Shown: positions 1-64,000, counted from the stretch's first letter. The stretch: 64,000 bases of DNA from Phycisphaera sp. (GCA_016125285.1 WGMA01000026.1:1-64000); one strand, 5' to 3'. The notes: generated from the letters alone by a model not told the origin. Program-made: numbers and translations.

Positions 1-1
1 C

Positions 2-103
2 GCGTCGATCACCGACTACATCGACAACTACTACAACCCCCAACGACGTCACTCGGCCCTGGGCTACCTCAGCCCCGTCGAGTATGAACAATCCGCCGCC
101 TAG
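2..103 (+). CDS. IS3-family transposase (OrfB), C-terminal fragment
   Basis: The 33 codons open at the window edge carry the typical end of an IS3-family DDE integrase/transposase: a YIDNYYNPQRRHSALGYLSPVEYE stretch followed by a short tail and TAG at 101-103. In this family the NxxRxHSALGYxSPxEYE block closes the rve_3 region after the catalytic glutamate. The rest of the gene lies to the left of the window, so intactness cannot be judged. A candidate terminal repeat follows at 113-141, as expected for the right end of an IS3 element. Confidence 0.9.
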   Translation, partial: ASITDYIDNYYNPQRRHSALGYLSPVEYEQSAA

Positions 104-112
104 CGATATACT

Positions 113-141
113 CGCGCCCACCATTCGTGGGGAACCTCACA
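113..141 (+). repeat. Candidate right terminal repeat of the IS3-family element
   Basis: Ten bases past the transposase stop, this segment ends in TCACA, matching the TG...CA termini of IS3-family elements. The reverse complement of 114-138 recurs exactly (25 of 25 nt) at 21135-21159, and the match extends to 28 nt with one mismatch if the terminal TG is included. A second copy far from any transposase supports reading it as a mobile-element end. The left end lies outside the window. Confidence 0.7.
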
Positions 142-211
142 CAGGCGCCCGGCGCCCAAGCCGAGGCACCCGGCATCGGATCGGGACAAGGTCTCGAGAG
201 CCCCGACCCGC

Positions 212-1147
212 TCAACTTACTGCGGTCTCACTCACGTGGTCGATCACCAAGTCGATCTGCGAAACGGTCATATTCAAGGACGCCCCGATCTTGGCGAGCA
301 CGTCTCTCTCAGTCTCGTTGGCTGGCCCGTCGGCTGTTGCGACGATGAGCGAGGCCTTGATGAACAGCGTCTTGCCCTCATCGTCGAGATACGGCGAAAG
401 GTCGCCAAGTTGCGCGTGGATCTGCGTGTGGCGTTGCGCGCCCCCGCCCACGAAGGCGTCCGCCTCGGTACGCAATACCGCGGGGTCCGGGCTGGACTCG
501 GTGATCACTTTGACGAGCCTGGCGATACACTCGATCTCGACGTCGTCGACGACGCCATCCGCCGCAGCGGTCATCAGCATCACATTGCGCAGAGCGCGGT
601 GCATGTCGGCGCGGACGCGATCTTCGGAGCGGTACTTGGCGTTGGAGGTTTCCTCGGCGTTGTCGCGGCGAGCCCCCTTCTCGCCATGACCACGGTTGGG
701 GTTGTGCACGATGAACCAGACCACACCCATCACTAACCCGGCGACACCAGTAACGATCGCCGCGGTCCGGAACGGTGCCGAATGATGCCTCGAAAGGTTC
801 ATCGAGATGATGAAAAGGAACGTCGCCGCCAGCATCATCAAACCGAAGGTCCAACCAAACCGCCGCCACTTACTCTGCCGCACCATGTTCTTTTGGTAGT
901 GGCCACAATAGGGGCAGGCGACGGGATCTAGGGCATTGTCCAGCTTTTTTTTCAACGCCCTCTCGGCAGCGCGTGACGCACGATCCGAGGCGCCCTTGTT
1001 GTCTATGAACGCGGGGCTGAATGCCCGCCCCGAGGCCGTTCGCTCGACCTTGTAGTGGTAGACCTGCGCACACGACTCACATTCGGCCTGCTTCATCGCC
1101 GACCCCGTCAGCTTTGCCGTGTAGATCAGTCCTATCGGTATAGCCAC
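212..1147 (-). CDS. Membrane protein with two CxxC zinc-finger-like motifs and a TerB-like domain
   Basis: The 311-residue protein has CESC near residue 23 and CPYC near residue 80, two hydrophobic segments around residues 95-150, and a C-terminal TerB/DjlA-N-like helical region from about residue 185. That region carries two acidic repeats, TAAADGVVDDVE and VATADGPANETE, typical of TerB-family metal-binding loops. TerB-like domains occur in stress-response and membrane-associated proteins, but no specific function can be assigned. The start is a GTG at 1147 with a GGGGG tract about 9 nt upstream. An internal ATG at 1096 just before the first CxxC is an alternative. It has no close neighbour on its strand, and the IS3 end lies just beyond its stop. 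Confidence 0.75.
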   Translation of the reverse strand: MAIPIGLIYTAKLTGSAMKQAECESCAQVYHYKVERTASGRAFSPAFIDNKGASDRASRAAERALKKKLDNALDPVACPYCGHYQKNMVRQSKWRRFGWTFGLMMLAATFLFIISMNLSRHHSAPFRTAAIVTGVAGLVMGVVWFIVHNPNRGHGEKGARRDNAEETSNAKYRSEDRVRADMHRALRNVMLMTAAADGVVDDVEIECIARLVKVITESSPDPAVLRTEADAFVGGGAQRHTQIHAQLGDLSPYLDDEGKTLFIKASLIVATADGPANETERDVLAKIGASLNMTVSQIDLVIDHVSETAVS

Positions 1148-1315
1148 GTCGTTGACCCCCGTTCACTGAGACAGATGTGCGACTACCCAGTATTAGAGAT
1201 TTTCTGGACGCGCCAACGCCACGTCAAGTTATGCCATATGCCTTAGCACATGCTGTTCCGCGAACCCGAAACCTGCTTGGTTCAACTCAGGCATGCTTGT
1301 CGTACTCGGTGGAGT

Positions 1316-1331
1316 ATGTGCTCGAGCACAT
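1316..1331. promoter_or_regulatory. 16-bp perfect palindrome, candidate operator
   Basis: ATGTGCTCGAGCACAT is a perfect 16-bp palindrome about 110 nt upstream of the Ldh-type dehydrogenase start at 1442. It lies in the 294-bp gap between the divergent genes at 212-1147 and 1442-2539, so it could control either. The regulator is unknown. No other feature was seen in this gap. Confidence 0.4.
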
Positions 1332-1441
1332 GGCACCCCGTTGGCGGTCACGGCCCCACCTTTCCGCTGCGCCGCTTCCCGGGTATCCTGTCGCACCCGC
1401 GGGCACGCGGTTTCCAGGACGTTTTCCCAAGGATTACAGCG

Positions 1442-2539
1442 ATGAGTGATACGCAGTTCGTGATGCCGGTTGATGTACACAACAACCTTGTCGAGGCGGC
1501 GTACCGCAAGCGGGGTTACACCGACGACGAGGCGAAGCAGGCGTCGCGGTTCTGTGAACTGGCGGCGTGGCACGGCATCAAGACGCACAACGCGCTGAAG
1601 GCGTTGCACCTCGACGAGCTGTTCGGCTCGCAGGTCAAGCCGCAGGGCTGCGTGCCCGGCGCGACGATCGATAAGCGCGACACGAAGTTCGCCGCGTCGG
1701 AGCAGTGGAACGGCAACTTCAAGCTCGGCCAGGCGGTGGCGTTCGAGGCGATGGACACGTGTATGAAGCTCGCCGACAAGTACGGCGTGGGGCAGGTCAG
1801 CGTCGACAACGCGTTCCACTACCTGTGGGGCGGCGGCTACGTGATCGACGCGGCGAACAAGGGCTACATCGCCTACACCAACTGCACCTCGACGCTGGCG
1901 GAGGTCGTGCCGTTCGGCGGGAAGTTCCCGACGCTCGGCACGAACCCGCACTCGTGGGCGTTCCCGACGACCGACGCGATCGGCTTTCCGATCTGCATCG
2001 ACTGGGCGACGAGCACCGTGGCGATGGGCCGGGTGCAGCAGTTCAAGCGCGAGGGCAAGACGCTGCCGCCCGGGTCCGCGGTCGACGCCAACGGCAAGGA
2101 GACGACCGACCCGAATCAGGTCAAGGCGCTGCTGCCGTTCGGCGCGCACAAGGGCTACGGCCTGTCGCTCATCAACGAACTCTACGGCGGCCTGATCGGC
2201 GGGTCGCTGCCGACGCTCCGCGGCAAGCCCGCCACGAAGCCCGCCGGTGAGAAGACGGTGTCGAACTTCTACTTCCAGGTCATCCACCCCGACGCGATGA
2301 ACTGCGGCGGCTACGCGAAGGGCCGCACGCAGTCCGACAACCTCAAGGCGGTGATCGACGACATCCTCGGCCACGGCAACGAGTCGTGCCTGCTGCCGGG
2401 CCAGATCGAGGCCCGCTCCGCCGCGGCGTCGGCGCGTCACAACGGCCTGCTGTTCACCGCGAAGGAACTCGACGAGTTCAAGCACGTCGCCGACGAGGCG
2501 GGCATATCATTTGATACGTCCAGTTTTGCGGCCGTCTGA
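1442..2539 (+). CDS. Ldh_2-family (malate/L-lactate/sulfolactate-type) NAD(P)-dependent dehydrogenase
   Basis: The 365-residue protein matches the Ldh_2 family (malate/lactate/ureidoglycolate/sulfolactate dehydrogenases), cytosolic enzymes that oxidise a 2-hydroxy acid with NAD(P). Visible family features are VDNAFHYLWGGGYVIDAA (the region of the catalytic His), LGTNPHSWAFPT, and PFGAHKGYGLSLINELYGG. The start at ATG 1442 is chosen over an in-frame extension to 1250 because AAGGA stands 9 nt upstream and homology begins here; the extra residues look like noncoding sequence. The substrate cannot be read from sequence. An exported hydrolase follows after 14 nt and probably shares the transcript. 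An insertion relative to short family members (KTLPPGSAVDANGKETTDPNQ) is visible in the middle. Confidence 0.88.
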   Translation: MSDTQFVMPVDVHNNLVEAAYRKRGYTDDEAKQASRFCELAAWHGIKTHNALKALHLDELFGSQVKPQGCVPGATIDKRDTKFAASEQWNGNFKLGQAVAFEAMDTCMKLADKYGVGQVSVDNAFHYLWGGGYVIDAANKGYIAYTNCTSTLAEVVPFGGKFPTLGTNPHSWAFPTTDAIGFPICIDWATSTVAMGRVQQFKREGKTLPPGSAVDANGKETTDPNQVKALLPFGAHKGYGLSLINELYGGLIGGSLPTLRGKPATKPAGEKTVSNFYFQVIHPDAMNCGGYAKGRTQSDNLKAVIDDILGHGNESCLLPGQIEARSAAASARHNGLLFTAKELDEFKHVADEAGISFDTSSFAAV

Positions 2540-2553
2540 TACGGAGTCTGCCC

Positions 2554-3378
2554 ATGCGCTACGTCGCAGCCCTGTTTGTCGTGTTGTTCCTGTCCGCCGC
2601 GGCGATGGCCGGTGAGCCCTGGCCCGGCGCGGCGAAGGACTGGAAGGGATTCGAGCGGCACGACTTCAAGGTCGCTGATCGCGCGGCGTACGTCGTCGTG
2701 CCGAAGACACCGGCGGCGGGCAACCCGTGGTACTGGCGGACACGCTTCCCCGGCGTGGCGATCAACGACGATCTCGACCTGCTGAATCGCGGCTGGACCG
2801 TGGCGTACATCGACGTGTCCAACCTCTACGGCGCGCCCACGGCGGTCCAGGCGATGGACGCGTTCTACGACGAGATGACCGGTAAGTACGGCCTGTCGAC
2901 CAAACCCGTGCTCAAAGGCCTCAGCCGCGGCGGGCTGTTCATCTTCAACTACGCCGCGGCGCACCCGGACCGCGTCGCGGCGATCTACGGCGACGCGCCG
3001 GTGTGTGATTTCAAGAGCTGGCCCGGCGGTAAGGGGACCGGCAAGGGCTCGACCGGCGACTGGAAGCGGCTGATCGGCGTCTACGGTTTCAAGGACGAAG
3101 CCGAGGCGATCGCGTACACGCACAACCCGATCGACAACCTCGAGCCGATCGCCAAGGCGCACGTCCCCGTGCTGATCGTGGCTGGGGACAGCGACCACGT
3201 CGTGCCGTTCGTCGAAAACGGCGGCGTCGTGCAGCAGCGTATCGAGAAGCTCGGCGGCCACATCAAGGTCATCCTCAAGCCCGGCTGCGACCATCACCCG
3301 CACGGCCTGACCGACGCGGCGCCGATCGTCGAGTTCATCCTTGAGCAGGCCGACTACCCCGGCAAGGCCGCGAAGTAA
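2554..3378 (+). CDS. Exported alpha/beta-hydrolase
   Basis: The 274-residue protein begins with a signal peptide (MRYVAALFVVLFLSAAAMA, cleavage near residue 19). The mature part has an alpha/beta-hydrolase layout: a nucleophile elbow GLSRGG (Ser near residue 124), an acidic residue in VAGDSDHVVP, and a histidine-rich CDHHPHGL near the C-terminus that could supply the catalytic His. It is likely a periplasmic esterase or a related hydrolase. GGAG lies 6 nt before the ATG. It follows the dehydrogenase by 14 nt on the same strand, which suggests an operon. The physiological substrate is unknown. Confidence 0.82.
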   Translation: MRYVAALFVVLFLSAAAMAGEPWPGAAKDWKGFERHDFKVADRAAYVVVPKTPAAGNPWYWRTRFPGVAINDDLDLLNRGWTVAYIDVSNLYGAPTAVQAMDAFYDEMTGKYGLSTKPVLKGLSRGGLFIFNYAAAHPDRVAAIYGDAPVCDFKSWPGGKGTGKGSTGDWKRLIGVYGFKDEAEAIAYTHNPIDNLEPIAKAHVPVLIVAGDSDHVVPFVENGGVVQQRIEKLGGHIKVILKPGCDHHPHGLTDAAPIVEFILEQADYPGKAAK

Positions 3379-3403
3379 CCTCGGGCAAGGCATCACGAAG
3401 TCG

Positions 3404-3853
3404 TCAGGTGATCAGACCGCGCGACTTCAGCTCCGACGCGATCGCGTCCATGAGTGCGCGGTCGCGGTCGGCGTCGAACGGTGGGGCGGCGGCCCAGTCG
3501 TACATCCACACGGGCTTGGTGCGCAGGTCCTTCGGCTCGTCGGCGTAGCGCGGGAACACGTGGGCGTGCAGCGCGGGCTCGACGTTGCCGAGCATCTCGT
3601 AGTTCAGGTGCTCGGCGCCGGTGACCGCGAGCACCGCGTCGCCGACGACGGTCATTTCGTAGAGAAACGTGCGGCGGACGTCGGCGGTCATGTCGTTGAG
3701 GCCGCGCACGACGGGGTCGGGCAGCAGCAGGCAGTACCCGCGCAGGAACTGCACGTCGCCGAGCACGACGAACCCGGACGACACGCTGGCGATGAGCTTC
3801 GGATACGTCCCGGCGCGGCACGCGCGCACGCGTTGGTGGATGAGTGTGGGCAT
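3404..3853 (-). CDS. HIT-like (histidine triad superfamily) protein
   Basis: The 149-residue protein shows a HIT-fold pattern: an N-terminal strand region with VSSGFVVLGDVQFLRGYCLLLP, then HLNYEMLGNVEPALHAHVFPRY, corresponding to the catalytic HxHxHxx segment of nucleotide hydrolases and transferases. The first triad position is Ala rather than His (A-x-H-x-H), so activity may differ from standard HIT hydrolases. It converges with the upstream hydrolase gene (25 nt between stops). The start at ATG 3853 has no clear Shine-Dalgarno sequence. It is likely cytosolic, and the substrate is unknown. Confidence 0.72.
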   Translation of the reverse strand: MPTLIHQRVRACRAGTYPKLIASVSSGFVVLGDVQFLRGYCLLLPDPVVRGLNDMTADVRRTFLYEMTVVGDAVLAVTGAEHLNYEMLGNVEPALHAHVFPRYADEPKDLRTKPVWMYDWAAAPPFDADRDRALMDAIASELKSRGLIT

Positions 3854-3910
3854 GCGGGGATGATAGCAATTTGGTGCACTGGGCGGAGGTGAAGCGTGGC
3901 CGAGGGGTTA

Positions 3911-3944
3911 TCCCTCACCCTCGCCCTTTCCCGGAGGGAGAGGG
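3911..3944. repeat. CTCACCC/GGGAGAGG palindromic repeat (family A)
   Basis: TCCCTCACCC is followed by a 9-bp stem (3924-3932 with 3936-3944, loop GGA, one G-T pair). The same CTCACCC-stem-GGGAGAGG design recurs at 21340-21373 and twice at 52670-52798. It lies between the HIT gene and the end of the feo operon, where it could also act as a processing or termination hairpin. No T tract follows. Confidence 0.6.
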
Positions 3945-3994
3945 GAACGACGCGACGCGGCTGTCGACACGCCGCAGATCTGCCGCGCGACGTC

Positions 3995-4030
3995 ACATCA
4001 CCAAATCACCAAATCGCCACTTCACCAAAT
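3995..4030. repeat. Short tandem array (TCACCAAA-type units)
   Basis: Imperfect tandem copies of TCACCAAA run up to 4 nt before the stop codon of the small FeoB-associated gene (stop at 4035-4037, complementary strand). The unit here is 8 nt rather than 7, but placement directly 3' of a stop codon matches the other arrays in this window. Confidence 0.6.
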
Positions 4031-4034
4031 GTCT

Positions 4035-4226
4035 TCAGTGCACGTCGCGCCGCCCGACGGTCAGCGACACCGGCGTGTGCCCCGCCTTGGCCTTGGATTT
4101 GTCGGAGCCGCACGAGCAGTCGCCGCAGGTGATCCTGCCGCGGAAGCGCATCACGAGCTTGTACACGAGGTACGTGAACGCGGCGAGGCAGATCAGGGCG
4201 ACGATGATGGACTCGGTGCTGGGCAT
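4035..4226 (-). CDS. FeoB-associated Cys-rich membrane protein
   Basis: The 63-residue protein has one N-terminal transmembrane helix (residues 6-24), a basic stretch (KLVMRFRGR) and then CGDCSCG, matching the small FeoB-associated Cys-rich proteins. These commonly follow feoB and are thought to support ferrous iron transport, although their mechanism is not settled. It lies 50 nt downstream of feoB on the same strand. The tail after the Cys cluster is polar. No Shine-Dalgarno sequence is visible, so translation may depend on the feo transcript. Confidence 0.82.
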   Translation of the reverse strand: MPSTESIIVALICLAAFTYLVYKLVMRFRGRITCGDCSCGSDKSKAKAGHTPVSLTVGRRDVH

Positions 4227-4276
4227 GGCGTATCCACACAGATGCGTGCGGCGCGATTGTCGTTACATCATAGGCG

Positions 4277-6529
4277 TCACGCGGAGCCGAAGATCGCGGT
4301 GCCGACCTGGTACACGAAGACCGCGCCCACCCAGGCCAGCGCGGTCATGTACACGAAGCTGAACACGGCCCACCGCCAGTTCGATTCCTTCGCGATGGTC
4401 ACCAGCGTCGCGGCGCACTGCGAGCAGAGGGCGAAGAACACCATGATGCCGACGGCGACGATCGGGTTGAACACGGCCCGGCCGTCGTCGTGCTTGGCGG
4501 ACCGCATCGCGGAGACGAGGCTTGTGCTTTCTTCGTTGGTGTCTTCGCCGAGGTGATAGAGGATGCCGAGCGTGGAGATGATGACCTCGCGTGCGGGGAA
4601 GCTGGCGAGGACGCCGACGGTGATCTTCCAGTCGTACCCGGCGGGGGCGAACACGGGCTGGACGGTGCGGCCGAGGCGTCCCATGACGCTCTGCTCGAGG
4701 TACGCGCCCTCGATGTCGGCGTTGACGGAGGCCATCGCGTCGTCGTCGGCCTCGAGCGCGGCGCGGGCCTCGTCGACGGAGATCGACTGCGCCGCGGCGA
4801 CCTGCTCGACGTGCTGCGTGATGACCTGCTCGCGCACGGCGTCGGGCCGGGGGAAGTAGCACATCGCCCAGATGACGATGGACATCGCGAAGATGACGGT
4901 GCCGGCGCGCACGACGAACTCGCGGGCGCGGGTGTAGACACGCCAGACCACGTCACGCCACTGCGGCACGCGGTAGGGCGGCATCTCCAGCACGAACGGC
5001 GTGCGGCGGCCCTTGAGCACGAGGCGGTTGAACACGAACGCGACGGGGATCGCGATCGCGAGGCCGACGAAGTGCATCGCGAACAGCGCGAAACCCGCCC
5101 AGGCCTTGCCGTACAGCGGTTCGATGAACGCGCCGATCAGCAGCACGTACACCGGCAGCCGGGCCGAGCAGCTCATCAGCGGGCAGACGAGGATCGTGGT
5201 GAGCCGGGCCTTGGGCTCCTGCACGGTGCGGGCGGCCATGATGCCGGGCACGGCGCACGCGAAGCTCGACAGCATCGGCACGAAGCTCTTGCCGCTCAGG
5301 CCGCACCAGCCGAACAGCCGGTCCATGAGGAACGCGGCGCGCGGCATGTACCCGGCGTCTTCGAGCAGCGAGATGAACAGGAACAGGATGATGATCTGCG
5401 GCAGGAACACCAGCACGCCGCCGACGCCCGCGATCATGCCGTCCACCACCATCGACTGCAGCATCGGCGTGCCCGCCAGCCACGCGCCGACCGTGTCGCC
5501 CAGCCAGCCGAAGCCCGCGTCGATGGCGTCCATGAACGGCCCGGCGAGCGTGTAGATCGACTGGAACACCACGTACATGATCGCCCCGAAGATCAGCACG
5601 CCGAACACGCGGTGCGTCAGCAGGTCGTCGATCGACTCGCTGAACGGCCGCTGCGACGTCTCGGGCGTCTCGATGAGGTTTGCCAGCACGCCGTCGATCC
5701 ACTGGTAGCGGACCGTCGTCTCGACGTGCGCCGGGTCGTAACCGCCGTGGCGGATGATCTGACGCGCGGCCTCGATCGGCTCGGTCCATTGATCCGTATC
5801 GATCGCCAGCTCGTCGGCCAGTGACGACTCGACATCGAACAGCAGCCGGCGGCGCTCCACGTCCATCACCGAGCGATTGGCCAGCTGCTTGAGCGGCTCG
5901 CCGAGCGCGGCCGAGGCGTCCCGCACGGGGATCGGCCAGTCGATCTGACGCATGCGCGGATCGGTCGCGCCGGACAGCGCCGCGTCGATCGCCGCTTTCA
6001 GCTCGTCGACGCCGCGCCCCTTCGACGCGACCGTGCGGATCACCGGGATGCCGAGCCGGGCGCTGAGCGCCTCGACGTCGACGGTCAGGTGGGCGGCTTC
6101 CGCGGCGTCCCACATGTTCAGCACGAGGACCATGGGCAGGCCGACCTCTGCGATCTGCGTGGCGAGGAACAGGTTGCGGCGGAGGTTGCACACGTCGACG
6201 ACGCAGACGATCAGGTCCGGCCGGGCGGTGCCTTCGACGTGGCCGGTCAGGGCGTCGAGCACGACACGCTCGTCGGGCGAGACCGCCGCGAGGCTGTACA
6301 GGCCGGGCAGGTCGATGACGTCGACATCGACGCGTTCGCCTTCGCGTTCGAGGCGCATCGTGCCGAGCCGTTTTTCGATGGTCAGGCCGGGGAAGTTGCC
6401 GACGCGCTGCCGGGCGCCGGTGAGCCGGTTGAAGAGTGCGGATTTGCCGGTGTTGGGGTTACCGACGAGGGCGACCTGCGGGCGTCGCTGGGCGGCGGAG
6501 TCGACGGATTGGGCGGCGAGTTGGGTCAC
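4277..6529 (-). CDS. feoB: Ferrous iron transport protein B
   Basis: A 750-residue FeoB, the inner-membrane GTPase-coupled Fe(II) importer. The N-terminal G domain shows G1 GNPNTGKS (residues 23-30), switch region GNFPGLTIEK, G3 DLPG (about 73-76), G4 NMWD and G5-like ASKGRG. The membrane part has the Gate signatures GYMPRAAFLMDRL, FACAVPGIMAART and CPLMSCSARLPVY, with about eight hydrophobic helices. Length fits typical FeoB (about 750-770). The GTG at 6529 is chosen because residues upstream overlap feoA in another frame and lack homology; the Shine-Dalgarno sequence there is weak. It lies 44 nt downstream of feoA and forms an operon with it and the Cys-rich protein. Confidence 0.95.
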   Translation of the reverse strand: MTQLAAQSVDSAAQRRPQVALVGNPNTGKSALFNRLTGARQRVGNFPGLTIEKRLGTMRLEREGERVDVDVIDLPGLYSLAAVSPDERVVLDALTGHVEGTARPDLIVCVVDVCNLRRNLFLATQIAEVGLPMVLVLNMWDAAEAAHLTVDVEALSARLGIPVIRTVASKGRGVDELKAAIDAALSGATDPRMRQIDWPIPVRDASAALGEPLKQLANRSVMDVERRRLLFDVESSLADELAIDTDQWTEPIEAARQIIRHGGYDPAHVETTVRYQWIDGVLANLIETPETSQRPFSESIDDLLTHRVFGVLIFGAIMYVVFQSIYTLAGPFMDAIDAGFGWLGDTVGAWLAGTPMLQSMVVDGMIAGVGGVLVFLPQIIILFLFISLLEDAGYMPRAAFLMDRLFGWCGLSGKSFVPMLSSFACAVPGIMAARTVQEPKARLTTILVCPLMSCSARLPVYVLLIGAFIEPLYGKAWAGFALFAMHFVGLAIAIPVAFVFNRLVLKGRRTPFVLEMPPYRVPQWRDVVWRVYTRAREFVVRAGTVIFAMSIVIWAMCYFPRPDAVREQVITQHVEQVAAAQSISVDEARAALEADDDAMASVNADIEGAYLEQSVMGRLGRTVQPVFAPAGYDWKITVGVLASFPAREVIISTLGILYHLGEDTNEESTSLVSAMRSAKHDDGRAVFNPIVAVGIMVFFALCSQCAATLVTIAKESNWRWAVFSFVYMTALAWVGAVFVYQVGTAIFGSA

Positions 6530-6573
6530 GGACTTCGACCTGTGAGGTAAACGCCGACGGCCGTCGGTCGGTG

Positions 6574-6828
6574 TCAGACCAGCGGCTCGAGGAACATGCC
6601 GTCGGCTTCGTGTTTGCGGAGGCTCAGCTTGAAGCCGGGCGCTTCGAGGATGATCGGGTCGCCGAGCGGGGCGACGCGGACGACCTTGACCGGCGTGCCG
6701 GGCGTCAGGCCCATCGCCATCAGACGCTGCACGCAGGCGGTGCACTTGCCATCGACCACCAGGCGTCCTTCGTCGCCGACTCGGACGCATCGCAACGGCG
6801 TGTACTGCTTCTCGGCGGTAGCGATCAT
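6574..6828 (-). CDS. feoA: Ferrous iron transport protein A
   Basis: The 84-residue protein has the SH3-like FeoA fold pattern: RCVRVGDEGRLVVDGK, the LMAMGLTPGTPVKVVRVAPLGDPI core, and SLRKHEADGMFLEPL. FeoA is a small cytosolic partner that binds FeoB and influences its GTPase cycle. The ATG at 6828 is preceded by GAGGAG with 7-nt spacing, which favours it over an in-frame start at 6849. An extra CTAC near residue 31 is not universal in FeoA and could be metal-responsive; this is inference. It is the first gene of the feo operon, with candidate operators just upstream. Confidence 0.92.
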   Translation of the reverse strand: MIATAEKQYTPLRCVRVGDEGRLVVDGKCTACVQRLMAMGLTPGTPVKVVRVAPLGDPIILEAPGFKLSLRKHEADGMFLEPLV

Positions 6829-6873
6829 GGTACTGCTCCTCTGATCCACCAGTTGCCTCAGGCGCGGCGGGGG

Positions 6874-6890
6874 TTGAAACTGTGTTTCAA
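6874..6890. promoter_or_regulatory. 17-bp palindrome upstream of feoA, candidate metal-regulator operator
   Basis: TTGAAAC-TGT-GTTTCAA is a perfect 7-3-7 inverted repeat whose nearer edge lies 45 nt upstream of the feoA start. Its core has the TGA-N9-TCA form shared by Fur-type 7-1-7 boxes and Rrf2-type iron boxes. Location before an iron-uptake operon supports a metal-responsive role. The actual regulator is inference. Confidence 0.5.
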
Positions 6891-6909
6891 TTACCGCGTC
6901 GTCGAGATC

Positions 6910-6937
6910 ATTCTATGGTATTGCGACTCAGTTGCAA
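6910..6937 (-). promoter_or_regulatory. Candidate feo promoter with overlapping Fur-like inverted repeat
   Basis: Read leftward, TTGCAA (-35-like) and TAGAAT (-10-like) are separated by 16 nt. The -35 overlaps TTGCGACTCAGTTGCAA at 6921-6937, an 8-1-8 inverted repeat with one mismatch, similar in form to Fur-family boxes. The surrounding 6890-6990 is markedly AT-rich for this genome. Binding here would block the promoter, consistent with iron repression of feoAB. Confidence 0.45.
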
Positions 6938-7016
6938 CATAACGGCTAAAAATACTTTTATGTTGACGTAAGTCATTTTTTCATATGGTCTTGCGTATGG
7001 ATCGCGCGGCCGGGAA

Positions 7017-7727
7017 TCAGTGCGTCAGGGCGTAGCCGAGCAGGTTGACGTTGACCTGACGCGCGTTCAGCACCTCGTTGCCGCCGCAGCAGCAGCAGTT
7101 TCCGCCCGCGTTGGACGTGTCGTTCAGACCGTCCGGCGAGTACACGCAGACGATCCGCCCTTCGACGATCAGGCCCTCGAGGTGCGCCTTGACGCCCTTG
7201 TGCTTGGTCTTCAGTTCGTCGATGTCGTAAACCGTCCGAAAGATCGGGTGCGTCATCGGGATCTCCGTGAGCTTCACGTCGGGCAGCACCGCGGCGATCT
7301 CCCTGCGGAACGCACTCTGCCAGGGGTTCGAGCTGCAGCCCGGCGACGCGACGAGGAACCCGCCGTTGGTCAGGTACTGACGCAGGTTCTCCCGCTGCGG
7401 CTCGGTCAGCGTGAACGCGCCCTCGCCGCTCATCACCACGAACGGGAAGTTGAACAGCTCGCTGCTCGCCGCGTCGACCGCGGTGAACGCGTGCTCCGTG
7501 CGGATGTTCGTCATCTTCTCCGCGTCGGCGAGGAAGTGATGCGAGAAACACTTCGACGTCTGCCCGCGCCCGTAGACGAGGTTGCCACACCGGATCGCGC
7601 CCGGCGCGGCCGTCGCCTCGGACTTGCCCTCGTCACCCGTCGCCAGCGGCGCCAGTGCCGCGAGCGTCACGGCGAGTGCCGCCGCGAAGCTCCGGACATT
7701 TTTCATTTTGCATTTTTCATTTTGCAT
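7017..7727 (-). CDS. Exported DUF4159 protein, last gene of the first MoxR/vWA cluster
   Basis: The 236-residue protein has a signal peptide (FAAALAVTLAALAPLATG) and a DUF4159-type body (RTEHAFTAVDAASSELFNFPFVVMSGEGAFTLTEPQRENLRQYLTNGGFLVASPGCSSNPW), resembling a glutamine-amidotransferase-like fold. Proteins of this kind accompany MoxR/BatA clusters in planctomycetes; the biochemical role is unknown. AGGAGG stands 9 nt before ATG 7727, so the first residues MQNEKCKMKN are probably real. They are encoded by a tandem array at 7697-7738, so a repeat has become the basic n-region of the signal peptide. A run of four cysteines (NCCCCGG) near the C-terminus comes from a CAG/GCA-type microsatellite. 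It starts 18 nt after the stop of the preceding coiled-coil gene. Confidence 0.8.
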   Translation of the reverse strand: MQNEKCKMKNVRSFAAALAVTLAALAPLATGDEGKSEATAAPGAIRCGNLVYGRGQTSKCFSHHFLADAEKMTNIRTEHAFTAVDAASSELFNFPFVVMSGEGAFTLTEPQRENLRQYLTNGGFLVASPGCSSNPWQSAFRREIAAVLPDVKLTEIPMTHPIFRTVYDIDELKTKHKGVKAHLEGLIVEGRIVCVYSPDGLNDTSNAGGNCCCCGGNEVLNARQVNVNLLGYALTH

Positions 7728-7738
7728 TTTTCATTTCC
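7697..7738. repeat. Heptamer tandem array (CATTTTT/CATTTTG)
   Basis: Six 7-nt units, alternately CATTTTT and CATTTTG and ending in CATTTCC, run up to 6 nt from the stop codon of the upstream gene (7745-7747, complementary strand). The array overlaps the start of the DUF4159 gene and encodes its first residues. Confidence 0.85.
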
Positions 7739-7744
7739 TCCTCA

Positions 7745-10636
7745 TCAGCGGCTGTCCTCGGCCAATCGACGGAAATACTGCTCGGCGAGGTCGCGATACG
7801 GCGCGGGCACGCCGAACGCGTTGCCGGGCGCCGCCGCACGGCTGTCGCGCGTCGTCGGGTCGAGGTGCTGCGGACCCGTACCGTCGGGCGCGTCGCCGGT
7901 ATTGGCGTCACCGGCGCGGCTGTACGAGCCGTGCGGCTTGCGGACCATCATGCGCGGGTCGGTCGGCAGGCCGTGCTTCGTCGGACCGAACAGCGTGGGG
8001 CTGTTGGCGTTGAGGCCGCCGTCGCCGGACCGGTTGGCGGTCTGACCGTCGCCGGTGCCCGAGCCCTGGCTCGCGCCGCGGCTGCCGCTCTTCTGCCCGC
8101 GTCCCTGTCGACCCTGCGACAGCTGATTGAGCATGCTCTGCATCTGCGAATCGGACAGCCCGAACATCCCGTCGAGGTCATCCGACGCGTTGTTGCACAC
8201 GCCGTTGCACTTCTTGATCAGCGACTCGAGCTTCGTCGCCGCGGCGTCGGCCGACGCGTACGCCGGTCCGCCCTTGCCGTCGTCGGCCCGGTCCGCAGCG
8301 TCGGCCTGATCATCGAGCACGCCGATGTCGCGCACATGATTCGCCAGGTCGATCGCGCTCTCGGCCATCTGCGGCAGCGTGTCGCGCGCCGCGGTCGCCG
8401 CTTCGGTCAGCCGCTTCAGCGACGCGTCGAGCTGTTCCTTGAGTTCGCGCTGCTCCTCGGCGAGCCGGGCCGCACGCGCCTGCTGCGACGGCGTGAGCGA
8501 CTCGGCCTCGCGGTACGTGCTCAGCCGCTCGGCCAGGTCACGCTGCTGCCTGGCGATCGCCTTGATCGTCTCGGCCTCCGCCATCATCCCGTCCGCCGCA
8601 CGCAGCTGCTCGAGCTGCTTCTGCGTCAGTTCCGTCGCCTGCTGCGACTGCTCGGCCGCGTCGCGATCGCGTTTCATGTCCGCCAGCGTCTTGTCGATGT
8701 CCTGCTGTGACGGGTCGCCCGCCAAGGCCTTGCTCTGCGCCGCGGCCGCCGCGGCCTGCTTGTCCATCCGGTCGGCGAGCTGGTTGAGCGTGTCCTTGTA
8801 CGCCTGCTCGAACTCGTACAGCTGCTCCTGCGATGCACGCTCACGCATCGACTCGGCGAGCTGCTTCGACGCCTTGGCCAGTTCGTCGAGCTTGCGCTGG
8901 ATGTCGTTGAGCCGCTGGCGGTCCTCGTCGTCGAGCTTGCCGCCTTGCTCGGCCATCTTCTGCTTCAACGCCTCGAGCTCCTTGATCAGCTCGTCCCGCC
9001 GCTTGTCGAGCTCCGCGATCGCCGACGCCAGCGCCGCGATCTCCTGCGCGATCTGCTCGACGCCGTACTGCTGCCGGGCGAGCTCGTCGAACTTCTCCTT
9101 CGTGACGACCGCGATCTCGACCGTCGCCGAGTCGGCCGACTGCGGCGTGTCGGGCAGGTTGTCGAACGCTGTGGCGAACACCTTGACCGTGTCGTCCGCC
9201 TTCGCGCCCAGCGCCGCGAGGTCCAGCGTGTGTGACGCCGTGGCGTACGTCGGCTTGCGGCGATCGAGCGTCAGGTCGACGCCCTGTGACGCGCCGTCAT
9301 TCACCCGGCTGTGCAGCTGCGCACTGGCCACCGCCACGTCGTCCTGCGCCGTGATCGCGAACGGCATCTTGAACCCCTCCGGCGCGATCACCCGCATGTC
9401 CGGCGACATGATCTGCACCTGCGGCGCCGCGTCGTCGAGCGCGACGACCGGGCCGGTGATCGTGCGGTCGGAGGGCGCGCCGTCGGCGGCGGTGAGCGAC
9501 AGCTCGAACGTGCCGCCGCGTGTCAGGTCCCAAGTGTTCGACACGACGCGCGGCTCGGCCTGCGACGGCACGCCGTGGTTCGTCTGCTCGAAGTCGCCGT
9601 CGCGCAGCACGAGCGCCGAGCGGTCCAGCGGCAGGTTGCTTTGCGTGGTTACGGTGACGCGCGTGCCGTGGATCGCCCGGATGCCCGTTTCGTCGAGCGG
9701 GCGTTCAACCGGCGGCCAGCCGGTGTACGCCGGGAAGTCGTAACGCACGGTCACCTTCTCGAACGTCGGCGTCGGCAGCACCGCCAGCGTGTGGCGATGC
9801 GAGCGGCCCTCCGGTGTGTCGATATAGAACTCGCGCGACTCGGTGACGCGTTGCAGCGGCAGCGTGAACCCGCCGTCGGCGCGACGCAGCATCGGCACCG
9901 GCCGACGCACCTCGCGGCCCGTCTGCTCGTCACGCTCGATGAACACCACCGACGCCTCGGCGGGCACGACCGGCCCGTCCAGCTTCGCGCCGATCTCCGC
10001 GGGCTTGCCCGAGTACACCTTCTCCGGCGACACCGTCACGTCGAAGTCGAGCAGCGTGAACGGCGGCAGGTCGGCCGTCGGGCTGAGGTAGCGCGGCAGC
10101 ACCATGTTGAACAGCTTCGGCGCGGCCAGGTACAGCAGGGCGATCACGAGCATCGCGACGCCCGCCTGCTTGAGCGCCGTGTGCAGCGGACGCCGGTCGA
10201 TCACCGCGGTGGGATTGACGGTCGCGGCGACGCGGTCACCCTCCGCGACGGCGAGGCGTCGCAGCGCGTCGGAGCCGGTCGACGGCGTGGCGTGGGCGTC
10301 GTCGGCGAAGTCGACGGCGTTGATCAGCGACGAGTCGGTCACGCCCATGCCTTCCTCGACGAGTCGGGCGATGCGGCGCGGGTCGTACGCGTTGCGGCGA
10401 TACGTGAAAGCAAGGTGTCCCGCGGCCGCGCCGAGCAGGCCGAGCAGCAGGATGTCGATGATGATCAGCCCCGCGGGGCCGAACGCGACCACCGCGTCGA
10501 TCAGCACGACGCCCAGCGCGGCGGCGAGCAGCACCGCCAGCACACGCCCCGACTCGCGCAGTGTGTCGACCAGCAGCTTGACGCGGCCGGTGCGTCGCAG
10601 CGTGTCGTCGAGTTGGCGTGTCGGCATTGTGGTCAT
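7745..10636 (-). CDS. Large membrane-anchored coiled-coil protein of the MoxR/vWA cluster (DUF4175-like)
   Basis: The 963-residue protein has N-terminal transmembrane helices (residues 30-80 and about 155-175), a beta-rich region with Ig-like strands (about 190-490), and a long charged coiled coil (about 510-760; for example ELDKRRDELIKELEALKQKM). A Gly/Ser/Gln-rich low-complexity stretch follows, and the protein ends in VPAPYRDLAEQYFRRLAED. The layout resembles DUF4175-type proteins found beside BatA/MoxR genes. The C-terminal YRxxxxxYFxR pattern also ends the coiled-coil protein of the second cluster at 29103-31433. GGGAG lies 7 nt upstream of the ATG. It sits 16 nt downstream of the vWA gene. 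Role unknown; probably a membrane scaffold. Confidence 0.7.
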   Translation of the reverse strand: MTTMPTRQLDDTLRRTGRVKLLVDTLRESGRVLAVLLAAALGVVLIDAVVAFGPAGLIIIDILLLGLLGAAAGHLAFTYRRNAYDPRRIARLVEEGMGVTDSSLINAVDFADDAHATPSTGSDALRRLAVAEGDRVAATVNPTAVIDRRPLHTALKQAGVAMLVIALLYLAAPKLFNMVLPRYLSPTADLPPFTLLDFDVTVSPEKVYSGKPAEIGAKLDGPVVPAEASVVFIERDEQTGREVRRPVPMLRRADGGFTLPLQRVTESREFYIDTPEGRSHRHTLAVLPTPTFEKVTVRYDFPAYTGWPPVERPLDETGIRAIHGTRVTVTTQSNLPLDRSALVLRDGDFEQTNHGVPSQAEPRVVSNTWDLTRGGTFELSLTAADGAPSDRTITGPVVALDDAAPQVQIMSPDMRVIAPEGFKMPFAITAQDDVAVASAQLHSRVNDGASQGVDLTLDRRKPTYATASHTLDLAALGAKADDTVKVFATAFDNLPDTPQSADSATVEIAVVTKEKFDELARQQYGVEQIAQEIAALASAIAELDKRRDELIKELEALKQKMAEQGGKLDDEDRQRLNDIQRKLDELAKASKQLAESMRERASQEQLYEFEQAYKDTLNQLADRMDKQAAAAAAQSKALAGDPSQQDIDKTLADMKRDRDAAEQSQQATELTQKQLEQLRAADGMMAEAETIKAIARQQRDLAERLSTYREAESLTPSQQARAARLAEEQRELKEQLDASLKRLTEAATAARDTLPQMAESAIDLANHVRDIGVLDDQADAADRADDGKGGPAYASADAAATKLESLIKKCNGVCNNASDDLDGMFGLSDSQMQSMLNQLSQGRQGRGQKSGSRGASQGSGTGDGQTANRSGDGGLNANSPTLFGPTKHGLPTDPRMMVRKPHGSYSRAGDANTGDAPDGTGPQHLDPTTRDSRAAAPGNAFGVPAPYRDLAEQYFRRLAEDSR

Positions 10637-10652
10637 GCGTGATCTCCCGGCC

Positions 10653-12932
10653 TCACAGCCAGCCGCTCCATCGCCGGCCGATCCATTCTAGTCCCGCCCA
10701 CGCCAGCATCACGAACAAAATCCACGCCCGGTCCCACACGTACTCGGTGCGTGGCGGGGCGAGCGACGCGATCCGCTCCCGCGACAGCAACGCCGCGAGA
10801 TCGACGTCGTCGTCGACGCTAAAGCTCAACCCGCCGGTCTCCTCGGCGAGCATCTTCAGCTGCGCGGGGCGTGCGGCGGGGTCGAGGCGTTCGAGGTCGA
10901 GGTCGTACACGCTGAACCGCCGCGTGACCGGCTCGGCGTGCAGCGCGTCGGGCTCCAGCGTCACGGTCCACACGCCCACGGCGTCGGCGTCGAGCGTGCC
11001 GCGCTGACGGTTGGACTGCCCGCCGACCTGGTCGATCGGCACGGCGCGTGTTGTGCCGTCGGGCGCGGTCACGCGGACGACAGGCGCGTAGACCTGGTCC
11101 GGCGGGATCTTCGCCGCGACGTCGACGAGGATCGGGTCGCCGAGGCGGACCGACGTGCGGCTCAGCTTGATCGACACCTTCTGTCCCGGCGGCAGGTCGC
11201 CGCCGGCCACGAGCGAGCGGATCGTGTTCGACCAGAACGAGTCGAACACGCCGCGGTAACGCGCCATGTCCTGCGGCAGCAGCGACCACCGCCACAGCCC
11301 GTCACCGAGCACGGCGAACACGCGGCCGCGCCCCACGGGCATCGTCACGATCGCCGGCTGCGACGTCGACGCGTCGCCGCCACCACCGCCCGCGCCGTCC
11401 GCCACCGCGCGTCGCGACGCCCGCGCCAGCACCTGCGCCGCCGGCTTCACACGCGACACCTCGTACAGCGTCGACATCGCCGGCATCGCCCGCACCACGC
11501 GGTCCGACGCGTCCGGCACGCTGGCGAACGTGAAGCTCGGGCTCGACACGCCCGACGGCGCCAGCTCCAGCGGCACGTCACGCTGCACGCCGCCGCTGAA
11601 CGCCACCGGCTCGACGATCGCCATCGCCTCCGCCGCCGCGCGCCCCGCGTCGGTCGACACGTCATACGCCCGACCGCGCGCCAGCACGAGCTTGCCCCCG
11701 CCGTTCACGTACGTGTCGAACAGCCCGATCGCGTCAGGCGGCATCAGATGCTCGATGCCCCTGCCGAGCACGATCACGTCGTACCGCCGCATCTGCTCGA
11801 TCGTCACCGGCGGGGCGGGCTCCGTCGCCTCATCGACACGCGTGACCACGCCCTCGCGCTTCTTCGGCCCGAGCTGCGTGATGTGCGTCAGCTCGATCCG
11901 CGGGTCCGTCCGCAGCGACTGCGCGATGAACTTCGTGTCCCAGTACGGCTCGCCCTCCATCACCAGCACGCGCATCGATCGCTCGAACACGTCGACGAAC
12001 AGCGTGTGCTCGTTGTTGGCCGTCACCTTCTCACCGGCCACCGGCGCGACCGACACGTCGTACTCGTACACGCCGGGCGCGTCGTGCCGGATCGGCAGCG
12101 TCAGCGACGCCGTGCTGCGCCCCGCGAACTTCACCGCGTGCTCCGACACGTCGTCGCCGCGCCGCACGCGCACGTTGACCGTCGCGTCGTCGAGCCCCGC
12201 CTGCAGCAGCTTCACAACGATCTGCCCCTCCTCGTTGACCAGCAGATACTCCTGCCGCGGCTGGGCGATCACCGCGATGTCCGGCGGCGAGGTCGCGGTG
12301 CCCACCGCCACCGTGTGGATCGGCACGTGACGCTCCTTCGCGAGCTTGATTACGGGGCCGAGCGGCTGGCGGTCGGTGTCGTGCCCGTCGCTGATCACCA
12401 GCAGGCGCGACTCGGCGTCGAGCGTGGGCAGGTCCAGCAGCACGTCGTTGAGCGACCCGGCCAGGTGCGTCACCCCGCCCGTCGCCACCTCCGCCGCCGG
12501 CCGACGCAGCGCGTCGAGCGTCACCGTCCGCCGCGTGTCGTCGAACGCGCGGTAGCTCAGCTGATACTGCTCACCCAGCGCCGCGACCTGCTTGTCGCTG
12601 AGCCACCGACGCACGGCGTGCTCGAGGCGCGGCTCGCCCGCGCCGGCGTCGGTCGCCTGCATCGACGTCGACGTGTCGACGCACACCACCATCTGCGTCT
12701 TGCGGTTGTCGACCTGCGGCGCCAGCTCGCGGCTCGGTCCGAGCATGACCACGGCGATCGCGGTGATCAGGCCGAGCCGCATCGACGCGAACCACACGGC
12801 GCGGCGCGGCTGCGCGGTGAACGTGCGCACGCACACCAGCAGCGTCAGCGCCGCCAGCGTCGCCGCGCCGCCGTACACCCACAGCTGCGGCAGCAGCGGT
12901 CGCCACACCAGGCTCGCCAGCGCGTGCGTCAT
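10653..12932 (-). CDS. Membrane vWA-domain protein with a glutamine-amidotransferase-like domain
   Basis: The 759-residue protein has two N-terminal membrane helices (about residues 20-36 and 52-66), then a vWA domain with MIDAS motif DTSTS (residues 86-90). A beta-rich region is followed by a class I GATase-like segment (VLVMEGEPYWDTKFIAQSLR and YVNGGGKLVLARGRAY) and a final transmembrane helix (WILFVMLAWAGLEWIG). Such proteins are regular members of MoxR/BatA clusters and probably bind metal-dependent protein partners in the periplasm. The start at 12932 is chosen because its ATG overlaps the stop of the preceding gene (ATGA), implying coupled translation; ATG 12944 is possible. The GATase region shows no evident catalytic Cys-His pair, so it is likely a binding domain. 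Confidence 0.78.
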   Translation of the reverse strand: MTHALASLVWRPLLPQLWVYGGAATLAALTLLVCVRTFTAQPRRAVWFASMRLGLITAIAVVMLGPSRELAPQVDNRKTQMVVCVDTSTSMQATDAGAGEPRLEHAVRRWLSDKQVAALGEQYQLSYRAFDDTRRTVTLDALRRPAAEVATGGVTHLAGSLNDVLLDLPTLDAESRLLVISDGHDTDRQPLGPVIKLAKERHVPIHTVAVGTATSPPDIAVIAQPRQEYLLVNEEGQIVVKLLQAGLDDATVNVRVRRGDDVSEHAVKFAGRSTASLTLPIRHDAPGVYEYDVSVAPVAGEKVTANNEHTLFVDVFERSMRVLVMEGEPYWDTKFIAQSLRTDPRIELTHITQLGPKKREGVVTRVDEATEPAPPVTIEQMRRYDVIVLGRGIEHLMPPDAIGLFDTYVNGGGKLVLARGRAYDVSTDAGRAAAEAMAIVEPVAFSGGVQRDVPLELAPSGVSSPSFTFASVPDASDRVVRAMPAMSTLYEVSRVKPAAQVLARASRRAVADGAGGGGGDASTSQPAIVTMPVGRGRVFAVLGDGLWRWSLLPQDMARYRGVFDSFWSNTIRSLVAGGDLPPGQKVSIKLSRTSVRLGDPILVDVAAKIPPDQVYAPVVRVTAPDGTTRAVPIDQVGGQSNRQRGTLDADAVGVWTVTLEPDALHAEPVTRRFSVYDLDLERLDPAARPAQLKMLAEETGGLSFSVDDDVDLAALLSRERIASLAPPRTEYVWDRAWILFVMLAWAGLEWIGRRWSGWL

Positions 12933-15112
12933 CGGCGCCACCATCCGATCAGCGCCATCTCGACGCCCAGCAGCACGCACGCCGCGGCGATCAGCCAAGG
13001 CCACAGCGGCCGGCCCTCACGCTCGTCGCCGGTTGCCCGCCGTGTCGATCGGCCGTCGGCGCTGCCGGGGTCGATCGCGTTGCCCGCCACGTCCACCCGC
13101 ACGCCGATGCCGGTGATGCGGTCGTTGATGCTGTCGGTCGGCATCGCGCGCAGGTCGCTCTCACGCGCGTCGACGTTCGCCGCGCCGATCGCGACCGGCG
13201 TGGCCCCGCCATTGACGTACACGCGGTACAGGCCCGCCGCGGTGGGGCGGGGCAGCGTGAGCGTCACGCCCGTGTCGTCGGTCGACACCAGCGGCTCGAC
13301 GGGTTGGTCGTCGGGCCCGGTCGTGCGGAAGCGTCGCCCGGCCGACTCGTCGGGCAGCGCGGTGTACGGGATATCGATCCTCAGCGGGCGGCCCACCGCG
13401 GCGGTGCGACGCGTGTCGTTCGTCGTCCGCGCCGCGTCGACCAGCGCGTGCAGCAGCGCGACGAACACGCCGTGCTTGCCCAGGTCGCCGGTGCGCGGCG
13501 ACGGGCTGAAGTTGCACATGTACACCCGCCCGTCGCGGTAGCCCATCGTCGACAGCGCCGGCGTGCGCGCGGCGTCGGCCAGCCGCAGCAGCGTGTGCGC
13601 GTCGTCGTTCACCTCGCCCACGTCGTACACACGCCCGAGTCGCACACGCAGCAGCGCGTCCTCGCTCAACGCGTCGAACGACGCCAGCGGGGCGGTCGCC
13701 CACGCGGCGTCGCCGTCGAACCCGACGCCCGTCGAATCGTTGCCCGCGCTGCTCACGCCCAGCGGTTGCCACGGCAGCAGCCCGCCGTCCGCCGCGCGTC
13801 GCAGCGCCCCGGCGTTGAGCCCGACCGGCCCGTCGCCGCACAGCCAGATCAGCCCGCCGCCCGACGCCACGTAGTCACGCAGCGCCGTCACCGCCGTGTC
13901 GCTCAGCAGGCCCACGTCGCCGACGATCACCGCCTCGACGCCGCTCAGCGCCGTCGCCGTCACCGCGTCGCCGCGCAGGTGACGCACCTCCAGGTCGTTG
14001 TCCGCGCCGCGCCGCGGCGCCAGCGCCCGCTCGAGGAAGTAGCTCGCGCCGGTCGGCGCGGCCGGGTCGTCGTCACCGATCACCACCACCGGCACGCGCT
14101 CGACCACGTCGACGCCCAGCGACACGCGGTCGTCGACCGGCATCGTGTCCGGCGTGATCGCGAACGTCACGCCGTGAGCGCCCGCCGTCGCCAGCGCCGT
14201 CTCGAACGTCACCGCCTCCTGCGACCACGCCTGCATCGTCACCGGCCGCGACGCGACCTCACGCCCGTCGACCGCCAGCGACACCGTCACCGTCGCCGCC
14301 TTGTCCGCGTAGTTCCACACGCTGCACGACAGGCGCGCCGCGCGACCCGCGATCGGGTGCGCCGGGCTCACCGCCGGACGCGACAGCGCCACGTTGCCGG
14401 TCGCGCCGCCGGTCGGCGTCACCGGCTGCACCTCGACACGCGTCGCGTTGCCCGACCCGCCGAGCGTCGATTGATCGATCAGAACCTCCGCCCAGTTCGT
14501 CTGCTGCATGTCGGACAGCACGACGATCCGCCGCGCTCCCTTCGCCGACTCCAGCACGGACGCCGCCAGCGTGATCGCGCCCTGCAGGTCCGCGCGCTGC
14601 TGCGTCGGCTTCAGCGTGTCCAGCTCGCCGCGCAGCACGTCGAGGTTCGGCACGGGCCGCGTGAACGGCGCCGAGGGATTGGCGTCGGCGTACACGATCG
14701 CCGCGCTGTCGACGCCGGGCCGCAGCGCGTCGAGCCGGGCCTCCGCCGCGGCGCGCAGATGATGCGCCACGGTCACGCCGCCGGACTGCTGCGCCGACGA
14801 CGCGCTGACGTCCAGCACGAGCACCACCGCCTCGCCGCCCGACGTGTCGACGTCGCCGCGCGCCGCCGTCCACACCGGCCGCGCGAACGCCGCCGCGAGC
14901 AGCATCACCGCCGCGCACCGCAGCATCAGCAGCAGCCACTTCCGCAGCCGGAACAGCGTCGACTGCTGCGCCGTCGCCTCGCGCAGCAGCTGCAGCGACG
15001 GAAACATCACCCACCGCCGCGTCCGCCGATTCATCAGGTGCGCGATCACCGGCAACGACACGCCGAGCGCGCCGAGAATAAATGCGTCGAGGCCAGAAAG
15101 GGCAAGAATCAT
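12929..15112 (-). CDS. BatA-type protein (BatA N-terminal domain plus vWA)
   Basis: The 727-residue protein starts with the BatA N-terminal membrane module (two helices; SLPVIAHLMNRRTRRWVMFPSLQLL and LRKWLLLMLRCAAVMLLAAAFARPVW). A vWA domain with a MIDAS-like DVSAS (residues 101-105) follows, then a beta-rich region, a GATase-like segment (LRDYVASGGGLIWLCGDG) and a C-terminal helix. BatA-like proteins work with MoxR AAA ATPases in envelope-stress or assembly functions. Its ATG at 15112 overlaps the stop of the IVP gene (ATGA). Before the IVP element arrived it would have followed the DUF58 gene directly. Its stop overlaps the next gene. Confidence 0.82.
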   Translation of the reverse strand: MILALSGLDAFILGALGVSLPVIAHLMNRRTRRWVMFPSLQLLREATAQQSTLFRLRKWLLLMLRCAAVMLLAAAFARPVWTAARGDVDTSGGEAVVLVLDVSASSAQQSGGVTVAHHLRAAAEARLDALRPGVDSAAIVYADANPSAPFTRPVPNLDVLRGELDTLKPTQQRADLQGAITLAASVLESAKGARRIVVLSDMQQTNWAEVLIDQSTLGGSGNATRVEVQPVTPTGGATGNVALSRPAVSPAHPIAGRAARLSCSVWNYADKAATVTVSLAVDGREVASRPVTMQAWSQEAVTFETALATAGAHGVTFAITPDTMPVDDRVSLGVDVVERVPVVVIGDDDPAAPTGASYFLERALAPRRGADNDLEVRHLRGDAVTATALSGVEAVIVGDVGLLSDTAVTALRDYVASGGGLIWLCGDGPVGLNAGALRRAADGGLLPWQPLGVSSAGNDSTGVGFDGDAAWATAPLASFDALSEDALLRVRLGRVYDVGEVNDDAHTLLRLADAARTPALSTMGYRDGRVYMCNFSPSPRTGDLGKHGVFVALLHALVDAARTTNDTRRTAAVGRPLRIDIPYTALPDESAGRRFRTTGPDDQPVEPLVSTDDTGVTLTLPRPTAAGLYRVYVNGGATPVAIGAANVDARESDLRAMPTDSINDRITGIGVRVDVAGNAIDPGSADGRSTRRATGDEREGRPLWPWLIAAACVLLGVEMALIGWWRR

Positions 15113-15522
15113 GAGGAGCGAGGGGGTTTTTGAATTGTGGTTTTTGATTTTTGATTTGCCGCGCGTGCCCCGGGGCGCATGGCGGCTGTCTTTCGTGACG
15201 CGGTAATGATTGCCGTCAGTTGATCCGCTTCGTCCAGCAATTCGGTGACACGGTTAGGCTTGACCAAGCCACGCGCACTGATCAACTCAAGCCAATATAC
15301 GCTCTCGTCGGCTTCTTCGTCAGCGATCGCGAACTTCGCGATGAAGTCCTTGCGCGACCGTCCGCGACACGCCGCGCGATAATTGGCGCCGACAGAGCAA
15401 CCCGACCGGATCAGCTGCTTGCCGAGTTCGCGGCCAGTCGTTGTGTTCGGCAGCGCATCGACAACCTTCATCACACGCAGCGCAAAGTCTTTCGTCCGTC
15501 GCTTCATTTCTGCTTCCGTCAT
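15109..15522 (-). CDS. IVP / S23 four-helix bundle protein
   Basis: The 137-residue protein matches the 23S rRNA-intervening-sequence protein family (four-helix bundle): RTKDFALRVMKVVDALPNTTTGRELGKQLIRSGCSVGANYRAACRGRSRKDFIAKFAIADEEADESVYWLELI. Family members are usually about 115-125 residues. They occur inside 23S rRNA intervening sequences or free-standing, and their role is unresolved. The extra C-terminal tail (about 17 residues) is encoded by the left arm of the flanking array. It interrupts the DUF58-BatA junction of the cluster, is bracketed by complementary arms, and overlaps the BatA start by 4 nt, so it may have been fitted into the operon by selection. No reverse transcriptase or transposase is nearby. 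Confidence 0.85.
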   Translation of the reverse strand: MTEAEMKRRTKDFALRVMKVVDALPNTTTGRELGKQLIRSGCSVGANYRAACRGRSRKDFIAKFAIADEEADESVYWLELISARGLVKPNRVTELLDEADQLTAIITASRKTAAMRPGARAANQKSKTTIQKPPRSS

Positions 15523-15568
15523 TGCGGGCCCCCAGAAAGATCAAAAATCAAAACTCAAAATTCAAAAA
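15127..15568. mobile_element. Candidate IVP element: IVP gene within inverted heptamer arms
   Basis: Arms 15127-15155 and 15540-15568 are inverted repeats matching at 26 of 29 positions, built from TTTTTGA / TCAAAAA heptamers. Between them lies the IVP gene, with its 3' end running through the left arm. The right arm ends a few nt from the DUF58 stop codon (15576-15578). In RNA the arms would pair around the IVP reading frame, as rRNA intervening sequences do before RNase III excision. Mobility is inferred, since no target duplication is obvious. Confidence 0.5.
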
Positions 15569-15575
15569 TCCTCTC

Positions 15576-16520
15576 TTATGCAGTAGATGCCCTAGTAAAC
15601 AAATAGTGCTGCAGCGCGTCCGCGTAGTCGCGGTCGGTCGTCACCAGCTCGTAGTCGACGCCGCGGCCGCGGAACGCCGTGCGCCACGTGTCGAGGAAGT
15701 GGCGCACGCGGTCGTCGTAGCCGCGGCGGATGTCCGCGACATTCAGCGGCAGCTTCTCCAGCGACTCGCTGTCGATGAAGATCGCCTCGTCCATGTCCGG
15801 CAGCTTCATCTCCTGCTCGTGCATGACGTGGAACACCAGCGCGTCGCCGCCGCGGTGCGCGAACAGCGACAGCGCGTCGAGGATCGGGGCCGGGTCTTCG
15901 AACAGGTCGCTGATCACCACGAGCAGGCCCTTGCGGCCGACACGCGTGGCGACGCGGCGGATCGTCTCGGCGAGCTGCGCCCGGCCGCCGATCTTCGTCG
16001 ACTCCATCGACTTGAGGATGCCCGGCAGGTGCGTCAGCGCGCCGCGCGGCGGGTGGAACGTGTCCGTGCCCTCACGCGCGACCGCGAAGCTCACCTTGTC
16101 CTGCTGACGCAGCGTCAGGAACGCGATCGCCGCCGCGATCCGGCACGCGTGGTCGTACTTCGACACCGGCAGCTTCGTCGATTGGCGACCGCGCGGCCGC
16201 GGGGCGCGCGGGTCCTCCGCGCCGCTGAACGCCATCGACGCCGACCCGTCGACCACCAGGTGCACCGCCATGTCCGACTGGTGCTCGAACAGCTTGATGA
16301 ACAGCCGGTCGGTCCGGCCGAACACCTTCCAGTCGATGTCGCCCACCTCGTCGCCCGGCGTGTAGACGCGGTAGTCGTTGAACTCCACGCTGTGCCCGCG
16401 CTGCATCGACGCGTGCCGACCCGCGTAGAGACCCTCCACCGGACGCCGGCTCGAGAAGAACAGGTGACGCAGCCGACGCAGGTCGGCGGGTGAAAGGTAT
16501 TTGTGCGAAAGTCCGTTCAT
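15576..16520 (-). CDS. DUF58 protein of the first MoxR cluster
   Basis: The 314-residue protein shows the DUF58 hallmark YTPGDEVGDIDWKVFGRTDRLFIKLFE (about residues 53-79) followed by a vWA-like core with DGSAS (91-95) and LLVVISDLFED. DUF58 proteins accompany MoxR ATPases and are thought to be their partners or clients. The ATG at 16520 is chosen because residues added by a start at 16562 are translated array sequence. A 6-1-6 inverted repeat ACACAC-T-GTGTGT (16526-16538) lies immediately upstream and might affect ribosome access. No clear Shine-Dalgarno sequence is seen. It lies downstream of MoxR and upstream of the IVP/BatA pair. Confidence 0.85.
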   Translation of the reverse strand: MNGLSHKYLSPADLRRLRHLFFSSRRPVEGLYAGRHASMQRGHSVEFNDYRVYTPGDEVGDIDWKVFGRTDRLFIKLFEHQSDMAVHLVVDGSASMAFSGAEDPRAPRPRGRQSTKLPVSKYDHACRIAAAIAFLTLRQQDKVSFAVAREGTDTFHPPRGALTHLPGILKSMESTKIGGRAQLAETIRRVATRVGRKGLLVVISDLFEDPAPILDALSLFAHRGGDALVFHVMHEQEMKLPDMDEAIFIDSESLEKLPLNVADIRRGYDDRVRHFLDTWRTAFRGRGVDYELVTTDRDYADALQHYLFTRASTA

Positions 16521-16540
16521 AGTGCACACACTGTGTGTAA

Positions 16541-16628
16541 ATGACCAATGCCCAAGCACCAATGACCAATGCCCATGTGCGTGCGACGTTGCGCTACATT
16601 GGTCATTGGGATTTGGTCATTGGTCATT
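16541..16628. repeat. Inverted pair of heptamer arrays (AATGACC / GGTCATT)
   Basis: The left arm (16541-16575) has imperfect AATGACC/AATGCCC/AAGCACC units, and the right arm (16596-16628) the complementary GGTCATT/GGGATTT units, with a loop of about 20 nt. It fills the MoxR-DUF58 junction and ends 5 nt from the MoxR stop codon (16634-16636, complementary strand). The AATGACC unit is shared with 39643-39750. Confidence 0.85.
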
Positions 16629-16633
16629 CTCCA

Positions 16634-17659
16634 CTAGTATCTCGGCTCTTTCGTCTCGTGCAGCACGCGCTCGATGATCTTCGCCGCGCTGATGCCCTCG
16701 CCCGTCGCCGTGTAGTTCGGCAGCACGCGGTGACGCAGCACCGGCAACGCGGCGGCACGCACGTGCTCGGCGCTCACCGCCGGCTTGCCGTCCAGCACCG
16801 CGAACGCCTTGCCCGCGAGGATCAGGTTCTGCCCGGCGCGCGGCCCGGCGCCCCACTCCACGTAACGCTTCACGAAGTCGCTCGCCTCCGCGTCGTCCGG
16901 ACGCGTCGACCGCGCGATCGACACCGCGTACTTGATCACGTGCTTCGACACCGGCATCCGACGCACCAGCTGCTGGAACGCCACCATCTGCTCCTGCGTG
17001 TAGACCCGGTCGACGTGCGTGTCGCGCGGCGCCGTCGTCGCCTCGACGATCAGCTCCTCCTCGTCACGCGACGGGTAGTCCACCCACAGGCTGAACATGA
17101 AGCGGTCCAGCTGCGCCTCCGGCAGCGGGTACGTGCCTTCCTGCTCGATCGGGTTCTGCGTCGCGATCACCACGAACGGCTTGTCCAGCGGATAGCTGCG
17201 CCCCATCGACGTGACCGTGTACTCCTGCATGCCCTCCAGCAGCGCCGCCTGCGTCTTCGGAGGCGTGCGGTTGATCTCGTCGGCCAGGATCATGTTCGCG
17301 AAGATCGGTCCCTTCATGAATCGCCACGCGCGGCTGCCGCTGCCCGACTCGTCCTCCTGCAGCAGCTCCATGCCGATGATGTCCGCCGGCATCATGTCCG
17401 GCGTGAACTGGATCCGCTTGAACGACCAGCCCAGCGCGTCGCTGAGCGTCTTGACCAGCAGCGTCTTCGCCAGCCCCGGTACGCCGACCACCAGCACGTG
17501 GCCCTCGGAAAAGATCGCCGCGAGCAGCTGCCGCACGATCTGCTCCTGGCCGATGATCACGCGGCCGATCTGCGAACGGAGGTTCGCGTAGCCCTCCGAC
17601 GCCTGCTGGAGCAGGGCCGCGTCGTCGGTCGTCAACGCTGAAGAATCGGTGATACTCAC
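16634..17659 (-). CDS. MoxR-family AAA+ ATPase (first cluster)
   Basis: The 341-residue protein has Walker A GVPGLAKT (residues 59-66), the QFTPDMMPADIIG block, Walker B ILADEINR, sensor GMQEYTV, ATQNPIEQEGTYPLPEAQLDRF, and a C-terminal lid, all typical of MoxR. MoxR ATPases are cytosolic chaperones that act with vWA proteins to mature complexes or insert metals. The GTG at 17659 is preferred because GAGG lies 5 nt upstream. An ATG at 17710 would add 17 residues without an SD. It is the promoter-proximal gene of the leftward cluster MoxR-DUF58-IVP-BatA-vWA-coiled coil-DUF4159. Confidence 0.92.
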   Translation of the reverse strand: MSITDSSALTTDDAALLQQASEGYANLRSQIGRVIIGQEQIVRQLLAAIFSEGHVLVVGVPGLAKTLLVKTLSDALGWSFKRIQFTPDMMPADIIGMELLQEDESGSGSRAWRFMKGPIFANMILADEINRTPPKTQAALLEGMQEYTVTSMGRSYPLDKPFVVIATQNPIEQEGTYPLPEAQLDRFMFSLWVDYPSRDEEELIVEATTAPRDTHVDRVYTQEQMVAFQQLVRRMPVSKHVIKYAVSIARSTRPDDAEASDFVKRYVEWGAGPRAGQNLILAGKAFAVLDGKPAVSAEHVRAAALPVLRHRVLPNYTATGEGISAAKIIERVLHETKEPRY

Positions 17660-17806
17660 GGTCGCCTCGCTTGATGGGATGAAGTCACCCGGACCTTTTA
17701 TACGCGTCATCCGCGCACGCTTCGCACCCAGATGATACCCCACCCGCGCACGATCTGTGCAATAACCGCACGCGGACGCACGACGCGGCGTGGTATCATC
17801 GATCGT

Positions 17807-19276
17807 GTGAGCAGGGACCCTGACACGCCGACCCGCGAGGACGATCACGCCGACGACGACACCGGTGCGCCGTCCGGCGAATTCACACGCCGGTCGAAGC
17901 GCGGCGTGCGGTTCTGGTGTGGCGTGATCGCGCTGGCGCTGGTCGGCGTGTACCTGCTGTGGCGCGGGGCGCTGTGGGTGCGGGTCAGCCAGGAGATCGC
18001 CGCGATCCGTGACGCCGGGCAGCCGGCCTCGGTGGCCGACGTCAACGCGTGGGTCGGCGAGGGTCCCGCGTCGGCGGACAACGCGGCGTACATCTTCAAC
18101 GACGCTTACACGCGCTTTCACCCGGCGGACGTGTGGGTCTACGACGACTCGCTGTTCGGCGCCGTGCCGATCAGCCCGCCGGACGTGACGCTCGACGCGC
18201 TGGCCTCGCCGACCGACCCGGACGACCTGGCGCGGCACGTGCGGCTGCTGGCCGACAACGCCGACACGCTGCGCCTGCTGCGTGAGGCGGCGACGAAGCC
18301 GGACTGCCGGTTCCTCACGACGCTGACGGTCACGCCGAACATCGGCATCGAGCCGATGGGCCGCGTGCGCGAGATGGCGCGGCTGCTGCAGACCGAGGCG
18401 AAGGTGGCCGCGGAGCGCGGCGACGCGGCGGGCGCGGCCGACGCGCTGATCACCGCGTGGCGCATCGGCGTGCTCATCGCGGGCGACCCTCGGCCCGAGT
18501 CGACCATGATCGCCCACGCCACGCAGACCGAGGTCGCCGGCACCGCGATGCGCGTGCTCTCCCGCGTGCAGCTCACTGACGACCAGCTCGCAAAGCTGCT
18601 CGATGTGACGGCCGACGGCGTGTCGCTCGACGACCTGCGCCGTGCCGCGATGCGCGACCGCGCCCTGTGGCTCGACGGCGTGTGGGGCGACTTCACGTTC
18701 TTCCGCGCGGAGTTCGAGTCGGGCGCGACCGGCGAGCTGCAGTGGGTCGCCTACCGGGCCGCGGGCCTGCGCGACGTCGACCGCATGATCTACCTGCAGT
18801 ACATGGCCGACGTGATCGACGAGATGTCGCGCCCCGGCCCGGACCTGGCCAAGCGCCTCGAAGACGCCGACCGCCGCGTCACCACGCTCCGCCCGGTGTG
18901 CGGCCTGACCGTGCAGAACATCTGGTCGCAGCTCGCCCTCGCCTGCCAGCAGCAGGTCGCCGCCGTGCGCGCCTTCCGTGCCGCCCTCGCCGTCGAACGC
19001 TATCGGCTCGCCGAGGGCCGCATCCCCGCTTCGCTTGCCGACGTCACGCCGCGCTACCTCGCCGCCGCACCCACCGACCCCTTCGCCGCCGGCCCGCTCC
19101 GCCTGACCCGCCAGCCCGACGCGCCCGGCTTCATCATCGTCAGCCAGGGCCTCGACCCCGCCGACCCCGACGACGACATCCGCTTCGTCGTCCGCCGCGG
19201 CAACGGTCCGCCCACACCGCTTGCGCCGCTTGCGCCTCCCGCGCCTCCCGCGTCATCGCTTCCGGTCAAGCCGTAA
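17807..19276 (+). CDS. Planctomycete membrane protein of unknown function
   Basis: The protein has an acidic N-terminal tail, one transmembrane helix (GVIALALVGVYLLWRGALWV) and a helical extracytoplasmic body of about 400 residues, including PLGPD-like and ERYRLAEGRIPASLADVTPRYLAAAPTDPF near the C-terminus. That last stretch is common in planctomycete type II secretion or pseudopilin-like proteins but does not define a function. A proline-alanine-rich tail ends the protein. The start is uncertain: GTG 17807 gives a plausible soluble N-terminus, while ATG 17732 would add 25 residues. It is divergently transcribed from the MoxR cluster. Role unknown. Confidence 0.6.
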   Translation: MSRDPDTPTREDDHADDDTGAPSGEFTRRSKRGVRFWCGVIALALVGVYLLWRGALWVRVSQEIAAIRDAGQPASVADVNAWVGEGPASADNAAYIFNDAYTRFHPADVWVYDDSLFGAVPISPPDVTLDALASPTDPDDLARHVRLLADNADTLRLLREAATKPDCRFLTTLTVTPNIGIEPMGRVREMARLLQTEAKVAAERGDAAGAADALITAWRIGVLIAGDPRPESTMIAHATQTEVAGTAMRVLSRVQLTDDQLAKLLDVTADGVSLDDLRRAAMRDRALWLDGVWGDFTFFRAEFESGATGELQWVAYRAAGLRDVDRMIYLQYMADVIDEMSRPGPDLAKRLEDADRRVTTLRPVCGLTVQNIWSQLALACQQQVAAVRAFRAALAVERYRLAEGRIPASLADVTPRYLAAAPTDPFAAGPLRLTRQPDAPGFIIVSQGLDPADPDDDIRFVVRRGNGPPTPLAPLAPPAPPASSLPVKP

Positions 19277-19627
19277 AAAATCTCAGCACGCAATCTGCGC
19301 ACGCGGGTGGGGGGCTCGACGCGTGTGGGCGCGACGTGGAATAAGCACTTACGTCGCTCGCACGCGTGCGGCGCGTTGTAACCCGCGTATTTCCGTCGAA
19401 ATCTGCCCGGCGGACGGGGCTTCGGTAGCTTTTTGACGGGGCGCGAATGGGGCAAAAAAGGGCGCTGATGGGGCGCCGCAGGGGCGCGACGGTCGCCAAA
19501 ACGGCTCGCCAGCGGCGCGAAGAGCACACCCGAAATCGGCGCAAAATCACAAGGCGTTTGGCGCGTCGCGGTCGTCGTGATCGAGTCGCGCGGCGGCGGC
19601 GGAATGAATCTGTTACAACGAGAATCG
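19277..19627. other. Noncoding gap with a diverged interspersed repeat copy
   Basis: No gene is seen. A 7-bp inverted repeat GCGACGT/ACGTCGC (19331-19337, 19351-19357) contains AAGCACTTACG, then GCACGCGTGC, TTCCGTCGAAATC (about 19391) and GGGGCGCGAATGGGGC (about 19440). The same signposts in the same order (AAGGACTTACG, ATTCGTCGAAATC, GGGGCGCGCATGGGGC) occur at about 60550-60700, so both are probably diverged copies of one repeat of about 150 bp. The copy starts about 55-65 nt downstream of a stop codon. Confidence 0.45.
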
Positions 19628-21073
19628 ATGCGAGTCTCGATCCTCATCTTCGTGACGTGCCTGTGCGTCAGCGTCGGCGTCGGTGCGGGCGCGCCGCGCG
19701 GGTCGCACGCCGCGGACAAGCCGAACATCCTGTTCATCCTCGCCGACGACCTGGCGTGGTCGGACCTGCGCTGCTACGGCCACCCGTGGCACGACACGCC
19801 GCACCTCGACGCGCTCGCGCGGCAGGGCGTGCGGTTCACCGACGGCTACGCCCCGGCGCCGATCTGCTCGGCGTCGCGCGCCGGCACGCTCACCGGACGA
19901 ACCCCCGCACGCCTCCACTTCGAGTTCGTCACCAAGGACACCGCCGGCGACCAGCACCTCGATCAGGACACGCCGCTCAGGGCCCCGCCGTACACCATCG
20001 ACCTGCCGCTCGAAGAAAAGACCATCCCCGAGTACCTCAACGCCCTGGGCTACGAGACCGGCTTCTTCGGCAAGTGGCACCTCAACAAACACTACCAGCG
20101 CTACCTCGGCTGGAGCCCGACGCACGGCCCGAAGCAGCAGGGCTTCACCGTCGCCGTCGAAGACTTCGGCAGCCATCCCTACGTGTGGGGCAAACGCGAC
20201 CCCGAGCCGATCGACACGCCCGGCGTGTTCCCCGCCGACACGATGATCGACCGCTGCGTCGCGTTCGTTCAGCAGCAGCGCGGCACGCCGTTCTTCCTGA
20301 TGGCGTCGCAGTTCTACGTGCACACGCCGGTGCGCACGCCGTGCCGCTGGCTGATCAAAAAGTACGAGGCCCGCATCCCGGCCGATTCGCCGAATCGTGA
20401 CCAACGCGTGACTTACGCCGCGTTCGTCGAGCAACTGGATCACCACGTCGGCCGCATCCTCGACGCGTTGGACGAAGCCGGGCTGCGCGACAGGACGCTG
20501 GTGGTGTTCACGTCGGACAACGGCGGGCACCCGGAGTACACGGCGAACGGCCCGCTGCGCGGCTCGAAGTGGAACACGTACGAGGGCGGCATCCGCGTGC
20601 CGTTCATCGTGCGCTGGCCGGGCCACACCGCGGCGGGGTCGACGTGCGCCGAGCCGGTGGTGGGGTACGACCTGCTGCCGACGTTCGTGGACGTCGCCGG
20701 GGGCGCGGCGACCGACGTCGACGGCGTGAGCCTCGCGCCGCTGTTCGACGACCCCACGCGCCACTTCGACCGCGCCCTGGTCTGGCACTTTCCCTACTAC
20801 CACCCCGAGTGCGGCTACCGCGACGCCCTCAAAGACGTCGGCGTCGACGACTTCGCCCTCAGCAAGACCACGCCTCAGTCCGCCATCCGCCGCGGCGACG
20901 ACAAGCTGATCTACTTCTACGAAGACCACCACGTGGAGTTGTACCACCTGAGCGGCGACACGGCCGAACAACACGACCTGCGCGAGACGCAGCCGAAGCT
21001 CGCGCAGGAACTGACGGACGAGCTGCAGAGCCGATTGAAATTGATGGACGCACGGTTGCCGGTGCGGCGGTGA
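19628..21073 (+). CDS. Exported type I sulfatase
   Basis: The 481-residue protein has a signal peptide (SILIFVTCLCVSVGVGAG) and an arylsulfatase fold: metal ligands D40-D41 in LADDLAWSD, the formylglycine motif CSASR (Cys80) followed by AGTLTGR, GKWHLNK, VVFTSDNGGHPEY and EGGIRVPFIVRWPG. These enzymes hydrolyse sulfate esters of glycans, typical of marine or gut planctomycetes. Activation needs a formylglycine-generating enzyme not seen in this window. The ATG at 19628 fits the signal peptide; ATG 19604 is possible. The substrate is not predictable. It stands alone, with noncoding regions on both sides. Confidence 0.92.
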   Translation: MRVSILIFVTCLCVSVGVGAGAPRGSHAADKPNILFILADDLAWSDLRCYGHPWHDTPHLDALARQGVRFTDGYAPAPICSASRAGTLTGRTPARLHFEFVTKDTAGDQHLDQDTPLRAPPYTIDLPLEEKTIPEYLNALGYETGFFGKWHLNKHYQRYLGWSPTHGPKQQGFTVAVEDFGSHPYVWGKRDPEPIDTPGVFPADTMIDRCVAFVQQQRGTPFFLMASQFYVHTPVRTPCRWLIKKYEARIPADSPNRDQRVTYAAFVEQLDHHVGRILDALDEAGLRDRTLVVFTSDNGGHPEYTANGPLRGSKWNTYEGGIRVPFIVRWPGHTAAGSTCAEPVVGYDLLPTFVDVAGGAATDVDGVSLAPLFDDPTRHFDRALVWHFPYYHPECGYRDALKDVGVDDFALSKTTPQSAIRRGDDKLIYFYEDHHVELYHLSGDTAEQHDLRETQPKLAQELTDELQSRLKLMDARLPVRR

Positions 21074-21131
21074 GATTCGTTGGCGGGATGGGCGGATCGA
21101 TTCGAGCCACTCTACGCGTTGCGCGCGTGGA

Positions 21132-21159
21132 TTTGAGGTTCCCCACGAATGGTGGGCGC
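21132..21159 (-). repeat. Solo IS3-type terminal repeat, inverted relative to 113-141
   Basis: The 25 nt at 21135-21159 are the exact reverse complement of 114-138, and the match extends to 21132 with one mismatch. No transposase is nearby, so this is a leftover or non-autonomous end. The rest of the 21074-21483 gap has no gene. Confidence 0.65.
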
Positions 21160-21193
21160 TAGGGGCGGTAAGATGGCCCCGAACGGCGGTTGG

Positions 21194-21276
21194 CTGTGGC
21201 AAAGGATGGAACCGACGTGCCATAGTCGTTGTGCGCTTGGACGTGATGCGCTGTGGCATGCTTTGCTTTGCCACAG
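21194..21276. repeat. Nested CTGTGGC/GCCACAG inverted repeats
   Basis: CTGTGGCAAAG (21194-21204) and CTTTGCCACAG (21266-21276) form an 11-bp perfect inverted repeat. A nested CTGTGGCA (21251-21258) pairs with TGCCACAG (21269-21276). A third GCCACAG lies near 21294. They are noncoding and may be a degraded mobile repeat. Confidence 0.5.
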
Positions 21277-21339
21277 GCACACGCGAATGGGCGGCCACAG
21301 GCATACGGCGCGGACGTGTCGATGTATTCGAAGGATTCA

Positions 21340-21373
21340 CCCTCACCCCGGCCCTCTCCCTCGAGGGAGAGGG
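21340..21373. repeat. CTCACCC/GGGAGAGG palindromic repeat (family A)
   Basis: CACCCTCACCCCGG precedes a perfect 22-bp palindrome CCCTCTCCCTC/GAGGGAGAGGG at 21352-21373. The upstream TTCGAAGGATTCACCC is shared with the copy at 52670-52710 on the opposite strand, so the repeat unit is about 55 bp. It lies 110 nt before the FAD oxidoreductase gene. Confidence 0.65.
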
Positions 21374-21483
21374 AGTTGTGGGAAGCGGTACTACGCAAAT
21401 GTGTACGTGGTGCGGGGTGTCAACACGGGGTGGTTCGGGCTCTAGGGTGAAGAACGTCACACCTGGCACACGGAGTTGGATTC

Positions 21484-22929
21484 ATGGTCAAGCCGGACGA
21501 AGCAGCGGCGTCGGACACGGGCGGAGCGGAGTCGCGTGGGACGCGGCGGGAGTTTGTGCAGATGGCGGCGGCGGGGACGGCGGGTGCGGCGTTGACGTCG
21601 ATGTCGTCGCTGGGTGGCGCGGCGGTGGCGGCGACGCCGGCGGGGAAGGCGTTGGCGCGGAAGACGATCGAGACGGACGTGCTGGTGTGCGGTGCGGGGT
21701 GCGCGGGGACGGCGGCGGCGCTGGCGGCGAGTCGGGCCGGGGCGCGGGTCGTGGTGGTGGAGAAGGCGCCGTTTGCGGGCGGGATCATCACGTGCGTGGG
21801 GCTGCCTTACTTCGACGGGATCGCGAACATCAAGGACCACCGCATCGTGACGCGCGGGATCCCGCTGGAGCTGCTGTCGAAGTCCGGCGTGTGCGCGCCG
21901 GACGCGACGCACACGCAGGTGCACAACCCGACGATCGGCAACTCGTTCGCGTTCAAGCTGCTGCTCGACCGCGAGCTGCACGCGCAGCGTGACCGGATGA
22001 CGGTGCTGTTCAACTCGTTCGCGTGCGACGTGGCGACAGCGGGCGGGCGGGTGGAGACGGTGCGCGTGGCGAACAAGGATGGATTGGTGGATGTGAGGCC
22101 GGGCGTGGTGGTGGACTGCACGGGCGACGCGGATGTCGCGGCGTGGTCGGGCGCGGCGTTCGAGCAGAACGCCGAGGTTCAGCCGCTGACGCTGCACTTC
22201 CGCATCGGCAACGTGAAGCGGACGGCGGACCTGTCGCAGAACTGCCGCAAGGCGCTGGATGAGGCGCAGCGGGACGGGGCGTTGCCGATGTACTACGGGC
22301 CGGGCGTGATGTTTTTGTATCACGACAGCGAGGTGTACATCCACGGCGTGCGTGTGCCGGCGGACCCGACGGACGCGGCGGACCTGACGCGTGCGGAGAT
22401 GCAGGGGCGTTCGGACGCGTGGGCGATGTTCGAGGCGTGGAAGCGCAGCGTGCCGGGCTTCGAGGCGTCGTACTTCATCGAGTCGTACCCGTGGATCGGC
22501 GTGCGCGAGTCGCGTCGGCTGCTGGGGCGGTACGTGCTGACGGAGGACGACCTGATGAAGGGCACGCGTTTCGACGACGCGATCGCGACGGGCTGCTGGT
22601 ACCTGGACCTGCACCCGAACAAGACGACGGTGGGCAGCGCGAACGACTTCAAGCCGCAGAAGGTGCAGCCCGAGCCGTACGACATTCCGTATCGGTCGCT
22701 GCTGCCGCGGGAGGTAGCGAACCTATTGGTGGCGGGTCGATGTCACTCGGCGACGCGCGGGGCGCACGCGTCGACGCGTGTGACGGCGACGGCGATGGCG
22801 ATGGGTGAGGCGGCGGGGCGCGCGGCGGCGATGGCGATCGCGGAGAAGAAGTCGCCGCAGGAGTTGAGCGGCGCGTCGGTGCGGCAGGCGCTGGCGGCGA
22901 GCGGTGGCGGGCCGTTCACGGCGGGGTGA
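21484..22929 (+). CDS. Tat-exported FAD-dependent oxidoreductase
   Basis: The 481-residue protein begins with a twin-arginine signal (TRREFVQMAAAGTAGAAL, RR at residues 21-22). A FAD_oxidored-type domain follows with the Rossmann motif VLVCGAGCAGTAAALAASRAGARVVVVEK (about 66-94) and the C-terminal FAD motif LLVAGRCHSATRGAHASTRVTATAMAMGEAAGRAAA. It is predicted to be exported folded with its cofactor. Substrate unknown; such proteins in planctomycetes often sit near sulfatases or DUF1501 genes. GGAG lies 8 nt before the ATG. tspO follows after 32 nt and may share the transcript. Confidence 0.85.
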   Translation: MVKPDEAAASDTGGAESRGTRREFVQMAAAGTAGAALTSMSSLGGAAVAATPAGKALARKTIETDVLVCGAGCAGTAAALAASRAGARVVVVEKAPFAGGIITCVGLPYFDGIANIKDHRIVTRGIPLELLSKSGVCAPDATHTQVHNPTIGNSFAFKLLLDRELHAQRDRMTVLFNSFACDVATAGGRVETVRVANKDGLVDVRPGVVVDCTGDADVAAWSGAAFEQNAEVQPLTLHFRIGNVKRTADLSQNCRKALDEAQRDGALPMYYGPGVMFLYHDSEVYIHGVRVPADPTDAADLTRAEMQGRSDAWAMFEAWKRSVPGFEASYFIESYPWIGVRESRRLLGRYVLTEDDLMKGTRFDDAIATGCWYLDLHPNKTTVGSANDFKPQKVQPEPYDIPYRSLLPREVANLLVAGRCHSATRGAHASTRVTATAMAMGEAAGRAAAMAIAEKKSPQELSGASVRQALAASGGGPFTAG

Positions 22930-22961
22930 CGCGGGGCGGGCAGCGCGTGTAGAGTCAGGGG

Positions 22962-23450
22962 ATGAGCACAACGAGACAGACCGTGGGGCTGGTGGTGGCG
23001 ATCGTGATCTGCTTCGCGGCGGGCGGGATCGGGAACGCGGCGACGATGCCGGAGCTGGCGGGGTGGTACGCGGGGATCGCCAAGCCGACGTGGACGCCGC
23101 CGGGCTGGGTGTTCGGGCCGGTGTGGTCGCTGCTGTACGTGATGATGGCGTTGGCGGCGTGGCAGGTGTGGCGACGCGCGGGGGCGGACGGCGCGGTGAG
23201 CGCGACGAAGCCGCTGGCGATCTTCGTGGTTCAGCTGGTGCTCAACGCGCTGTGGTCGGTGATCTTCTTCGGGATGCACGAGCCGGGCTGGGCGGCGGTG
23301 GAGCTGGCGGTGTTGTGGATCGCGATCGCCGCGACGCTGATCCTGTTCTGGCGGCGCTCGACGCCGGCGGGCGTGCTGCTGGCGCCTTACCTGACGTGGG
23401 TGAGCTTCGCGCTGCTGCTGAACATCGCGATCTGGCGGATGAACGCGTGA
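22962..23450 (+). CDS. tspO: TspO/MBR family membrane protein
   Basis: The 162-residue protein has the five-helix TspO pattern: WYAGIAKPTWTPPGWVFGPVWSLLYVMMALAAWQVW, QLVLNALWSVIFFGMHEPGWA and a C-terminal PYLTWVSFALLLNIAIWRMN. TspO proteins bind tetrapyrroles and act in stress or photo-oxidative responses; the precise role here is unknown. It follows the FAD oxidoreductase by 32 nt and converges with the sulfatase at 23492-24856. The short gap holds GCGCG/CGCGC, possibly a shared terminator hairpin. Confidence 0.9.
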   Translation: MSTTRQTVGLVVAIVICFAAGGIGNAATMPELAGWYAGIAKPTWTPPGWVFGPVWSLLYVMMALAAWQVWRRAGADGAVSATKPLAIFVVQLVLNALWSVIFFGMHEPGWAAVELAVLWIAIAATLILFWRRSTPAGVLLAPYLTWVSFALLLNIAIWRMNA

Positions 23451-23491
23451 GGGGTGTGGCGCGGTAGAGATCGCGCTTGACCCGGTTGCGA

Positions 23492-24856
23492 TCACTTCTT
23501 CGGTTTCTTCGGCTTGTCGGGTCGCTCGCCGGGCAGGCCGTAGCGTTTGCCTTCGCCGCGGACGGGCGGGGCCATGTCGGCGAGCCAGGCGTCGTGCAGG
23601 GCGGTGAGCTGTTCGACCTTGTGCGGCATCTTCTTCGACAGGTTGCTGGCTTCGGACACGTCCTTGCCGAGGTCGAACAGGCCGATGGTGGCTTTGTCGC
23701 CGACGAGTTTCCAGTCGCCGCTGCGTACGGCCCACCAGCCCTCATCGCTGCCGGACGCCCAGAAGAGGTTGCGTGCGGGCGCGGGCGTGTCGCCGCGCAG
23801 GATCGGCAGGAGGTTGATCCCGTCGAGGGGTTTGTCGGTGGGTGGGGCGACGCCGGCGGCGGCGAGCGTGGTGGGCAGGAAGTCGAGCGTGCTGACCACG
23901 GCCTGCGATTCGCCGGGCTTGAGCTGCGCGGGCCAACAGACGAGGAAGGGCACGCGGATGCCGCCCTCGTAGTCCTGGTGCTTGCCGCCGCGGAGGGGGG
24001 TGTTGTCGGCGGTCTGCGCGAGGGGGCCGCCGTTGTCGCTGACGAAGAAGAGCAGCGTGTTGTCCCACGCGCCGGTGGCCTTGAGCTGGTCGACGACGCG
24101 GCCGATGGCGTCGTCGAGCCGCTTGCCCATGGCCAGCAGCGTGTTGCGGTCGTCGTTGCCGGTGTGGAACTTCGCGATCTCGTCGGCGGGGGCCTGCAGC
24201 GGCGCGTGCACGGCGTTGAACGCGAGGTAGAGGAAGAACGGCTTGCCCTTGCTGCGCCCGATGAACGCCGCGGCGTCGTCGCCCCAGATGTCGGTGAGGT
24301 AGCCGTCGAGGTGGACGGGCTCGAGGCCGCGGTAGATCGGGTCGTTGGGGTCGTTGAGCTTGTAGTAGTCGTGGGCGCCGCGTCCGAGGAAGCCGAACAC
24401 CTCGTCGAAGCCGCGGTGGACCGGGCTCCACTGCGGGTCGGGCCCGAGGTGCCACTTGCCGATCTGCATCGACGTGTACCCGGCGGGCTTGAGGAACTGC
24501 GGGAAGATCGTCTCGGTCATCGGCAGGCCGGAGCCAGCCTCGCCGGCGGTGTAGAGTCCGCAGCGCTGCTGGTAGCGTCCGGTCATGATTCCCGCGCGCG
24601 ACACCGAGCAGACGTGCCCCGTGACGTAGCCCTGCCGGCAGATCACGCTCTGCTTGGCCAGCGCGTCGAGGTGCGGCGTGGTGATCTCTTTGGGGTGCTG
24701 GGGGTTGAACAGCACGTCGGCGTAGCCGAGGTCGTCGGCGACGATGATGACGATGTTGGGTTTGGCGGGTGCGTCGGCGGCGCGGGCGTGCGCAGCGACG
24801 AGCAGGCAGGCGACGAGCGCGGCGAGGGTCACTGCGAGGCGCGGGGTGGCGTGCAT
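23492..24856 (-). CDS. Exported type I sulfatase
   Basis: The 454-residue protein has a signal peptide (LAALVACLLVAAHARA) and a sulfatase fold with metal ligands D41-D42 in VADDLGYADV, CSVSR (Cys83) followed by AGIMTGRYQQR, GKWHLGPD, FVSDNGGP and EGGIRVPFLVCWP. The third motif position is Val instead of Pro or Ala. The cysteine and arginine are present, so formylglycine formation is still likely. It ends in a Lys/Pro-rich tail (KPKKPKK). It resembles arylsulfatase-A-like planctomycete enzymes. Substrate unknown. Confidence 0.9.
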   Translation of the reverse strand: MHATPRLAVTLAALVACLLVAAHARAADAPAKPNIVIIVADDLGYADVLFNPQHPKEITTPHLDALAKQSVICRQGYVTGHVCSVSRAGIMTGRYQQRCGLYTAGEAGSGLPMTETIFPQFLKPAGYTSMQIGKWHLGPDPQWSPVHRGFDEVFGFLGRGAHDYYKLNDPNDPIYRGLEPVHLDGYLTDIWGDDAAAFIGRSKGKPFFLYLAFNAVHAPLQAPADEIAKFHTGNDDRNTLLAMGKRLDDAIGRVVDQLKATGAWDNTLLFFVSDNGGPLAQTADNTPLRGGKHQDYEGGIRVPFLVCWPAQLKPGESQAVVSTLDFLPTTLAAAGVAPPTDKPLDGINLLPILRGDTPAPARNLFWASGSDEGWWAVRSGDWKLVGDKATIGLFDLGKDVSEASNLSKKMPHKVEQLTALHDAWLADMAPPVRGEGKRYGLPGERPDKPKKPKK

Positions 24857-24958
24857 GGCGTGGGTCCGTTTGGGGATTGAACGCTGCGGAAGGATTACGT
24901 CAGACCCAACGCCCGCGTAACGAGGAATATTGCGGAATCGGCGACGACAGGTGAAGCT

Positions 24959-25399
24959 ATGTCACTCAAGTTCCGGGGGTTGCCCATGAATCAACGTTTG
25001 AAGCGTATCGGGCTGGCGGCGGCGATCGTCCTCGTGATCGCCATCGGCGTGACGGCGTTCCTTGTGATGCGAGATGTGCACGCCAAGTCCGGTTGGATGC
25101 GGACCCAACTGCACGAGTGCGCCGTCGCCGTTGAGGCCTACGCACTCGACCACGACGGCTCGTTCCCCGAGACCGTCGACCAACTGCAACCCTATCTCGG
25201 CGTGTCGGTGGACCAGATGCTCACGCACCCGTTTACGCACGAGTCGCCCGGTTTCGAGTACCTGCGACCTTCCGGCGCGTTTCACGACACGCCTAAAGAC
25301 ACGGTCATCTTTCGCGAGTTGTGGGGCGGCGAGCCGGCCGCGAATGGGCTGGCGGTGCGACTCGACGGCGAGGTTGTCGACACGCCCGCGGTGAAGTGA
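24959..25399 (+). CDS. Small pseudopilin-like membrane protein
   Basis: The 146-residue protein has a single N-terminal hydrophobic helix (IGLAAAIVLVIAIGVTAFLVM) and a C-terminal domain with LHECAVAVEAYALDHDGSFPETVDQLQPYL, which resembles type II secretion or DUF1559-type pseudopilin C-domains. No prepilin cleavage motif is clear. AGGTGA lies just before ATG 24959; ATG 24986 with a GGGGG tract is also possible. It stands alone, divergent from the sulfatase. Function unknown. Confidence 0.6.
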   Translation: MSLKFRGLPMNQRLKRIGLAAAIVLVIAIGVTAFLVMRDVHAKSGWMRTQLHECAVAVEAYALDHDGSFPETVDQLQPYLGVSVDQMLTHPFTHESPGFEYLRPSGAFHDTPKDTVIFRELWGGEPAANGLAVRLDGEVVDTPAVK

Positions 25400-25507
25400 G
25401 GCGGACAGGTCGGCGGGCGGCTAAGCGCGTGTAACCGCGGCGGCGTGTCGAACAATCAAGTGTGTCGGCGGGGGAGCTTCAGGGACTCAACGCAGAAGGG
25501 GCACGGG

Positions 25508-27718
25508 ATGCGCGAGGCACGTCGGGTCGGGTGGTCGTGGCGGGTCGTGGTGATGGTCGGTGCGGTGACGCTGGGCGGCGGCATGCGCGCGGCGCAAGCG
25601 GAGGATCCTTACCTGACGTACGTCCGCAACGCGCCGGAGTTCAGGTCCGTCGCGCAGGACCCGAGGGTGATGATCGGCCGGTGGGACACGTGGCTGTACA
25701 TGCCGTGGCGGTACAAGTGGGGGATCGGCACCGCCGACGCGGGCGGGGAGTTCTGCAAGGCCAACGGCATCAACGGCGGGTTCACCGACCACGGCGGCGG
25801 GCCGTTCGACTGGCTCAACAAGTACGGCCTGCGTTTCTACAACGACCACACGGCGGGCAAGGGCGACCTGTACCTGCACAACGCCAACGACTGGAACTAC
25901 TACAAGCCTTACCAGCGCGACCCGCGCGTGATCCGCGGCGGCAAGGAGCCCAAGCCGCTGGACGACGCGATGAGGCAGCGGCTCACGAAGCTGATCACCG
26001 AACGCGTCGGCAACATCCGCAAGCACGGCGAGAACTGCGTGGCGTACGCGCTGGACGACGAGGTCTCGTGGGGCGCGTTCGTCAAGCCGCTGCCGTGGCG
26101 GGTCAACGACGACGACGCGGCGTACGCGGCGTGGCTCAAGAGGTGCTACGGCGACGCGGGCGCGCCGCAGCCGCAGTACGTCACGCCGGACGTCACCTGG
26201 AAACAGCTCGACCGGCCGCTCGGCAAGCTCGACTTTTCGCCGCTGCTCGACCGCCTGACGTACAACGACTCGGTGTGGGCGAACATGCTCGGCGATCTGG
26301 TGACCGCGGCGAACAAGGCGGACCCCACGACGCCGTGCGGGTTCGTCGGCGGGCAGTCGCCGAACATCTGGGGCGGGTACGACTACGCGAAGCTGATGCA
26401 CAAGATCCAGTACATCGAGGCGTACGACCTGGGTTCGTCGCAGGCGGTGATCCGCTCGCTGAACCCCGGCAACGCGCTGCCGCAGGTCACCAGCCACTTC
26501 CACAACGACGGCCGCGGCACGGCGAACGACGTGTGGCAGGCGTGGTACTACTTCGCGCACGGCAACCGCGGCATGATCGGGTGGATCGAAGGCTGGTTCG
26601 ACGGCCAGACGCCCAAGCCGTGGATCGAGCAGTTCGCCCCGGCGCTGCGGGAGATCGGCGGCGTGCAGGGGCCGAAGCTCGTCGGCTCGACGTGGGTGCA
26701 CGACGGCGTGGCGATCTACTATTCGCACCCGTCGATCCAGGTCTCGTGGTGCCTCGACGCCGAGGCGCACCGTAGCACGTGGGTCAACCGCGCCAACGAC
26801 TTCAAGCTCGGCACGTCGCACAACGTCCGCAAGGCGTGGGAGCACCTGCTGACCGACTCGGGCATCCAGTACAGCTTCATCGCGTACGACCGCGTGATCA
26901 CCGACGGCGTGCCCGACGAATACCGCGTGCTGATCCTCCCGGCGTGCTACGCGCTGTCGGACATCGAGGCGGAGCGCATCACCGCCTTCGCCGAGCGCGG
27001 CGGCACCGTCATCGCCGACTTCGCCTGCGGCCTGTTCGATCAGCACGGCAAGGGACGCCGCGGCGGCGCGCTCGACACGCTGTTCGGCGTCAAACACACC
27101 GGCGACGAAACCGCGAAAGACCTGTTCGGCGATCGCCTGTGGGTCGAGACCGATCAGGACCGCGCGTACAGCTACAAGAAGTACCGCGAACTGTTCGACA
27201 CCATCAAGTGCACGGTGCGCGACGGGTTCGCGGTGGCCGAGCCGAAGCTGGGCGACGCGGTGGTGCGGAAGGTCGGCAAGGGCCGGGCGGTGTACATGAA
27301 TCTGTCGCCGCAGCGGTACATGCAGTATCGCGAGGAGAACGCCACGACCGACGCGATGCGCGACGTGTTTGTCCAGCCCGTACGCGACGGCGGGGCGACG
27401 GCGTGGGTGACGATCACCGGGCCCGACGGCAAGCGGCCGCGCAACTGCGAGGCGACGTACTGGAGCAAGGGCGGGCGGACTTACGTGTTCGTCGTGCAGA
27501 GCGCCTCGGTCACCGGCAACGCCCTCGGCGGCGGCGCGGCGGTGGGGCTCAGCGACAAGACCGAGAAGATCGAGGTGCGTCTGGCCGGGGCGGCGAAGGA
27601 CGTCCGCAACGAGCGCACGGGGGAGAAACTCGGGGATGGGGATCGGTTTGCGGTGGAGTTCAATCCGGTCGAGGCGGTGTTGTTCAGCTTTGAGGGTGGG
27701 CCGGCGCGCGGGCGGTGA
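25508..27718 (+). CDS. Exported glycoside-hydrolase-like protein (GH42-like with GATase-like domain)
   Basis: The 736-residue protein has a signal peptide (VVVMVGAVTLGGGMRAAQA) and a TIM-barrel-like region, in which YALDDEVSWGAF resembles the acid/base segment of GH42-type enzymes. A beta-galactosidase trimerisation (GH42 middle) segment follows (YRVLILPACYALSDIEAERITAFAERGGTVIADF), then a C-terminal beta domain. The overall match to GH42 is partial, and activity is uncertain. A GGGG-containing tract precedes ATG 25508; an in-frame start at 25445 would add an unlikely N-terminus. It converges with the propeller gene at 27833, with a heptamer-array pair between the two stops. Confidence 0.7.
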   Translation: MREARRVGWSWRVVVMVGAVTLGGGMRAAQAEDPYLTYVRNAPEFRSVAQDPRVMIGRWDTWLYMPWRYKWGIGTADAGGEFCKANGINGGFTDHGGGPFDWLNKYGLRFYNDHTAGKGDLYLHNANDWNYYKPYQRDPRVIRGGKEPKPLDDAMRQRLTKLITERVGNIRKHGENCVAYALDDEVSWGAFVKPLPWRVNDDDAAYAAWLKRCYGDAGAPQPQYVTPDVTWKQLDRPLGKLDFSPLLDRLTYNDSVWANMLGDLVTAANKADPTTPCGFVGGQSPNIWGGYDYAKLMHKIQYIEAYDLGSSQAVIRSLNPGNALPQVTSHFHNDGRGTANDVWQAWYYFAHGNRGMIGWIEGWFDGQTPKPWIEQFAPALREIGGVQGPKLVGSTWVHDGVAIYYSHPSIQVSWCLDAEAHRSTWVNRANDFKLGTSHNVRKAWEHLLTDSGIQYSFIAYDRVITDGVPDEYRVLILPACYALSDIEAERITAFAERGGTVIADFACGLFDQHGKGRRGGALDTLFGVKHTGDETAKDLFGDRLWVETDQDRAYSYKKYRELFDTIKCTVRDGFAVAEPKLGDAVVRKVGKGRAVYMNLSPQRYMQYREENATTDAMRDVFVQPVRDGGATAWVTITGPDGKRPRNCEATYWSKGGRTYVFVVQSASVTGNALGGGAAVGLSDKTEKIEVRLAGAAKDVRNERTGEKLGDGDRFAVEFNPVEAVLFSFEGGPARGR

Positions 27719-27726
27719 ATTGGGAA

Positions 27727-27826
27727 GTGCAAAATGGTCAATGGTCAATGTTCAATGCAAAATGACCGAAGGCGGCACGCTCCATGCTTTTGCATTTTGC
27801 ACTGACCATTGACCATTTTGCATTTT
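27727..27826. repeat. Inverted pair of heptamer arrays between convergent stops
   Basis: The left array (27727-27768) has units GTGCAAA, ATGGTCA, ATGGTCA, ATGTTCA, ATGCAAA and ATGACCG. The right array (27788-27826) has TTTTGCA, TTTTGCA, CTGACCA, TTGACCA and TTTTGCA. They are complementary and close a hairpin that lies 8 nt after the stop at 27716-27718 and 6 nt from the stop at 27833-27835. It could also serve as a bidirectional terminator-like structure. Confidence 0.85.
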
Positions 27827-27832
27827 CGCCGG

Positions 27833-28843
27833 TTACCGCTTCCCGGTCGGTGTATAGGTCTCAATCCGCGCCTTCTGCGTGAAGCGGTGGGGCACGCAGA
27901 GGAACAGCCGGTCGAGCGGCTCGGCGTAGTACATCGTGCGGGCGCCGGAGGCGGTCTTGACGGTGCCGGCGAGCGTGTAGTGGTCGGGGTCGGTCTGCGT
28001 GAAGACGTTGATGCAGCCCTCGCCGCCGGCGAGGTAGACCTGGCGGCGGGCCGCGTCGTAGAACAGGTCGTCGGTGTCGCCGCAGCAGGCGAACGACGCG
28101 ACGACGTGACCGGAGTGGGTGTCGTAGACGAGCACGCGTGCCGGGGCGCGGCAGCCGATGAACAGGCGGGCGTGCTGCTCGTCGAGCTCCATCGGGAAGT
28201 TCGCGCGGGCCTGGTCGACGGGCCAGGTGGCGACGACGGCGGCCTTGTCGCGGTCGATCACGGCGATATGCCGCGCATCGGGGACGTTGACGAAGATCCG
28301 TCGGCCGGTGGCCTCGACCTCGAACGCCTCGGGGTGGCCCTTGAGCGGGATCGAGCGGACGAGCTTGCCGTGCTCGACGTCGATCTCCGCGAGCGCGCCC
28401 TCGCCGTAGCCGACGAACGCGTGCCCGGACGCCGCGTCGTAGCGCACGTTGTCGGCGTCGTCGAGCCGGTCGATCGTCGCCACGAGCGTCAGCTCCGGAT
28501 CGTAGATGCGGCACATGCCGTCGTTGCCGCTGGCGACGGCGATGCGGTGCTGCGCCGCGGCGACGGCGATGCCGGTCGGCTTGCGCAGCCCCTTGATCTG
28601 CTTGAGCCGCACGTTCTTGTCGGTGTCGATCACCTCCAGCGTGTCGTTGCCGAGCGCCGCGATGAACAGCCGATGGCCCTCGGCGTCGTACGCCATGTGG
28701 TCGAACCGCCCGTCGACCCCGTCCAGCGCGATCGTCGGCCCGGCCGTCAGCCCCGCGTCGCCCTCCGCGGCGACCACGCGATCGGCGATGACGAAACACG
28801 TGGCGAGCGTGACGGTCCACAGAGCAGCACGTGTGATCCGCAT
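27833..28843 (-). CDS. Exported YncE-like beta-propeller protein
   Basis: The 336-residue protein has a signal peptide (AALWTVTLATCFVIADRVVAA) and repeated propeller blades: DGRFDHMAYDAEGHRLFIAAL, NDTLEVIDTDKNVRLKQIKG, DDADNVRYDAASGHAFVGYGEG and DTDDLFYDAARRQVYLAGGEG. This resembles YVTN/YncE-type seven-bladed propellers, usually surface or periplasmic binding proteins. AAGGA lies 8 nt before ATG 28843. Two cysteines (ACCGD) are unusual. Ligand unknown. Confidence 0.8.
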   Translation of the reverse strand: MRITRAALWTVTLATCFVIADRVVAAEGDAGLTAGPTIALDGVDGRFDHMAYDAEGHRLFIAALGNDTLEVIDTDKNVRLKQIKGLRKPTGIAVAAAQHRIAVASGNDGMCRIYDPELTLVATIDRLDDADNVRYDAASGHAFVGYGEGALAEIDVEHGKLVRSIPLKGHPEAFEVEATGRRIFVNVPDARHIAVIDRDKAAVVATWPVDQARANFPMELDEQHARLFIGCRAPARVLVYDTHSGHVVASFACCGDTDDLFYDAARRQVYLAGGEGCINVFTQTDPDHYTLAGTVKTASGARTMYYAEPLDRLFLCVPHRFTQKARIETYTPTGKR

Positions 28844-29102
28844 GGCGTGATCCTTCTTCGAGGGGGATGAAACGCCATTGTAGCGTTGCAGCGGGGATAT
28901 CGCGTGAATCGCGATGGCGGATTGAACAAAGCGGGGGGTTCGCGCGTTTATTAGGTGTGGCATGTATGAGACGCGGGGCCGGGATTCTGGCGGAAGTGCG
29001 CGTCGTGCGGCGTTTAGACTGGATGTCATGCTCGCGGCGAGCGATAATGTGCTGGGCGAGATGGCGTGAGCATGTCTGGGCTTCGGCCCGAAAGGTGTTC
29101 CT

Positions 29103-31433
29103 ATGGGGATGCACGAGCAGGTGATCCGGCGATTCCGGGGCGACCTCCTACGCAAGCTGACGACGTTTTACGCGCTGATCCTGATCAGCGGGTGGGCGTT
29201 CGTGTGGGGCACGGTGGTGCTGATCTCGCGTGCGGCGATCGGCACGGAGCCTCTGCCGCTGCTGTGGGGGGCGCTGGGGATCGTGCCGGCGGCGATGCTG
29301 GCGATGGAGCTGGCGCGTCGGCGACTGCCCGAGCCGGCGGCGGTGCGGGCGATGCTCGACCGTTACAGCGCGGCCGGCGGGCTGCTGATGGCCGAGACCG
29401 AGGCGGAGGTCGGCGAGTGGGGCGGACGGCTGCCCCGGATCGTGGCGCCCCAGACGCGGTTCCGCACGCAGCGGCTGTGGGGCGTGCTGGCGGCGTCGGC
29501 GGTGTTCGTCGCGGTCGGCTTCGCGGTGCCCCAGCGTTACGTGTCGATCAACTCGTTCGCGAACCTCGACGTCACCGAGCAGACCAATCAGATCGAAGAG
29601 CAGATCGAGGCGTTGAAGGAAGAGAAGATCATCGACGCCGACCGCGCCGAGCAGCTCGAAGAGAAGCTCGAGCAGATCACCGCGGACGCCAAGGCGGAGG
29701 ACCCGGCCAAGACGCTCGAGGCGATCGACCACATGAAGGACGTGCTGAGCCAGCTCGCGCAGGAGGCGGCGGAGAACGCGCTGGCGCAGACCGAGAAGCT
29801 CAGCGAGACGCAGTCGCTGGCGGAGGGCATCAAGGAGGACCAGCTCAAGCAGGACCCTTCGATGAGCCCGTCTCTGAACAGCGAGGCGATGAATCACCTC
29901 AGCGACCTGCTGAACCAGATGCAGAAGAACTCGCAGATGTTCAAAGAGGCGATGGCGATGAACAAGATCGACCCGTCGCAACTCGCGCCGAAGGAACAGA
30001 AGCAGATGAAGCAGCTGTTCCTCAGCGACAAGCTCGACCCGAAGCTGATCGAGCAGGTCAAGGACGCGATGGACAAGATGGGCATCAACCCCAAGCACGC
30101 CGGGCTGCTCAAGCCCGAGGAGCTCAAGGAACTGCAGGAGGCGCTGAAGGACAACAACCTGTCGGCGCCCGAGCGTGACGCGCTGCGGAAGAAGCTCGAG
30201 GCGCACGAGATGGCGAAGAACGAGCTGCCGGAGCTGAGCGATCAGCAGCTCAAGGACCTGGAAAAGAAGCTGCAGGAGCTGGGCCTGGACCCGAAGGATT
30301 ACGCGCTGATCCCGAAGGACATGGCCGAGAATCTGACGAGCGAGAAGAACAAGCAGCTGGACAAGCTGGCGGACTCGGTCAAGCCGGGCATGCGTTTCAA
30401 GCAGATCTACCTCGACGAGGCGTTGCCGCTGAAGCGTCAGGTGCGGGCGCGGCTGGCGGTGCTGAAGATCGACTTCGATCGGCTCACGAAGGACATGGAC
30501 GCGAAGGAACGCCTCGCGGCGGCGGCGGCGTGGACGCTGGCCGAGTCAAAGATCATGGAGGAGATCGACAAGCAACTGGCGGCGGGGGCCGACGAGGCGA
30601 AGCTCAAGGCGGAGATTCAGAAGATGGCGTCGGAGCTGCCGAGCGAGGGTCTGGCGAACAAGCACTTCGCGCTGATCGACGCGTGGTCGATCGACGCGCT
30701 GCGCCGCGCGACGAAGGACGAGTTCCTCGAAGAGTGGGAGATGAAGCAGATGGAGGAGCGGTTCGCGCCGCACCAGGTGCCGGACTCGGAGCTGCCGGCG
30801 GACCTGACGCGCGAGCAGCTCGACGACATCGAGGACGCGCTGCTGGACGCGGGATTCGTCGAGGAGGAGTTCGCGTTGATGCCTCCGCAGGACCGGCTCA
30901 CCGACGAGCAGCTCAAGCAGATGGAGCAGCTGGCCGGGGCGTGCAAGGACTGCAAGGAGGGCCTGGCGGCGCGGCTGGCGAAGCTGTCGAAGATGAAGCT
31001 GATCGACCCGAAGAAGCTCGGCGACGCGCAGAAGGCGGGCGAGGCGAACGGCGAGGGGCTGTCGAAGTTCCTCGCGGAGAACGCCGGGTCGATGTCGATG
31101 CAGGGCATGATGCGTTCGTGGCAGGAGAGCGGCCGGCCGGGCAAGGGCGGGATCACCCGCGGGCGGGGCGATGCGCCGCTGACGTGGAAGGACCCGACCA
31201 ACGAGCAGGGCGCTGGGTTCAAGGAAGAGGTGTTGCCGGCCAGCGCGTTCAACCAGGCGAAGGACAGCCAGCTGATCGGCGTGAGCAGCAGCGCGCCGAA
31301 GGTCGCCGAGGACAAGGGACCGGACGCCGCGTCGGCGTTGAACGGCGCGTCGGCGGGCGGCGGTTCGGCGAACAAGCAGGCCGTGCTCCCGCGGCACCGC
31401 CAGGCCGTCGAGCGGTATTTCAAGCGGGAGTAA
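29103..31433 (+). CDS. Coiled-coil membrane protein, first gene of the second MoxR/vWA cluster
   Basis: The 776-residue protein has an N-terminal membrane module (helices at about residues 22-45, 54-72 and 123-140), then a long charged helical region rich in Leu, Lys and Glu (EEQIEALKEEKIIDADRAEQLEEKLEQI and following). It carries degenerate internal repeats: LSDQQLKDLEKKLQELGLDPKDYALIP and LTREQLDDIEDALLDAGFVEEEFALMP. A CKDCKEG motif and an RHRQAVERYFKRE ending are present; the latter echoes the coiled-coil protein of the first cluster. It is probably a scaffold for the MoxR/vWA system. MoxR follows after about 195 nt. Confidence 0.7.
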   Translation: MGMHEQVIRRFRGDLLRKLTTFYALILISGWAFVWGTVVLISRAAIGTEPLPLLWGALGIVPAAMLAMELARRRLPEPAAVRAMLDRYSAAGGLLMAETEAEVGEWGGRLPRIVAPQTRFRTQRLWGVLAASAVFVAVGFAVPQRYVSINSFANLDVTEQTNQIEEQIEALKEEKIIDADRAEQLEEKLEQITADAKAEDPAKTLEAIDHMKDVLSQLAQEAAENALAQTEKLSETQSLAEGIKEDQLKQDPSMSPSLNSEAMNHLSDLLNQMQKNSQMFKEAMAMNKIDPSQLAPKEQKQMKQLFLSDKLDPKLIEQVKDAMDKMGINPKHAGLLKPEELKELQEALKDNNLSAPERDALRKKLEAHEMAKNELPELSDQQLKDLEKKLQELGLDPKDYALIPKDMAENLTSEKNKQLDKLADSVKPGMRFKQIYLDEALPLKRQVRARLAVLKIDFDRLTKDMDAKERLAAAAAWTLAESKIMEEIDKQLAAGADEAKLKAEIQKMASELPSEGLANKHFALIDAWSIDALRRATKDEFLEEWEMKQMEERFAPHQVPDSELPADLTREQLDDIEDALLDAGFVEEEFALMPPQDRLTDEQLKQMEQLAGACKDCKEGLAARLAKLSKMKLIDPKKLGDAQKAGEANGEGLSKFLAENAGSMSMQGMMRSWQESGRPGKGGITRGRGDAPLTWKDPTNEQGAGFKEEVLPASAFNQAKDSQLIGVSSSAPKVAEDKGPDAASALNGASAGGGSANKQAVLPRHRQAVERYFKRE

Positions 31434-31628
31434 CCGATCACAGGGCGGCCCGTCCGGGGGACGGGACGTGTCACGCGGCGCACCGGGCGCGCCGCGTCGA
31501 CACCGCGGCGGCGCGTGCGCGATGGCCACGCCGCGCCGCGAACCGCGCCACGCAACGCGGCCGGCGCGCCGCGCGTAACGGGATGTAGCGAACGCAGTGA
31601 CCCTCAGCAAGATCCACACGGAGCGACC

Positions 31629-32699
31629 ATGACCGTATCCAACGACACACACGAACAGGCGAAGGTGCTGCAACCCGCGGAGATCGCCCCGGCCGTCGAG
31701 GGCGCGACGAAGCTGCTCGAGCAGCTCGACCGCATCCTGCTCGGCCACGCGCAGCTGCACCGCATGGTGCTCGTCGGCATCCTGTCGCGCGGGCACATCC
31801 TGCTGGAGGGCCAGCCGGGCGTCGGCAAGACGCAGATGATCAAGGCGCTGGGGCAGCTGATGAACCTGCGGTTCAACCGCGTGCAGTTCACGCCGGACCT
31901 GATGCCCGGCGACATCCTCGGCACGCACATCCTGCAGGAGGTTGACGGCGGGCAGCGCGAGATGCTGTTCAAGGAGGGCCCGGTGTTCACGAACATCCTG
32001 CTGGCCGACGAGATCAACCGCGCGTCGCCCAAGACGCAGTCGGCGATGCTCGAGGCGATGCAGGAGCGGCAGGTGTCGCTGATGGGCGCCACGCGTCCGC
32101 TGCCCGACCCGTTCTTCGTGCTCGCCTCGCAGAACCCCATCGAGCTGGAAGGCACGTACCCGCTGCCCGAGGCGCAGCTCGACCGCTTCCTGTTCAAGCT
32201 GCGTGTCGACGCGCCGGACCCCGACGTGCTGGAGCAGATCATCGGCACGCGTCGTCACGGCGAGCCGCCGGCGCCGCAGTGGACGATGTCGCACGAGCAG
32301 CTGAACGTGATGTTCGGCGTGATGCAGCGGATGTACCTGCCGCGCGCGGTGTCGCGTTACATCGCCCGGCTCGTGGCCGCGACGCACCCCGGCGCCGCCG
32401 AGGCGACCGAGGGCGTGAGCCAGTACGTCACGTGGGGCGCGTCGCCCCGCGCGGCGATCGCGATGGCCGAGGCGGCGCGCGGATACGCGTTGATCCACGC
32501 CCGCCCGACCGTCGGCTTCGAGGACGTCCGCGCCGTCGCGCCCGCCGTCCTCAACCACCGCATGATCCTCAACTACAAGGCGAAGTTCGACCGCGTCGAC
32601 ACGTTCGACGTGATCCACGGTCTGCTCGACAAGCTCGACGAGACCGGCCTGAACCTGCCGGGTGACCTGGAGGTCGCCCCGGCCGCGCCGCGCGCGTGA
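31629..32699 (+). CDS. MoxR-family AAA+ ATPase (second cluster)
   Basis: The 356-residue protein has Walker A GQPGVGKT (residues 61-68), QFTPDLMPGDILGTHIL, Walker B ILLADEINRASPKTQSAMLEAMQE, ASQNPIELEGTYPLPEAQLDRFLF and the C-terminal AAA lid. It is clearly paralogous to the MoxR at 16634-17659 but diverged. MoxR ATPases cooperate with vWA/DUF58 proteins, which lie downstream here. GGAG lies 6 nt before ATG 31629. The 32734 gene begins after 34 nt. Confidence 0.93.
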   Translation: MTVSNDTHEQAKVLQPAEIAPAVEGATKLLEQLDRILLGHAQLHRMVLVGILSRGHILLEGQPGVGKTQMIKALGQLMNLRFNRVQFTPDLMPGDILGTHILQEVDGGQREMLFKEGPVFTNILLADEINRASPKTQSAMLEAMQERQVSLMGATRPLPDPFFVLASQNPIELEGTYPLPEAQLDRFLFKLRVDAPDPDVLEQIIGTRRHGEPPAPQWTMSHEQLNVMFGVMQRMYLPRAVSRYIARLVAATHPGAAEATEGVSQYVTWGASPRAAIAMAEAARGYALIHARPTVGFEDVRAVAPAVLNHRMILNYKAKFDRVDTFDVIHGLLDKLDETGLNLPGDLEVAPAAPRA

Positions 32700-32733
32700 T
32701 CGAGTCGACGCGCGGACAGCGAGGTGTGAGACG

Positions 32734-34548
32734 ATGACGACCATCGCACGACAACGGGTTGGACGGACGCGCGGCCTCGCGGCGGCGGTCGTCGCGACGC
32801 TGCTGACGCTCGGCGCCTCCGCCGGCGCCCGCGCCGCGACGTACCTCAAGGGCGAGATCGACATCCAGTCGATCACGGTGCCAGACGACAACACGCTGCA
32901 CGGCTACGCGGAGTATCCGTTCGAGATCCGCAACCACTCCAAGACCGAGACCCACACCGTCACGATCTACCTGCCGGCGTCGGACACGGGCTTCGGCGGC
33001 GATCGGCTGTCGTCGGTCAGCGAGACCGTCACGCTGGCGCCCGGCGGCGAGGCGCGGCTGAGCCTGTTGCAGCCGCCGCTGCCGGTGGACGGCGCGGGGG
33101 TCGGCGTCCGCGTCGACGGCCGCGCGCAGAGCCCCCCGCTGGAGAACCGGCGATTCGCCCACGTGTCCGACACGTACGGCGTGACCTACGGCGGCTCGAT
33201 CAACCCGCCCACCGTGCTGATCTGCAAGCCGCTGAACGACACGGAGATCGGCGACACGTACGACACGATCTTCGGCTCGACGACCACCGGCACGTGGGGG
33301 CACACCGTGTCCAACCGGCTGCTGCTGCGCACCGAGCGCGCCCCCGAGGTGTGGCCCGACCGCTGGCTGGCGTACACGCGCTACGACGGCGTGATGATCC
33401 GCCCCGACGAGTTCCGCAAGCTGTCGGACGGCGCGCGGGTCGCGCTGCGGAACTACATCGACGCCGGCGGCACGCTCGTCGTCATCGGCGCCGGGTGGGA
33501 CCCGCCGGCCGATTGGCGCGTCGACCGCACGCAGTTGACCGTCGGCGTCGTGAGCTACGCGCCCGGCATGGGCAAGCTGCTCGTCGTGCAGCAGGACGAC
33601 ACGAAGAAGTGGGACCGCTCGATCTGGACCCCGCTGCGGCAGGCGCTGAGCAACTCGGGCAAGCCGTGGAACAAGTGGTACGACGTCCGCGAGGCGAACA
33701 ACAAGTTCCGCGTCGTCGAAGAGCTCGGCGTGCCGGTGCGCGGGCTGTTCGTGCTGATGCTCGTGTTCGCGACGCTCATCGGCCCGGTCAACCTGTTCGT
33801 GCTCGGGCGGATGAAGCGGAAGATCTGGATGCTGTGGACGGTGCCGGCGATCTCGCTGGTCGCGTGCGGCGCGGTGTTCTCCTACAACCTGCTCGCCGAG
33901 GGATTCACCGGTCAGACGCGCACGCAGGTGATCACCATGCTCGACCAGACGCGGCACCACGCCTCGACGGTCGGGTGGACGGCGTTCTACAGCCCGCTGA
34001 CGCCGGGCGGCGGCCTGCACTTCTCGGCCGACACGGAGGTCACGCCGCTCGTCGGCGCACGGCAGGGCGAGTCGGGCCGGGCGCGCACCGTCGACTGGAC
34101 CAACGACCAGCACCTCGGCGACGGCTGGGTGACCGCACGCGTGCCGGCGCACTTCATGGTCCGCAAGGCCGCGACCGCACGCGAGCGGCTCGACTTCGCC
34201 GCGACCGCGTCGGGCGTCACCGTGACCAACGGCCTGGGCGTCGACATCAAGCGGCTGACGTACATGGACGCGTCGGGCAAGACGTATCAGGCCATCGACG
34301 TCCCCGCCGGGCAGAAGGTGACGCTCACCGACACGGCCCTGCCCGTCACGCGCACGCGGGTCGACCTGCGCGGCGTGTTCGCCAGCGAGTGGCTTAACAC
34401 GTGCGAGCAGATGGTCGCCCGGCCCGAGGCGTACCTGCACCCGCGCGCCTACATCGCCGTCGTGCCACGCAGCCCCTTCCTCGAGGGCGCGCTGTCCGGC
34501 ACCGACGAGTGGCAGACCGACAGCGTCGTCTACGGACTGGTGGAGTGA
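32734..34548 (+). CDS. Exported membrane protein of the second MoxR cluster
   Basis: The 604-residue protein has a signal peptide (LAAAVVATLLTLGASAGARA), a beta-rich domain, a GATase-like stretch (ALRNYIDAGGTLVVIGAGW), and two or three transmembrane helices near residues 340-400 (LFVLMLVFATLIGPVNLFVL and LWTVPAISLVACGAVFSYNLL). A C-terminal beta-rich part follows. GAGG lies just upstream of ATG 32734. It lies between MoxR and the ABC ATPase. Function unknown; a periplasmic subunit of the putative MoxR/ABC system is likely. Confidence 0.65.
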   Translation: MTTIARQRVGRTRGLAAAVVATLLTLGASAGARAATYLKGEIDIQSITVPDDNTLHGYAEYPFEIRNHSKTETHTVTIYLPASDTGFGGDRLSSVSETVTLAPGGEARLSLLQPPLPVDGAGVGVRVDGRAQSPPLENRRFAHVSDTYGVTYGGSINPPTVLICKPLNDTEIGDTYDTIFGSTTTGTWGHTVSNRLLLRTERAPEVWPDRWLAYTRYDGVMIRPDEFRKLSDGARVALRNYIDAGGTLVVIGAGWDPPADWRVDRTQLTVGVVSYAPGMGKLLVVQQDDTKKWDRSIWTPLRQALSNSGKPWNKWYDVREANNKFRVVEELGVPVRGLFVLMLVFATLIGPVNLFVLGRMKRKIWMLWTVPAISLVACGAVFSYNLLAEGFTGQTRTQVITMLDQTRHHASTVGWTAFYSPLTPGGGLHFSADTEVTPLVGARQGESGRARTVDWTNDQHLGDGWVTARVPAHFMVRKAATARERLDFAATASGVTVTNGLGVDIKRLTYMDASGKTYQAIDVPAGQKVTLTDTALPVTRTRVDLRGVFASEWLNTCEQMVARPEAYLHPRAYIAVVPRSPFLEGALSGTDEWQTDSVVYGLVE

Positions 34549-34555
34549 CCGCGTC

Positions 34556-35494
34556 ATGAAAGTGGAAGTGATCAACCTGAGGCGGCACTTCGGCCGGACC
34601 CGCGCGGTCGACGGCGTGACGTTCAGCTTCGAGTCCGGGCAGGTGTTCGGGTTCGTCGGGCCCAACGGCGCCGGCAAGACCACCACCATGCGCATCCTCG
34701 CCACGCTCGACGAGCCCACCGCCGGCAACGCCTACATCGACGGCTACTCCGTCGTCGAGAACCCCGAGCGCGCCCGCAAGCGCATCGGCTACATGCCCGA
34801 CAACCTGCCGACGCACCGCGACATCTCCGTGCACGAGTACCTCGAATTCTTCGCCCGCGCCTACGGCATCCACAACCCGCACCGACGCAAGGTCGTCGAG
34901 AGCGTCGAGGAGTTCACCAACCTCATCGGCATCCGCGAGAAGATGCTCGTGGCGTTGTCGAAGGGCATGAAGCAACGCGTGTCGCTGGCGCGGGCGCTGA
35001 TCCACGACCCGCCGCTGCTGATCATGGACGAGCCGGCGGCGGGCCTCGATCCGCGCGCCCGCATCGAGCTGCGCGAGCTGCTCAAGGTGCTGGCGCGCGA
35101 GCAGAAGAAGGCCGTGCTCATCTCGTCGCACATCCTCACGGAGCTGGCCGAGATCTGCGACGGCGCGGTGATCATCGAGAAGGGGCGCATCCTGCGCGCC
35201 GGCACGCTGGAGCACATCATGCACGGCGACGGCGGCGCCAAGCACCGCACGATGATCATCCGCCCGGCGCGCGACGTCGAGGTGCTGGCCAAGGCGATGC
35301 TCGAGATGCCCCACGTCGAGGACGCCCGTATCGTCGGCGAGCACGTCGAGGCCGACGTGTCCGGCGACGCCGAGACCTGTTGCGACCTGCTCGCCGAGCT
35401 GCTCAAACGCGAATTCCGCATCCTGGAGTTCAAGCAGCGGCAGGCCGACCTCGAGCAGGTGTTCATGAGCCTCACCACCGGGGAGGTGCAGTGA
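34556..35494 (+). CDS. ABC transporter ATP-binding protein (ABC-2/GldA-like)
   Basis: The 312-residue ATPase has Walker A GPNGAGKTT, Q-loop region, signature LSKGMKQRVSLARAL, Walker B LLIMDEPAAGLDPRAR and H-loop SSHI. The length and C-terminal extension fit ABC-2-type exporter ATPases such as GldA. Two permease genes follow directly, with a GTG start 1 nt after this stop. It is in the second MoxR cluster, so the exporter likely serves the vWA system. Substrate unknown. Confidence 0.92.
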   Translation: MKVEVINLRRHFGRTRAVDGVTFSFESGQVFGFVGPNGAGKTTTMRILATLDEPTAGNAYIDGYSVVENPERARKRIGYMPDNLPTHRDISVHEYLEFFARAYGIHNPHRRKVVESVEEFTNLIGIREKMLVALSKGMKQRVSLARALIHDPPLLIMDEPAAGLDPRARIELRELLKVLAREQKKAVLISSHILTELAEICDGAVIIEKGRILRAGTLEHIMHGDGGAKHRTMIIRPARDVEVLAKAMLEMPHVEDARIVGEHVEADVSGDAETCCDLLAELLKREFRILEFKQRQADLEQVFMSLTTGEVQ

Positions 35495-35495
35495 C

Positions 35496-36536
35496 GTGAC
35501 GGCCGTGCCGAACCGATTTACGCGTTTTGTCGAGCGGACGGACGACCGGATGAACCCGGTCGTCGTGCGCGACCTGCGCCAGGCCGTCACCGGCAGGCAG
35601 CTGTCGAGCGTACTGATCCTGTTCCTGCTTGTGCAGCTGATGCTGTTCGGGCTGATGGCGTTTTCGCAGAACGTGGACGAGCTGCGCGGCGGCCGCTCGG
35701 TGTTCGGCGGGCTGTGCATGGTGCTGGTGATCACGACGGTGCTGGTCATGCCGATCATCGCCGCCAGCCGCTTCAGCTTCGAGCGGTCGAAAGAAGACAT
35801 GGACCTGCTGCTGGTCACGACGCTGTCGGCGCGGCGCGTGCTGTGGGGCAAGATCAACGCCGCGATGCTCGCGACGCTCATGATCTTCGGCGCCTTCACG
35901 CCGTTCCTCTCGCTGACCTACCTCATGCGCGGCATCGACCTGCCGACGATCTTCGCGACGCTCGTCGGCGTGGCGATCATGTCGTACGTCTGCACGATCT
36001 ACGCGGTGTCCGTCGCGTGCTGCGGGCGCAACATCATCACGCGGTTCTTCGCCGGCGTGTTCATGCTCGGCGGCGTGATGATCGGCATGGGCATGACCAT
36101 CGGGTTCTGCGGGGCGATGGCGATACGCGGCGTGAGCGTGCTCGTCGACGCGGGATTCTGGGCCGCGACGTTCATGATCGGCATGTTCACGTTCATGGTG
36201 GTCGTCGCGGCGTACGCGGTCGGCCTGGACAGCCTGCGTCCGTCGGGCGTGCGGCGCACGGCGTCGGAGCACATGGCGTACAAGCAGCGGCAGGCGTATC
36301 AGCGTCGCCGCGCCGCGAAGGCGTTGGTCAGCCCCGAGGCCGAGACCGCCATGCGGATGAGCGACCGGGTGGCGCTGGACATGGAGCTCGAGCCCGCCAC
36401 CGTGCAGATGCTCCGCGAGCAGGGCGTCTCGCCCGACGACCAGCCGCCGCCCACGCCGGCCACGCCGGCCGACGAATCCGACGCCGCACCCAACGCCCCG
36501 CAACAGCGTTACGAAGGGACACCGCACCGCGCATGA
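35496..36536 (+). CDS. ABC-2 type permease, first subunit
   Basis: The 346-residue protein has an N-terminal MNPVVVRDLRQAVTGRQLSSVLILFLLVQL pattern, about six hydrophobic helices, FERSKEDMDLLLVTTLSARRVLWGKI and FTPFLSLTYLMRGIDLPTIFATL, all shared with the next gene. It is a membrane partner of the ATPase, probably forming a heterodimer with the following permease. The GTG at 35496 has GGGGAGG upstream. Its C-terminal tail is soluble and proline-rich. Its stop overlaps the next start (ATGA). Confidence 0.83.
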   Translation: MTAVPNRFTRFVERTDDRMNPVVVRDLRQAVTGRQLSSVLILFLLVQLMLFGLMAFSQNVDELRGGRSVFGGLCMVLVITTVLVMPIIAASRFSFERSKEDMDLLLVTTLSARRVLWGKINAAMLATLMIFGAFTPFLSLTYLMRGIDLPTIFATLVGVAIMSYVCTIYAVSVACCGRNIITRFFAGVFMLGGVMIGMGMTIGFCGAMAIRGVSVLVDAGFWAATFMIGMFTFMVVVAAYAVGLDSLRPSGVRRTASEHMAYKQRQAYQRRRAAKALVSPEAETAMRMSDRVALDMELEPATVQMLREQGVSPDDQPPPTPATPADESDAAPNAPQQRYEGTPHRA

Positions 36537-38737
36537 ACACGCTGATGGACAAGCTCGACAACCTCATGAACCCCGTCGTGGTCAAGGAACTGCGGCAGGC
36601 GGTCGGGGGCAAGTTCGTCACGGGCGTGCTGATGCTGTTCATCACCGTGCAGCTCGTGGCGATCGGCTTCGCGCTGTTCGCCTTCGACATCAACGACGAC
36701 AGCTACGGCGGGTTCACCTTCTGGACGCTGCTGCTGATCATGATGATCACGTGCATGGTGTTCGTCCCGGCGTACGCGGCGATGCGCCTCGTCACCGAGC
36801 GGACGGGCACGCAGAGCGACCTGCTCTACATCACCACGATCCGCCCCGGGCAGATCGTCGCCGGCAAGTTCCTCTCGGCGATGATGGTCACCGTGCTCAT
36901 CTTCGCCGCGTGCATGCCGTTCCTCTCACTGACCTACCTGCTGCGCGGCATCGACCTGCCGACGATCTTCCTGCTGCTGTTCATCAACTTCGTCGTGATC
37001 GCCATGAGCACGATGTTCGCCATCTTCCTGGCGTGCGTCCCGGCGTCGCGCGGGCTGCGGTCGATGCTCGGCCTGGCGGGCATCGCGACGCTGGTCGGCG
37101 TGCTGGTCCGCTGCATGGTGTACGCCGAGAACGTCGTGCGACGCGGCGGGTCCACGGGCGCCAACGAGTGGATCGCGCTCATGGTGACCGTGATCTCCAT
37201 CGCGGCGGTGACCGGCCTGCTCTACGTGCTGTCCGTCGCGATGATCAGCCCCGTGTCGTCCAACCGCGCCATGCCCGTGCGCATCTACCTCACCGTCGTG
37301 TGGCTGATCACCGCCGTCTTCATGGCCGTGCTCAGCATCGCCGAGAACGAGTACTGGCCGATCTGGACGTGGATGATCATCATGGGGCTGATCCTGTTCA
37401 CCGGCCTGCTGGTGGCGGTCAGCGAGCGCGACGAGATCGGCGGGCGACTGCGCCGCACGATCCCGCGCACCTTCGTGCTCCGCGCCCCGGCGTTCTTTCT
37501 GTTCAGCGGCTCGGCCGGCGGCGTCGCCTGGACGATCGGCCTGCTCGGCGCGACCGCCGCGTTCGGCTTCGTTTGGGAGTCGGTCTACCGCGGGTCGATG
37601 GACGGCCAGCGCGACATGATCGAATTCCTCAAGACCTCCATGCCGTTCGCGCTGTACTTCATCGGCTACAGCCTCACGGCCCTGTGGATCCGCCGCGTGC
37701 TGCTGAACTGGATCATCTACCCGGCCTATACCTGGGCGATGGCGCTGATCATGATGGCGGCGGGCATCATCCTGCCGTTCGTCATGGCGTTCATCCTCCA
37801 CGGCTACAACTGGGACCGCGAGATGGCCGGCACGCACTGGTTCTTTGCGACCGTGCCGTTCATGGCGTTCGTCTGGGACGGGGCGGCGGACATGGTCGTG
37901 TGGTACGCCACGTCGGGAGTGTGGGCGGGCATCGGGCTCGCGCTGAACCTCGCGTGGTGGGCCGACCGCCTGCTCGCGTTCCGCCCGGACGTGATCGCGG
38001 GCGGGTCACGCGACTCGGCGCTCGCCGCCGAGGAGCTCGGCGACGACGGCGTCGAGCACCCCGCGTCCCTGCGCTACTGGGTGCATACCGACGGCGACGG
38101 CGCCCGCGTGTACGGGCACGCCGACGGACGCGTGTTCTGGGCGGGCGTGCCGCTGGAGGACTGGGCGCGCGTCGAGACCCACCTCGAGGCCGGACGTCTG
38201 CCGACGTACATGCTGCGCGACTTCGGCCGCGTGGTTCCCGTCGACGCGATCACCCGCATCAAGTCCGTCGTCAACGACACCGCCGTCGACATCGACTACC
38301 GCGACGGACACTCCGCGGCGTACACCCGCCTGCGCGCCGCCGACCTCGCCGACCGCGACGCGTTCGTCAACAGCGTCGGCGATCTGGCCGGCGCGCGGCC
38401 CGACACCCGCAGCGTCAACGCCGTGCTTATCGCCATCAAGCCCGGCGTCGTGCTCGCGCTGCTCGGCCTGTTCACCTGGGCGTGCTGGACCGTCGTCGCC
38501 GAGCTCCGCAACAACCCCGCGATGGAGTCGGTCATCCGCGCCAAGGCGCGCGGGTTCAAGTCGATGATCATCGCGATGTCCGACTGGTGCGGTCAGACCG
38601 GGCTGATCGTCGGCTGCGTGACGCTGCTGCTGCTGGCCGCGGGCTGGCTGATCATGTCGACCGCCCGCCGACCGAAGATGCTGGTGATCGAGAAACGCGA
38701 CGACGCAACCGCCGCGACGTCGCCCTCCGCCGCGTGA
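36533..38737 (+). CDS. ABC-2 type permease, second subunit with C-terminal extension
   Basis: The 734-residue protein is paralogous to the preceding permease in its first 300 residues (MNPVVVKELRQAVGGKFVTGVLMLFITVQL, FLSLTYLLRGIDLPTIFLLLF). It then adds further helices and, after about residue 480, a soluble region (for example WVHTDGDGARVYGHADGRVFWAGVPLEDWARVETHLEAG) and one last helix near residue 630. The extension is not typical of ABC-2 permeases and may link the exporter to the vWA proteins; this is inference. ATG at 36533 overlaps the preceding stop. Confidence 0.82.
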   Translation: MNTLMDKLDNLMNPVVVKELRQAVGGKFVTGVLMLFITVQLVAIGFALFAFDINDDSYGGFTFWTLLLIMMITCMVFVPAYAAMRLVTERTGTQSDLLYITTIRPGQIVAGKFLSAMMVTVLIFAACMPFLSLTYLLRGIDLPTIFLLLFINFVVIAMSTMFAIFLACVPASRGLRSMLGLAGIATLVGVLVRCMVYAENVVRRGGSTGANEWIALMVTVISIAAVTGLLYVLSVAMISPVSSNRAMPVRIYLTVVWLITAVFMAVLSIAENEYWPIWTWMIIMGLILFTGLLVAVSERDEIGGRLRRTIPRTFVLRAPAFFLFSGSAGGVAWTIGLLGATAAFGFVWESVYRGSMDGQRDMIEFLKTSMPFALYFIGYSLTALWIRRVLLNWIIYPAYTWAMALIMMAAGIILPFVMAFILHGYNWDREMAGTHWFFATVPFMAFVWDGAADMVVWYATSGVWAGIGLALNLAWWADRLLAFRPDVIAGGSRDSALAAEELGDDGVEHPASLRYWVHTDGDGARVYGHADGRVFWAGVPLEDWARVETHLEAGRLPTYMLRDFGRVVPVDAITRIKSVVNDTAVDIDYRDGHSAAYTRLRAADLADRDAFVNSVGDLAGARPDTRSVNAVLIAIKPGVVLALLGLFTWACWTVVAELRNNPAMESVIRAKARGFKSMIIAMSDWCGQTGLIVGCVTLLLLAAGWLIMSTARRPKMLVIEKRDDATAATSPSAA

Positions 38738-38755
38738 CCCAAGTGAGACCCCCGC

Positions 38756-39628
38756 ATGGATGACGCCCAACGCAACGCGCTGCTCGCCGGACAACAGGCC
38801 GGGTCGCGCTACGCGCTGGTCATGCCGCGGCGCGTCCCGCTGGGCCTCGTCGGCGCGCAGGTCGGACGTCAGGCCGGCTCGAGCCTCGATTTCAAGGACC
38901 ACCGCGAGTACCAGCCGGGCGACGACCTGCGCCGCATCGACTGGTCCGCGTACGCCCGCTCCGATCGGCTGACGATCAAGCTCTACCGCGAGGAGGTCAG
39001 CCCGCACGTCGATATCCTCATCGACGGCTCGGCGTCGATGGCGCTGCCGGGGTCGCGGAAGGCGGAGGGCGTGATAGGCGTCGCCGCCGCGATCGCCGCC
39101 GCCGCGTCCAACTCGCACTACACGCACAACACGTGGATCGCCCGCGACGGCTGCCACCCGGTGATGCACGGCTCCGACCCGCCGGCGCTGTGGCAGGGGG
39201 TCGACTTCACGTACAAGGACACGCTGCACAGCTCGCTGGTGCAGCTGCCGCCGCGCTGGCGCTCGCACTCCATCCGCGTGGTGATCAGCGACCTGCTCTA
39301 CATGGGCGACCCGCTGGCGACGCTGCAGCTGCTGTCGAACAACGCGGCGGTGATCGCGGTCGTGCAGGTGCTCGCGTCGTCGGACACCGAGCCGCCGCAG
39401 CGGGGCAGCATCCGCCTCGTCGACTCCGAGACCGGCCAGCTGCAGGAGGTGTTCGTCGACGCCTCGACGCAGAAGCGCTACCGCGCCGCGCTGGCGCGTC
39501 ACCAGGAAAACTGGTCGCGCGCCGCCACGCAGGTCGGCGCGGTGATGACGACGCTCGTCGCTGAAAACGTATTGGATCAGTGGGACCTGTCGCCGCTGGT
39601 CGAAGCCGAAGTGTTTCAACCCGCGTAA
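38756..39628 (+). CDS. DUF58 protein of the second MoxR cluster
   Basis: The 290-residue protein has the DUF58 hallmark YQPGDDLRRIDWSAYARSDRLTIKLYREE and a vWA-like core DGSASM. It is paralogous to the DUF58 at 15576-16520. It lies between the ABC permease and the BatA-type gene, and is probably a MoxR partner. It starts 18 nt after the permease. Its stop is followed 14 nt later by an inverted heptamer-array pair. Confidence 0.88.
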   Translation: MDDAQRNALLAGQQAGSRYALVMPRRVPLGLVGAQVGRQAGSSLDFKDHREYQPGDDLRRIDWSAYARSDRLTIKLYREEVSPHVDILIDGSASMALPGSRKAEGVIGVAAAIAAAASNSHYTHNTWIARDGCHPVMHGSDPPALWQGVDFTYKDTLHSSLVQLPPRWRSHSIRVVISDLLYMGDPLATLQLLSNNAAVIAVVQVLASSDTEPPQRGSIRLVDSETGQLQEVFVDASTQKRYRAALARHQENWSRAATQVGAVMTTLVAENVLDQWDLSPLVEAEVFQPA

Positions 39629-39642
39629 GCCCCGCTGCGCGG

Positions 39643-39750
39643 AATGACCAATGACCAAGAACCAATGACCAATGTAGAACCACAATCCGATCACCACGCC
39701 ATGCCCGTTGATCTCGGGCATTGGACATTGGTGCTTGGTCATTGGTCATT
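39643..39750. repeat. Inverted pair of heptamer arrays in the DUF58-BatA junction
   Basis: The left array (39643-39677) has AATGACC units, the right array (39716-39750) GGTCATT/GGACATT/GGTGCTT units; the arms are complementary. An inner ATGCCCG/CGGGCAT stem adds to the hairpin. It lies 14 nt past the DUF58 stop and 28 nt before the BatA-type start, the same junction that carries the IVP element in the first cluster. Confidence 0.85.
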
Positions 39751-39778
39751 GTCGAACAGTGCTGACTGAGGAAGACAC

Positions 39779-41602
39779 GTGCCCCTACTTACCATGCCAC
39801 TGGCTCTGCTCGCGCTCGCGTCGCTCCCGGCGCTCGCGGCGATCTACTGGCTGCGCAACCGATACCGGCGTCACACCGTGTCAAGCCTGATGCTGTGGCA
39901 GGACACGCTGCAGTCCAAGGAGGGCGGCACGCGGATCAATCGGCTGCAGACGCCGCTGTTGTTCCTCATCGAGCTTGCGGTGCTGGCGATCCTCGCGTTC
40001 GCCGCGACGGGGCCGAGGTTCCTTTCCGCCACGACGCATCTGCCGCTGAAGGTGGTGCTCGACGACTCGTACTCGATGCGTGCGACCGTCGGCGGCGCGG
40101 CGGCCGCGGCGGGCGACGTCTCGGCGAAGCTGACGGCGCGCGACCGCGCGATCAAGGCGATCGACGCGGAGCTGCGCGGCGGGACCTACGCGGTGCAGTT
40201 CGTTCTGGCCGGTCGCGAGCCGCGCGTGCTCGGCGAGCCGGTGCGCGACGTCGCCGAAGCGATGCGGCAGCTCGACGGCTGGCGGTGCGGGTCGAGCGAG
40301 TCGGACCTCGAACGCGCGATCGCCGTCGCGTCGGAGCTCGGCGGAGCGCGCTCGCGCGTGCTCGTCATCACCGACCGCAAGCCCGACACCGAACCCAAGG
40401 CCGGCCTCGTCGAGTGGCGGGCGTTCGGCGTGCCGACGGCCAACGTCGCGTTCGTCGGCGCGACCCGCTCGCGTCAGCCCGACCGCCAGCGCTGCCTCTT
40501 CGAGATCGCCAACCTGTCCGCGACGGCGACGAAGGCGGAGCTCGTCATCGAGAAGGTCGCCGACGGCGCGGCCGAGTCGTCCGGCGCCGGTGTCATCGAG
40601 CGCAAGACCGTCGAGCTCGACGCCAATGCGACACGCAACGTGTTCATCGACCTCAAGCCCGACGCGCCCGCCGTCCGCGCGCGCCTCACCGGCGACGCGC
40701 TGCCGGTCGACAACGACGTGCTGCTGCTGCGGCCGATCGACCGCCCGGTGCGCGTGCACGTCAACATCGCCGACCAGGCCCTGGCCGCGCAAGTCAACCG
40801 CGCGCTCGACGCCGTCGACAACGTCACGCGTTCCGAGACGTCGGCGGAACTGCTGCTGACCGACGGCTCGTCGATCCGCGCCACCGACCCGCGGCTCTGG
40901 GCCGTGCGCTTCACCGTCGAGCCCGACGCCGTGCCGTACCTCGGGCCGTTCGTCATCGACTACAACCACCCGCTGACCGACGGCTTGGCGCTGCGCGGGG
41001 CGATCTGGGGCGCGGGCAAGACGCAGGACCTGCCCGGCCGACCGCTCGTCACCGCGGGCAACGTCACGCTGATCAGCGACGTCGAGCAGGCGGAGGGGCG
41101 ACACGACCTGCGTATCCGCTTCACGCCGGGCAGCTCGACCGTGCAGGACACGCCGAACTGGCCGGTGTTGATGTGGAACCTGGTGCAGTGGCGTGCGTCG
41201 CACACGCCGGGCCCGCGCGACGCGAACGTAAAGCTCGGCGACGACGCGGCGATCGCGCTCGACCCGCGCACCGAGTCGGTGACCGTCACCCGGCCCGACG
41301 GCGCGGTCGAGAAGATGCCCGCCGGCGCCGAACGCCTGCTGATCCCCGCCGACCAGCCCGGCGTGTGGCGCGTCGTGACGAACAAGGGCGACTACGCTTA
41401 CGCGGTCAACACGATGCACCGCAACGAGTCGGACCTGCGCGACCTGGCGTCGGGCGACTGGGGCAGCTGGGCCGAGTCCGACAAGTTCCGCTGGGAGTAC
41501 CGCAACATCGCGTGGGTGCTCGCCCTGATCGCGGTGACGCTGCTGGTCACGCACATGGCGTTGATCTCGCGCAGCACCGGGAAGGGAGTGACGAACCTGT
41601 GA
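39779..41602 (+). CDS. BatA-type membrane protein with vWA-like domain
   Basis: The 607-residue protein has a BatA N-terminal module (PLALLALASLPALAAIYWLRNRYRRHTVSSLMLWQ, LLFLIELAVLAILAFAATGP), then a vWA-like MIDAS DDSYS (residues 95-99). A beta-rich body follows, and a C-terminal helix (IAWVLALIAVTLLVTHMALI). The start is a GTG at 39779 with GAGGAAG upstream. It follows DUF58 and precedes a large double-vWA protein, overlapping its start by 4 nt (GTGA). It is paralogous to the 12929-15112 protein. Confidence 0.82.
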   Translation: MPLLTMPLALLALASLPALAAIYWLRNRYRRHTVSSLMLWQDTLQSKEGGTRINRLQTPLLFLIELAVLAILAFAATGPRFLSATTHLPLKVVLDDSYSMRATVGGAAAAAGDVSAKLTARDRAIKAIDAELRGGTYAVQFVLAGREPRVLGEPVRDVAEAMRQLDGWRCGSSESDLERAIAVASELGGARSRVLVITDRKPDTEPKAGLVEWRAFGVPTANVAFVGATRSRQPDRQRCLFEIANLSATATKAELVIEKVADGAAESSGAGVIERKTVELDANATRNVFIDLKPDAPAVRARLTGDALPVDNDVLLLRPIDRPVRVHVNIADQALAAQVNRALDAVDNVTRSETSAELLLTDGSSIRATDPRLWAVRFTVEPDAVPYLGPFVIDYNHPLTDGLALRGAIWGAGKTQDLPGRPLVTAGNVTLISDVEQAEGRHDLRIRFTPGSSTVQDTPNWPVLMWNLVQWRASHTPGPRDANVKLGDDAAIALDPRTESVTVTRPDGAVEKMPAGAERLLIPADQPGVWRVVTNKGDYAYAVNTMHRNESDLRDLASGDWGSWAESDKFRWEYRNIAWVLALIAVTLLVTHMALISRSTGKGVTNL

Positions 41603-44457
41603 CGCTGCTGACGCCCATCTGGCTGCTGCTGATCATCCCGCTCGGGGTGGCGCTGTGGATCTGGCCGCTGCCGTCGAGGATCCTCAACGCGCTGCGCATC
41701 GTGGTGCTGACGCTGCTGGTCGCGGCGATGGCGGGTCTGGCGCTGAAGCTGCCGAGCCGGACGGGCACGGTGGTGGTCGTCGCCGACCGCAGCCGGTCGA
41801 TGCCGGTAGAGGTCACGAGCCAGCACCGCGAGGCGATCGACCTGCTGCACGACGGCAAGCGCGCCGACGACCGGCTCGCGGTGATCGGCTTCGGCGAGAC
41901 CGCCGCGGTGGAGCAGCCCGCGGCGACCGAGAAGTTCAAGGGATTCAATCACGACGTGGGCCTCGACGCGTCGAACCTGCACGACGCGATCGAGCGCGCC
42001 GTGTCGCTGATCCCGCCGGACACGCCCGGCCGCGTCGTCGTGCTCAGCGACGGCCGCTGGACCGGCAAGGACCCGTCGTCGGCCGCGGCGCGCGCCGCGG
42101 CGCGCGGCATCGCCGTCGACTACCGCACCGTGCAGCGTCCCACGACCGGTGACGTCGCGATCGCGTCGCTCGACGTGCCGCCGACCGTGTCGCCGCACGA
42201 GGCGTTCATGATCACCGCGTGGGTGCAGTCGCCGACCGCGCAGGACGTCAACTACACGCTCAAGCGCGGCGCCAAGATCCTCGCGTCGGGCAAACGGCCG
42301 GTCCCCGCGGGCCTCAGCCGCCTGACCTTCCGCGACAGCGTCGACGAGCCGACCACCGCCGCGTACACGCTCACCGTCGACCGCGCCGACGACACCAGCC
42401 TCGACCCTCTGCCGCAGAACAACGCGGCGCGCATGCTCGTCGGCGTCACCGGGCCCAAGCCCGTCATGCTGCTCACACGCAAGCCCGACCTCGCCTTCGC
42501 CAACCTGCTCAAGCGAGGCGGGCTCGACGTGCAGGTCCGTCGCCCGCACGAGATGAACTGGACGCTCGACGAGCTGTCCGGCTACTCCGCCGCGGTGATC
42601 GAAGACGTGCCCGCCTCCGAGATCGGCGAGACCGCGATGAGCAACATCGTCGCGTGGGTCCGCGAGACCGGCGCCGGCATGATGATGACCGGCGGGCAGA
42701 CGTCGTTCGGGCCGGGCGGCTATCACAAGTCCGTGCTCGATCCGATCCTGCCCGTGTCGATGGAGCTCCGCCGCGAGCACCGCAAGCACTCGCTGGCGAT
42801 CGTCATCGCGATGGACCGCTCCGGGTCGATGACCATGCCGGTGCCCGGCGGGCGGACCAAGATGGACCTGGCGAACATGGCGTCGGTCCGCGTGCTCGAC
42901 ACGCTGACCGACATGGACGAGCTCGGCGTGATCGCGATCGACAGCACGGCGCACACGATGGCGCCGCTCACACGTCTCGACGACGCCGGCAAACGCGCCC
43001 GTATGCGCAGCGACATCCTCCGCATCGAGTCGATGGGCGGCGGCATCTTCGTCTACGAGGCGCTCGACGCGGCGGTGCGCATGCTCGCGAAGTCACAGGC
43101 CGGGGCGCGCCACATCATCCTGTTCTCCGACGCGGCCGACTCCGAGGAGCCCGGCAAGTACAAGGAGCTGCTCAAGCACGCCACCGCGGCGGGCATCACG
43201 TGCTCGGTCATCGGCCTGGGCACGAAGGCCGACAGCGACGCGCGGCTGCTCGAGGACGTCGCGAAGTCGGGCGGCGGGCGCATCTTCTTTACGGAGGACG
43301 CCAAGGCGCTGCCGCTGCTGTTCGCGCAGGACGTGTTCATCGTGGCGCGCAGCACGTTCGTCGATGAGGAGACCGCCATCAACACCACGCCGCACCTCAC
43401 GGCGTTGTCGGGCAAGGCGTACGCGAAGACGCCGCCGCATGTGGGCGGCTACAACCTCACGTATCTGCGTCCCGGCGCGGACCTCGACGTCGTGACGACC
43501 GACGAGTACACCGCGCCGGTCACCGCGTCGTGGCAGGCGGGGGTCGGTCGCGTGCTGGCGTACACGGGGCAGGCGGATGGCAAGTTCACGGGGCCGATCG
43601 CGAAGTGGGATCAGGTCGGCGACTTCATGACGGGCCTGGTGCGTTGGACGGCGGGCGAGGGCCGCGCGCTGCCCGACGGCATGATGCTTACGCAGGAGGT
43701 GCGCGAGGGCATCGCCTACGTGCAGCTGCACCTCGACCCGGACCGCACGGTCAAAGACGTCGCGTCGCTGCCGGAGGTGACGGTGCTGCGCGGTCAGCCC
43801 GGCTCGACGCCGCAGATCGCCAGGACGAAGCTGGACTGGGTGTCGCCCGACACGCTGGGCCTCGAGCTGCCGCTGACGGGGACGGACACGGTGCTGGCGA
43901 CGGTGCAGGTGGCGGGTCAGCCGCCGATCGCGCTGCCGCCGGTCACGCTGGCGTACTCGCCGGAGTTCAAGCCGCAGGGGGCCGACCGCGGCGAGGCGAC
44001 GCTCAAGCGGCTGGCGAAGGCGACGGGCGGCTCGGAGCGGATCGACCTGGCGAGCGTCTGGGCCGACCTGCCGAACCTGCCGCGCTTCATCGACCTGTCG
44101 CCGTGGCTGCTGCTCGCGGCCGTGGTGATGTTCCTCGTCGAGGTGCTCGAACGCCGCACCGGCGTGTTGTCTACCGGCAACTTCAAGCTGCAGCGCGACC
44201 GCGTCGAAGGCACGGTCGTCAAACCCGCGAAGGCCAAAGCCGTCAAGGCGCAGCCCGGCAAGGCGAAGCCGACCGGCATCCCCGAGCCTGCCGCATCGAC
44301 GTCACCGTCGACACCCGCCGGCGCGCCCGCCGCGTCGACACCGCCACCGCCGCCCACGGCCAAGCCGAAACCCGCCGACGACCAGCAGGGCAGCATGCTC
44401 GACGCCCTCGGCGCCGCGCGCAAACGCGCGTCACGGCGCACCGATCGCAACAAGTGA
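41599..44457 (+). CDS. Large membrane protein with two vWA domains
   Basis: The 952-residue protein has two N-terminal helices (IWLLLIIPLGVALWIWPLP, ALRIVVLTLLVAAMAGLAL), a first vWA with DRSRS (residues 63-67), a GATase-like region (NIVAWVRETGAGMMMTGGQTSFGPGGY) and a second vWA with a full MIDAS DRSGS (about residue 406). A C-terminal helix (LLLAAVVMFLVEVLE) precedes a Pro/Ala/Lys-rich tail. Two vWA domains in one chain suggest it bridges partners in the MoxR system. The GTG start overlaps the preceding stop. It closes the second cluster. Confidence 0.8.
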   Translation: MTLLTPIWLLLIIPLGVALWIWPLPSRILNALRIVVLTLLVAAMAGLALKLPSRTGTVVVVADRSRSMPVEVTSQHREAIDLLHDGKRADDRLAVIGFGETAAVEQPAATEKFKGFNHDVGLDASNLHDAIERAVSLIPPDTPGRVVVLSDGRWTGKDPSSAAARAAARGIAVDYRTVQRPTTGDVAIASLDVPPTVSPHEAFMITAWVQSPTAQDVNYTLKRGAKILASGKRPVPAGLSRLTFRDSVDEPTTAAYTLTVDRADDTSLDPLPQNNAARMLVGVTGPKPVMLLTRKPDLAFANLLKRGGLDVQVRRPHEMNWTLDELSGYSAAVIEDVPASEIGETAMSNIVAWVRETGAGMMMTGGQTSFGPGGYHKSVLDPILPVSMELRREHRKHSLAIVIAMDRSGSMTMPVPGGRTKMDLANMASVRVLDTLTDMDELGVIAIDSTAHTMAPLTRLDDAGKRARMRSDILRIESMGGGIFVYEALDAAVRMLAKSQAGARHIILFSDAADSEEPGKYKELLKHATAAGITCSVIGLGTKADSDARLLEDVAKSGGGRIFFTEDAKALPLLFAQDVFIVARSTFVDEETAINTTPHLTALSGKAYAKTPPHVGGYNLTYLRPGADLDVVTTDEYTAPVTASWQAGVGRVLAYTGQADGKFTGPIAKWDQVGDFMTGLVRWTAGEGRALPDGMMLTQEVREGIAYVQLHLDPDRTVKDVASLPEVTVLRGQPGSTPQIARTKLDWVSPDTLGLELPLTGTDTVLATVQVAGQPPIALPPVTLAYSPEFKPQGADRGEATLKRLAKATGGSERIDLASVWADLPNLPRFIDLSPWLLLAAVVMFLVEVLERRTGVLSTGNFKLQRDRVEGTVVKPAKAKAVKAQPGKAKPTGIPEPAASTSPSTPAGAPAASTPPPPPTAKPKPADDQQGSMLDALGAARKRASRRTDRNK

Positions 44458-44497
44458 TACACCGCGTCTGTGACGCGATGAATGGCGGATTGATAAC

Positions 44498-44575
44498 CAA
44501 GCTCCAAGGCTCGAATTGAACATTCGAACATTGGAGCTTGATTCGTCATTCGGACTTCGTCATTCGGATTTCGCC
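44498..44575. repeat. Heptamer array with a terminal hairpin
   Basis: Units such as ATTCGTC, ATTCGGA, CTTCGTC, ATTCGGA and TTTCGCC run from about 44541 to 44575, ending 1 nt before the stop codon of the parvulin gene (44577-44579, complementary strand). To the left, CAAGCTCCAA pairs with TTGGAGCTTG. It lies between convergent genes. Confidence 0.75.
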
Positions 44576-44576
44576 A

Positions 44577-45557
44577 TCACGCCTCGGCGTGCTCTTCGGC
44601 TTCCTCGTCCTCGGCGTAGTAGTCGACGACCTTGATCTCCGCCTTGTCCTGAAGCTCGGCGATCTTCGCCTGCACCGCGTCGTTGTGGCGGTCGAGCAGG
44701 AACGCCTCGACGACCTCGTCGCGGACCTCGTCCAGCGGGACGGGCGTCGGCTCGTCGCGTTCGGTGACCTTGACCAGGTGGTAGCCGAACCCGGTGGCGA
44801 ATACGGGGCTGACCTCGTCGATGTTCATCGAGAACGCGACGTACTCGAACTCCGGCATCAGCTCGCCGCGTGCGAAGAATCCGAGGTCGACACCGTCGCC
44901 GCGCGCGCCGTGCTGCGCCGCGGCCTGCGCCGCCTCGGCGCCGCCGTCCTGCTCCGCCTGCTCGCGCGCCTCCTTGGCCTTGTCGGAGAACTCCAGCGCG
45001 ATCGCGTCGAAGTCCTCACCGTTCAGCGCCCGCCGACGCAGCTCGCGCATCTGCTCGAACACCTCTTCGCGGTTCTGGCCCTGGTCCGGCGTCATCAGCA
45101 CGTGCGACGCACGCACGCGCTCGGCCGTGGTCCACTCCTCGATGTTCTCTTCGTAGTAAGACCGCAGCTCCGCGTCCGTCGGCGGCGTCTCGTCGCGCAG
45201 CTGCTCGACGAGCTTGCGCACCTGCAGGTTCATCGCCAGGTCGCGACGCACATCCGCCTCCTGGTCGGGCGTCAGCCCCATGTTCGCGTAGAACTGCTCG
45301 GCGCCGCCGTGCTCCTCGATCAGCTCAGCCAGCGCCGCGTCGATCTCATCGGGCGCGATCGGCTCGACCACGCGCTTCGCCTCCTGCGCCAGCAGCACCC
45401 GCGCCGTGAGGTTTTCGCGAGCCTGCTCGCGGAACTCGTCGTCCATGCTGCAGCACGACGCGTGCGGGTTGTGATGCTCCTCCGCGGCCTTGATCCGCTG
45501 CATCTCGTTGTCGACCACGTCGTCTTCGATCGTCTCGCCGTTGATATGAATGGGCAT
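44577..45557 (-). CDS. Parvulin-type peptidyl-prolyl isomerase (SurA/PpiC-like), no signal peptide
   Basis: The 326-residue protein has a helical N-terminal chaperone-like part and a parvulin domain (VRASHVLM ... LGFFARGELMPEFEYVAFSM ... EVSPVFATGFGYHLVKV). It catalyses prolyl cis/trans isomerisation and may assist folding. No signal peptide is seen, so it is likely cytosolic, unlike SurA. An HHNPHASCCSMDDEF segment near the N-terminus could bind metal. GAGG lies 6 nt before the ATG. It is downstream of fetB on the same strand (gap of 92 nt). Confidence 0.88.
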   Translation of the reverse strand: MPIHINGETIEDDVVDNEMQRIKAAEEHHNPHASCCSMDDEFREQARENLTARVLLAQEAKRVVEPIAPDEIDAALAELIEEHGGAEQFYANMGLTPDQEADVRRDLAMNLQVRKLVEQLRDETPPTDAELRSYYEENIEEWTTAERVRASHVLMTPDQGQNREEVFEQMRELRRRALNGEDFDAIALEFSDKAKEAREQAEQDGGAEAAQAAAQHGARGDGVDLGFFARGELMPEFEYVAFSMNIDEVSPVFATGFGYHLVKVTERDEPTPVPLDEVRDEVVEAFLLDRHNDAVQAKIAELQDKAEIKVVDYYAEDEEAEEHAEA

Positions 45558-45649
45558 GGGGTACCTCGGTCGGAGTTCGTGTGTGTTTCGTGATTATAGC
45601 GGTTGACGTGGACGGGCGTTTTCGTGAGGCTGATTTCGGGCCCTGGGCC

Positions 45650-46498
45650 TCAGTCCTCGCTGCGCACCCGGCTCAGCGCGGTTCGGTCGACCTGCCACGC
45701 GGTCGTGAAGAACCGCCGGTGCAGCACGGTCGTCATCGTCACGGCCGCGGCGGTGTCGCAGAACACGATCGCCACGAGGATCAGCAGCTGATACAGCGCC
45801 GCCTGCATCGGGTCGGACCCGCCGAGCATCTGGCCGGTCATCATGCCCGGCAGCTTGACGATGCCGACGACCATCATCGTGTTGATCGTCGGCGTCATCG
45901 CGGCGCGGACCGCGGCGCGGCGCAGCGGGGCGGTCGCCTGCGTGGGGCTCGCGCTCATCGCGAGCATCGCCTCGACGTCCGCCGTGCGCTGCTTGAGGTC
46001 CGTGACGAGCCGCTCGGTCGACAGGCTCGCCGCCGTCATCGCGTTGCCGAGGATCATGCCGCCCAGCGGGATCAGGTAGCGCGGGTCCCACGTGTCCAGC
46101 TGCAGCACCGGCACGGCGATGTATACCAGCGTCACGCCGGTCAGCACGCTCAGCGCGCCGGTGAACAGCCACGACAACCCGACGAGGCGCAGCTTCGTGC
46201 GACCCGCCGCGGTGAAACCCGCCACCGCCGACATCACCAGCAGCATGCCGAGCACCGCGTACCACGTCCGCTGGTCGAACACCCAGCCGATGATCAGCCC
46301 GATCGCCAGCAGCTGCACGATGCTCCGCGCGGTGGCGATCGTCACGTCCCTGCCGACGCCGAGGTGCATCACCGCGCTGACGATCACGACGACGGCGACG
46401 AGGCCCAGCAGCATCGCCGTGTGCCACGGGCCCATCGCGCGCACGGGCTCGATCGCGGCCAGCGCCTGCGTCGTGATGTGGATCGCGCCCGGCGTCAT
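45650..46498 (-). CDS. fetB: ABC transporter permease, FetB/YbbM (UPF0014) family
   Basis: The 282-residue membrane protein has about seven helices and FetB signatures: STERLVTDLKQRTADVEAMLAMSASPTQA, AAMTPTINTMMVVGIVKLPGMMTGQMLGGSDPMQAALYQLLIL. FetAB is an iron-homeostasis exporter. Its ATG overlaps the fetA stop (ATGA), so the pair is translationally coupled. It lies downstream of an ECF sigma/FecR-like pair, suggesting regulation by extracytoplasmic signals. Confidence 0.88.
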   Translation of the reverse strand: MTPGAIHITTQALAAIEPVRAMGPWHTAMLLGLVAVVVIVSAVMHLGVGRDVTIATARSIVQLLAIGLIIGWVFDQRTWYAVLGMLLVMSAVAGFTAAGRTKLRLVGLSWLFTGALSVLTGVTLVYIAVPVLQLDTWDPRYLIPLGGMILGNAMTAASLSTERLVTDLKQRTADVEAMLAMSASPTQATAPLRRAAVRAAMTPTINTMMVVGIVKLPGMMTGQMLGGSDPMQAALYQLLILVAIVFCDTAAAVTMTTVLHRRFFTTAWQVDRTALSRVRSED

Positions 46499-47298
46499 GG
46501 CGTGTCTCCGCTGGTTTTTCGCGTGTGCTGACCGCGCAGGAAGTCGCGCACGGGACCGGTCGGCGGGTCGTTCAGCAGCGTCGCCGCGTCGCCCCGCGCC
46601 GCGACGCGCCCGTCGATCAGCACGACGACCGCGCCGCCGAGCCGCGCCGCTTCGTCGTGGTGATGCGTGACCATCACGATGGTCAGGTCGCGCTTGTCGC
46701 GCAGGGCCGAGAGGCTGTCGAGCATCGCCTCGGCGGTGCGCGGGTCGAGCCCGGCGGTCGGCTCGTCGAGCAGCAGCACGTCGGGCTCGGTGACCAGCGC
46801 CCGCGCGAGCGTCGCACGCTGCTTCTGCCCGACGCTCAGCCGGTCGGCCGTGCGGTCGAGCAGCGCCGTGTCGAGCTCCGCGAGTTTCATCGCTTCGTCG
46901 ATGCGCCGCTCGGCGTCGTCGACGCGCCCGCTCAGCGACAGCGCCGCTTCCAGATTGCCGCGCACCGTCATGCCGATGAGCGTCGGTTCCTGAAACACCA
47001 TCGCCACGCGGCGGCGCAGGTCGCGCGGCGCCCACTGCGTCACAGGCCTGCCGAGCACGTCGATCGTGCCGGCGGTCGGTTCGTCGAGGCGGTTGATGAG
47101 GCGGATGAGCGTGGTCTTGCCGGACCCGCTTGGCCCGACGATGTGCGTCAGCCCGCCGGCCGTGACGGTCAGATCGACGCCGTCGAGCAGGCGCACGCGG
47201 TTCGGCTGGTCGGGGTCGGTGGTGAGATCGTCGACGTCGCGCTGCACGCCGCGCATGACGATGGCGGGGGCGTGGGATGTGGACGAAGGCTCGGCCAT
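46495..47298 (-). CDS. fetA: ABC transporter ATP-binding protein, FetA-like
   Basis: The 267-residue ATPase has Walker A GPSGSGKTT, signature LSVGQKQRATLARAL, Walker B VLLLDEPTAGLD and H-loop THHHDEA. It pairs with FetB, which starts inside its stop codon. The ATG at 47298 or 47307 is likely; no clear Shine-Dalgarno sequence is seen. An acidic insert (DVDDLTTDPDQPN) follows the first strand. Its start is 61 nt downstream of the FecR-like gene, so sigma, FecR-like, fetA and fetB may form one transcript. Confidence 0.88.
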   Translation of the reverse strand: MAEPSSTSHAPAIVMRGVQRDVDDLTTDPDQPNRVRLLDGVDLTVTAGGLTHIVGPSGSGKTTLIRLINRLDEPTAGTIDVLGRPVTQWAPRDLRRRVAMVFQEPTLIGMTVRGNLEAALSLSGRVDDAERRIDEAMKLAELDTALLDRTADRLSVGQKQRATLARALVTEPDVLLLDEPTAGLDPRTAEAMLDSLSALRDKRDLTIVMVTHHHDEAARLGGAVVVLIDGRVAARGDAATLLNDPPTGPVRDFLRGQHTRKTSGDTP

Positions 47299-47359
47299 GC
47301 GCGGCATTGTATCAGGCCGCAACGCGTCGCCCGTCGCGAAACCGTGGCGTGCGCCGCGC

Positions 47360-48892
47360 TTACTCGGTGATGACGCGCAGCGTCGGCGGGGCGACCGTGG
47401 GGTGGGTGGACGACGCGAAGCCGTGCACGAGGTTGCCGCCGCGGGTCTCGCGCGTGTCGCGGCAGATGACGAGCGTGACGATGCCGTTGGTGTCGTGGCT
47501 GAGGAAGTCGACCAGCGCCTGGCCGCGCACGCGCCGCGCGCCGGACTGGATGCCCTGCTCGACGGTGAAGGTGCCCAGCGGCACGGCCTTGTCCATGTCG
47601 ACCTCGGACGGGCCGGGCGCGTAGGCGGGCGCGGTGTCCCACAGGACCGACTCCGGCGTCCACACGTCCTGCGACTCGTCGGTCACGCCGTATACCGTGA
47701 AGGTGCAGTCGGGCAGGTTCGCCCCGAAGCCGCGCCCTGACGGCGTGACGTTGATGATGAACTCGGCGTCGGTGATCGGCCGGCCGCGCAGGGCCGCGAG
47801 GTCGAACGCGAGATACACCTTGCGGTTGTAGCCGGTGTTGGTGCTGCTCTTGCACATCAGCACGCCGGGCGCGGTGTGGTAGTCCTCGGGCTTCTTGTAG
47901 TCCTGCACGAACGTGTCGCGTCCGCGGTCGGTGGCGGTCGTGAGGCTGACCCACGCGCCGGGCGCGACGGGACGCACGCCGCTCACGACGCGCGCCGCCT
48001 CGGTGATCAGGTCGTCGTCGATCATGTCGTCCTTGCGCACACGCAGGTTCACGCCGGTCTCGGCGTGCCGGCTCTCGCCGGTCTTCGCGTGCTGGACCTC
48101 CACGTCGCCCTTGAACACCTGCAGCACCGAGTCGCCGGTCGAATCGACGGTGACGCCGAACTCCGTGCCGTGGTCGATGAGCTTGCCGTGGGGGGTATCG
48201 ACGACGAAGCCGTGCGCCGGCTCGGGCACGTCGGCGACGAGCACGCCGGCGTGCAGCACGCATCGCATCGGATCGACGAGCTCCAAATCCGCCGGGCCCT
48301 CGAGCACGACCTTCGCGCCGCTGCGGAAGCGGATCGTCGCCAGGCCCTCGGTCAGACGCAGGCGACCGGCGTTGAGTTCGGCGCCGGACTCGGTCGGCAG
48401 CGTGCCGGAATCCCAGCGGCACCGCTTCGTGTCGGTCAGCGTCGCGATCGCCTCGGGCGTGCGCTCGGCGGTGAGCGCGGCCATCATGCCGAACCCCGCC
48501 CACGCGCCCACGACCAGCAGCGCCGCGGCCGCCATCGCGAACATCGCCACGCGTCGCCAGCCCGCGCGGCGCATCGACGCCCGAGCCGTGTGGGCGCGCG
48601 GCCCGTCCGTGCCCTCGTCCGTCGCCAGACGCATCAGCATCGATTCGTCCGACGCGTCGGCCGGCTGGCCGCGGTGCCAGCGCAGCGCCGCGTGCTGGCT
48701 CATGTACGTTACGTACCGGCGGCGCGCCGCGGCGTCGCTGCAGACGATCTGCTCCAGGCGCGCCGACTCGTCCTCGGTGATCACGCCCTCGATGAACCGC
48801 TCGGCGAGCGTCAGTTCCTCGCGCAGCGGGGCGTCGTGCGTGTCGTTCTCGGTGGCGTCGTTGTTCATCGCGTTGTCTTTCTCGTCAGCCAT
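47360..48892 (-). CDS. FecR-like anti-sigma/regulator fused to a DNRLRE-like domain
   Basis: The 510-residue protein has an anti-sigma-like N-terminus (LREELTLAERFIEGVITEDESARLEQIVCSD), one helix (FAMAAAALLVVGAWAGFGMM), a FecR-like core (VVLEGPADLELVDPMRCVLHAGVLVADVPEPAHGFVVDTPHGKLIDHGTEFGVTVD) and a C-terminal DNRLRE-like region (KVYLAFDLAALRGRPITDAEFIINVTP; ESVLWDTAPAYAPG). The last part may bind a glycan. GGAG lies about 7 nt before ATG 48892, which lies inside the sigma gene. It likely senses a periplasmic signal and controls the sigma factor. Confidence 0.82.
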   Translation of the reverse strand: MADEKDNAMNNDATENDTHDAPLREELTLAERFIEGVITEDESARLEQIVCSDAAARRRYVTYMSQHAALRWHRGQPADASDESMLMRLATDEGTDGPRAHTARASMRRAGWRRVAMFAMAAAALLVVGAWAGFGMMAALTAERTPEAIATLTDTKRCRWDSGTLPTESGAELNAGRLRLTEGLATIRFRSGAKVVLEGPADLELVDPMRCVLHAGVLVADVPEPAHGFVVDTPHGKLIDHGTEFGVTVDSTGDSVLQVFKGDVEVQHAKTGESRHAETGVNLRVRKDDMIDDDLITEAARVVSGVRPVAPGAWVSLTTATDRGRDTFVQDYKKPEDYHTAPGVLMCKSSTNTGYNRKVYLAFDLAALRGRPITDAEFIINVTPSGRGFGANLPDCTFTVYGVTDESQDVWTPESVLWDTAPAYAPGPSEVDMDKAVPLGTFTVEQGIQSGARRVRGQALVDFLSHDTNGIVTLVICRDTRETRGGNLVHGFASSTHPTVAPPTLRVITE

Positions 48893-49487
48893 GTCCCTGC
48901 TCCGTGGCGAGGGTTTGTGTGACACAGTCGTGCAGCGTCGAGCGGATGCGGCTCAGCACGCGGTAGATCGCGCCAACCGTCCGGCCCGTGCGATCGGCGA
49001 TCCGCTCGACGTCGAGCTCCTCGAAGTAACGCATGCGGAGGATCGCGCGGTGCTCGGCGTTGAGCTTGCCGATGCAGCCCGACAGGGCGTCGCAGCGATC
49101 CTCCAAATGCTCAGCGTCGTCGATCGCGTCGCCGCTGACCGCCTCGTAGAACGCGTCGGTAAACCGCAGGCGGTCCCGCTGGCGACGCTTGCGGTGCGCC
49201 AGCACGCGGTAGAACACGATGCGGCACGCCCACGCGCCGAAGTTCGTGCCGAGCTCAAAGTTGTTGAACTCCCGCCACATCGCCACCTTCGCCTCCTGCA
49301 GGATGTCCTCCGCGTCGTTCCAGTCCGGCACGAGCGTCACGAGATAACCGGCGATCCGTCGCTCGTTCTCGGCGAGCAGGCGGATGAAGTGCTCGGCGCG
49401 GTCGTCGTCGATCTCGTGCGGATTGTCGGGCATCTGGCTCGGCGGGCCCGCTTCGTCGGGCGCGTTTGGGTCGGACGCGTCGGTCAT
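48885..49487 (-). CDS. ECF-type RNA polymerase sigma factor (planctomycete type)
   Basis: The 200-residue sigma factor has region 2 (DWNDAEDILQEAKVAMWREFNNFELGTNFGAWACRIVFYRV) and region 4 (LNAEHRAILRMRYFEELDVERIADRTGRTVGAIYRVLSRIRSTL). This matches the planctomycete/verrucomicrobial ECF group usually paired with FecR-like proteins. ATG 49487 is chosen; a GTG at 49520 is possible. It overlaps the FecR-like gene by 8 nt. It is divergent from the PSCyt1 operon at 49677, which may be its target. Confidence 0.9.
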   Translation of the reverse strand: MTDASDPNAPDEAGPPSQMPDNPHEIDDDRAEHFIRLLAENERRIAGYLVTLVPDWNDAEDILQEAKVAMWREFNNFELGTNFGAWACRIVFYRVLAHRKRRQRDRLRFTDAFYEAVSGDAIDDAEHLEDRCDALSGCIGKLNAEHRAILRMRYFEELDVERIADRTGRTVGAIYRVLSRIRSTLHDCVTQTLATEQGHG

Positions 49488-49584
49488 GGCGGAAAACCCT
49501 TTCCCGCCGTCGCTTATCACAGTGCTTCAGAACGTGCGATTGGACGGCGTTTCACGCATATTTTTTTGGAGGATACGGTCTTTT

Positions 49585-49621
49585 GCGGGACAATCGTCTG
49601 TCCAAAGTCTAGGCGTCCCGC
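49585..49621. promoter_or_regulatory. Inverted repeat in the sigma/PSCyt1 divergent region
   Basis: GCGGGAC (49585-49591) pairs with GTCCCGC (49615-49621). It lies between the ECF sigma gene and the PSCyt1 gene, 56 nt before the latter's start. It may be an operator or part of an ECF-dependent promoter. Regulator unknown. Confidence 0.3.
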
Positions 49622-49676
49622 TCTTTGCGGAGTGAGCCGGCGCGGGGCGGCGGGACGAGTCCTCTTGAGGGTAGCC

Positions 49677-52646
49677 ATGATGCGCAGCTTTGGCACGTGG
49701 GCGATGTTGATCGTGGGAGTCGCGGCGGCGGGGGCCTGGGCCGCGGACCGACCGGCGGACGACGCCGGACCGGCGGTCAAGGTTGACGCCGAGCAGCTGG
49801 AGTTCTTCGAGAAGAAGGTCCGCCCGATCCTCGTCAACCGCTGCTACGGGTGCCACAGCGCTACCGCGGAGAAGCTGCGTGCCCACCTCTACCTCGACTC
49901 ACGCAACGGCTGGATGGTCGGCGGCGACACCGGCGCGGCGATCGTGCCGGGCGACCCCGACAAGTCGCTGCTGATCAAGGCGGTCCGCTACAAAGACGAG
50001 AACACGGCGATGCCGCCGAAGCGCAAGCTGCCGCCCGCCGAGATCGCCGTGCTGGAGCTGTGGGTCGCCAACGGCGCCGCCGATCCGCGCGAGGGCGGGC
50101 CGACGCCGAAGAAGGCTCGCGTCATCGACATCGACGCCGAGCGCGGCCACTGGCCCTACACGCCGGCCACGCACCACGACGCGCCCGCCGTGAAGCACGC
50201 CGACTGGCCCGCCGGCGACATCGACCGCTTCGTCCTCGCGGCGCTGGAGGCGAAGAACCTCACGCCCGCGCCCGACGCCGAGCCCCACACGCTCGTGCGT
50301 CGCCTCTACTACGACCTGATCGGCCTGCCGCCGACGCCCGACCAGGTCGACGCGTTCGTCAAGGAATACGCCAGCGGCGCCCAGGCCGCGGTCGAGCAGA
50401 CGGTCGATCGCCTGCTCGCCTCGCCCCGGTTCGGCGAGCACTGGGGCCGCAAGTGGCTCGACCTGGCGCGCTACGCCGACACGAACGGCTCGGACTTCAA
50501 CGCCACGTTCTTCAACGCGTGGAAGTACCGCGATTACGTGATCGCCGCGTTCAACGACGACAAGCCGTACGACGAGTTCGTCCGCGAGCAGATCGCCGGG
50601 GACCTGCTGCCGCGCGCCAACAACGACGACAAGGCCGACGCGATGATCGCCACGGCGTTCCTCATGCTCGGCGCGAAGATGCTGTCGGAGCGCGACAAGG
50701 AAAAGCTCCGCATGGACATCGTCGACGAGCAGATCGACATGATCGGCAAGTCGATCATGGGCCTGTCGCTCGGCTGCGCACGGTGTCACGATCACAAGTT
50801 CGACCCGGTGCCGCAGACCGACTACTACGCGCTGGCGGGGATCTTCCGCAGCACCGACACGATCGAGGGCGAGATCCAGCAGTACGTCAGCGACTGGGTC
50901 CGCCGCGACCTGCCCGTGCCCGGCGAGCAGCAGGCGGCGCTCGAGGCGTACGAGAAGGAGTCGAAGCGGATCAACGGCCAGATCAACGACCTGAAGAAGA
51001 AGATCGCCGCGATCAAGAAGCAGATGGGGCAGGAGAAGAAGGTCGAGTACCTCGGCGTCGTGGTCGACGACGCGGACGCGAAGCTGGTGGGCAAGTGGAA
51101 GAACTCGACGTACGTGCCGCGGTACGTGGGCGTCGGCTACATCCACGACAACAAGGAAGACAAGGGCGAAAAGTCCGCGACGTTCGCGCCGGACCTGCCC
51201 GAGGCGGGCGAGTACGAGGTGCGGATCAGCTACGCCGCGTCGCCGGGCCGCGAGCAGAAGGTGCCGGTGAAGGTCGTGCACGCCGGCGGCGAGACGAAGC
51301 TGACGATCGACGAATCGAAGACGCCCGAGCACGCGGGGCTGTTCGACACGGTGGGACGGTTCAGGTTCGAGAAGGGCCGCAAGGGCTCGGTGACGGTCTC
51401 GACGGAGGGCACGGTCGACTACGTGCTGGCCGACGCGGTGCAGTTCATCCCGGTGGCGCTGCTCGACGGCGACAAGCCCGCGGTGGCGAAGGCTGACTCG
51501 GACGCGCCGAGCGACGCGAAGATGCAGGCGTCGGAGCTGTACAAGGTGCAGGTGGAGTACGAGAAGCAGCTCGAGGCGCTGGAGAAGGACGCGCCGCGGC
51601 CGGTGCCCAAGGCGATGGCGGTCAAGGAGTCCGACGAGATCGAGGACTGCCGCGTGCGGATCCGCGGCGAGGCGCACAACCGTGGCGATGTGGCGCCGCG
51701 CGGGTTCCTCCGCGTGTGCAGCCCGAGCGACGCGGCGGCGCGGCTCACGCTCTCCGACGGTTCGTCGACGTCCGGCCGGGCGGAGTTCGCACGCTGGCTG
51801 ACACGCCCCGACCATCCGCTCACGGCCCGCGTCATGGTCAACCGCCTCTGGTATCACCTGTTCGGCGAGGGCATCGTGCGCACCGTCGACAACTTCGGTG
51901 CGCTGGCCGAGCGCCCGTCGCACCCCGAGCTGCTCGACACGCTCGCGGCGGACTTCGTGGCCGACGGCTGGTCGATCAAGCACGTGGTGCGACGCATGAT
52001 CACGAGCCGGGCGTACCGCATGTCGACGCGGCACGACGACAGGTCGTACGCGGTCGACCCGGAGAACCGCCTGCTGTGGCGCGCCAACCGCCGCCGCCTG
52101 CCCGCCGAGGCGATCCGCGACACGCTGCTGGTCGTCAGCGGCCAGCTCGACTCGACGCCGAGCACCGAGCCGGTCAAGACGTTCAAGAAGCTCGCTGTCG
52201 ACAACGGCAACGGCGGCTGGACGGGCAAGCTCGACGAGTCGCTGGAGATCAAACGCAGCGTGTACCAGCCGGTCGTGCGCGGCGCGGTGCCGGAGATGAT
52301 GAGCGTGTTCGACTTCGCCGACCCGGACATGGTGGTCGGGCGTCGGCCGGTGACGAACGTGCCGGCGCAGGCGCTGCTGATGATGAACAACCCGTTCGTG
52401 CTGAGCTGCGCGGCGAAGACGGCCGACACGCTGCCGCCCGGCGCGTCCGGCGTCGACCGCGCGTTCATGCTGATCCTCAACCGCACGCCCAGCGCCGCCG
52501 AACGACAGCGCGTGCTGGAGTACATCGACAGCGAAGAGGCGAACGGCGTCGCGGAGGGCGGCAAGGACTCGACGCGCCGCGCCGCCGCGTGGGCGCGCTT
52601 CGTGCAGGCGCTGTTCGCGTCGACCGATTTCCGGATGCTGGACTGA
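49677..52646 (+). CDS. PSCyt1-DUF1549-DUF1553 protein A
   Basis: The 989-residue exported protein has a signal peptide ([15 protein letters not shown]) and a cytochrome-c-like CYGCH (Cys56, Cys59, His60) in the PSCyt1 domain. DUF1549 follows ([19 protein letters not shown] ... [28 protein letters not shown] ... [11 protein letters not shown]). A coiled coil and a beta-rich insert (about residues 420-600, Golvesin-like) lead to DUF1553 ([23 protein letters not shown]). It probably mediates periplasmic redox steps of glycan degradation. The insert is absent from the paralogue at 54443. GAGG precedes the ATG. It is first in the operon. Confidence 0.88.
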
Positions 52647-52669
52647 TCAGGCGAGGCGAACGGACAACC

Positions 52670-52798
52670 CCCTCTCCCTTGAGGGAGAGGGCCGGGGTGA
52701 GGGTGAAGTCATCGAACACGTTGCGTGCGACGCGAAGGCAACGCCGTGTTCGAAGAACCGACCCCCTCACCCAGCCTCTCCCCCACCCGGGGGAGAGG
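52670..52798. repeat. Inverted pair of family A repeats (REPIN-like)
   Basis: CCCTCTCCCTTGAGGGAGAGGG (52670-52691, leftward copy) and CCTCTCCCCCACCCGGGGGAGAGG (52775-52798, rightward copy) face each other. The region between contains CGAACACG and CGTGTTCG in inverted order. The whole forms a roughly 130-bp composite hairpin in the 169-bp gap between operon genes. Confidence 0.7.
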
Positions 52799-52815
52799 AG
52801 CCAGAAGGAGATACG

Positions 52816-54237
52816 ATGAACAGACACTGCGGCAACTACGACGTGACCACCACCCGGCGCGACTGGCTCAAGCACAGCGCGTGCGGGTTCGGCTACATGG
52901 CCCTCGCGCACATGCTCGCGTCGGGCTCACCGGCGCGCGCGGCGCAGGCGGCCGAATCGTCGGCGGTTTCCGCCCAGTCGCCGCATATGACGCCGCGCGC
53001 CAAACGCGTCATCTTCCTCTTCATGCACGGCGGGCCGAGCCATGTCGACACCTTCGACTACAAGCCGAAGCTGCAGACCGACGACGGCAAGTCGCTGCCG
53101 TTCGACGCGCCGAAGAACATCTCCGCGAAGCCGACGCTGCTCGCCTCGCCGTGGAAGTTCGCCCAGCACGGCGAGTCCGGCCAGTGGGTCAGCGAGCTGC
53201 TGCCGCACACCGCCGCGATGGTCGACGACCTGTGCGTCATACGCTCGATGCACAGCCGCGGCCAGTCGCACGGCCAGGCCGTCAGCATGATCCACACCGG
53301 CTCCGACAACCTCGTGCGCCCGAGCATGGGCGCGTGGGTCAGCTACGGGCTGGGCACGGAGAACGCCGACCTGCCCGCGTTCATGGTGCTCGGGCCGAGC
53401 ACCGCGCACGGCGGGCCGCGCAACTACGGCAGCGCGTTCCTTCCCGCGTCGCACCAGGCCACGGCCATCGGCGCCAACGGCAGCCTCGGCGACGGGCGCA
53501 TCAGCAACCTGCTCGGCAAGCTGCCCCGCACCGAGCAGCGCCGGCAGCTCGACCTGATCCAGTCGTTCAACCGCGACCACCTCGCGCAGGCCGGCCACGA
53601 CGACCAGATTGAAGGCGCCATCGCGTCGTATGAATTGGCGTACCGCATGCAGGGCGTCGCCCCGCACGTGCTCGACATGTCCGCCGAGTCCGACCACGTC
53701 AAAGACATGTACGGCATCGGCGACAAGGAGACCGACACCTTCGGCAAGCTCTGCCTCCAGGCGCGGCGGCTCGCCGAGGCCGGCGTGCGCTTCATCGAGC
53801 TCGCCACCGGCAACATCTGGGACCAGCACTCCAACCTGCTCAAGGGCCACGAGGCCAACGCACGCAAGACCGACAAGCCGATCGCCGGCCTCCTCGCCGA
53901 CCTCAAGCAACGCGGCATGCTCGAAGACACGCTCGTCATCTGGGGCGGTGAGTTCGGCCGCACGCCCATCGTCCAGGGCAAGAACGGCCGCGATCACAAC
54001 CCGCAGGGCTTCACCGTCTGGATGGCCGGCGGCGGCGTCAAGGGCGGCCTGTCCTACGGCGAAACCGACGAGTACGGCTACTACGCCATGCGTAACAAGG
54101 TCCACATGCACGACCTGCACGCGACCATGCTCTACCTGCTCGGCATGGATCACGAACGCCTGACCTACCGCTACGCCGGCCGCGATTTCCGCCTGACCGA
54201 CGTGTACGGGCACGTGGTTAAAGACATCGTCGCATAA
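52816..54237 (+). CDS. DUF1501 protein A
   Basis: The 473-residue protein begins with a Tat-like signal ([25 protein letters not shown] at residues 14-15) and shows the DUF1501 (sulfatase-fold) pattern: [77 protein letters not shown] and the closing [37 protein letters not shown]1501 proteins are regular partners of DUF1549 proteins in planctomycetes. AGGAG lies upstream of the ATG. Function unknown beyond the exported, probably metal-binding fold. Confidence 0.9.
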
Positions 54238-54442
54238 CGTAAGTCAATTAAAATAAGCATTTAACGACCATATCGACCCGGCGCGCCTGGCGAGCCGCGG
54301 AGATATTTGCGTAATATTATCGTACGTCAAAATTATTAGATATTAAATTGGAATTATTGATCCTCCGTGGGCTATGATGCAGCGTTGGCGCGGTCGCCCG
54401 ACGCGGTGGGGCGGCGTCGCTTCCTCCGTAAGAGGTCACCGG
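54238..54442. other. AT-rich intergenic region before PSCyt1 protein B
   Basis: The 54238-54360 stretch is far richer in A+T than its neighbours (GTAATATTATCG, AAATTATTAGATATTAAATTGG). It begins with CGTAAGTCAATTA, similar to CGTAAGTCATT at 6967. It may hold an extra promoter for the second half of the operon. No gene is seen. Confidence 0.35.
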
Positions 54443-56845
54443 ATGCACGCATCGGCACGGCGAGTGATGGCGACGGTGATGGTCCTCGCGGCCGCGTCCG
54501 TCGGCGTCGCACGGGGCGCGTCGGCCAGCGACGACGACCTGCACTTCTTCGAGCGCGAGGTCCGGCCGCTGCTCGCCGAGCGCTGCTACGAGTGCCACTC
54601 CACGCAATCCAAGAAGGTCAAGGGCGGCCTTTACCTCGACTCGCGCGACGGCTGGGTCGCCGGCGGCGACAGCGGACCGGCCATCGTGCCCGGCGACGTC
54701 AAGCAGTCGCTCGTCCTCTGCGTCGTGCGTCACGAGGTGCCGGACACCGAGATGCCGCCGAAGCAGAAGCTCACGCCCGAGCAGATCGACGTGCTCGAAC
54801 AGTGGGTCAAGCGCGGCGCGCCCGACCCGCGCAAGGGCGTCGTGCCGACCAGGGCCAAGCGGGTGATCGACATCGAGGCGGGCCGCGCGTTCTGGTCGTT
54901 CCGCCCGCTGCGGTCGCACGACACGCCCGCCGTGCGCGACGCCGCCTGGCCGCGCACCGACATCGACCGCTTCATCCTCGCGCGCCTCGAGGCCGCGGGC
55001 CTCCGCCCGGTCGCCGACGCCGACGCCCACACGCTGATCCGCCGCCTGCGTTACGACCTGACGGGCCTGCCGCCGGCGCCCGACGAGGCCGAGGCGTTCG
55101 TCGCCGCCGCGCGGTCCGACACGCAGGCCGCCGTCGAAGCCGCGGTCGATCGCCTGCTCGCCACGCCGGAGTTCGGCGAGCGATGGGGCCGGTACTGGCT
55201 CGACGTGGCGCGCTACGCCGACTCCAACGGCGGCGGCGTCAACTACACCTACGACAACGCCTGGCGGTACCGCGACTACGTCATCGCCGCGTTCAACGAC
55301 GACAAGCCCTACGACGCGTTCGTCCGCGAGCAGATCGCCGGCGACCTCATGCCGTCCGACACGCCGCGGCAGCGCGCCGACCGCGTCATCGCCACCGGCT
55401 TCCTGCTCGTCGGGCCCAAGCCGCTGGCCAAGTACGACAAGCAGGCGCTGAAGCTCGACGTCGTCGACGAACAGATCGACACGCTCGGGCGCACCTTCCT
55501 CGGCCTCACCCTCGGCTGCGCCCGCTGCCACGATCACAAGTTCGACCCCGTGTCGCAGGCCGACTACTACGCGATGGCCGGCGTGTTCATGAGCACCGTG
55601 TCCGTGCGACCGCCGAAGGGCGGGCCGATCAGCACGTGGAACAAGGTGTCGATCCCCGTCGACGAGAAGCACGAGCCGTGGTACGCCGCGCGACAGAAGC
55701 AGCTCGGCAAGGGCGAGGCGCTGGCCGTGCAGGACGCCGACAAGCCGCACGACGAGCACGTGCGCATCCGCGGCCAGAGCGCGACGCTCGGCGACGAGGT
55801 CCCGCGCGGGTTCCTGCGTGTGGCCACCCGCGGCGACGCGCCGACGATCCCCGCCGACACGTCCGGCCGCGCGCAGCTCGCCGTGTGGCTCACCGACGTC
55901 GACACCGGCGCCGGCGCGCTGTCCGCACGCGTGATGGTCAACCGCGTCTGGCACCACCTGCTCGGCAGCGGCATCGTGCCCACCGTCGACAACTTCGGCG
56001 AACGCGGCGAGCGCCCGTCGCACCCGCAGCTGCTCGACACCCTCGCCGCGCAGTTCGTCGACGACGGCTGGTCCGTCAAACACCTCGTCCGCCGCATCGC
56101 CACCAGCCGCGTCTACCGACTCGCCGCCGTCCCCGACGAGCCCGACGTCACCACGTCGGCCGATCCGCAATCCACAACCCGAAACCCGCAATCGGTCGAC
56201 CCCGACAACCGCCTCCGCTGGCGCGCCGAGGGCCGACGCCTCGACGTCGAGGCCATACGCGACACGATCCTCACGATCTCCGGCAGGCTCGACGAGCAAC
56301 GCGGCGGCCCGACGCTGACCTACGCCGGTCGCCTCAACGCCGAGGGCAACTACAAAAAACTCGACGTGCCCAACCCCATCTACCGCCGCGGCGTCTACCT
56401 GCCGATCCTCCGCGACGGCATGTCGATGATGGACTCGATGGACATGCTCGAAACCTTCGACTTCGCCGACCCGTCGATGGTCACCGGCGACCGCGCCTCG
56501 ACCACCGTGCCGACGCAGGCGCTGTACCTGATGAACAGCCCGTTCGTGATGAAGCACGCCGAGCTCGCCGCGACGCAGCTGCTGAAGCGCGACGGCGACG
56601 ACGCGCCACGCGTGCGCTGGTTCTTCGAGCGCGCCATGGGCCGACCCGCCACCGACCACGAGATCGCGCAGTCGCTGAAGCTGATCAATCACTTCACGAC
56701 CGTCGACCTCACGCGCGCCGCCGCCGCGACGCACAAGGCCGACAAGCCGGGCAACGACGACAAGCCCGCCGACGCCCGCACGCTCGCGTGGGCCGTGTTC
56801 TGCCAGTCGATCTTTTCGTGCAACGAGTTCCTGTTCCTCAACTGA
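54443..56845 (+). CDS. PSCyt1-DUF1549-DUF1553 protein B
   Basis: The 800-residue exported protein is a paralogue of 49677-52646: signal peptide (VMATVMVLAAASVGVARGASA), CYECH (Cys48, Cys51, His52), DUF1549 with [11 protein letters not shown], and DUF1553 (VMVNRVWHHLLGSGIVPTVDNFG). It lacks the beta-rich insert of protein A. A heptamer array at 56165-56192 adds PQSTTRNPQS just before VDPDNRLRWRAEGRRLD, at the edge of DUF1553. GAGG lies before ATG 54443; an in-frame start at 54374 would give a poor signal peptide. DUF1501 protein B follows after 9 nt. Confidence 0.88.
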   Translation: MHASARRVMATVMVLAAASVGVARGASASDDDLHFFEREVRPLLAERCYECHSTQSKKVKGGLYLDSRDGWVAGGDSGPAIVPGDVKQSLVLCVVRHEVPDTEMPPKQKLTPEQIDVLEQWVKRGAPDPRKGVVPTRAKRVIDIEAGRAFWSFRPLRSHDTPAVRDAAWPRTDIDRFILARLEAAGLRPVADADAHTLIRRLRYDLTGLPPAPDEAEAFVAAARSDTQAAVEAAVDRLLATPEFGERWGRYWLDVARYADSNGGGVNYTYDNAWRYRDYVIAAFNDDKPYDAFVREQIAGDLMPSDTPRQRADRVIATGFLLVGPKPLAKYDKQALKLDVVDEQIDTLGRTFLGLTLGCARCHDHKFDPVSQADYYAMAGVFMSTVSVRPPKGGPISTWNKVSIPVDEKHEPWYAARQKQLGKGEALAVQDADKPHDEHVRIRGQSATLGDEVPRGFLRVATRGDAPTIPADTSGRAQLAVWLTDVDTGAGALSARVMVNRVWHHLLGSGIVPTVDNFGERGERPSHPQLLDTLAAQFVDDGWSVKHLVRRIATSRVYRLAAVPDEPDVTTSADPQSTTRNPQSVDPDNRLRWRAEGRRLDVEAIRDTILTISGRLDEQRGGPTLTYAGRLNAEGNYKKLDVPNPIYRRGVYLPILRDGMSMMDSMDMLETFDFADPSMVTGDRASTTVPTQALYLMNSPFVMKHAELAATQLLKRDGDDAPRVRWFFERAMGRPATDHEIAQSLKLINHFTTVDLTRAAAATHKADKPGNDDKPADARTLAWAVFCQSIFSCNEFLFLN
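56165..56192. repeat. Heptamer array inside a coding sequence
   Basis: Four units, CCGCAAT, CCACAAC, CCGAAAC and CCGCAAT, lie in frame in the DUF1549/DUF1553 gene at 54443-56845. The array encodes PQSTTRNPQS, absent from the paralogue at the corresponding site. This is the only array of the type not next to a stop codon. Confidence 0.7.
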
Positions 56846-56854
56846 GCAACCGCC

Positions 56855-58315
56855 ATGAACCGCATGCCCCTGACACGACGTCATCTGCTCCGCCACAGCG
56901 CGTGCGGCTTCGGCTCGCTGGCGCTGGCCGGCCTGCTCGGCGAGCAGCAGGCGCACGGCGCGTCGTCGCAGCTCGCGCCGAACCCGCTCGCGCCCAGGCC
57001 GCCGCACTTCGCGCCGAAGGCGAAGCGCGTGATCTTCCTGTACATGTCGGGCGGGCCGTCGCAGATGGACACGTTCGATTACAAGCCGCTGCTGCAGCGC
57101 GACCACGGCAAGCCGCTGCCCGGCGGCGTGCCCGAGCTGCAGAAGGCCGCCGGCCGACGACTCGGCACGCTGCTCGGCTCGCCGTTCAAGTGGGCGCAGC
57201 ACGGGCAGTCCGGCCTGCACATCAGCGAGCTGTTCCCCAACGTCGCTCACCACGCCGACGACCTGTGCGTCATCAAGTCGATGCACACCGAAGGCTTCGA
57301 CCACGCCAACGCCACGCTCAAGTTCAACACCGGCGCGATCACCTCCGCACGCCCGTCGATGGGCTCGTGGATCACCTACGGCCTGGGCACCGACAACGCC
57401 TCGCTGCCCGGGTTCCTGACGATCTGCCCCGACCGCACGCGCGGCACGCGCAACTACTCCAACGCGTTCCTGCCCGCGATCTACCAGGGCACCGCGATCG
57501 GGCACGACGGCACGCCCACACGCGAGGCCGACATCCGCCACCTGACCAACGCCGAGCTGTCGCCCGACCTGCAGCGCGAGCAGCTCGCGTTCATCCAGTC
57601 GCTCAACCGCGATCATCAGCAGCGCGCCTCCGCGGGCGGGCAGCTCGAGGGGCTGATCCAGTCGTTCGAGCTGGCGTTCCGCATGCAGGCCGAGGCGCCG
57701 AAGTGGATGGGCCTGGAGTCGGAGCCGACGCACGTGCTCGACAGCTACGGCATCGGCGACGACGAGACCGACGACTTCGGCCGGCAGTGCCTGATGGCGC
57801 GGCGCTTCGCGGAGGCGGGCGTGCGGTTCATCCAGCTCACGCACACCATCCGCCGCCGCCACAACAAGATCGCGCAGTGGGATCAGCACCAGTACCTCGA
57901 GGAAGGCCTGCGCCTCAACAGCAACGCGGTCGACAAGCCGATCGCCGCGCTGCTCGCCGACCTCAAGCAGCGCGGGCTGTTCGACGACACGCTCGTGCTG
58001 TGGGGTGGTGAGTTCGGGCGGACCAGCGTGCTGGAGATGCGCGGCAAGGACTCGACGCAGTGGGGCCGCGACCACAACCCACTCGGCTTCACCGTGTGGA
58101 TGGCCGGCGGCGGCGTGAAGGGCGGCTACTCGCACGGCGCGACCGACGACTACGGCTACAGGGCCGTCGACAACAAGGTCCACATCCACGACCTGCACGC
58201 GACCATCCTCCACCTGCTCGGCCTCGACCACGAACGCCTGACGTACCGCTACGCCGGTCGCGACTTCCGCCTGACCGACGTGTACGGCAACGTCGTCCAC
58301 GACATCATCGCATGA
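56855..58315 (+). CDS. DUF1501 protein B
   Basis: The 486-residue protein has a Tat-like N-terminus (LTRRHLLRHSACGFGSLALAGLLG) and the DUF1501 pattern [83 protein letters not shown] and [34 protein letters not shown]. It is paralogous to DUF1501 protein A. It is preceded by PSCyt1 protein B and followed by the sialidase-like gene, whose ATG overlaps this stop. Confidence 0.9.
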   Translation: MNRMPLTRRHLLRHSACGFGSLALAGLLGEQQAHGASSQLAPNPLAPRPPHFAPKAKRVIFLYMSGGPSQMDTFDYKPLLQRDHGKPLPGGVPELQKAAGRRLGTLLGSPFKWAQHGQSGLHISELFPNVAHHADDLCVIKSMHTEGFDHANATLKFNTGAITSARPSMGSWITYGLGTDNASLPGFLTICPDRTRGTRNYSNAFLPAIYQGTAIGHDGTPTREADIRHLTNAELSPDLQREQLAFIQSLNRDHQQRASAGGQLEGLIQSFELAFRMQAEAPKWMGLESEPTHVLDSYGIGDDETDDFGRQCLMARRFAEAGVRFIQLTHTIRRRHNKIAQWDQHQYLEEGLRLNSNAVDKPIAALLADLKQRGLFDDTLVLWGGEFGRTSVLEMRGKDSTQWGRDHNPLGFTVWMAGGGVKGGYSHGATDDYGYRAVDNKVHIHDLHATILHLLGLDHERLTYRYAGRDFRLTDVYGNVVHDIIA

Positions 58316-59586
58316 ACACGAAAGACCTATATATGAAGCGGAATGCGGTGTGCGGCGTGGCCCTGATGATCGGCGCGTCAGTGATCGGCGCGGCGTGTCT
58401 GCCGTCGGTCGCTCGTGCCGCCGAGCCCGCGCTCGAGCAGGTCGCGGTGTTCAACGCCGGCGACGACGGCTACGCGCAGCACCGCATCCCCGGCCTGGTC
58501 GTCACCGACAAGGGCACGCTGCTGGCCTACTGTGAGGCGCGACGCAGCATGAAGAGCGACTGGTGCGCGATCGACGTCTACCTCCGCCGCAGCACCGACG
58601 GCGGACGCACGTGGTCCACCGCCGCGAAGATCGTCACGCCGCCCGCCGACGTGCAGCAGAACGCCGTCGCACTCGCCCAGCACCTCGCACGCCCCGGCGA
58701 GGTCACCGTCAACAACCCCGTCGCGATCGTCGACCACGACGCCGGCGTCGTCCATTTCCTCTACTGCATCGAGTACGCACGCTGCTATTACATGCGCTCC
58801 ACCGACGACGGCGTCACCTGGTCCGACCCCGTCGACATCACCGACAGCGCCTTCGGCCCGTTCCGCGGCGACTACGACTGGAAGGTGATCGCCACCGGAC
58901 CCGCGCACGGGATTCAGCTGACGCACGGCGATCACAAGGGCCGACTCGTCGTGCCGATCTGGATGAGCACCGGCACCGGCGGCCACGCGCATCGTCCGTC
59001 GGCGGTGTCCGTCATCTACAGCGACGATCACGGCGGCACCTGGCGGCGGGGCGACATCGTCGTCGCACACCCGCAGCCGATCAATCCGTCGGAGACCGTC
59101 GTCGTGCAGCTCGCCGACGGGCGCGTCATGCTCAACATCCGCCACGAGGGTTCCGGGGACACGGGCGCGAAGGACGCGCCGCGCTACCGTGCCGTGTCGA
59201 TCAGCGACGACGGCGCAACGAACTGGTCGGCCATCCGTTACGACCCCGCGCTGCCCGAGCCGATCTGCATGGGCAGCATCGCCCGCGTGACCCGCGCCGG
59301 CGTCAACGGCGCCGACCGCAACGCCATCGTCTTCGTCCAGCCGCACAACCCCACCGGCCGCGAACGCCGCAACGTCAGCGTCAAAGTGAGTTATGACGAG
59401 GGCGCGACGTGGCCGGTCATGCGGACCCTCGAGCCGGGCATCAGCGGCTACAGCGACGTCGCCGCCGCACCCGACGGCACGATCTACGTGCTCTACGAAC
59501 GCGGCGCCGTCGCCGGCAGCCACTACAACCCCGCCACGCTCACCCTGGCGCGATTCAACCTCGCGTGGCTCAACGAAAAACAGTAA
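58312..59586 (+). CDS. Exported sialidase-like (BNR-repeat) protein
   Basis: The 424-residue protein has a signal peptide (GVALMIGASVIGAACLPSVARA) and a GH33-type sialidase fold: HRIPGLVVTDKGTLLAYCEAR (RIP motif), Asp boxes STDGGRTWS, STDDGVTWSD, SDDHGGTWRRG and SYDEGATWPV, and an AIVFVQPHNP segment. It probably cleaves or binds sialylated or related glycans. ATG 58312 overlaps the DUF1501 stop (ATGA); ATG 58333 is possible. It belongs to the PSCyt1/DUF1501 operon. Confidence 0.87.
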   Translation: MNTKDLYMKRNAVCGVALMIGASVIGAACLPSVARAAEPALEQVAVFNAGDDGYAQHRIPGLVVTDKGTLLAYCEARRSMKSDWCAIDVYLRRSTDGGRTWSTAAKIVTPPADVQQNAVALAQHLARPGEVTVNNPVAIVDHDAGVVHFLYCIEYARCYYMRSTDDGVTWSDPVDITDSAFGPFRGDYDWKVIATGPAHGIQLTHGDHKGRLVVPIWMSTGTGGHAHRPSAVSVIYSDDHGGTWRRGDIVVAHPQPINPSETVVVQLADGRVMLNIRHEGSGDTGAKDAPRYRAVSISDDGATNWSAIRYDPALPEPICMGSIARVTRAGVNGADRNAIVFVQPHNPTGRERRNVSVKVSYDEGATWPVMRTLEPGISGYSDVAAAPDGTIYVLYERGAVAGSHYNPATLTLARFNLAWLNEKQ

Positions 59587-59645
59587 AGTCAATCACCCCC
59601 CACGGGCGCCTCACCACTGCCCGGGCACGTTCAGGAAACCCCACC

Positions 59646-60416
59646 ATGCACGCACGCCAACGCCTCTCGCACACCCAACTCCTCCAGCTCAAGCGGTGGA
59701 ACACGCCCACGGTGTTCAACGGCTGGGAGCAGATCACGTCGCACGACTCGGCGCAGGTCGGCATCAACTTCGAACCCACCACCGACTTCATGCCGCAGAT
59801 GGGCCCGATGGTCGGCTACGCGGTGACCGTTGTCGTCGAGCCGTCCAACCCCCAGCACCCCAAGGACTTCCCCGACAACTGGATGGAGTTCTACCGGCAC
59901 GTGGCCAGTCAGCCGGACGTCCCGCTGATCATCGTGATGCAGGACCTCGACAAGCCCAACTTCCGCGGGTCGTGCTGGGGCGAGGTCAACGCGAACATCC
60001 AGCGGGCGCTGGGCGCGGTCGGCTGCATCGTCGACGGCTGCGTGCGCGATCTCGACGAGATGACCAACGCGGGCTTCAAGGCGCTGGCCAGCCGCATGGC
60101 CGTCGGCCACGCCCACGCCGTGCCGCTGCGGTGGGGCGAGCCCGTGGAGGTGTTCGGCCAGACCATCCACCCCGGCCAGCTCATCCACGCCGACAAGCAC
60201 GGATTCCTCGCCGTGCCGACCGAAGACGAGCCCGGCCTGCTCGACGCCGCGGTGTTCATGGACCGCAACGAGTGCGACACGCTGATCGCCTCCGCCCGCA
60301 GCGCCGCCGGCAAGACCAAGCAGCAGATCGCCGACGACCTGGCCAAGGCCGCCGCGGCGTTCGGCCGCAACGCGCAGCAGAAGTTCGGCAAGTCCGGCGA
60401 GTTTGGAAACGAATAG
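59646..60416 (+). CDS. RraA-family protein
   Basis: The 256-residue protein matches the RraA/HMG-aldolase-like family: SCWGEVNANIQRALGAVGCIVDGCVRDLDEM, VGHAHAVPLRWGEPVEVFGQTIHPGQLIHADKHGFLAVP. Members are class II aldolases or RNase E regulators; here, next to carbohydrate genes, an aldolase-type role is more likely. GGAAA lies before ATG 59646. No signal peptide is present, so it is cytosolic. It ends the operon, and a heptamer array starts 4 nt after its stop. Confidence 0.82.
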   Translation: MHARQRLSHTQLLQLKRWNTPTVFNGWEQITSHDSAQVGINFEPTTDFMPQMGPMVGYAVTVVVEPSNPQHPKDFPDNWMEFYRHVASQPDVPLIIVMQDLDKPNFRGSCWGEVNANIQRALGAVGCIVDGCVRDLDEMTNAGFKALASRMAVGHAHAVPLRWGEPVEVFGQTIHPGQLIHADKHGFLAVPTEDEPGLLDAAVFMDRNECDTLIASARSAAGKTKQQIADDLAKAAAAFGRNAQQKFGKSGEFGNE

Positions 60417-60420
60417 CGTC

Positions 60421-60443
60421 GATTTCGGATTTCGGATTTCGGA
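60421..60443. repeat. Heptamer array (GATTTCG)
   Basis: Three perfect GATTTCG units and a partial one begin 4 nt after the RraA stop codon (60414-60416). Confidence 0.8.
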
Positions 60444-60549
60444 ACGCGGAGCGCGCACGGAATCGCGCACGGTTTTGCGCGACGGAAAATCGGTCGTGTC
60501 GCGCGCACGCGGATGGGAGTCGCGAGCGGGTCCGGCGTGGCGCGAAACA

Positions 60550-60700
60550 CAAGGACTTACGGCGCGCCACCGGGATAATTCGTCGAAATCCCCGTGATAT
60601 TCGCGAATTGAATGGGGCGCGCGACGTGCAAAATCGGGTCCGATTTCCGTCAAAAAGGGGCGCGCATGGGGCGCGAAAGGGCGCAAAACGAGCGCGAAAC
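60550..60700. repeat. Diverged interspersed repeat copy
   Basis: AAGGACTTACG (60551), ATTCGTCGAAATC (60578-60590) and AAAAAGGGGCGCGCATGGGGC (about 60654) follow in the same order as in the 19342-19490 segment. The two copies are diverged, and a structured RNA or an old mobile repeat are both possible. The rest of the 60417-60957 gap holds no gene. Confidence 0.4.
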
Positions 60701-60800
60701 GGGTCGAAAACGGTCGAAAAGGGCGACGCAAAACCGGTATCGCGCCGACCCGTGCGCACGGCGCGACACCCCGTGTGACGCGCCCGTGTGCCACGCACGT

Positions 60801-60910
60801 GTGCCACTGGCGGCTTGCCCGCCAGTGCACTCCATCCGGCTGATCCAAACCAGGTGAAGCCCCGACCGGCGGACTATCGCGAGCACTGGCGGGCAAGCCG
60901 CCAGTGGCAC
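60801..60910. repeat. Perfect 28-nt inverted repeat pair (REPIN-like)
   Basis: GTGCCACTGGCGGCTTGCCC... (60801-60828) and its exact reverse complement (60883-60910) flank a 54-nt spacer. Each copy is also a hairpin (CACTGGCGG/CCGCCAGTG). A degenerate third copy CCGCCAGTGGCGG lies at about 60921-60933. It stands just before the AAA ATPase gene. Confidence 0.75.
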
Positions 60911-60957
60911 CCGGCGTGTCCGCCAGTGGCGGACGGCCGCAACGGAACTGAGCAACC

Positions 60958-61692
60958 ATGAAATCGATTGACGCCAAACACTACGTGCTGCAGGTCGGCA
61001 TCGATCGCGACAAGGTCTCCGCCTTTGACGACTATCCCTATTCGCTGCCCGTGTGCAGAAACCTGACTCAGATCGATCTTCACCCGGCGGTCACGTTCCT
61101 GATCGGCGAAAACGGCGCAGGCAAGTCGACGCTGCTCGAGGCCATCGCGGTGGCTTCGGGATTCAACGCCGAGGGCGGCTCGCGCAACTTCCAATTCTCG
61201 ACACGCGCGACGCATTCCTCCCTGCACGAAGTGATGACGATCCGGCGCGGCCTGACACGCCCCAAGGACGGCTTCTTCCTCCGTGCGGAAAGCTTCTACA
61301 ACGTGGCCACCGAGGTCGACAATCTTGGCGCCGCGGCGTGGTACGGCGGCAAGTCACTGCACCATCAATCGCACGGCGAATCGTTCATGGCGCTCGCCAT
61401 GGACCGATTTCACGGAAGCGGGATCTACCTGCTCGACGAGCCCGAGGCCGCGCTGTCGCCCACGCGCCAGCTCGCGCTGCTCATCCGCATTCATCAACTG
61501 GTGAACTCGGCTTCGCAGTTCATCATCGCGACGCATTCGCCGATCCTGATGGCGTACCCGAACGCGGTCATCTATCAGATCACCGACGAGGCGATTCAAG
61601 AGATCGCGTACACGGATACCGAGCATTACGCCGTCACTAGGCAGTTCCTGAACAATCACGAGGGGATGCTGAGTAGCATTCTTGAGGAATGA
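60958..61692 (+). CDS. AAA ATPase, ABC-like (COG3910-type)
   Basis: The 244-residue ATPase has Walker A GENGAGKST (residues 50-58), signature-like SHGESFMALAM, Walker B IYLLDEPEAALSPTRQLALL and H-loop ATHSPILMAYPN. The match to the small predicted ATPases of the COG3910 type runs over the full length, including RNFQFSTRATHSSLHE. The function is unknown; members are sometimes near restriction or toxin genes. It follows a perfect inverted repeat pair and precedes an AT-rich small gene. Confidence 0.85.
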   Translation: MKSIDAKHYVLQVGIDRDKVSAFDDYPYSLPVCRNLTQIDLHPAVTFLIGENGAGKSTLLEAIAVASGFNAEGGSRNFQFSTRATHSSLHEVMTIRRGLTRPKDGFFLRAESFYNVATEVDNLGAAAWYGGKSLHHQSHGESFMALAMDRFHGSGIYLLDEPEAALSPTRQLALLIRIHQLVNSASQFIIATHSPILMAYPNAVIYQITDEAIQEIAYTDTEHYAVTRQFLNNHEGMLSSILEE

Positions 61693-61797
61693 TCTGAGTG
61701 TTGTGACATTCGATAGATTCAGACGTCAATCTGACACGCGATATGATGGTTGAATGGCGAACGAGATACGGCCATTCCCGCTAGGGGTAGGATTGCA

Positions 61798-62067
61798 ATG
61801 TCAAACCAAGCTCCACAAACGCTACGGATACCATTGTATAAACTGAACTATGTCGATGAAATACTCGATGTACCCTTAACCAAGGATGAGCTTGATAACT
61901 TCTATGAGGTATACGATCAAAATGAAGTTCAGGCGATTAAGGACGCTTTGGATTGGGCGGCCGAGCATCCAGATTTTGCTTTTACTGGGCTCATTTCGGG
62001 AACAACGAAGTTTTCAGACCGTGACGCTTATCAATACCTCGCTAATCTTCGACGGCAATTGCATTGA
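61798..62067 (+). CDS. Small AT-rich gene of unknown function
   Basis: The 89-residue protein (MSNQAPQTLRIPLYKLNYVD...) is acidic, with TKDELDNFYEVYDQNEVQAIKDALDWAAEHPDF in the middle. It has no recognisable domain, signal peptide or membrane helix. Its base composition is well below 50% G+C, unlike all neighbouring genes, and codon use is different, which suggests recent transfer. GGGGTAGG precedes the ATG. It lies 105 nt after the AAA ATPase. It may be an orphan immunity or regulatory protein, but this cannot be supported. Confidence 0.5.
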   Translation: MSNQAPQTLRIPLYKLNYVDEILDVPLTKDELDNFYEVYDQNEVQAIKDALDWAAEHPDFAFTGLISGTTKFSDRDAYQYLANLRRQLH

Positions 62068-62159
62068 AGTAGTGACGTAGGCCCGAGCCAGCGCGGTTAT
62101 GACTGGTAGCAAGATGTCCGGGCAGAGTCAGGCTTGAGACTCGCAGGAGAGATTCACGT

Positions 62160-63566
62160 ATGAAGCGAGCTTGCATTCGCATCGTTGTGTACGTCGTGTG
62201 GTGCGTGGTGTTGACATCATCGACATCGCACGCCCAGGACGCCGCGCCCGCGCGGGATCGTTACCTGCTGCTCGACAGTCGGATCATCGCGAGAGTCGAG
62301 AACGCGACGCTCGCCGTCGGCACGGTCACCAAGCACCCGGCCAACCCGTTGTTCGGCGAGGACAGGCCGTGGGAGAAGCGGTTCGACAACCTGTACGGCA
62401 ATGTGATCTATGACCGCGACGAGCACCTCTACAAGCTGTGGTACAACCCGATCGTCGTCGACTACTCGGCCAAGGGCATGACGCGCGAGGAGCGTGACGC
62501 CAAGAAGTACGTGCCGCCGCCTGGGCGTCAGACGGCGATCTGTTACGCCACGTCGAAAGACGGCCTCCACTGGGACAAGCCCGAGCTCGGCATGGCGGAG
62601 TACGACGGGAGCACCGCGAACAACATCATCGAGCGCGGCCCGCACGGCAACGGCGTGTTCAAAGACGAACACGAAACCGATCCCGCCCGCCGGTACAAGA
62701 TGATCTCGCAGGGCATCCGCACGCGCTACTCCGCCGACGGCATCCACTGGAGCCCCGCCGCGCGGATCAACGACATCGGCAAGATCCCCGGCGACACGCA
62801 CAACAACTGCTTCTGGGACCCGCGCAGCGGCAAGTACATCGGCATCACACGCACGCGCGGCCCGCTCGGCCGCGAGGTCACACGCATCGAGAGCAACGAC
62901 TTCGTCACGTGGACCAACACCGGCGTGATCATGCGAGGCGAAACCAAGGAGCTCCAGCCGTACGCCATGCCCGTGTTCATGCACGCCGGGGTTTACATCG
63001 GGCTGGTCGCGATCCACGAGCAGCCGCCGGTCGACCTGGTGTGGACCGAGCTGGCGTGGAGCCCGGACACGATCACGTGGCACCGCATCCAGCCGGGCAC
63101 GCCGCTGATCCCGCGCTCGCAGAAGGTGCTCGACTACGACTACGGCTGCGTCTACGCGTGCGCGAACCCGGTGTTCCTCGACGACGAGATCCGCCTGTAC
63201 TACGGCGCCAGCGACTACCTGCACTTCGGCTGGCGCGTCGGCTCCCTGTGCCTGGCCACCCTCCGCCCCGATGGCTTCGCCGGGTACACGCCGACCGACC
63301 CCGCCAACCCCGCCGTCATCACCACCACGCCGATCCCCAACCCCGGCCAGTCGCTCCGCCTCACCGCCGACGTTTCGAAGGGCGGCTCGATCAACGTCAC
63401 CGTCCTCGACGCGGACAACAAGGTGATCGCCACCGCCGCGCCGGTGGATCACACGGTCACCGATGGCGTGCTGCAGTTCGACAAGCCGGTCACGTCGGCG
63501 ACGATCCGGCTGCGGTTTGAGGTGACGAAGGGGAAGGTGTATTCGTTTGGGTGGAAGGGTGAGTGA
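62160..63566 (+). CDS. Exported glycosidase-like five-bladed propeller protein
   Basis: The 468-residue protein has a signal peptide (IVVYVVWCVVLTSSTSHA) and a GH32/GH43/DUF-type propeller: YGNVIYDRDEHLYKLWYNPIV, ICYATSKDGLHWDKPELGM, NNCFWDPRSGKYIGITRTRG, VTRIESNDFVTWTNTG and IRLYYGASDYLHFGWRVG. A beta-sandwich tail ends in VTKGKVYSFGWKGE. It probably degrades or binds an extracellular glycan, but catalytic residues cannot be assigned. AGGAGA precedes ATG 62160 by 9 nt. It is separate from the preceding small gene. Confidence 0.75.
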   Translation: MKRACIRIVVYVVWCVVLTSSTSHAQDAAPARDRYLLLDSRIIARVENATLAVGTVTKHPANPLFGEDRPWEKRFDNLYGNVIYDRDEHLYKLWYNPIVVDYSAKGMTREERDAKKYVPPPGRQTAICYATSKDGLHWDKPELGMAEYDGSTANNIIERGPHGNGVFKDEHETDPARRYKMISQGIRTRYSADGIHWSPAARINDIGKIPGDTHNNCFWDPRSGKYIGITRTRGPLGREVTRIESNDFVTWTNTGVIMRGETKELQPYAMPVFMHAGVYIGLVAIHEQPPVDLVWTELAWSPDTITWHRIQPGTPLIPRSQKVLDYDYGCVYACANPVFLDDEIRLYYGASDYLHFGWRVGSLCLATLRPDGFAGYTPTDPANPAVITTTPIPNPGQSLRLTADVSKGGSINVTVLDADNKVIATAAPVDHTVTDGVLQFDKPVTSATIRLRFEVTKGKVYSFGWKGE

Positions 63567-63573
63567 AGTGTGG

Positions 63574-63591
63574 GTCGGGGCCCGCCCCGAC
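63574..63591. terminator. GC-rich palindrome after the propeller gene
   Basis: GTCGGGGC-CC-GCCCCGAC is a perfect 8-bp stem with a 2-nt loop, 8 nt past the stop at 63566. No T tract follows, so termination is only suggested. Confidence 0.35.
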
Positions 63592-63708
63592 ATGAACACG
63601 ACTCGCCGCCCGAGATGTCAGGGGAGATCCGGGCAAACGGGAAACATGGAGGACGCCAAGAAACGGCTACGGAAAGGTGTTTGCCGATAAAGTGTTCTTG
63701 CAGCAAGC

Positions 63709-64000
63709 CTAGTTCTTCACAAGGTCGACCCGTTCGCTGAACCCTCCCTTGCATTTCAGGCGGACGTGCGTTTGGCCCTTGCCCGAAAAGATACTCGGCG
63801 AATCCGGCCCGTTGTGTTCCCCGACCTTCCAAGCCCCCCTCAGGCAGACGTCGACCTCGTACTCCCGGGGCCAAGATCCCTTCAACTCCCCGGGGCCATC
63901 CGCATCATCCTCGCCTGCATCGTCCTTCTTTCCCTTCTCCGCCGTCGCCTGCCCGGCTTTTTCAAAGCCGAGATCGGGAACGCAAACCGCCAAGGCGACC
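63709..64000 (-). CDS. Hypothetical protein, 5' end outside the window
   Basis: The leftward reading frame is open to the window edge. The visible 97 residues begin VALAVCVPDLGFEKAG, which looks like the end of a signal peptide, then an acidic/basic region (EKGKKDDAGEDDADG) and a beta-rich end (GQTHVRLKCKGGFSERVDLVKN). The family is not recognised. The true start lies beyond 64000. Confidence 0.45.
   Translation of the reverse strand, partial: VALAVCVPDLGFEKAGQATAEKGKKDDAGEDDADGPGELKGSWPREYEVDVCLRGAWKVGEHNGPDSPSIFSGKGQTHVRLKCKGGFSERVDLVKN

Follow-up and report, generated by a model that had tools for sequence, protein, structure and literature searches.

Intervening sequences of 23S rRNA that carry an S23/IVP open reading frame are found in Coxiella, Leptospira and Azospirillum. 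The locus described here raises the question of what such a gene is doing in a protein-coding operon, between two arrays that are complementary to each other. It lies in a 64,000-nucleotide stretch of Phycisphaera sp. DNA (GCA_016125285.1, WGMA01000026.1:1-64000), referred to as the window, and all positions are counted from its first letter.

An IVP gene closed by heptamer arms in a MoxR/BatA operon

The operon runs on the minus strand in the order MoxR, DUF58, IVP, BatA, with MoxR, DUF58 and BatA identified by Pfam. Its features at the junction, with arms named in transcript sense, are as follows.

15576 to 16520, minus strand: DUF58 gene, upstream of the cassette (PF01882)
15540 to 15575, minus strand: 5′ arm, GAGAGGATTTTTGAATTTTGAGTTTTGATTTTTGAT, heptamer TTTTTGA/TTTTGAA
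15529 to 15533, minus strand: GGGGG after the 5′ arm and ahead of the IVP start codon, present in each of the six IVP loci of the genome
15109 to 15522, minus strand: IVP gene (S23, four-helix-bundle), 137 aa (PF05635, TIGR02436)
15120 to 15155, minus strand: 3′ arm, ATCAAAAATCAAAAACCACAATTCAAAAACCCCCTC
12929 to 15112, minus strand: BatA / VWA gene, downstream of the cassette (PF07584, PF13519)

The original prediction of an IVP gene between DUF58 and BatA was borne out, as the product passes the curated cut-offs of both PF05635 (68.1 bits, cut-off 33.8) and TIGR02436 (93 bits, cut-off 24). It had also placed complementary arms at 15127-15155 and 15540-15568; these do pair at 26 of 29 positions, and the true arms are longer, at 36 nt each with 31 of 36 pairs (86% complementary) and a period of 7. 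The two arms occupy the DUF58-BatA gap: the 5′ arm opens at the base right after the DUF58 stop (TAA, 15578-15576), and the 3′ arm, which is read through by the final ~15 IVP codons, ends 7 nt short of the BatA ATG (15112). The anticipated overlap of the IVP TGA with the BatA ATG is present as a shared ATGA at 15112-15109. The GGGGG is possibly a ribosome-binding site.

Of 1050 positions tried in the window with a 300-nt pseudo-gene, none had flanks more complementary to each other than those of the IVP gene (23.5, against a 99th percentile of 17.3), and in the predicted RNA fold of the cassette transcript the arms form the closing stem (-189 kcal/mol, z -2.83). Terminal complementary arms thus close around the open reading frame as they do in a 23S rRNA intervening sequence, but by location the cassette is not one, since it sits between the DUF58 and BatA genes. 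An Rfam search of the window gave no match, and there is no rRNA in the window.

Arms that change together, and arms of the same kind in 23S rRNA

A PF05635 profile search found six IVP genes in the genome, each of them enclosed by 7-nt units in inverted arrays. Each locus has its own heptamer (GATGCTG, TTTTTGA, TTTTCCA, GGATTTC, TGCAAAA (mixed) and AATGACC) and pairs with itself: from one locus to the next the arms differ in sequence but stay complementary to each other. Whether other IVP genes of the genome have the same arms, a check proposed at the outset, is thus answered yes for complementary heptamer arms as such and no for the heptamer sequence, which differs by locus and gives no common IVP signature.

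Arms were scored by aligning the 5′ flank of each gene to the reverse complement of its 3′ flank, with partners swapped between loci as the control. In the order-level sample, 82 of 112 IVP loci (61 genomes) scored above the 99th percentile of swapped pairs; the median was 20 for own arms and 9 for swapped partners, and control positions elsewhere in these loci reached 15.5 in 3 of 326 cases. Other phyla gave 62 of 89 IVP loci above the 99th percentile, and a later sample from the phylum gave 21 of 28 loci at 15.5 or higher, versus 21 of 756 swapped pairs; only about 1-3% of swapped arm pairs score that high. About a quarter of IVP genes lack arms by this flank-pairing test. The best period in 150 armed loci was 7 in 116 and 8 in 30, and the median cassette length is 466 nt. 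The 5′ arm is G-rich and not strand-symmetric, and it starts a median of 4 nt from the upstream stop codon, counted from the first base of that codon.

Two further arrangements were observed. The members of one IVP subfamily (L032, L033, L035, L036 and L062) have a CTCCTGT-type array upstream, but the 320 nt downstream hold no array complementary to it; that partner may lie farther off or have been lost. Upstream of another IVP gene (L070, 2179-2418) is a near-perfect ATTTCAG-type heptamer array of 240 nt.

At orthologous junctions in different genomes the heptamers are often wholly different, yet each locus pairs with itself, with a mean pairing score of 24.0 for own arms and 8.3 across loci. 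Change in the arms is concerted or compensatory, at the level of RNA or DNA. Where related IVPs occupy unrelated sites, their arm heptamers tend to match strand for strand (rho 0.22), with no such tendency for the opposite strand (-0.03), which fits a cassette that carries its own arms.

The same anatomy occurs in ribosomal RNA, and in this respect it supports the original prediction of an mRNA counterpart of an rRNA intervening sequence. On a plasmid of Azospirillum lipoferum 4B (L123, the one locus in rRNA among those tested for 23S sequence), an IVP gene lies within a complete rRNA operon (LSU model match 780-3978) and is closed by GAGGACG/GATGACA heptamers that extend a 23S helix (z -9.0), judged by its sequence to be helix 45. 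The Coxiella intervening sequence has three tandem GACAGAT heptamers at an RNase III processing site, and 23S rRNA intervening sequences are a class cut by RNase III (PMC4990558). The arms in Azospirillum are of the same kind as those described above, so the rRNA intervening sequence and the mRNA cassette share one architecture, a long stem within a transcribed host RNA whose loop holds the IVP gene, with tandem heptamers in the stem region as in Azospirillum and Coxiella. Unlike the 23S elements, the cassette of the window has an mRNA operon junction as its host, belongs to a kind present in many copies per genome, and is known here from sequence.

Empty and filled sites, and hairpins without a gene

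Cyanobacterial plasmids provide sites with and without the cassette. In Nostoc, two junctions of one operon are filled in some plasmid records and empty in others. The A-B site reads GGTTCTAGGTTATG when empty; when filled, GGTTCTA is followed by an arm, the IVP gene, the second arm and then CTAGTTATG. The B-C site reads GAGGTAATGGGATTTG when empty, and elsewhere it holds another IVP cassette, whose arms are of the AAAAGGG type. The best pair, at ~97% identity, sets an empty site (L245, AAAAAGTAATTAACAAATAAATATG) against a filled one (L118, AAAAAGTAAT-cassette-TAATTAACAAATAAATATG), with a target repeat of 4-5 bp. Trichormus/Scytonema are filled where Aulosira/Fremyella are empty, with GTAAT/TAAT repeated at both ends, and a plasmid of Picosynechococcus PCC 7003 (L116, 1983-2339) has a cassette between cas10 and cmr3 of a type III-B CRISPR operon that is absent in PCC 7002. 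These sites show that the arms enter together with the gene, as a single unit, accompanied by a target repeat of 4-5 bp.

Three other loci are of note for their state. An IVP gene of Nostoc sp. N6 (L237, 1435-2150) is cut by a ~190-nt gene-free heptamer hairpin and is uncut in L119 and L236; L249 is a decayed remnant of an IVP copy; and in Nostoc sp. C057 (L242, 1333-1533) the plasmid has a small unrelated ORF at the A-B junction, where its sister plasmids have IVP cassettes.

Insertion with a flanking repeat was seen in these cyanobacterial relatives. At the window, where relatives have diverged too far to be aligned base by base, the comparison is one of presence and absence. The closest DUF58 orthologues, six genes from families f1 and f6 with 53-59% identity, are each followed directly by BatA, and the junction is empty. 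The cassette of the window is thus lineage-specific, and the IVP gene is not conserved at this place. Together with the cyanobacterial sites, this supports the earlier proposal of a mobile IVP cassette. In two of the six, DUF58 and BatA overlap by 4 bases; the junction was probably translationally coupled before insertion, and the cassette may preserve that coupling through its own stop overlapping the BatA start. Two further genomes (G025, G060) have other IVP cassettes with other heptamers in an upstream context in common with the window locus, next to a paralogous DUF58 in G025.

A coding-strand caller trained on annotated records, which is right for ~75% of 210-nt windows, placed IVP genes sense to co-directional neighbours in 93 cases and antisense in 14. 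This bias may mean no more than that the gene lacks a promoter, or that the insertions which are tolerated form a biased set. For pairs of IVP genes dN/dS is about 0.1-0.2 (in several of them dS is high or saturated), which indicates that the protein matters.

The cassette has no transposase or reverse transcriptase of its own, and we found no mobilising enzyme. Dependence on reverse transcriptase was rejected as a general requirement, as five genomes (G004, G005, G046, G058, G060) hold 5-9 IVP genes each and have no RVT_1; the sole RVT_1 match of the Phycisphaera genome is on contig C12, which has no IVP gene. Y1 transposases are common, but absent from one genome with 3 IVP genes (G013). The IVP is homologous to Avd, the four-helix bundle of diversity-generating retroelements (L007 against NF033474, 31.5 bits, under the cut-off of 80), but unlike in Avd systems no reverse transcriptase, template repeat or variable repeat adjoins the cassette, and a diversity-generating retroelement was rejected on these grounds. 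With MITEs and REP-BIME the cassette shares dispersed hairpins with inverted arms, a short target repeat and the lack of its own transposase; the empty and filled sites with target repeat in cyanobacterial relatives are likewise MITE-like. It differs from them in that its arms are tandem heptamers that vary from copy to copy and that some copies bear a gene under selection.

The arm heptamers also occur without an IVP gene, and three such hairpins, which have no assigned strand, lie in the window.

16541 to 16630: gene-free AATGACC heptamer hairpin in the MoxR-DUF58 gap, heptamer as in the IVP cassette on contig C73
27725 to 27827: gene-free heptamer hairpin after a stop codon, heptamers as in the IVP cassette on contig C22 (L005)
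39642 to 39755: gene-free AATGACC hairpin

With the first of these in the same operon as the cassette, the operon carries two heptamer elements, one with an IVP and one without. The arms of the window cassette are themselves tandem 7-nt units of the STRR type, and other arm heptamers of the genome form dispersed arrays. Counting overlapping matches within one array separately, GGATTTC has 152 sites in the genome (0 in the backward control), GATGCTG 266 (0) and AATGACC 12 (1). Many of the dispersed sites are hairpins with loops of ~20-190 nt. In a Dyella genome, the heptamer of the IVP arms (GGGAATC/A) is found at 46 sites, against 0 in the control, and GGGAATC was reported from Xanthomonas as an orphan heptamer (PMC4692102). 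Lone heptamer or octamer arrays with no obvious partner arm were also seen in the window at 3990-4028, 7694-7739, 56161-56191 and 60415-60457, and long GATGCTG arrays stand in the first 140 bases of contigs C7 and C46 of this genome (G000), which suggests that such arrays break the assembly.

It had been suggested that these other arrays might be gene-free forms of the cassette. The heptamers do recur genome-wide in gene-free hairpins, but we detected no sequence in common between their loops and IVP cassettes; an origin by internal deletion of the cassette was rejected because the loops do not match, and the hairpins are at most candidate derivatives of it. Cyanobacterial STRR, the tRNA-Leu intron P6b classes, Xanthomonas GGGAATC and the Geobacter four-heptamer elements are likewise 7-nt units in hairpins of intergenic regions or structural RNAs, often with complementary arms (PMC4476775, PMC4692102, PMC2700814); unlike the cassette, they were described with no tie to IVP genes or to a mobile element. 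Our literature search, which had most subscription papers and preprints outside its reach, returned no paper tying IVP genes in general to heptamer arms.

A probable mobile stem-loop cassette and rival explanations

We consider it likely that the locus is a mobile stem-loop cassette of ~470 bp, an IVP gene between complementary arrays of 7-nt (sometimes 8-nt) repeats, and the mRNA counterpart of the rRNA intervening sequence. Direct support comes from the anatomy, the complementarity kept as heptamers change, the insertion as a unit in relatives, the lineage-specific presence at DUF58-BatA and selection on the protein. Over the few hundred bacterial loci compared, this kind of cassette is widespread, lodging between co-transcribed genes. 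We propose that it inserts whole into a small gap between two operon genes, usually sense to transcription, through the action of a transposition enzyme, and becomes part of the polycistronic transcript. There the arrays would pair in the cell to give a stem of ~30 bp or more with the IVP gene in the loop. As 23S rRNA IVP insertions have the same anatomy, the cassette most likely behaves in mRNA as its counterparts do in rRNA: the IVP RNA would be separated or set free when RNase III cuts the stem, and the IVP protein may bind its own RNA. Translation would continue in the operon, passing into BatA by translational coupling at the overlap of IVP stop and BatA start.

The covariation of the arms could instead come from DNA-level processes, such as slippage or templated correction of quasi-palindromes. 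In its strict form, in which slippage of heptamers and copying off a folded-back template at the replication fork explain the arms entirely and RNA has no role, we find this explanation unlikely. It would fit the excess of heptameric repeats in bacteria, which have been linked to polymerase slippage (PMC4692102), and the highly variable array length; it does not account for arrays that bracket IVP genes far more than other places, for the sense bias of the IVP, for the strand asymmetry of the G-rich 5′ arm, or for the same arms in an rRNA element of a class cut by RNase III.

It is less probable again that the hairpins are an independent repeat family, like REP or STRR, whose loops IVP genes entered secondarily, as they do the loops of 23S helices. 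The many gene-free hairpins with the same heptamers, and loops that have nothing in common with IVP cassettes, are what that history predicts. Against it, at the best-resolved sites (about 91-97% identity) empty means no hairpin and filled means arms plus gene, and related IVPs at unrelated sites share same-strand heptamers. Least probable to us is a domesticated regulatory part, in which the stem sets the ratio of upstream to downstream cistron in each operon and the IVP regulates it. IVP genes do recur at the same junctions across families of the order with complementarity conserved, and the protein is under purifying selection; but the junction of the window is empty in six relatives, decayed (L249) and interrupted (L237) copies occur, and the host operons (MoxR/BatA, cas genes, plasmid transfer genes) are functionally unrelated.

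The mobile cassette, our preferred reading, connects three things that have been described separately: rRNA IVP insertions, the large family of orphan 'four helix bundle protein' genes and the abundant intergenic heptameric repeats of bacteria. A broader extension, which we offer as a doubtful possibility, is that IVP genes define bacteria-wide mobile RNA stem-loop cassettes on heptamer arms, with the 23S rRNA intervening sequence as the best-known special case, and that the surplus of heptameric repeats (cyanobacterial STRR, tRNA-Leu P6b, Xanthomonas GGGAATC and others) consists largely of relatives that lack the gene and are mobilised in trans, with IVP perhaps serving as the RNA-binding factor. 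If the preferred reading is right, operons of many phyla would bear insertions like those of rRNA in their mRNAs, and the long-open function of IVP would be testable in cultured strains with empty and filled pairs, for example Picosynechococcus PCC 7003 and PCC 7002.
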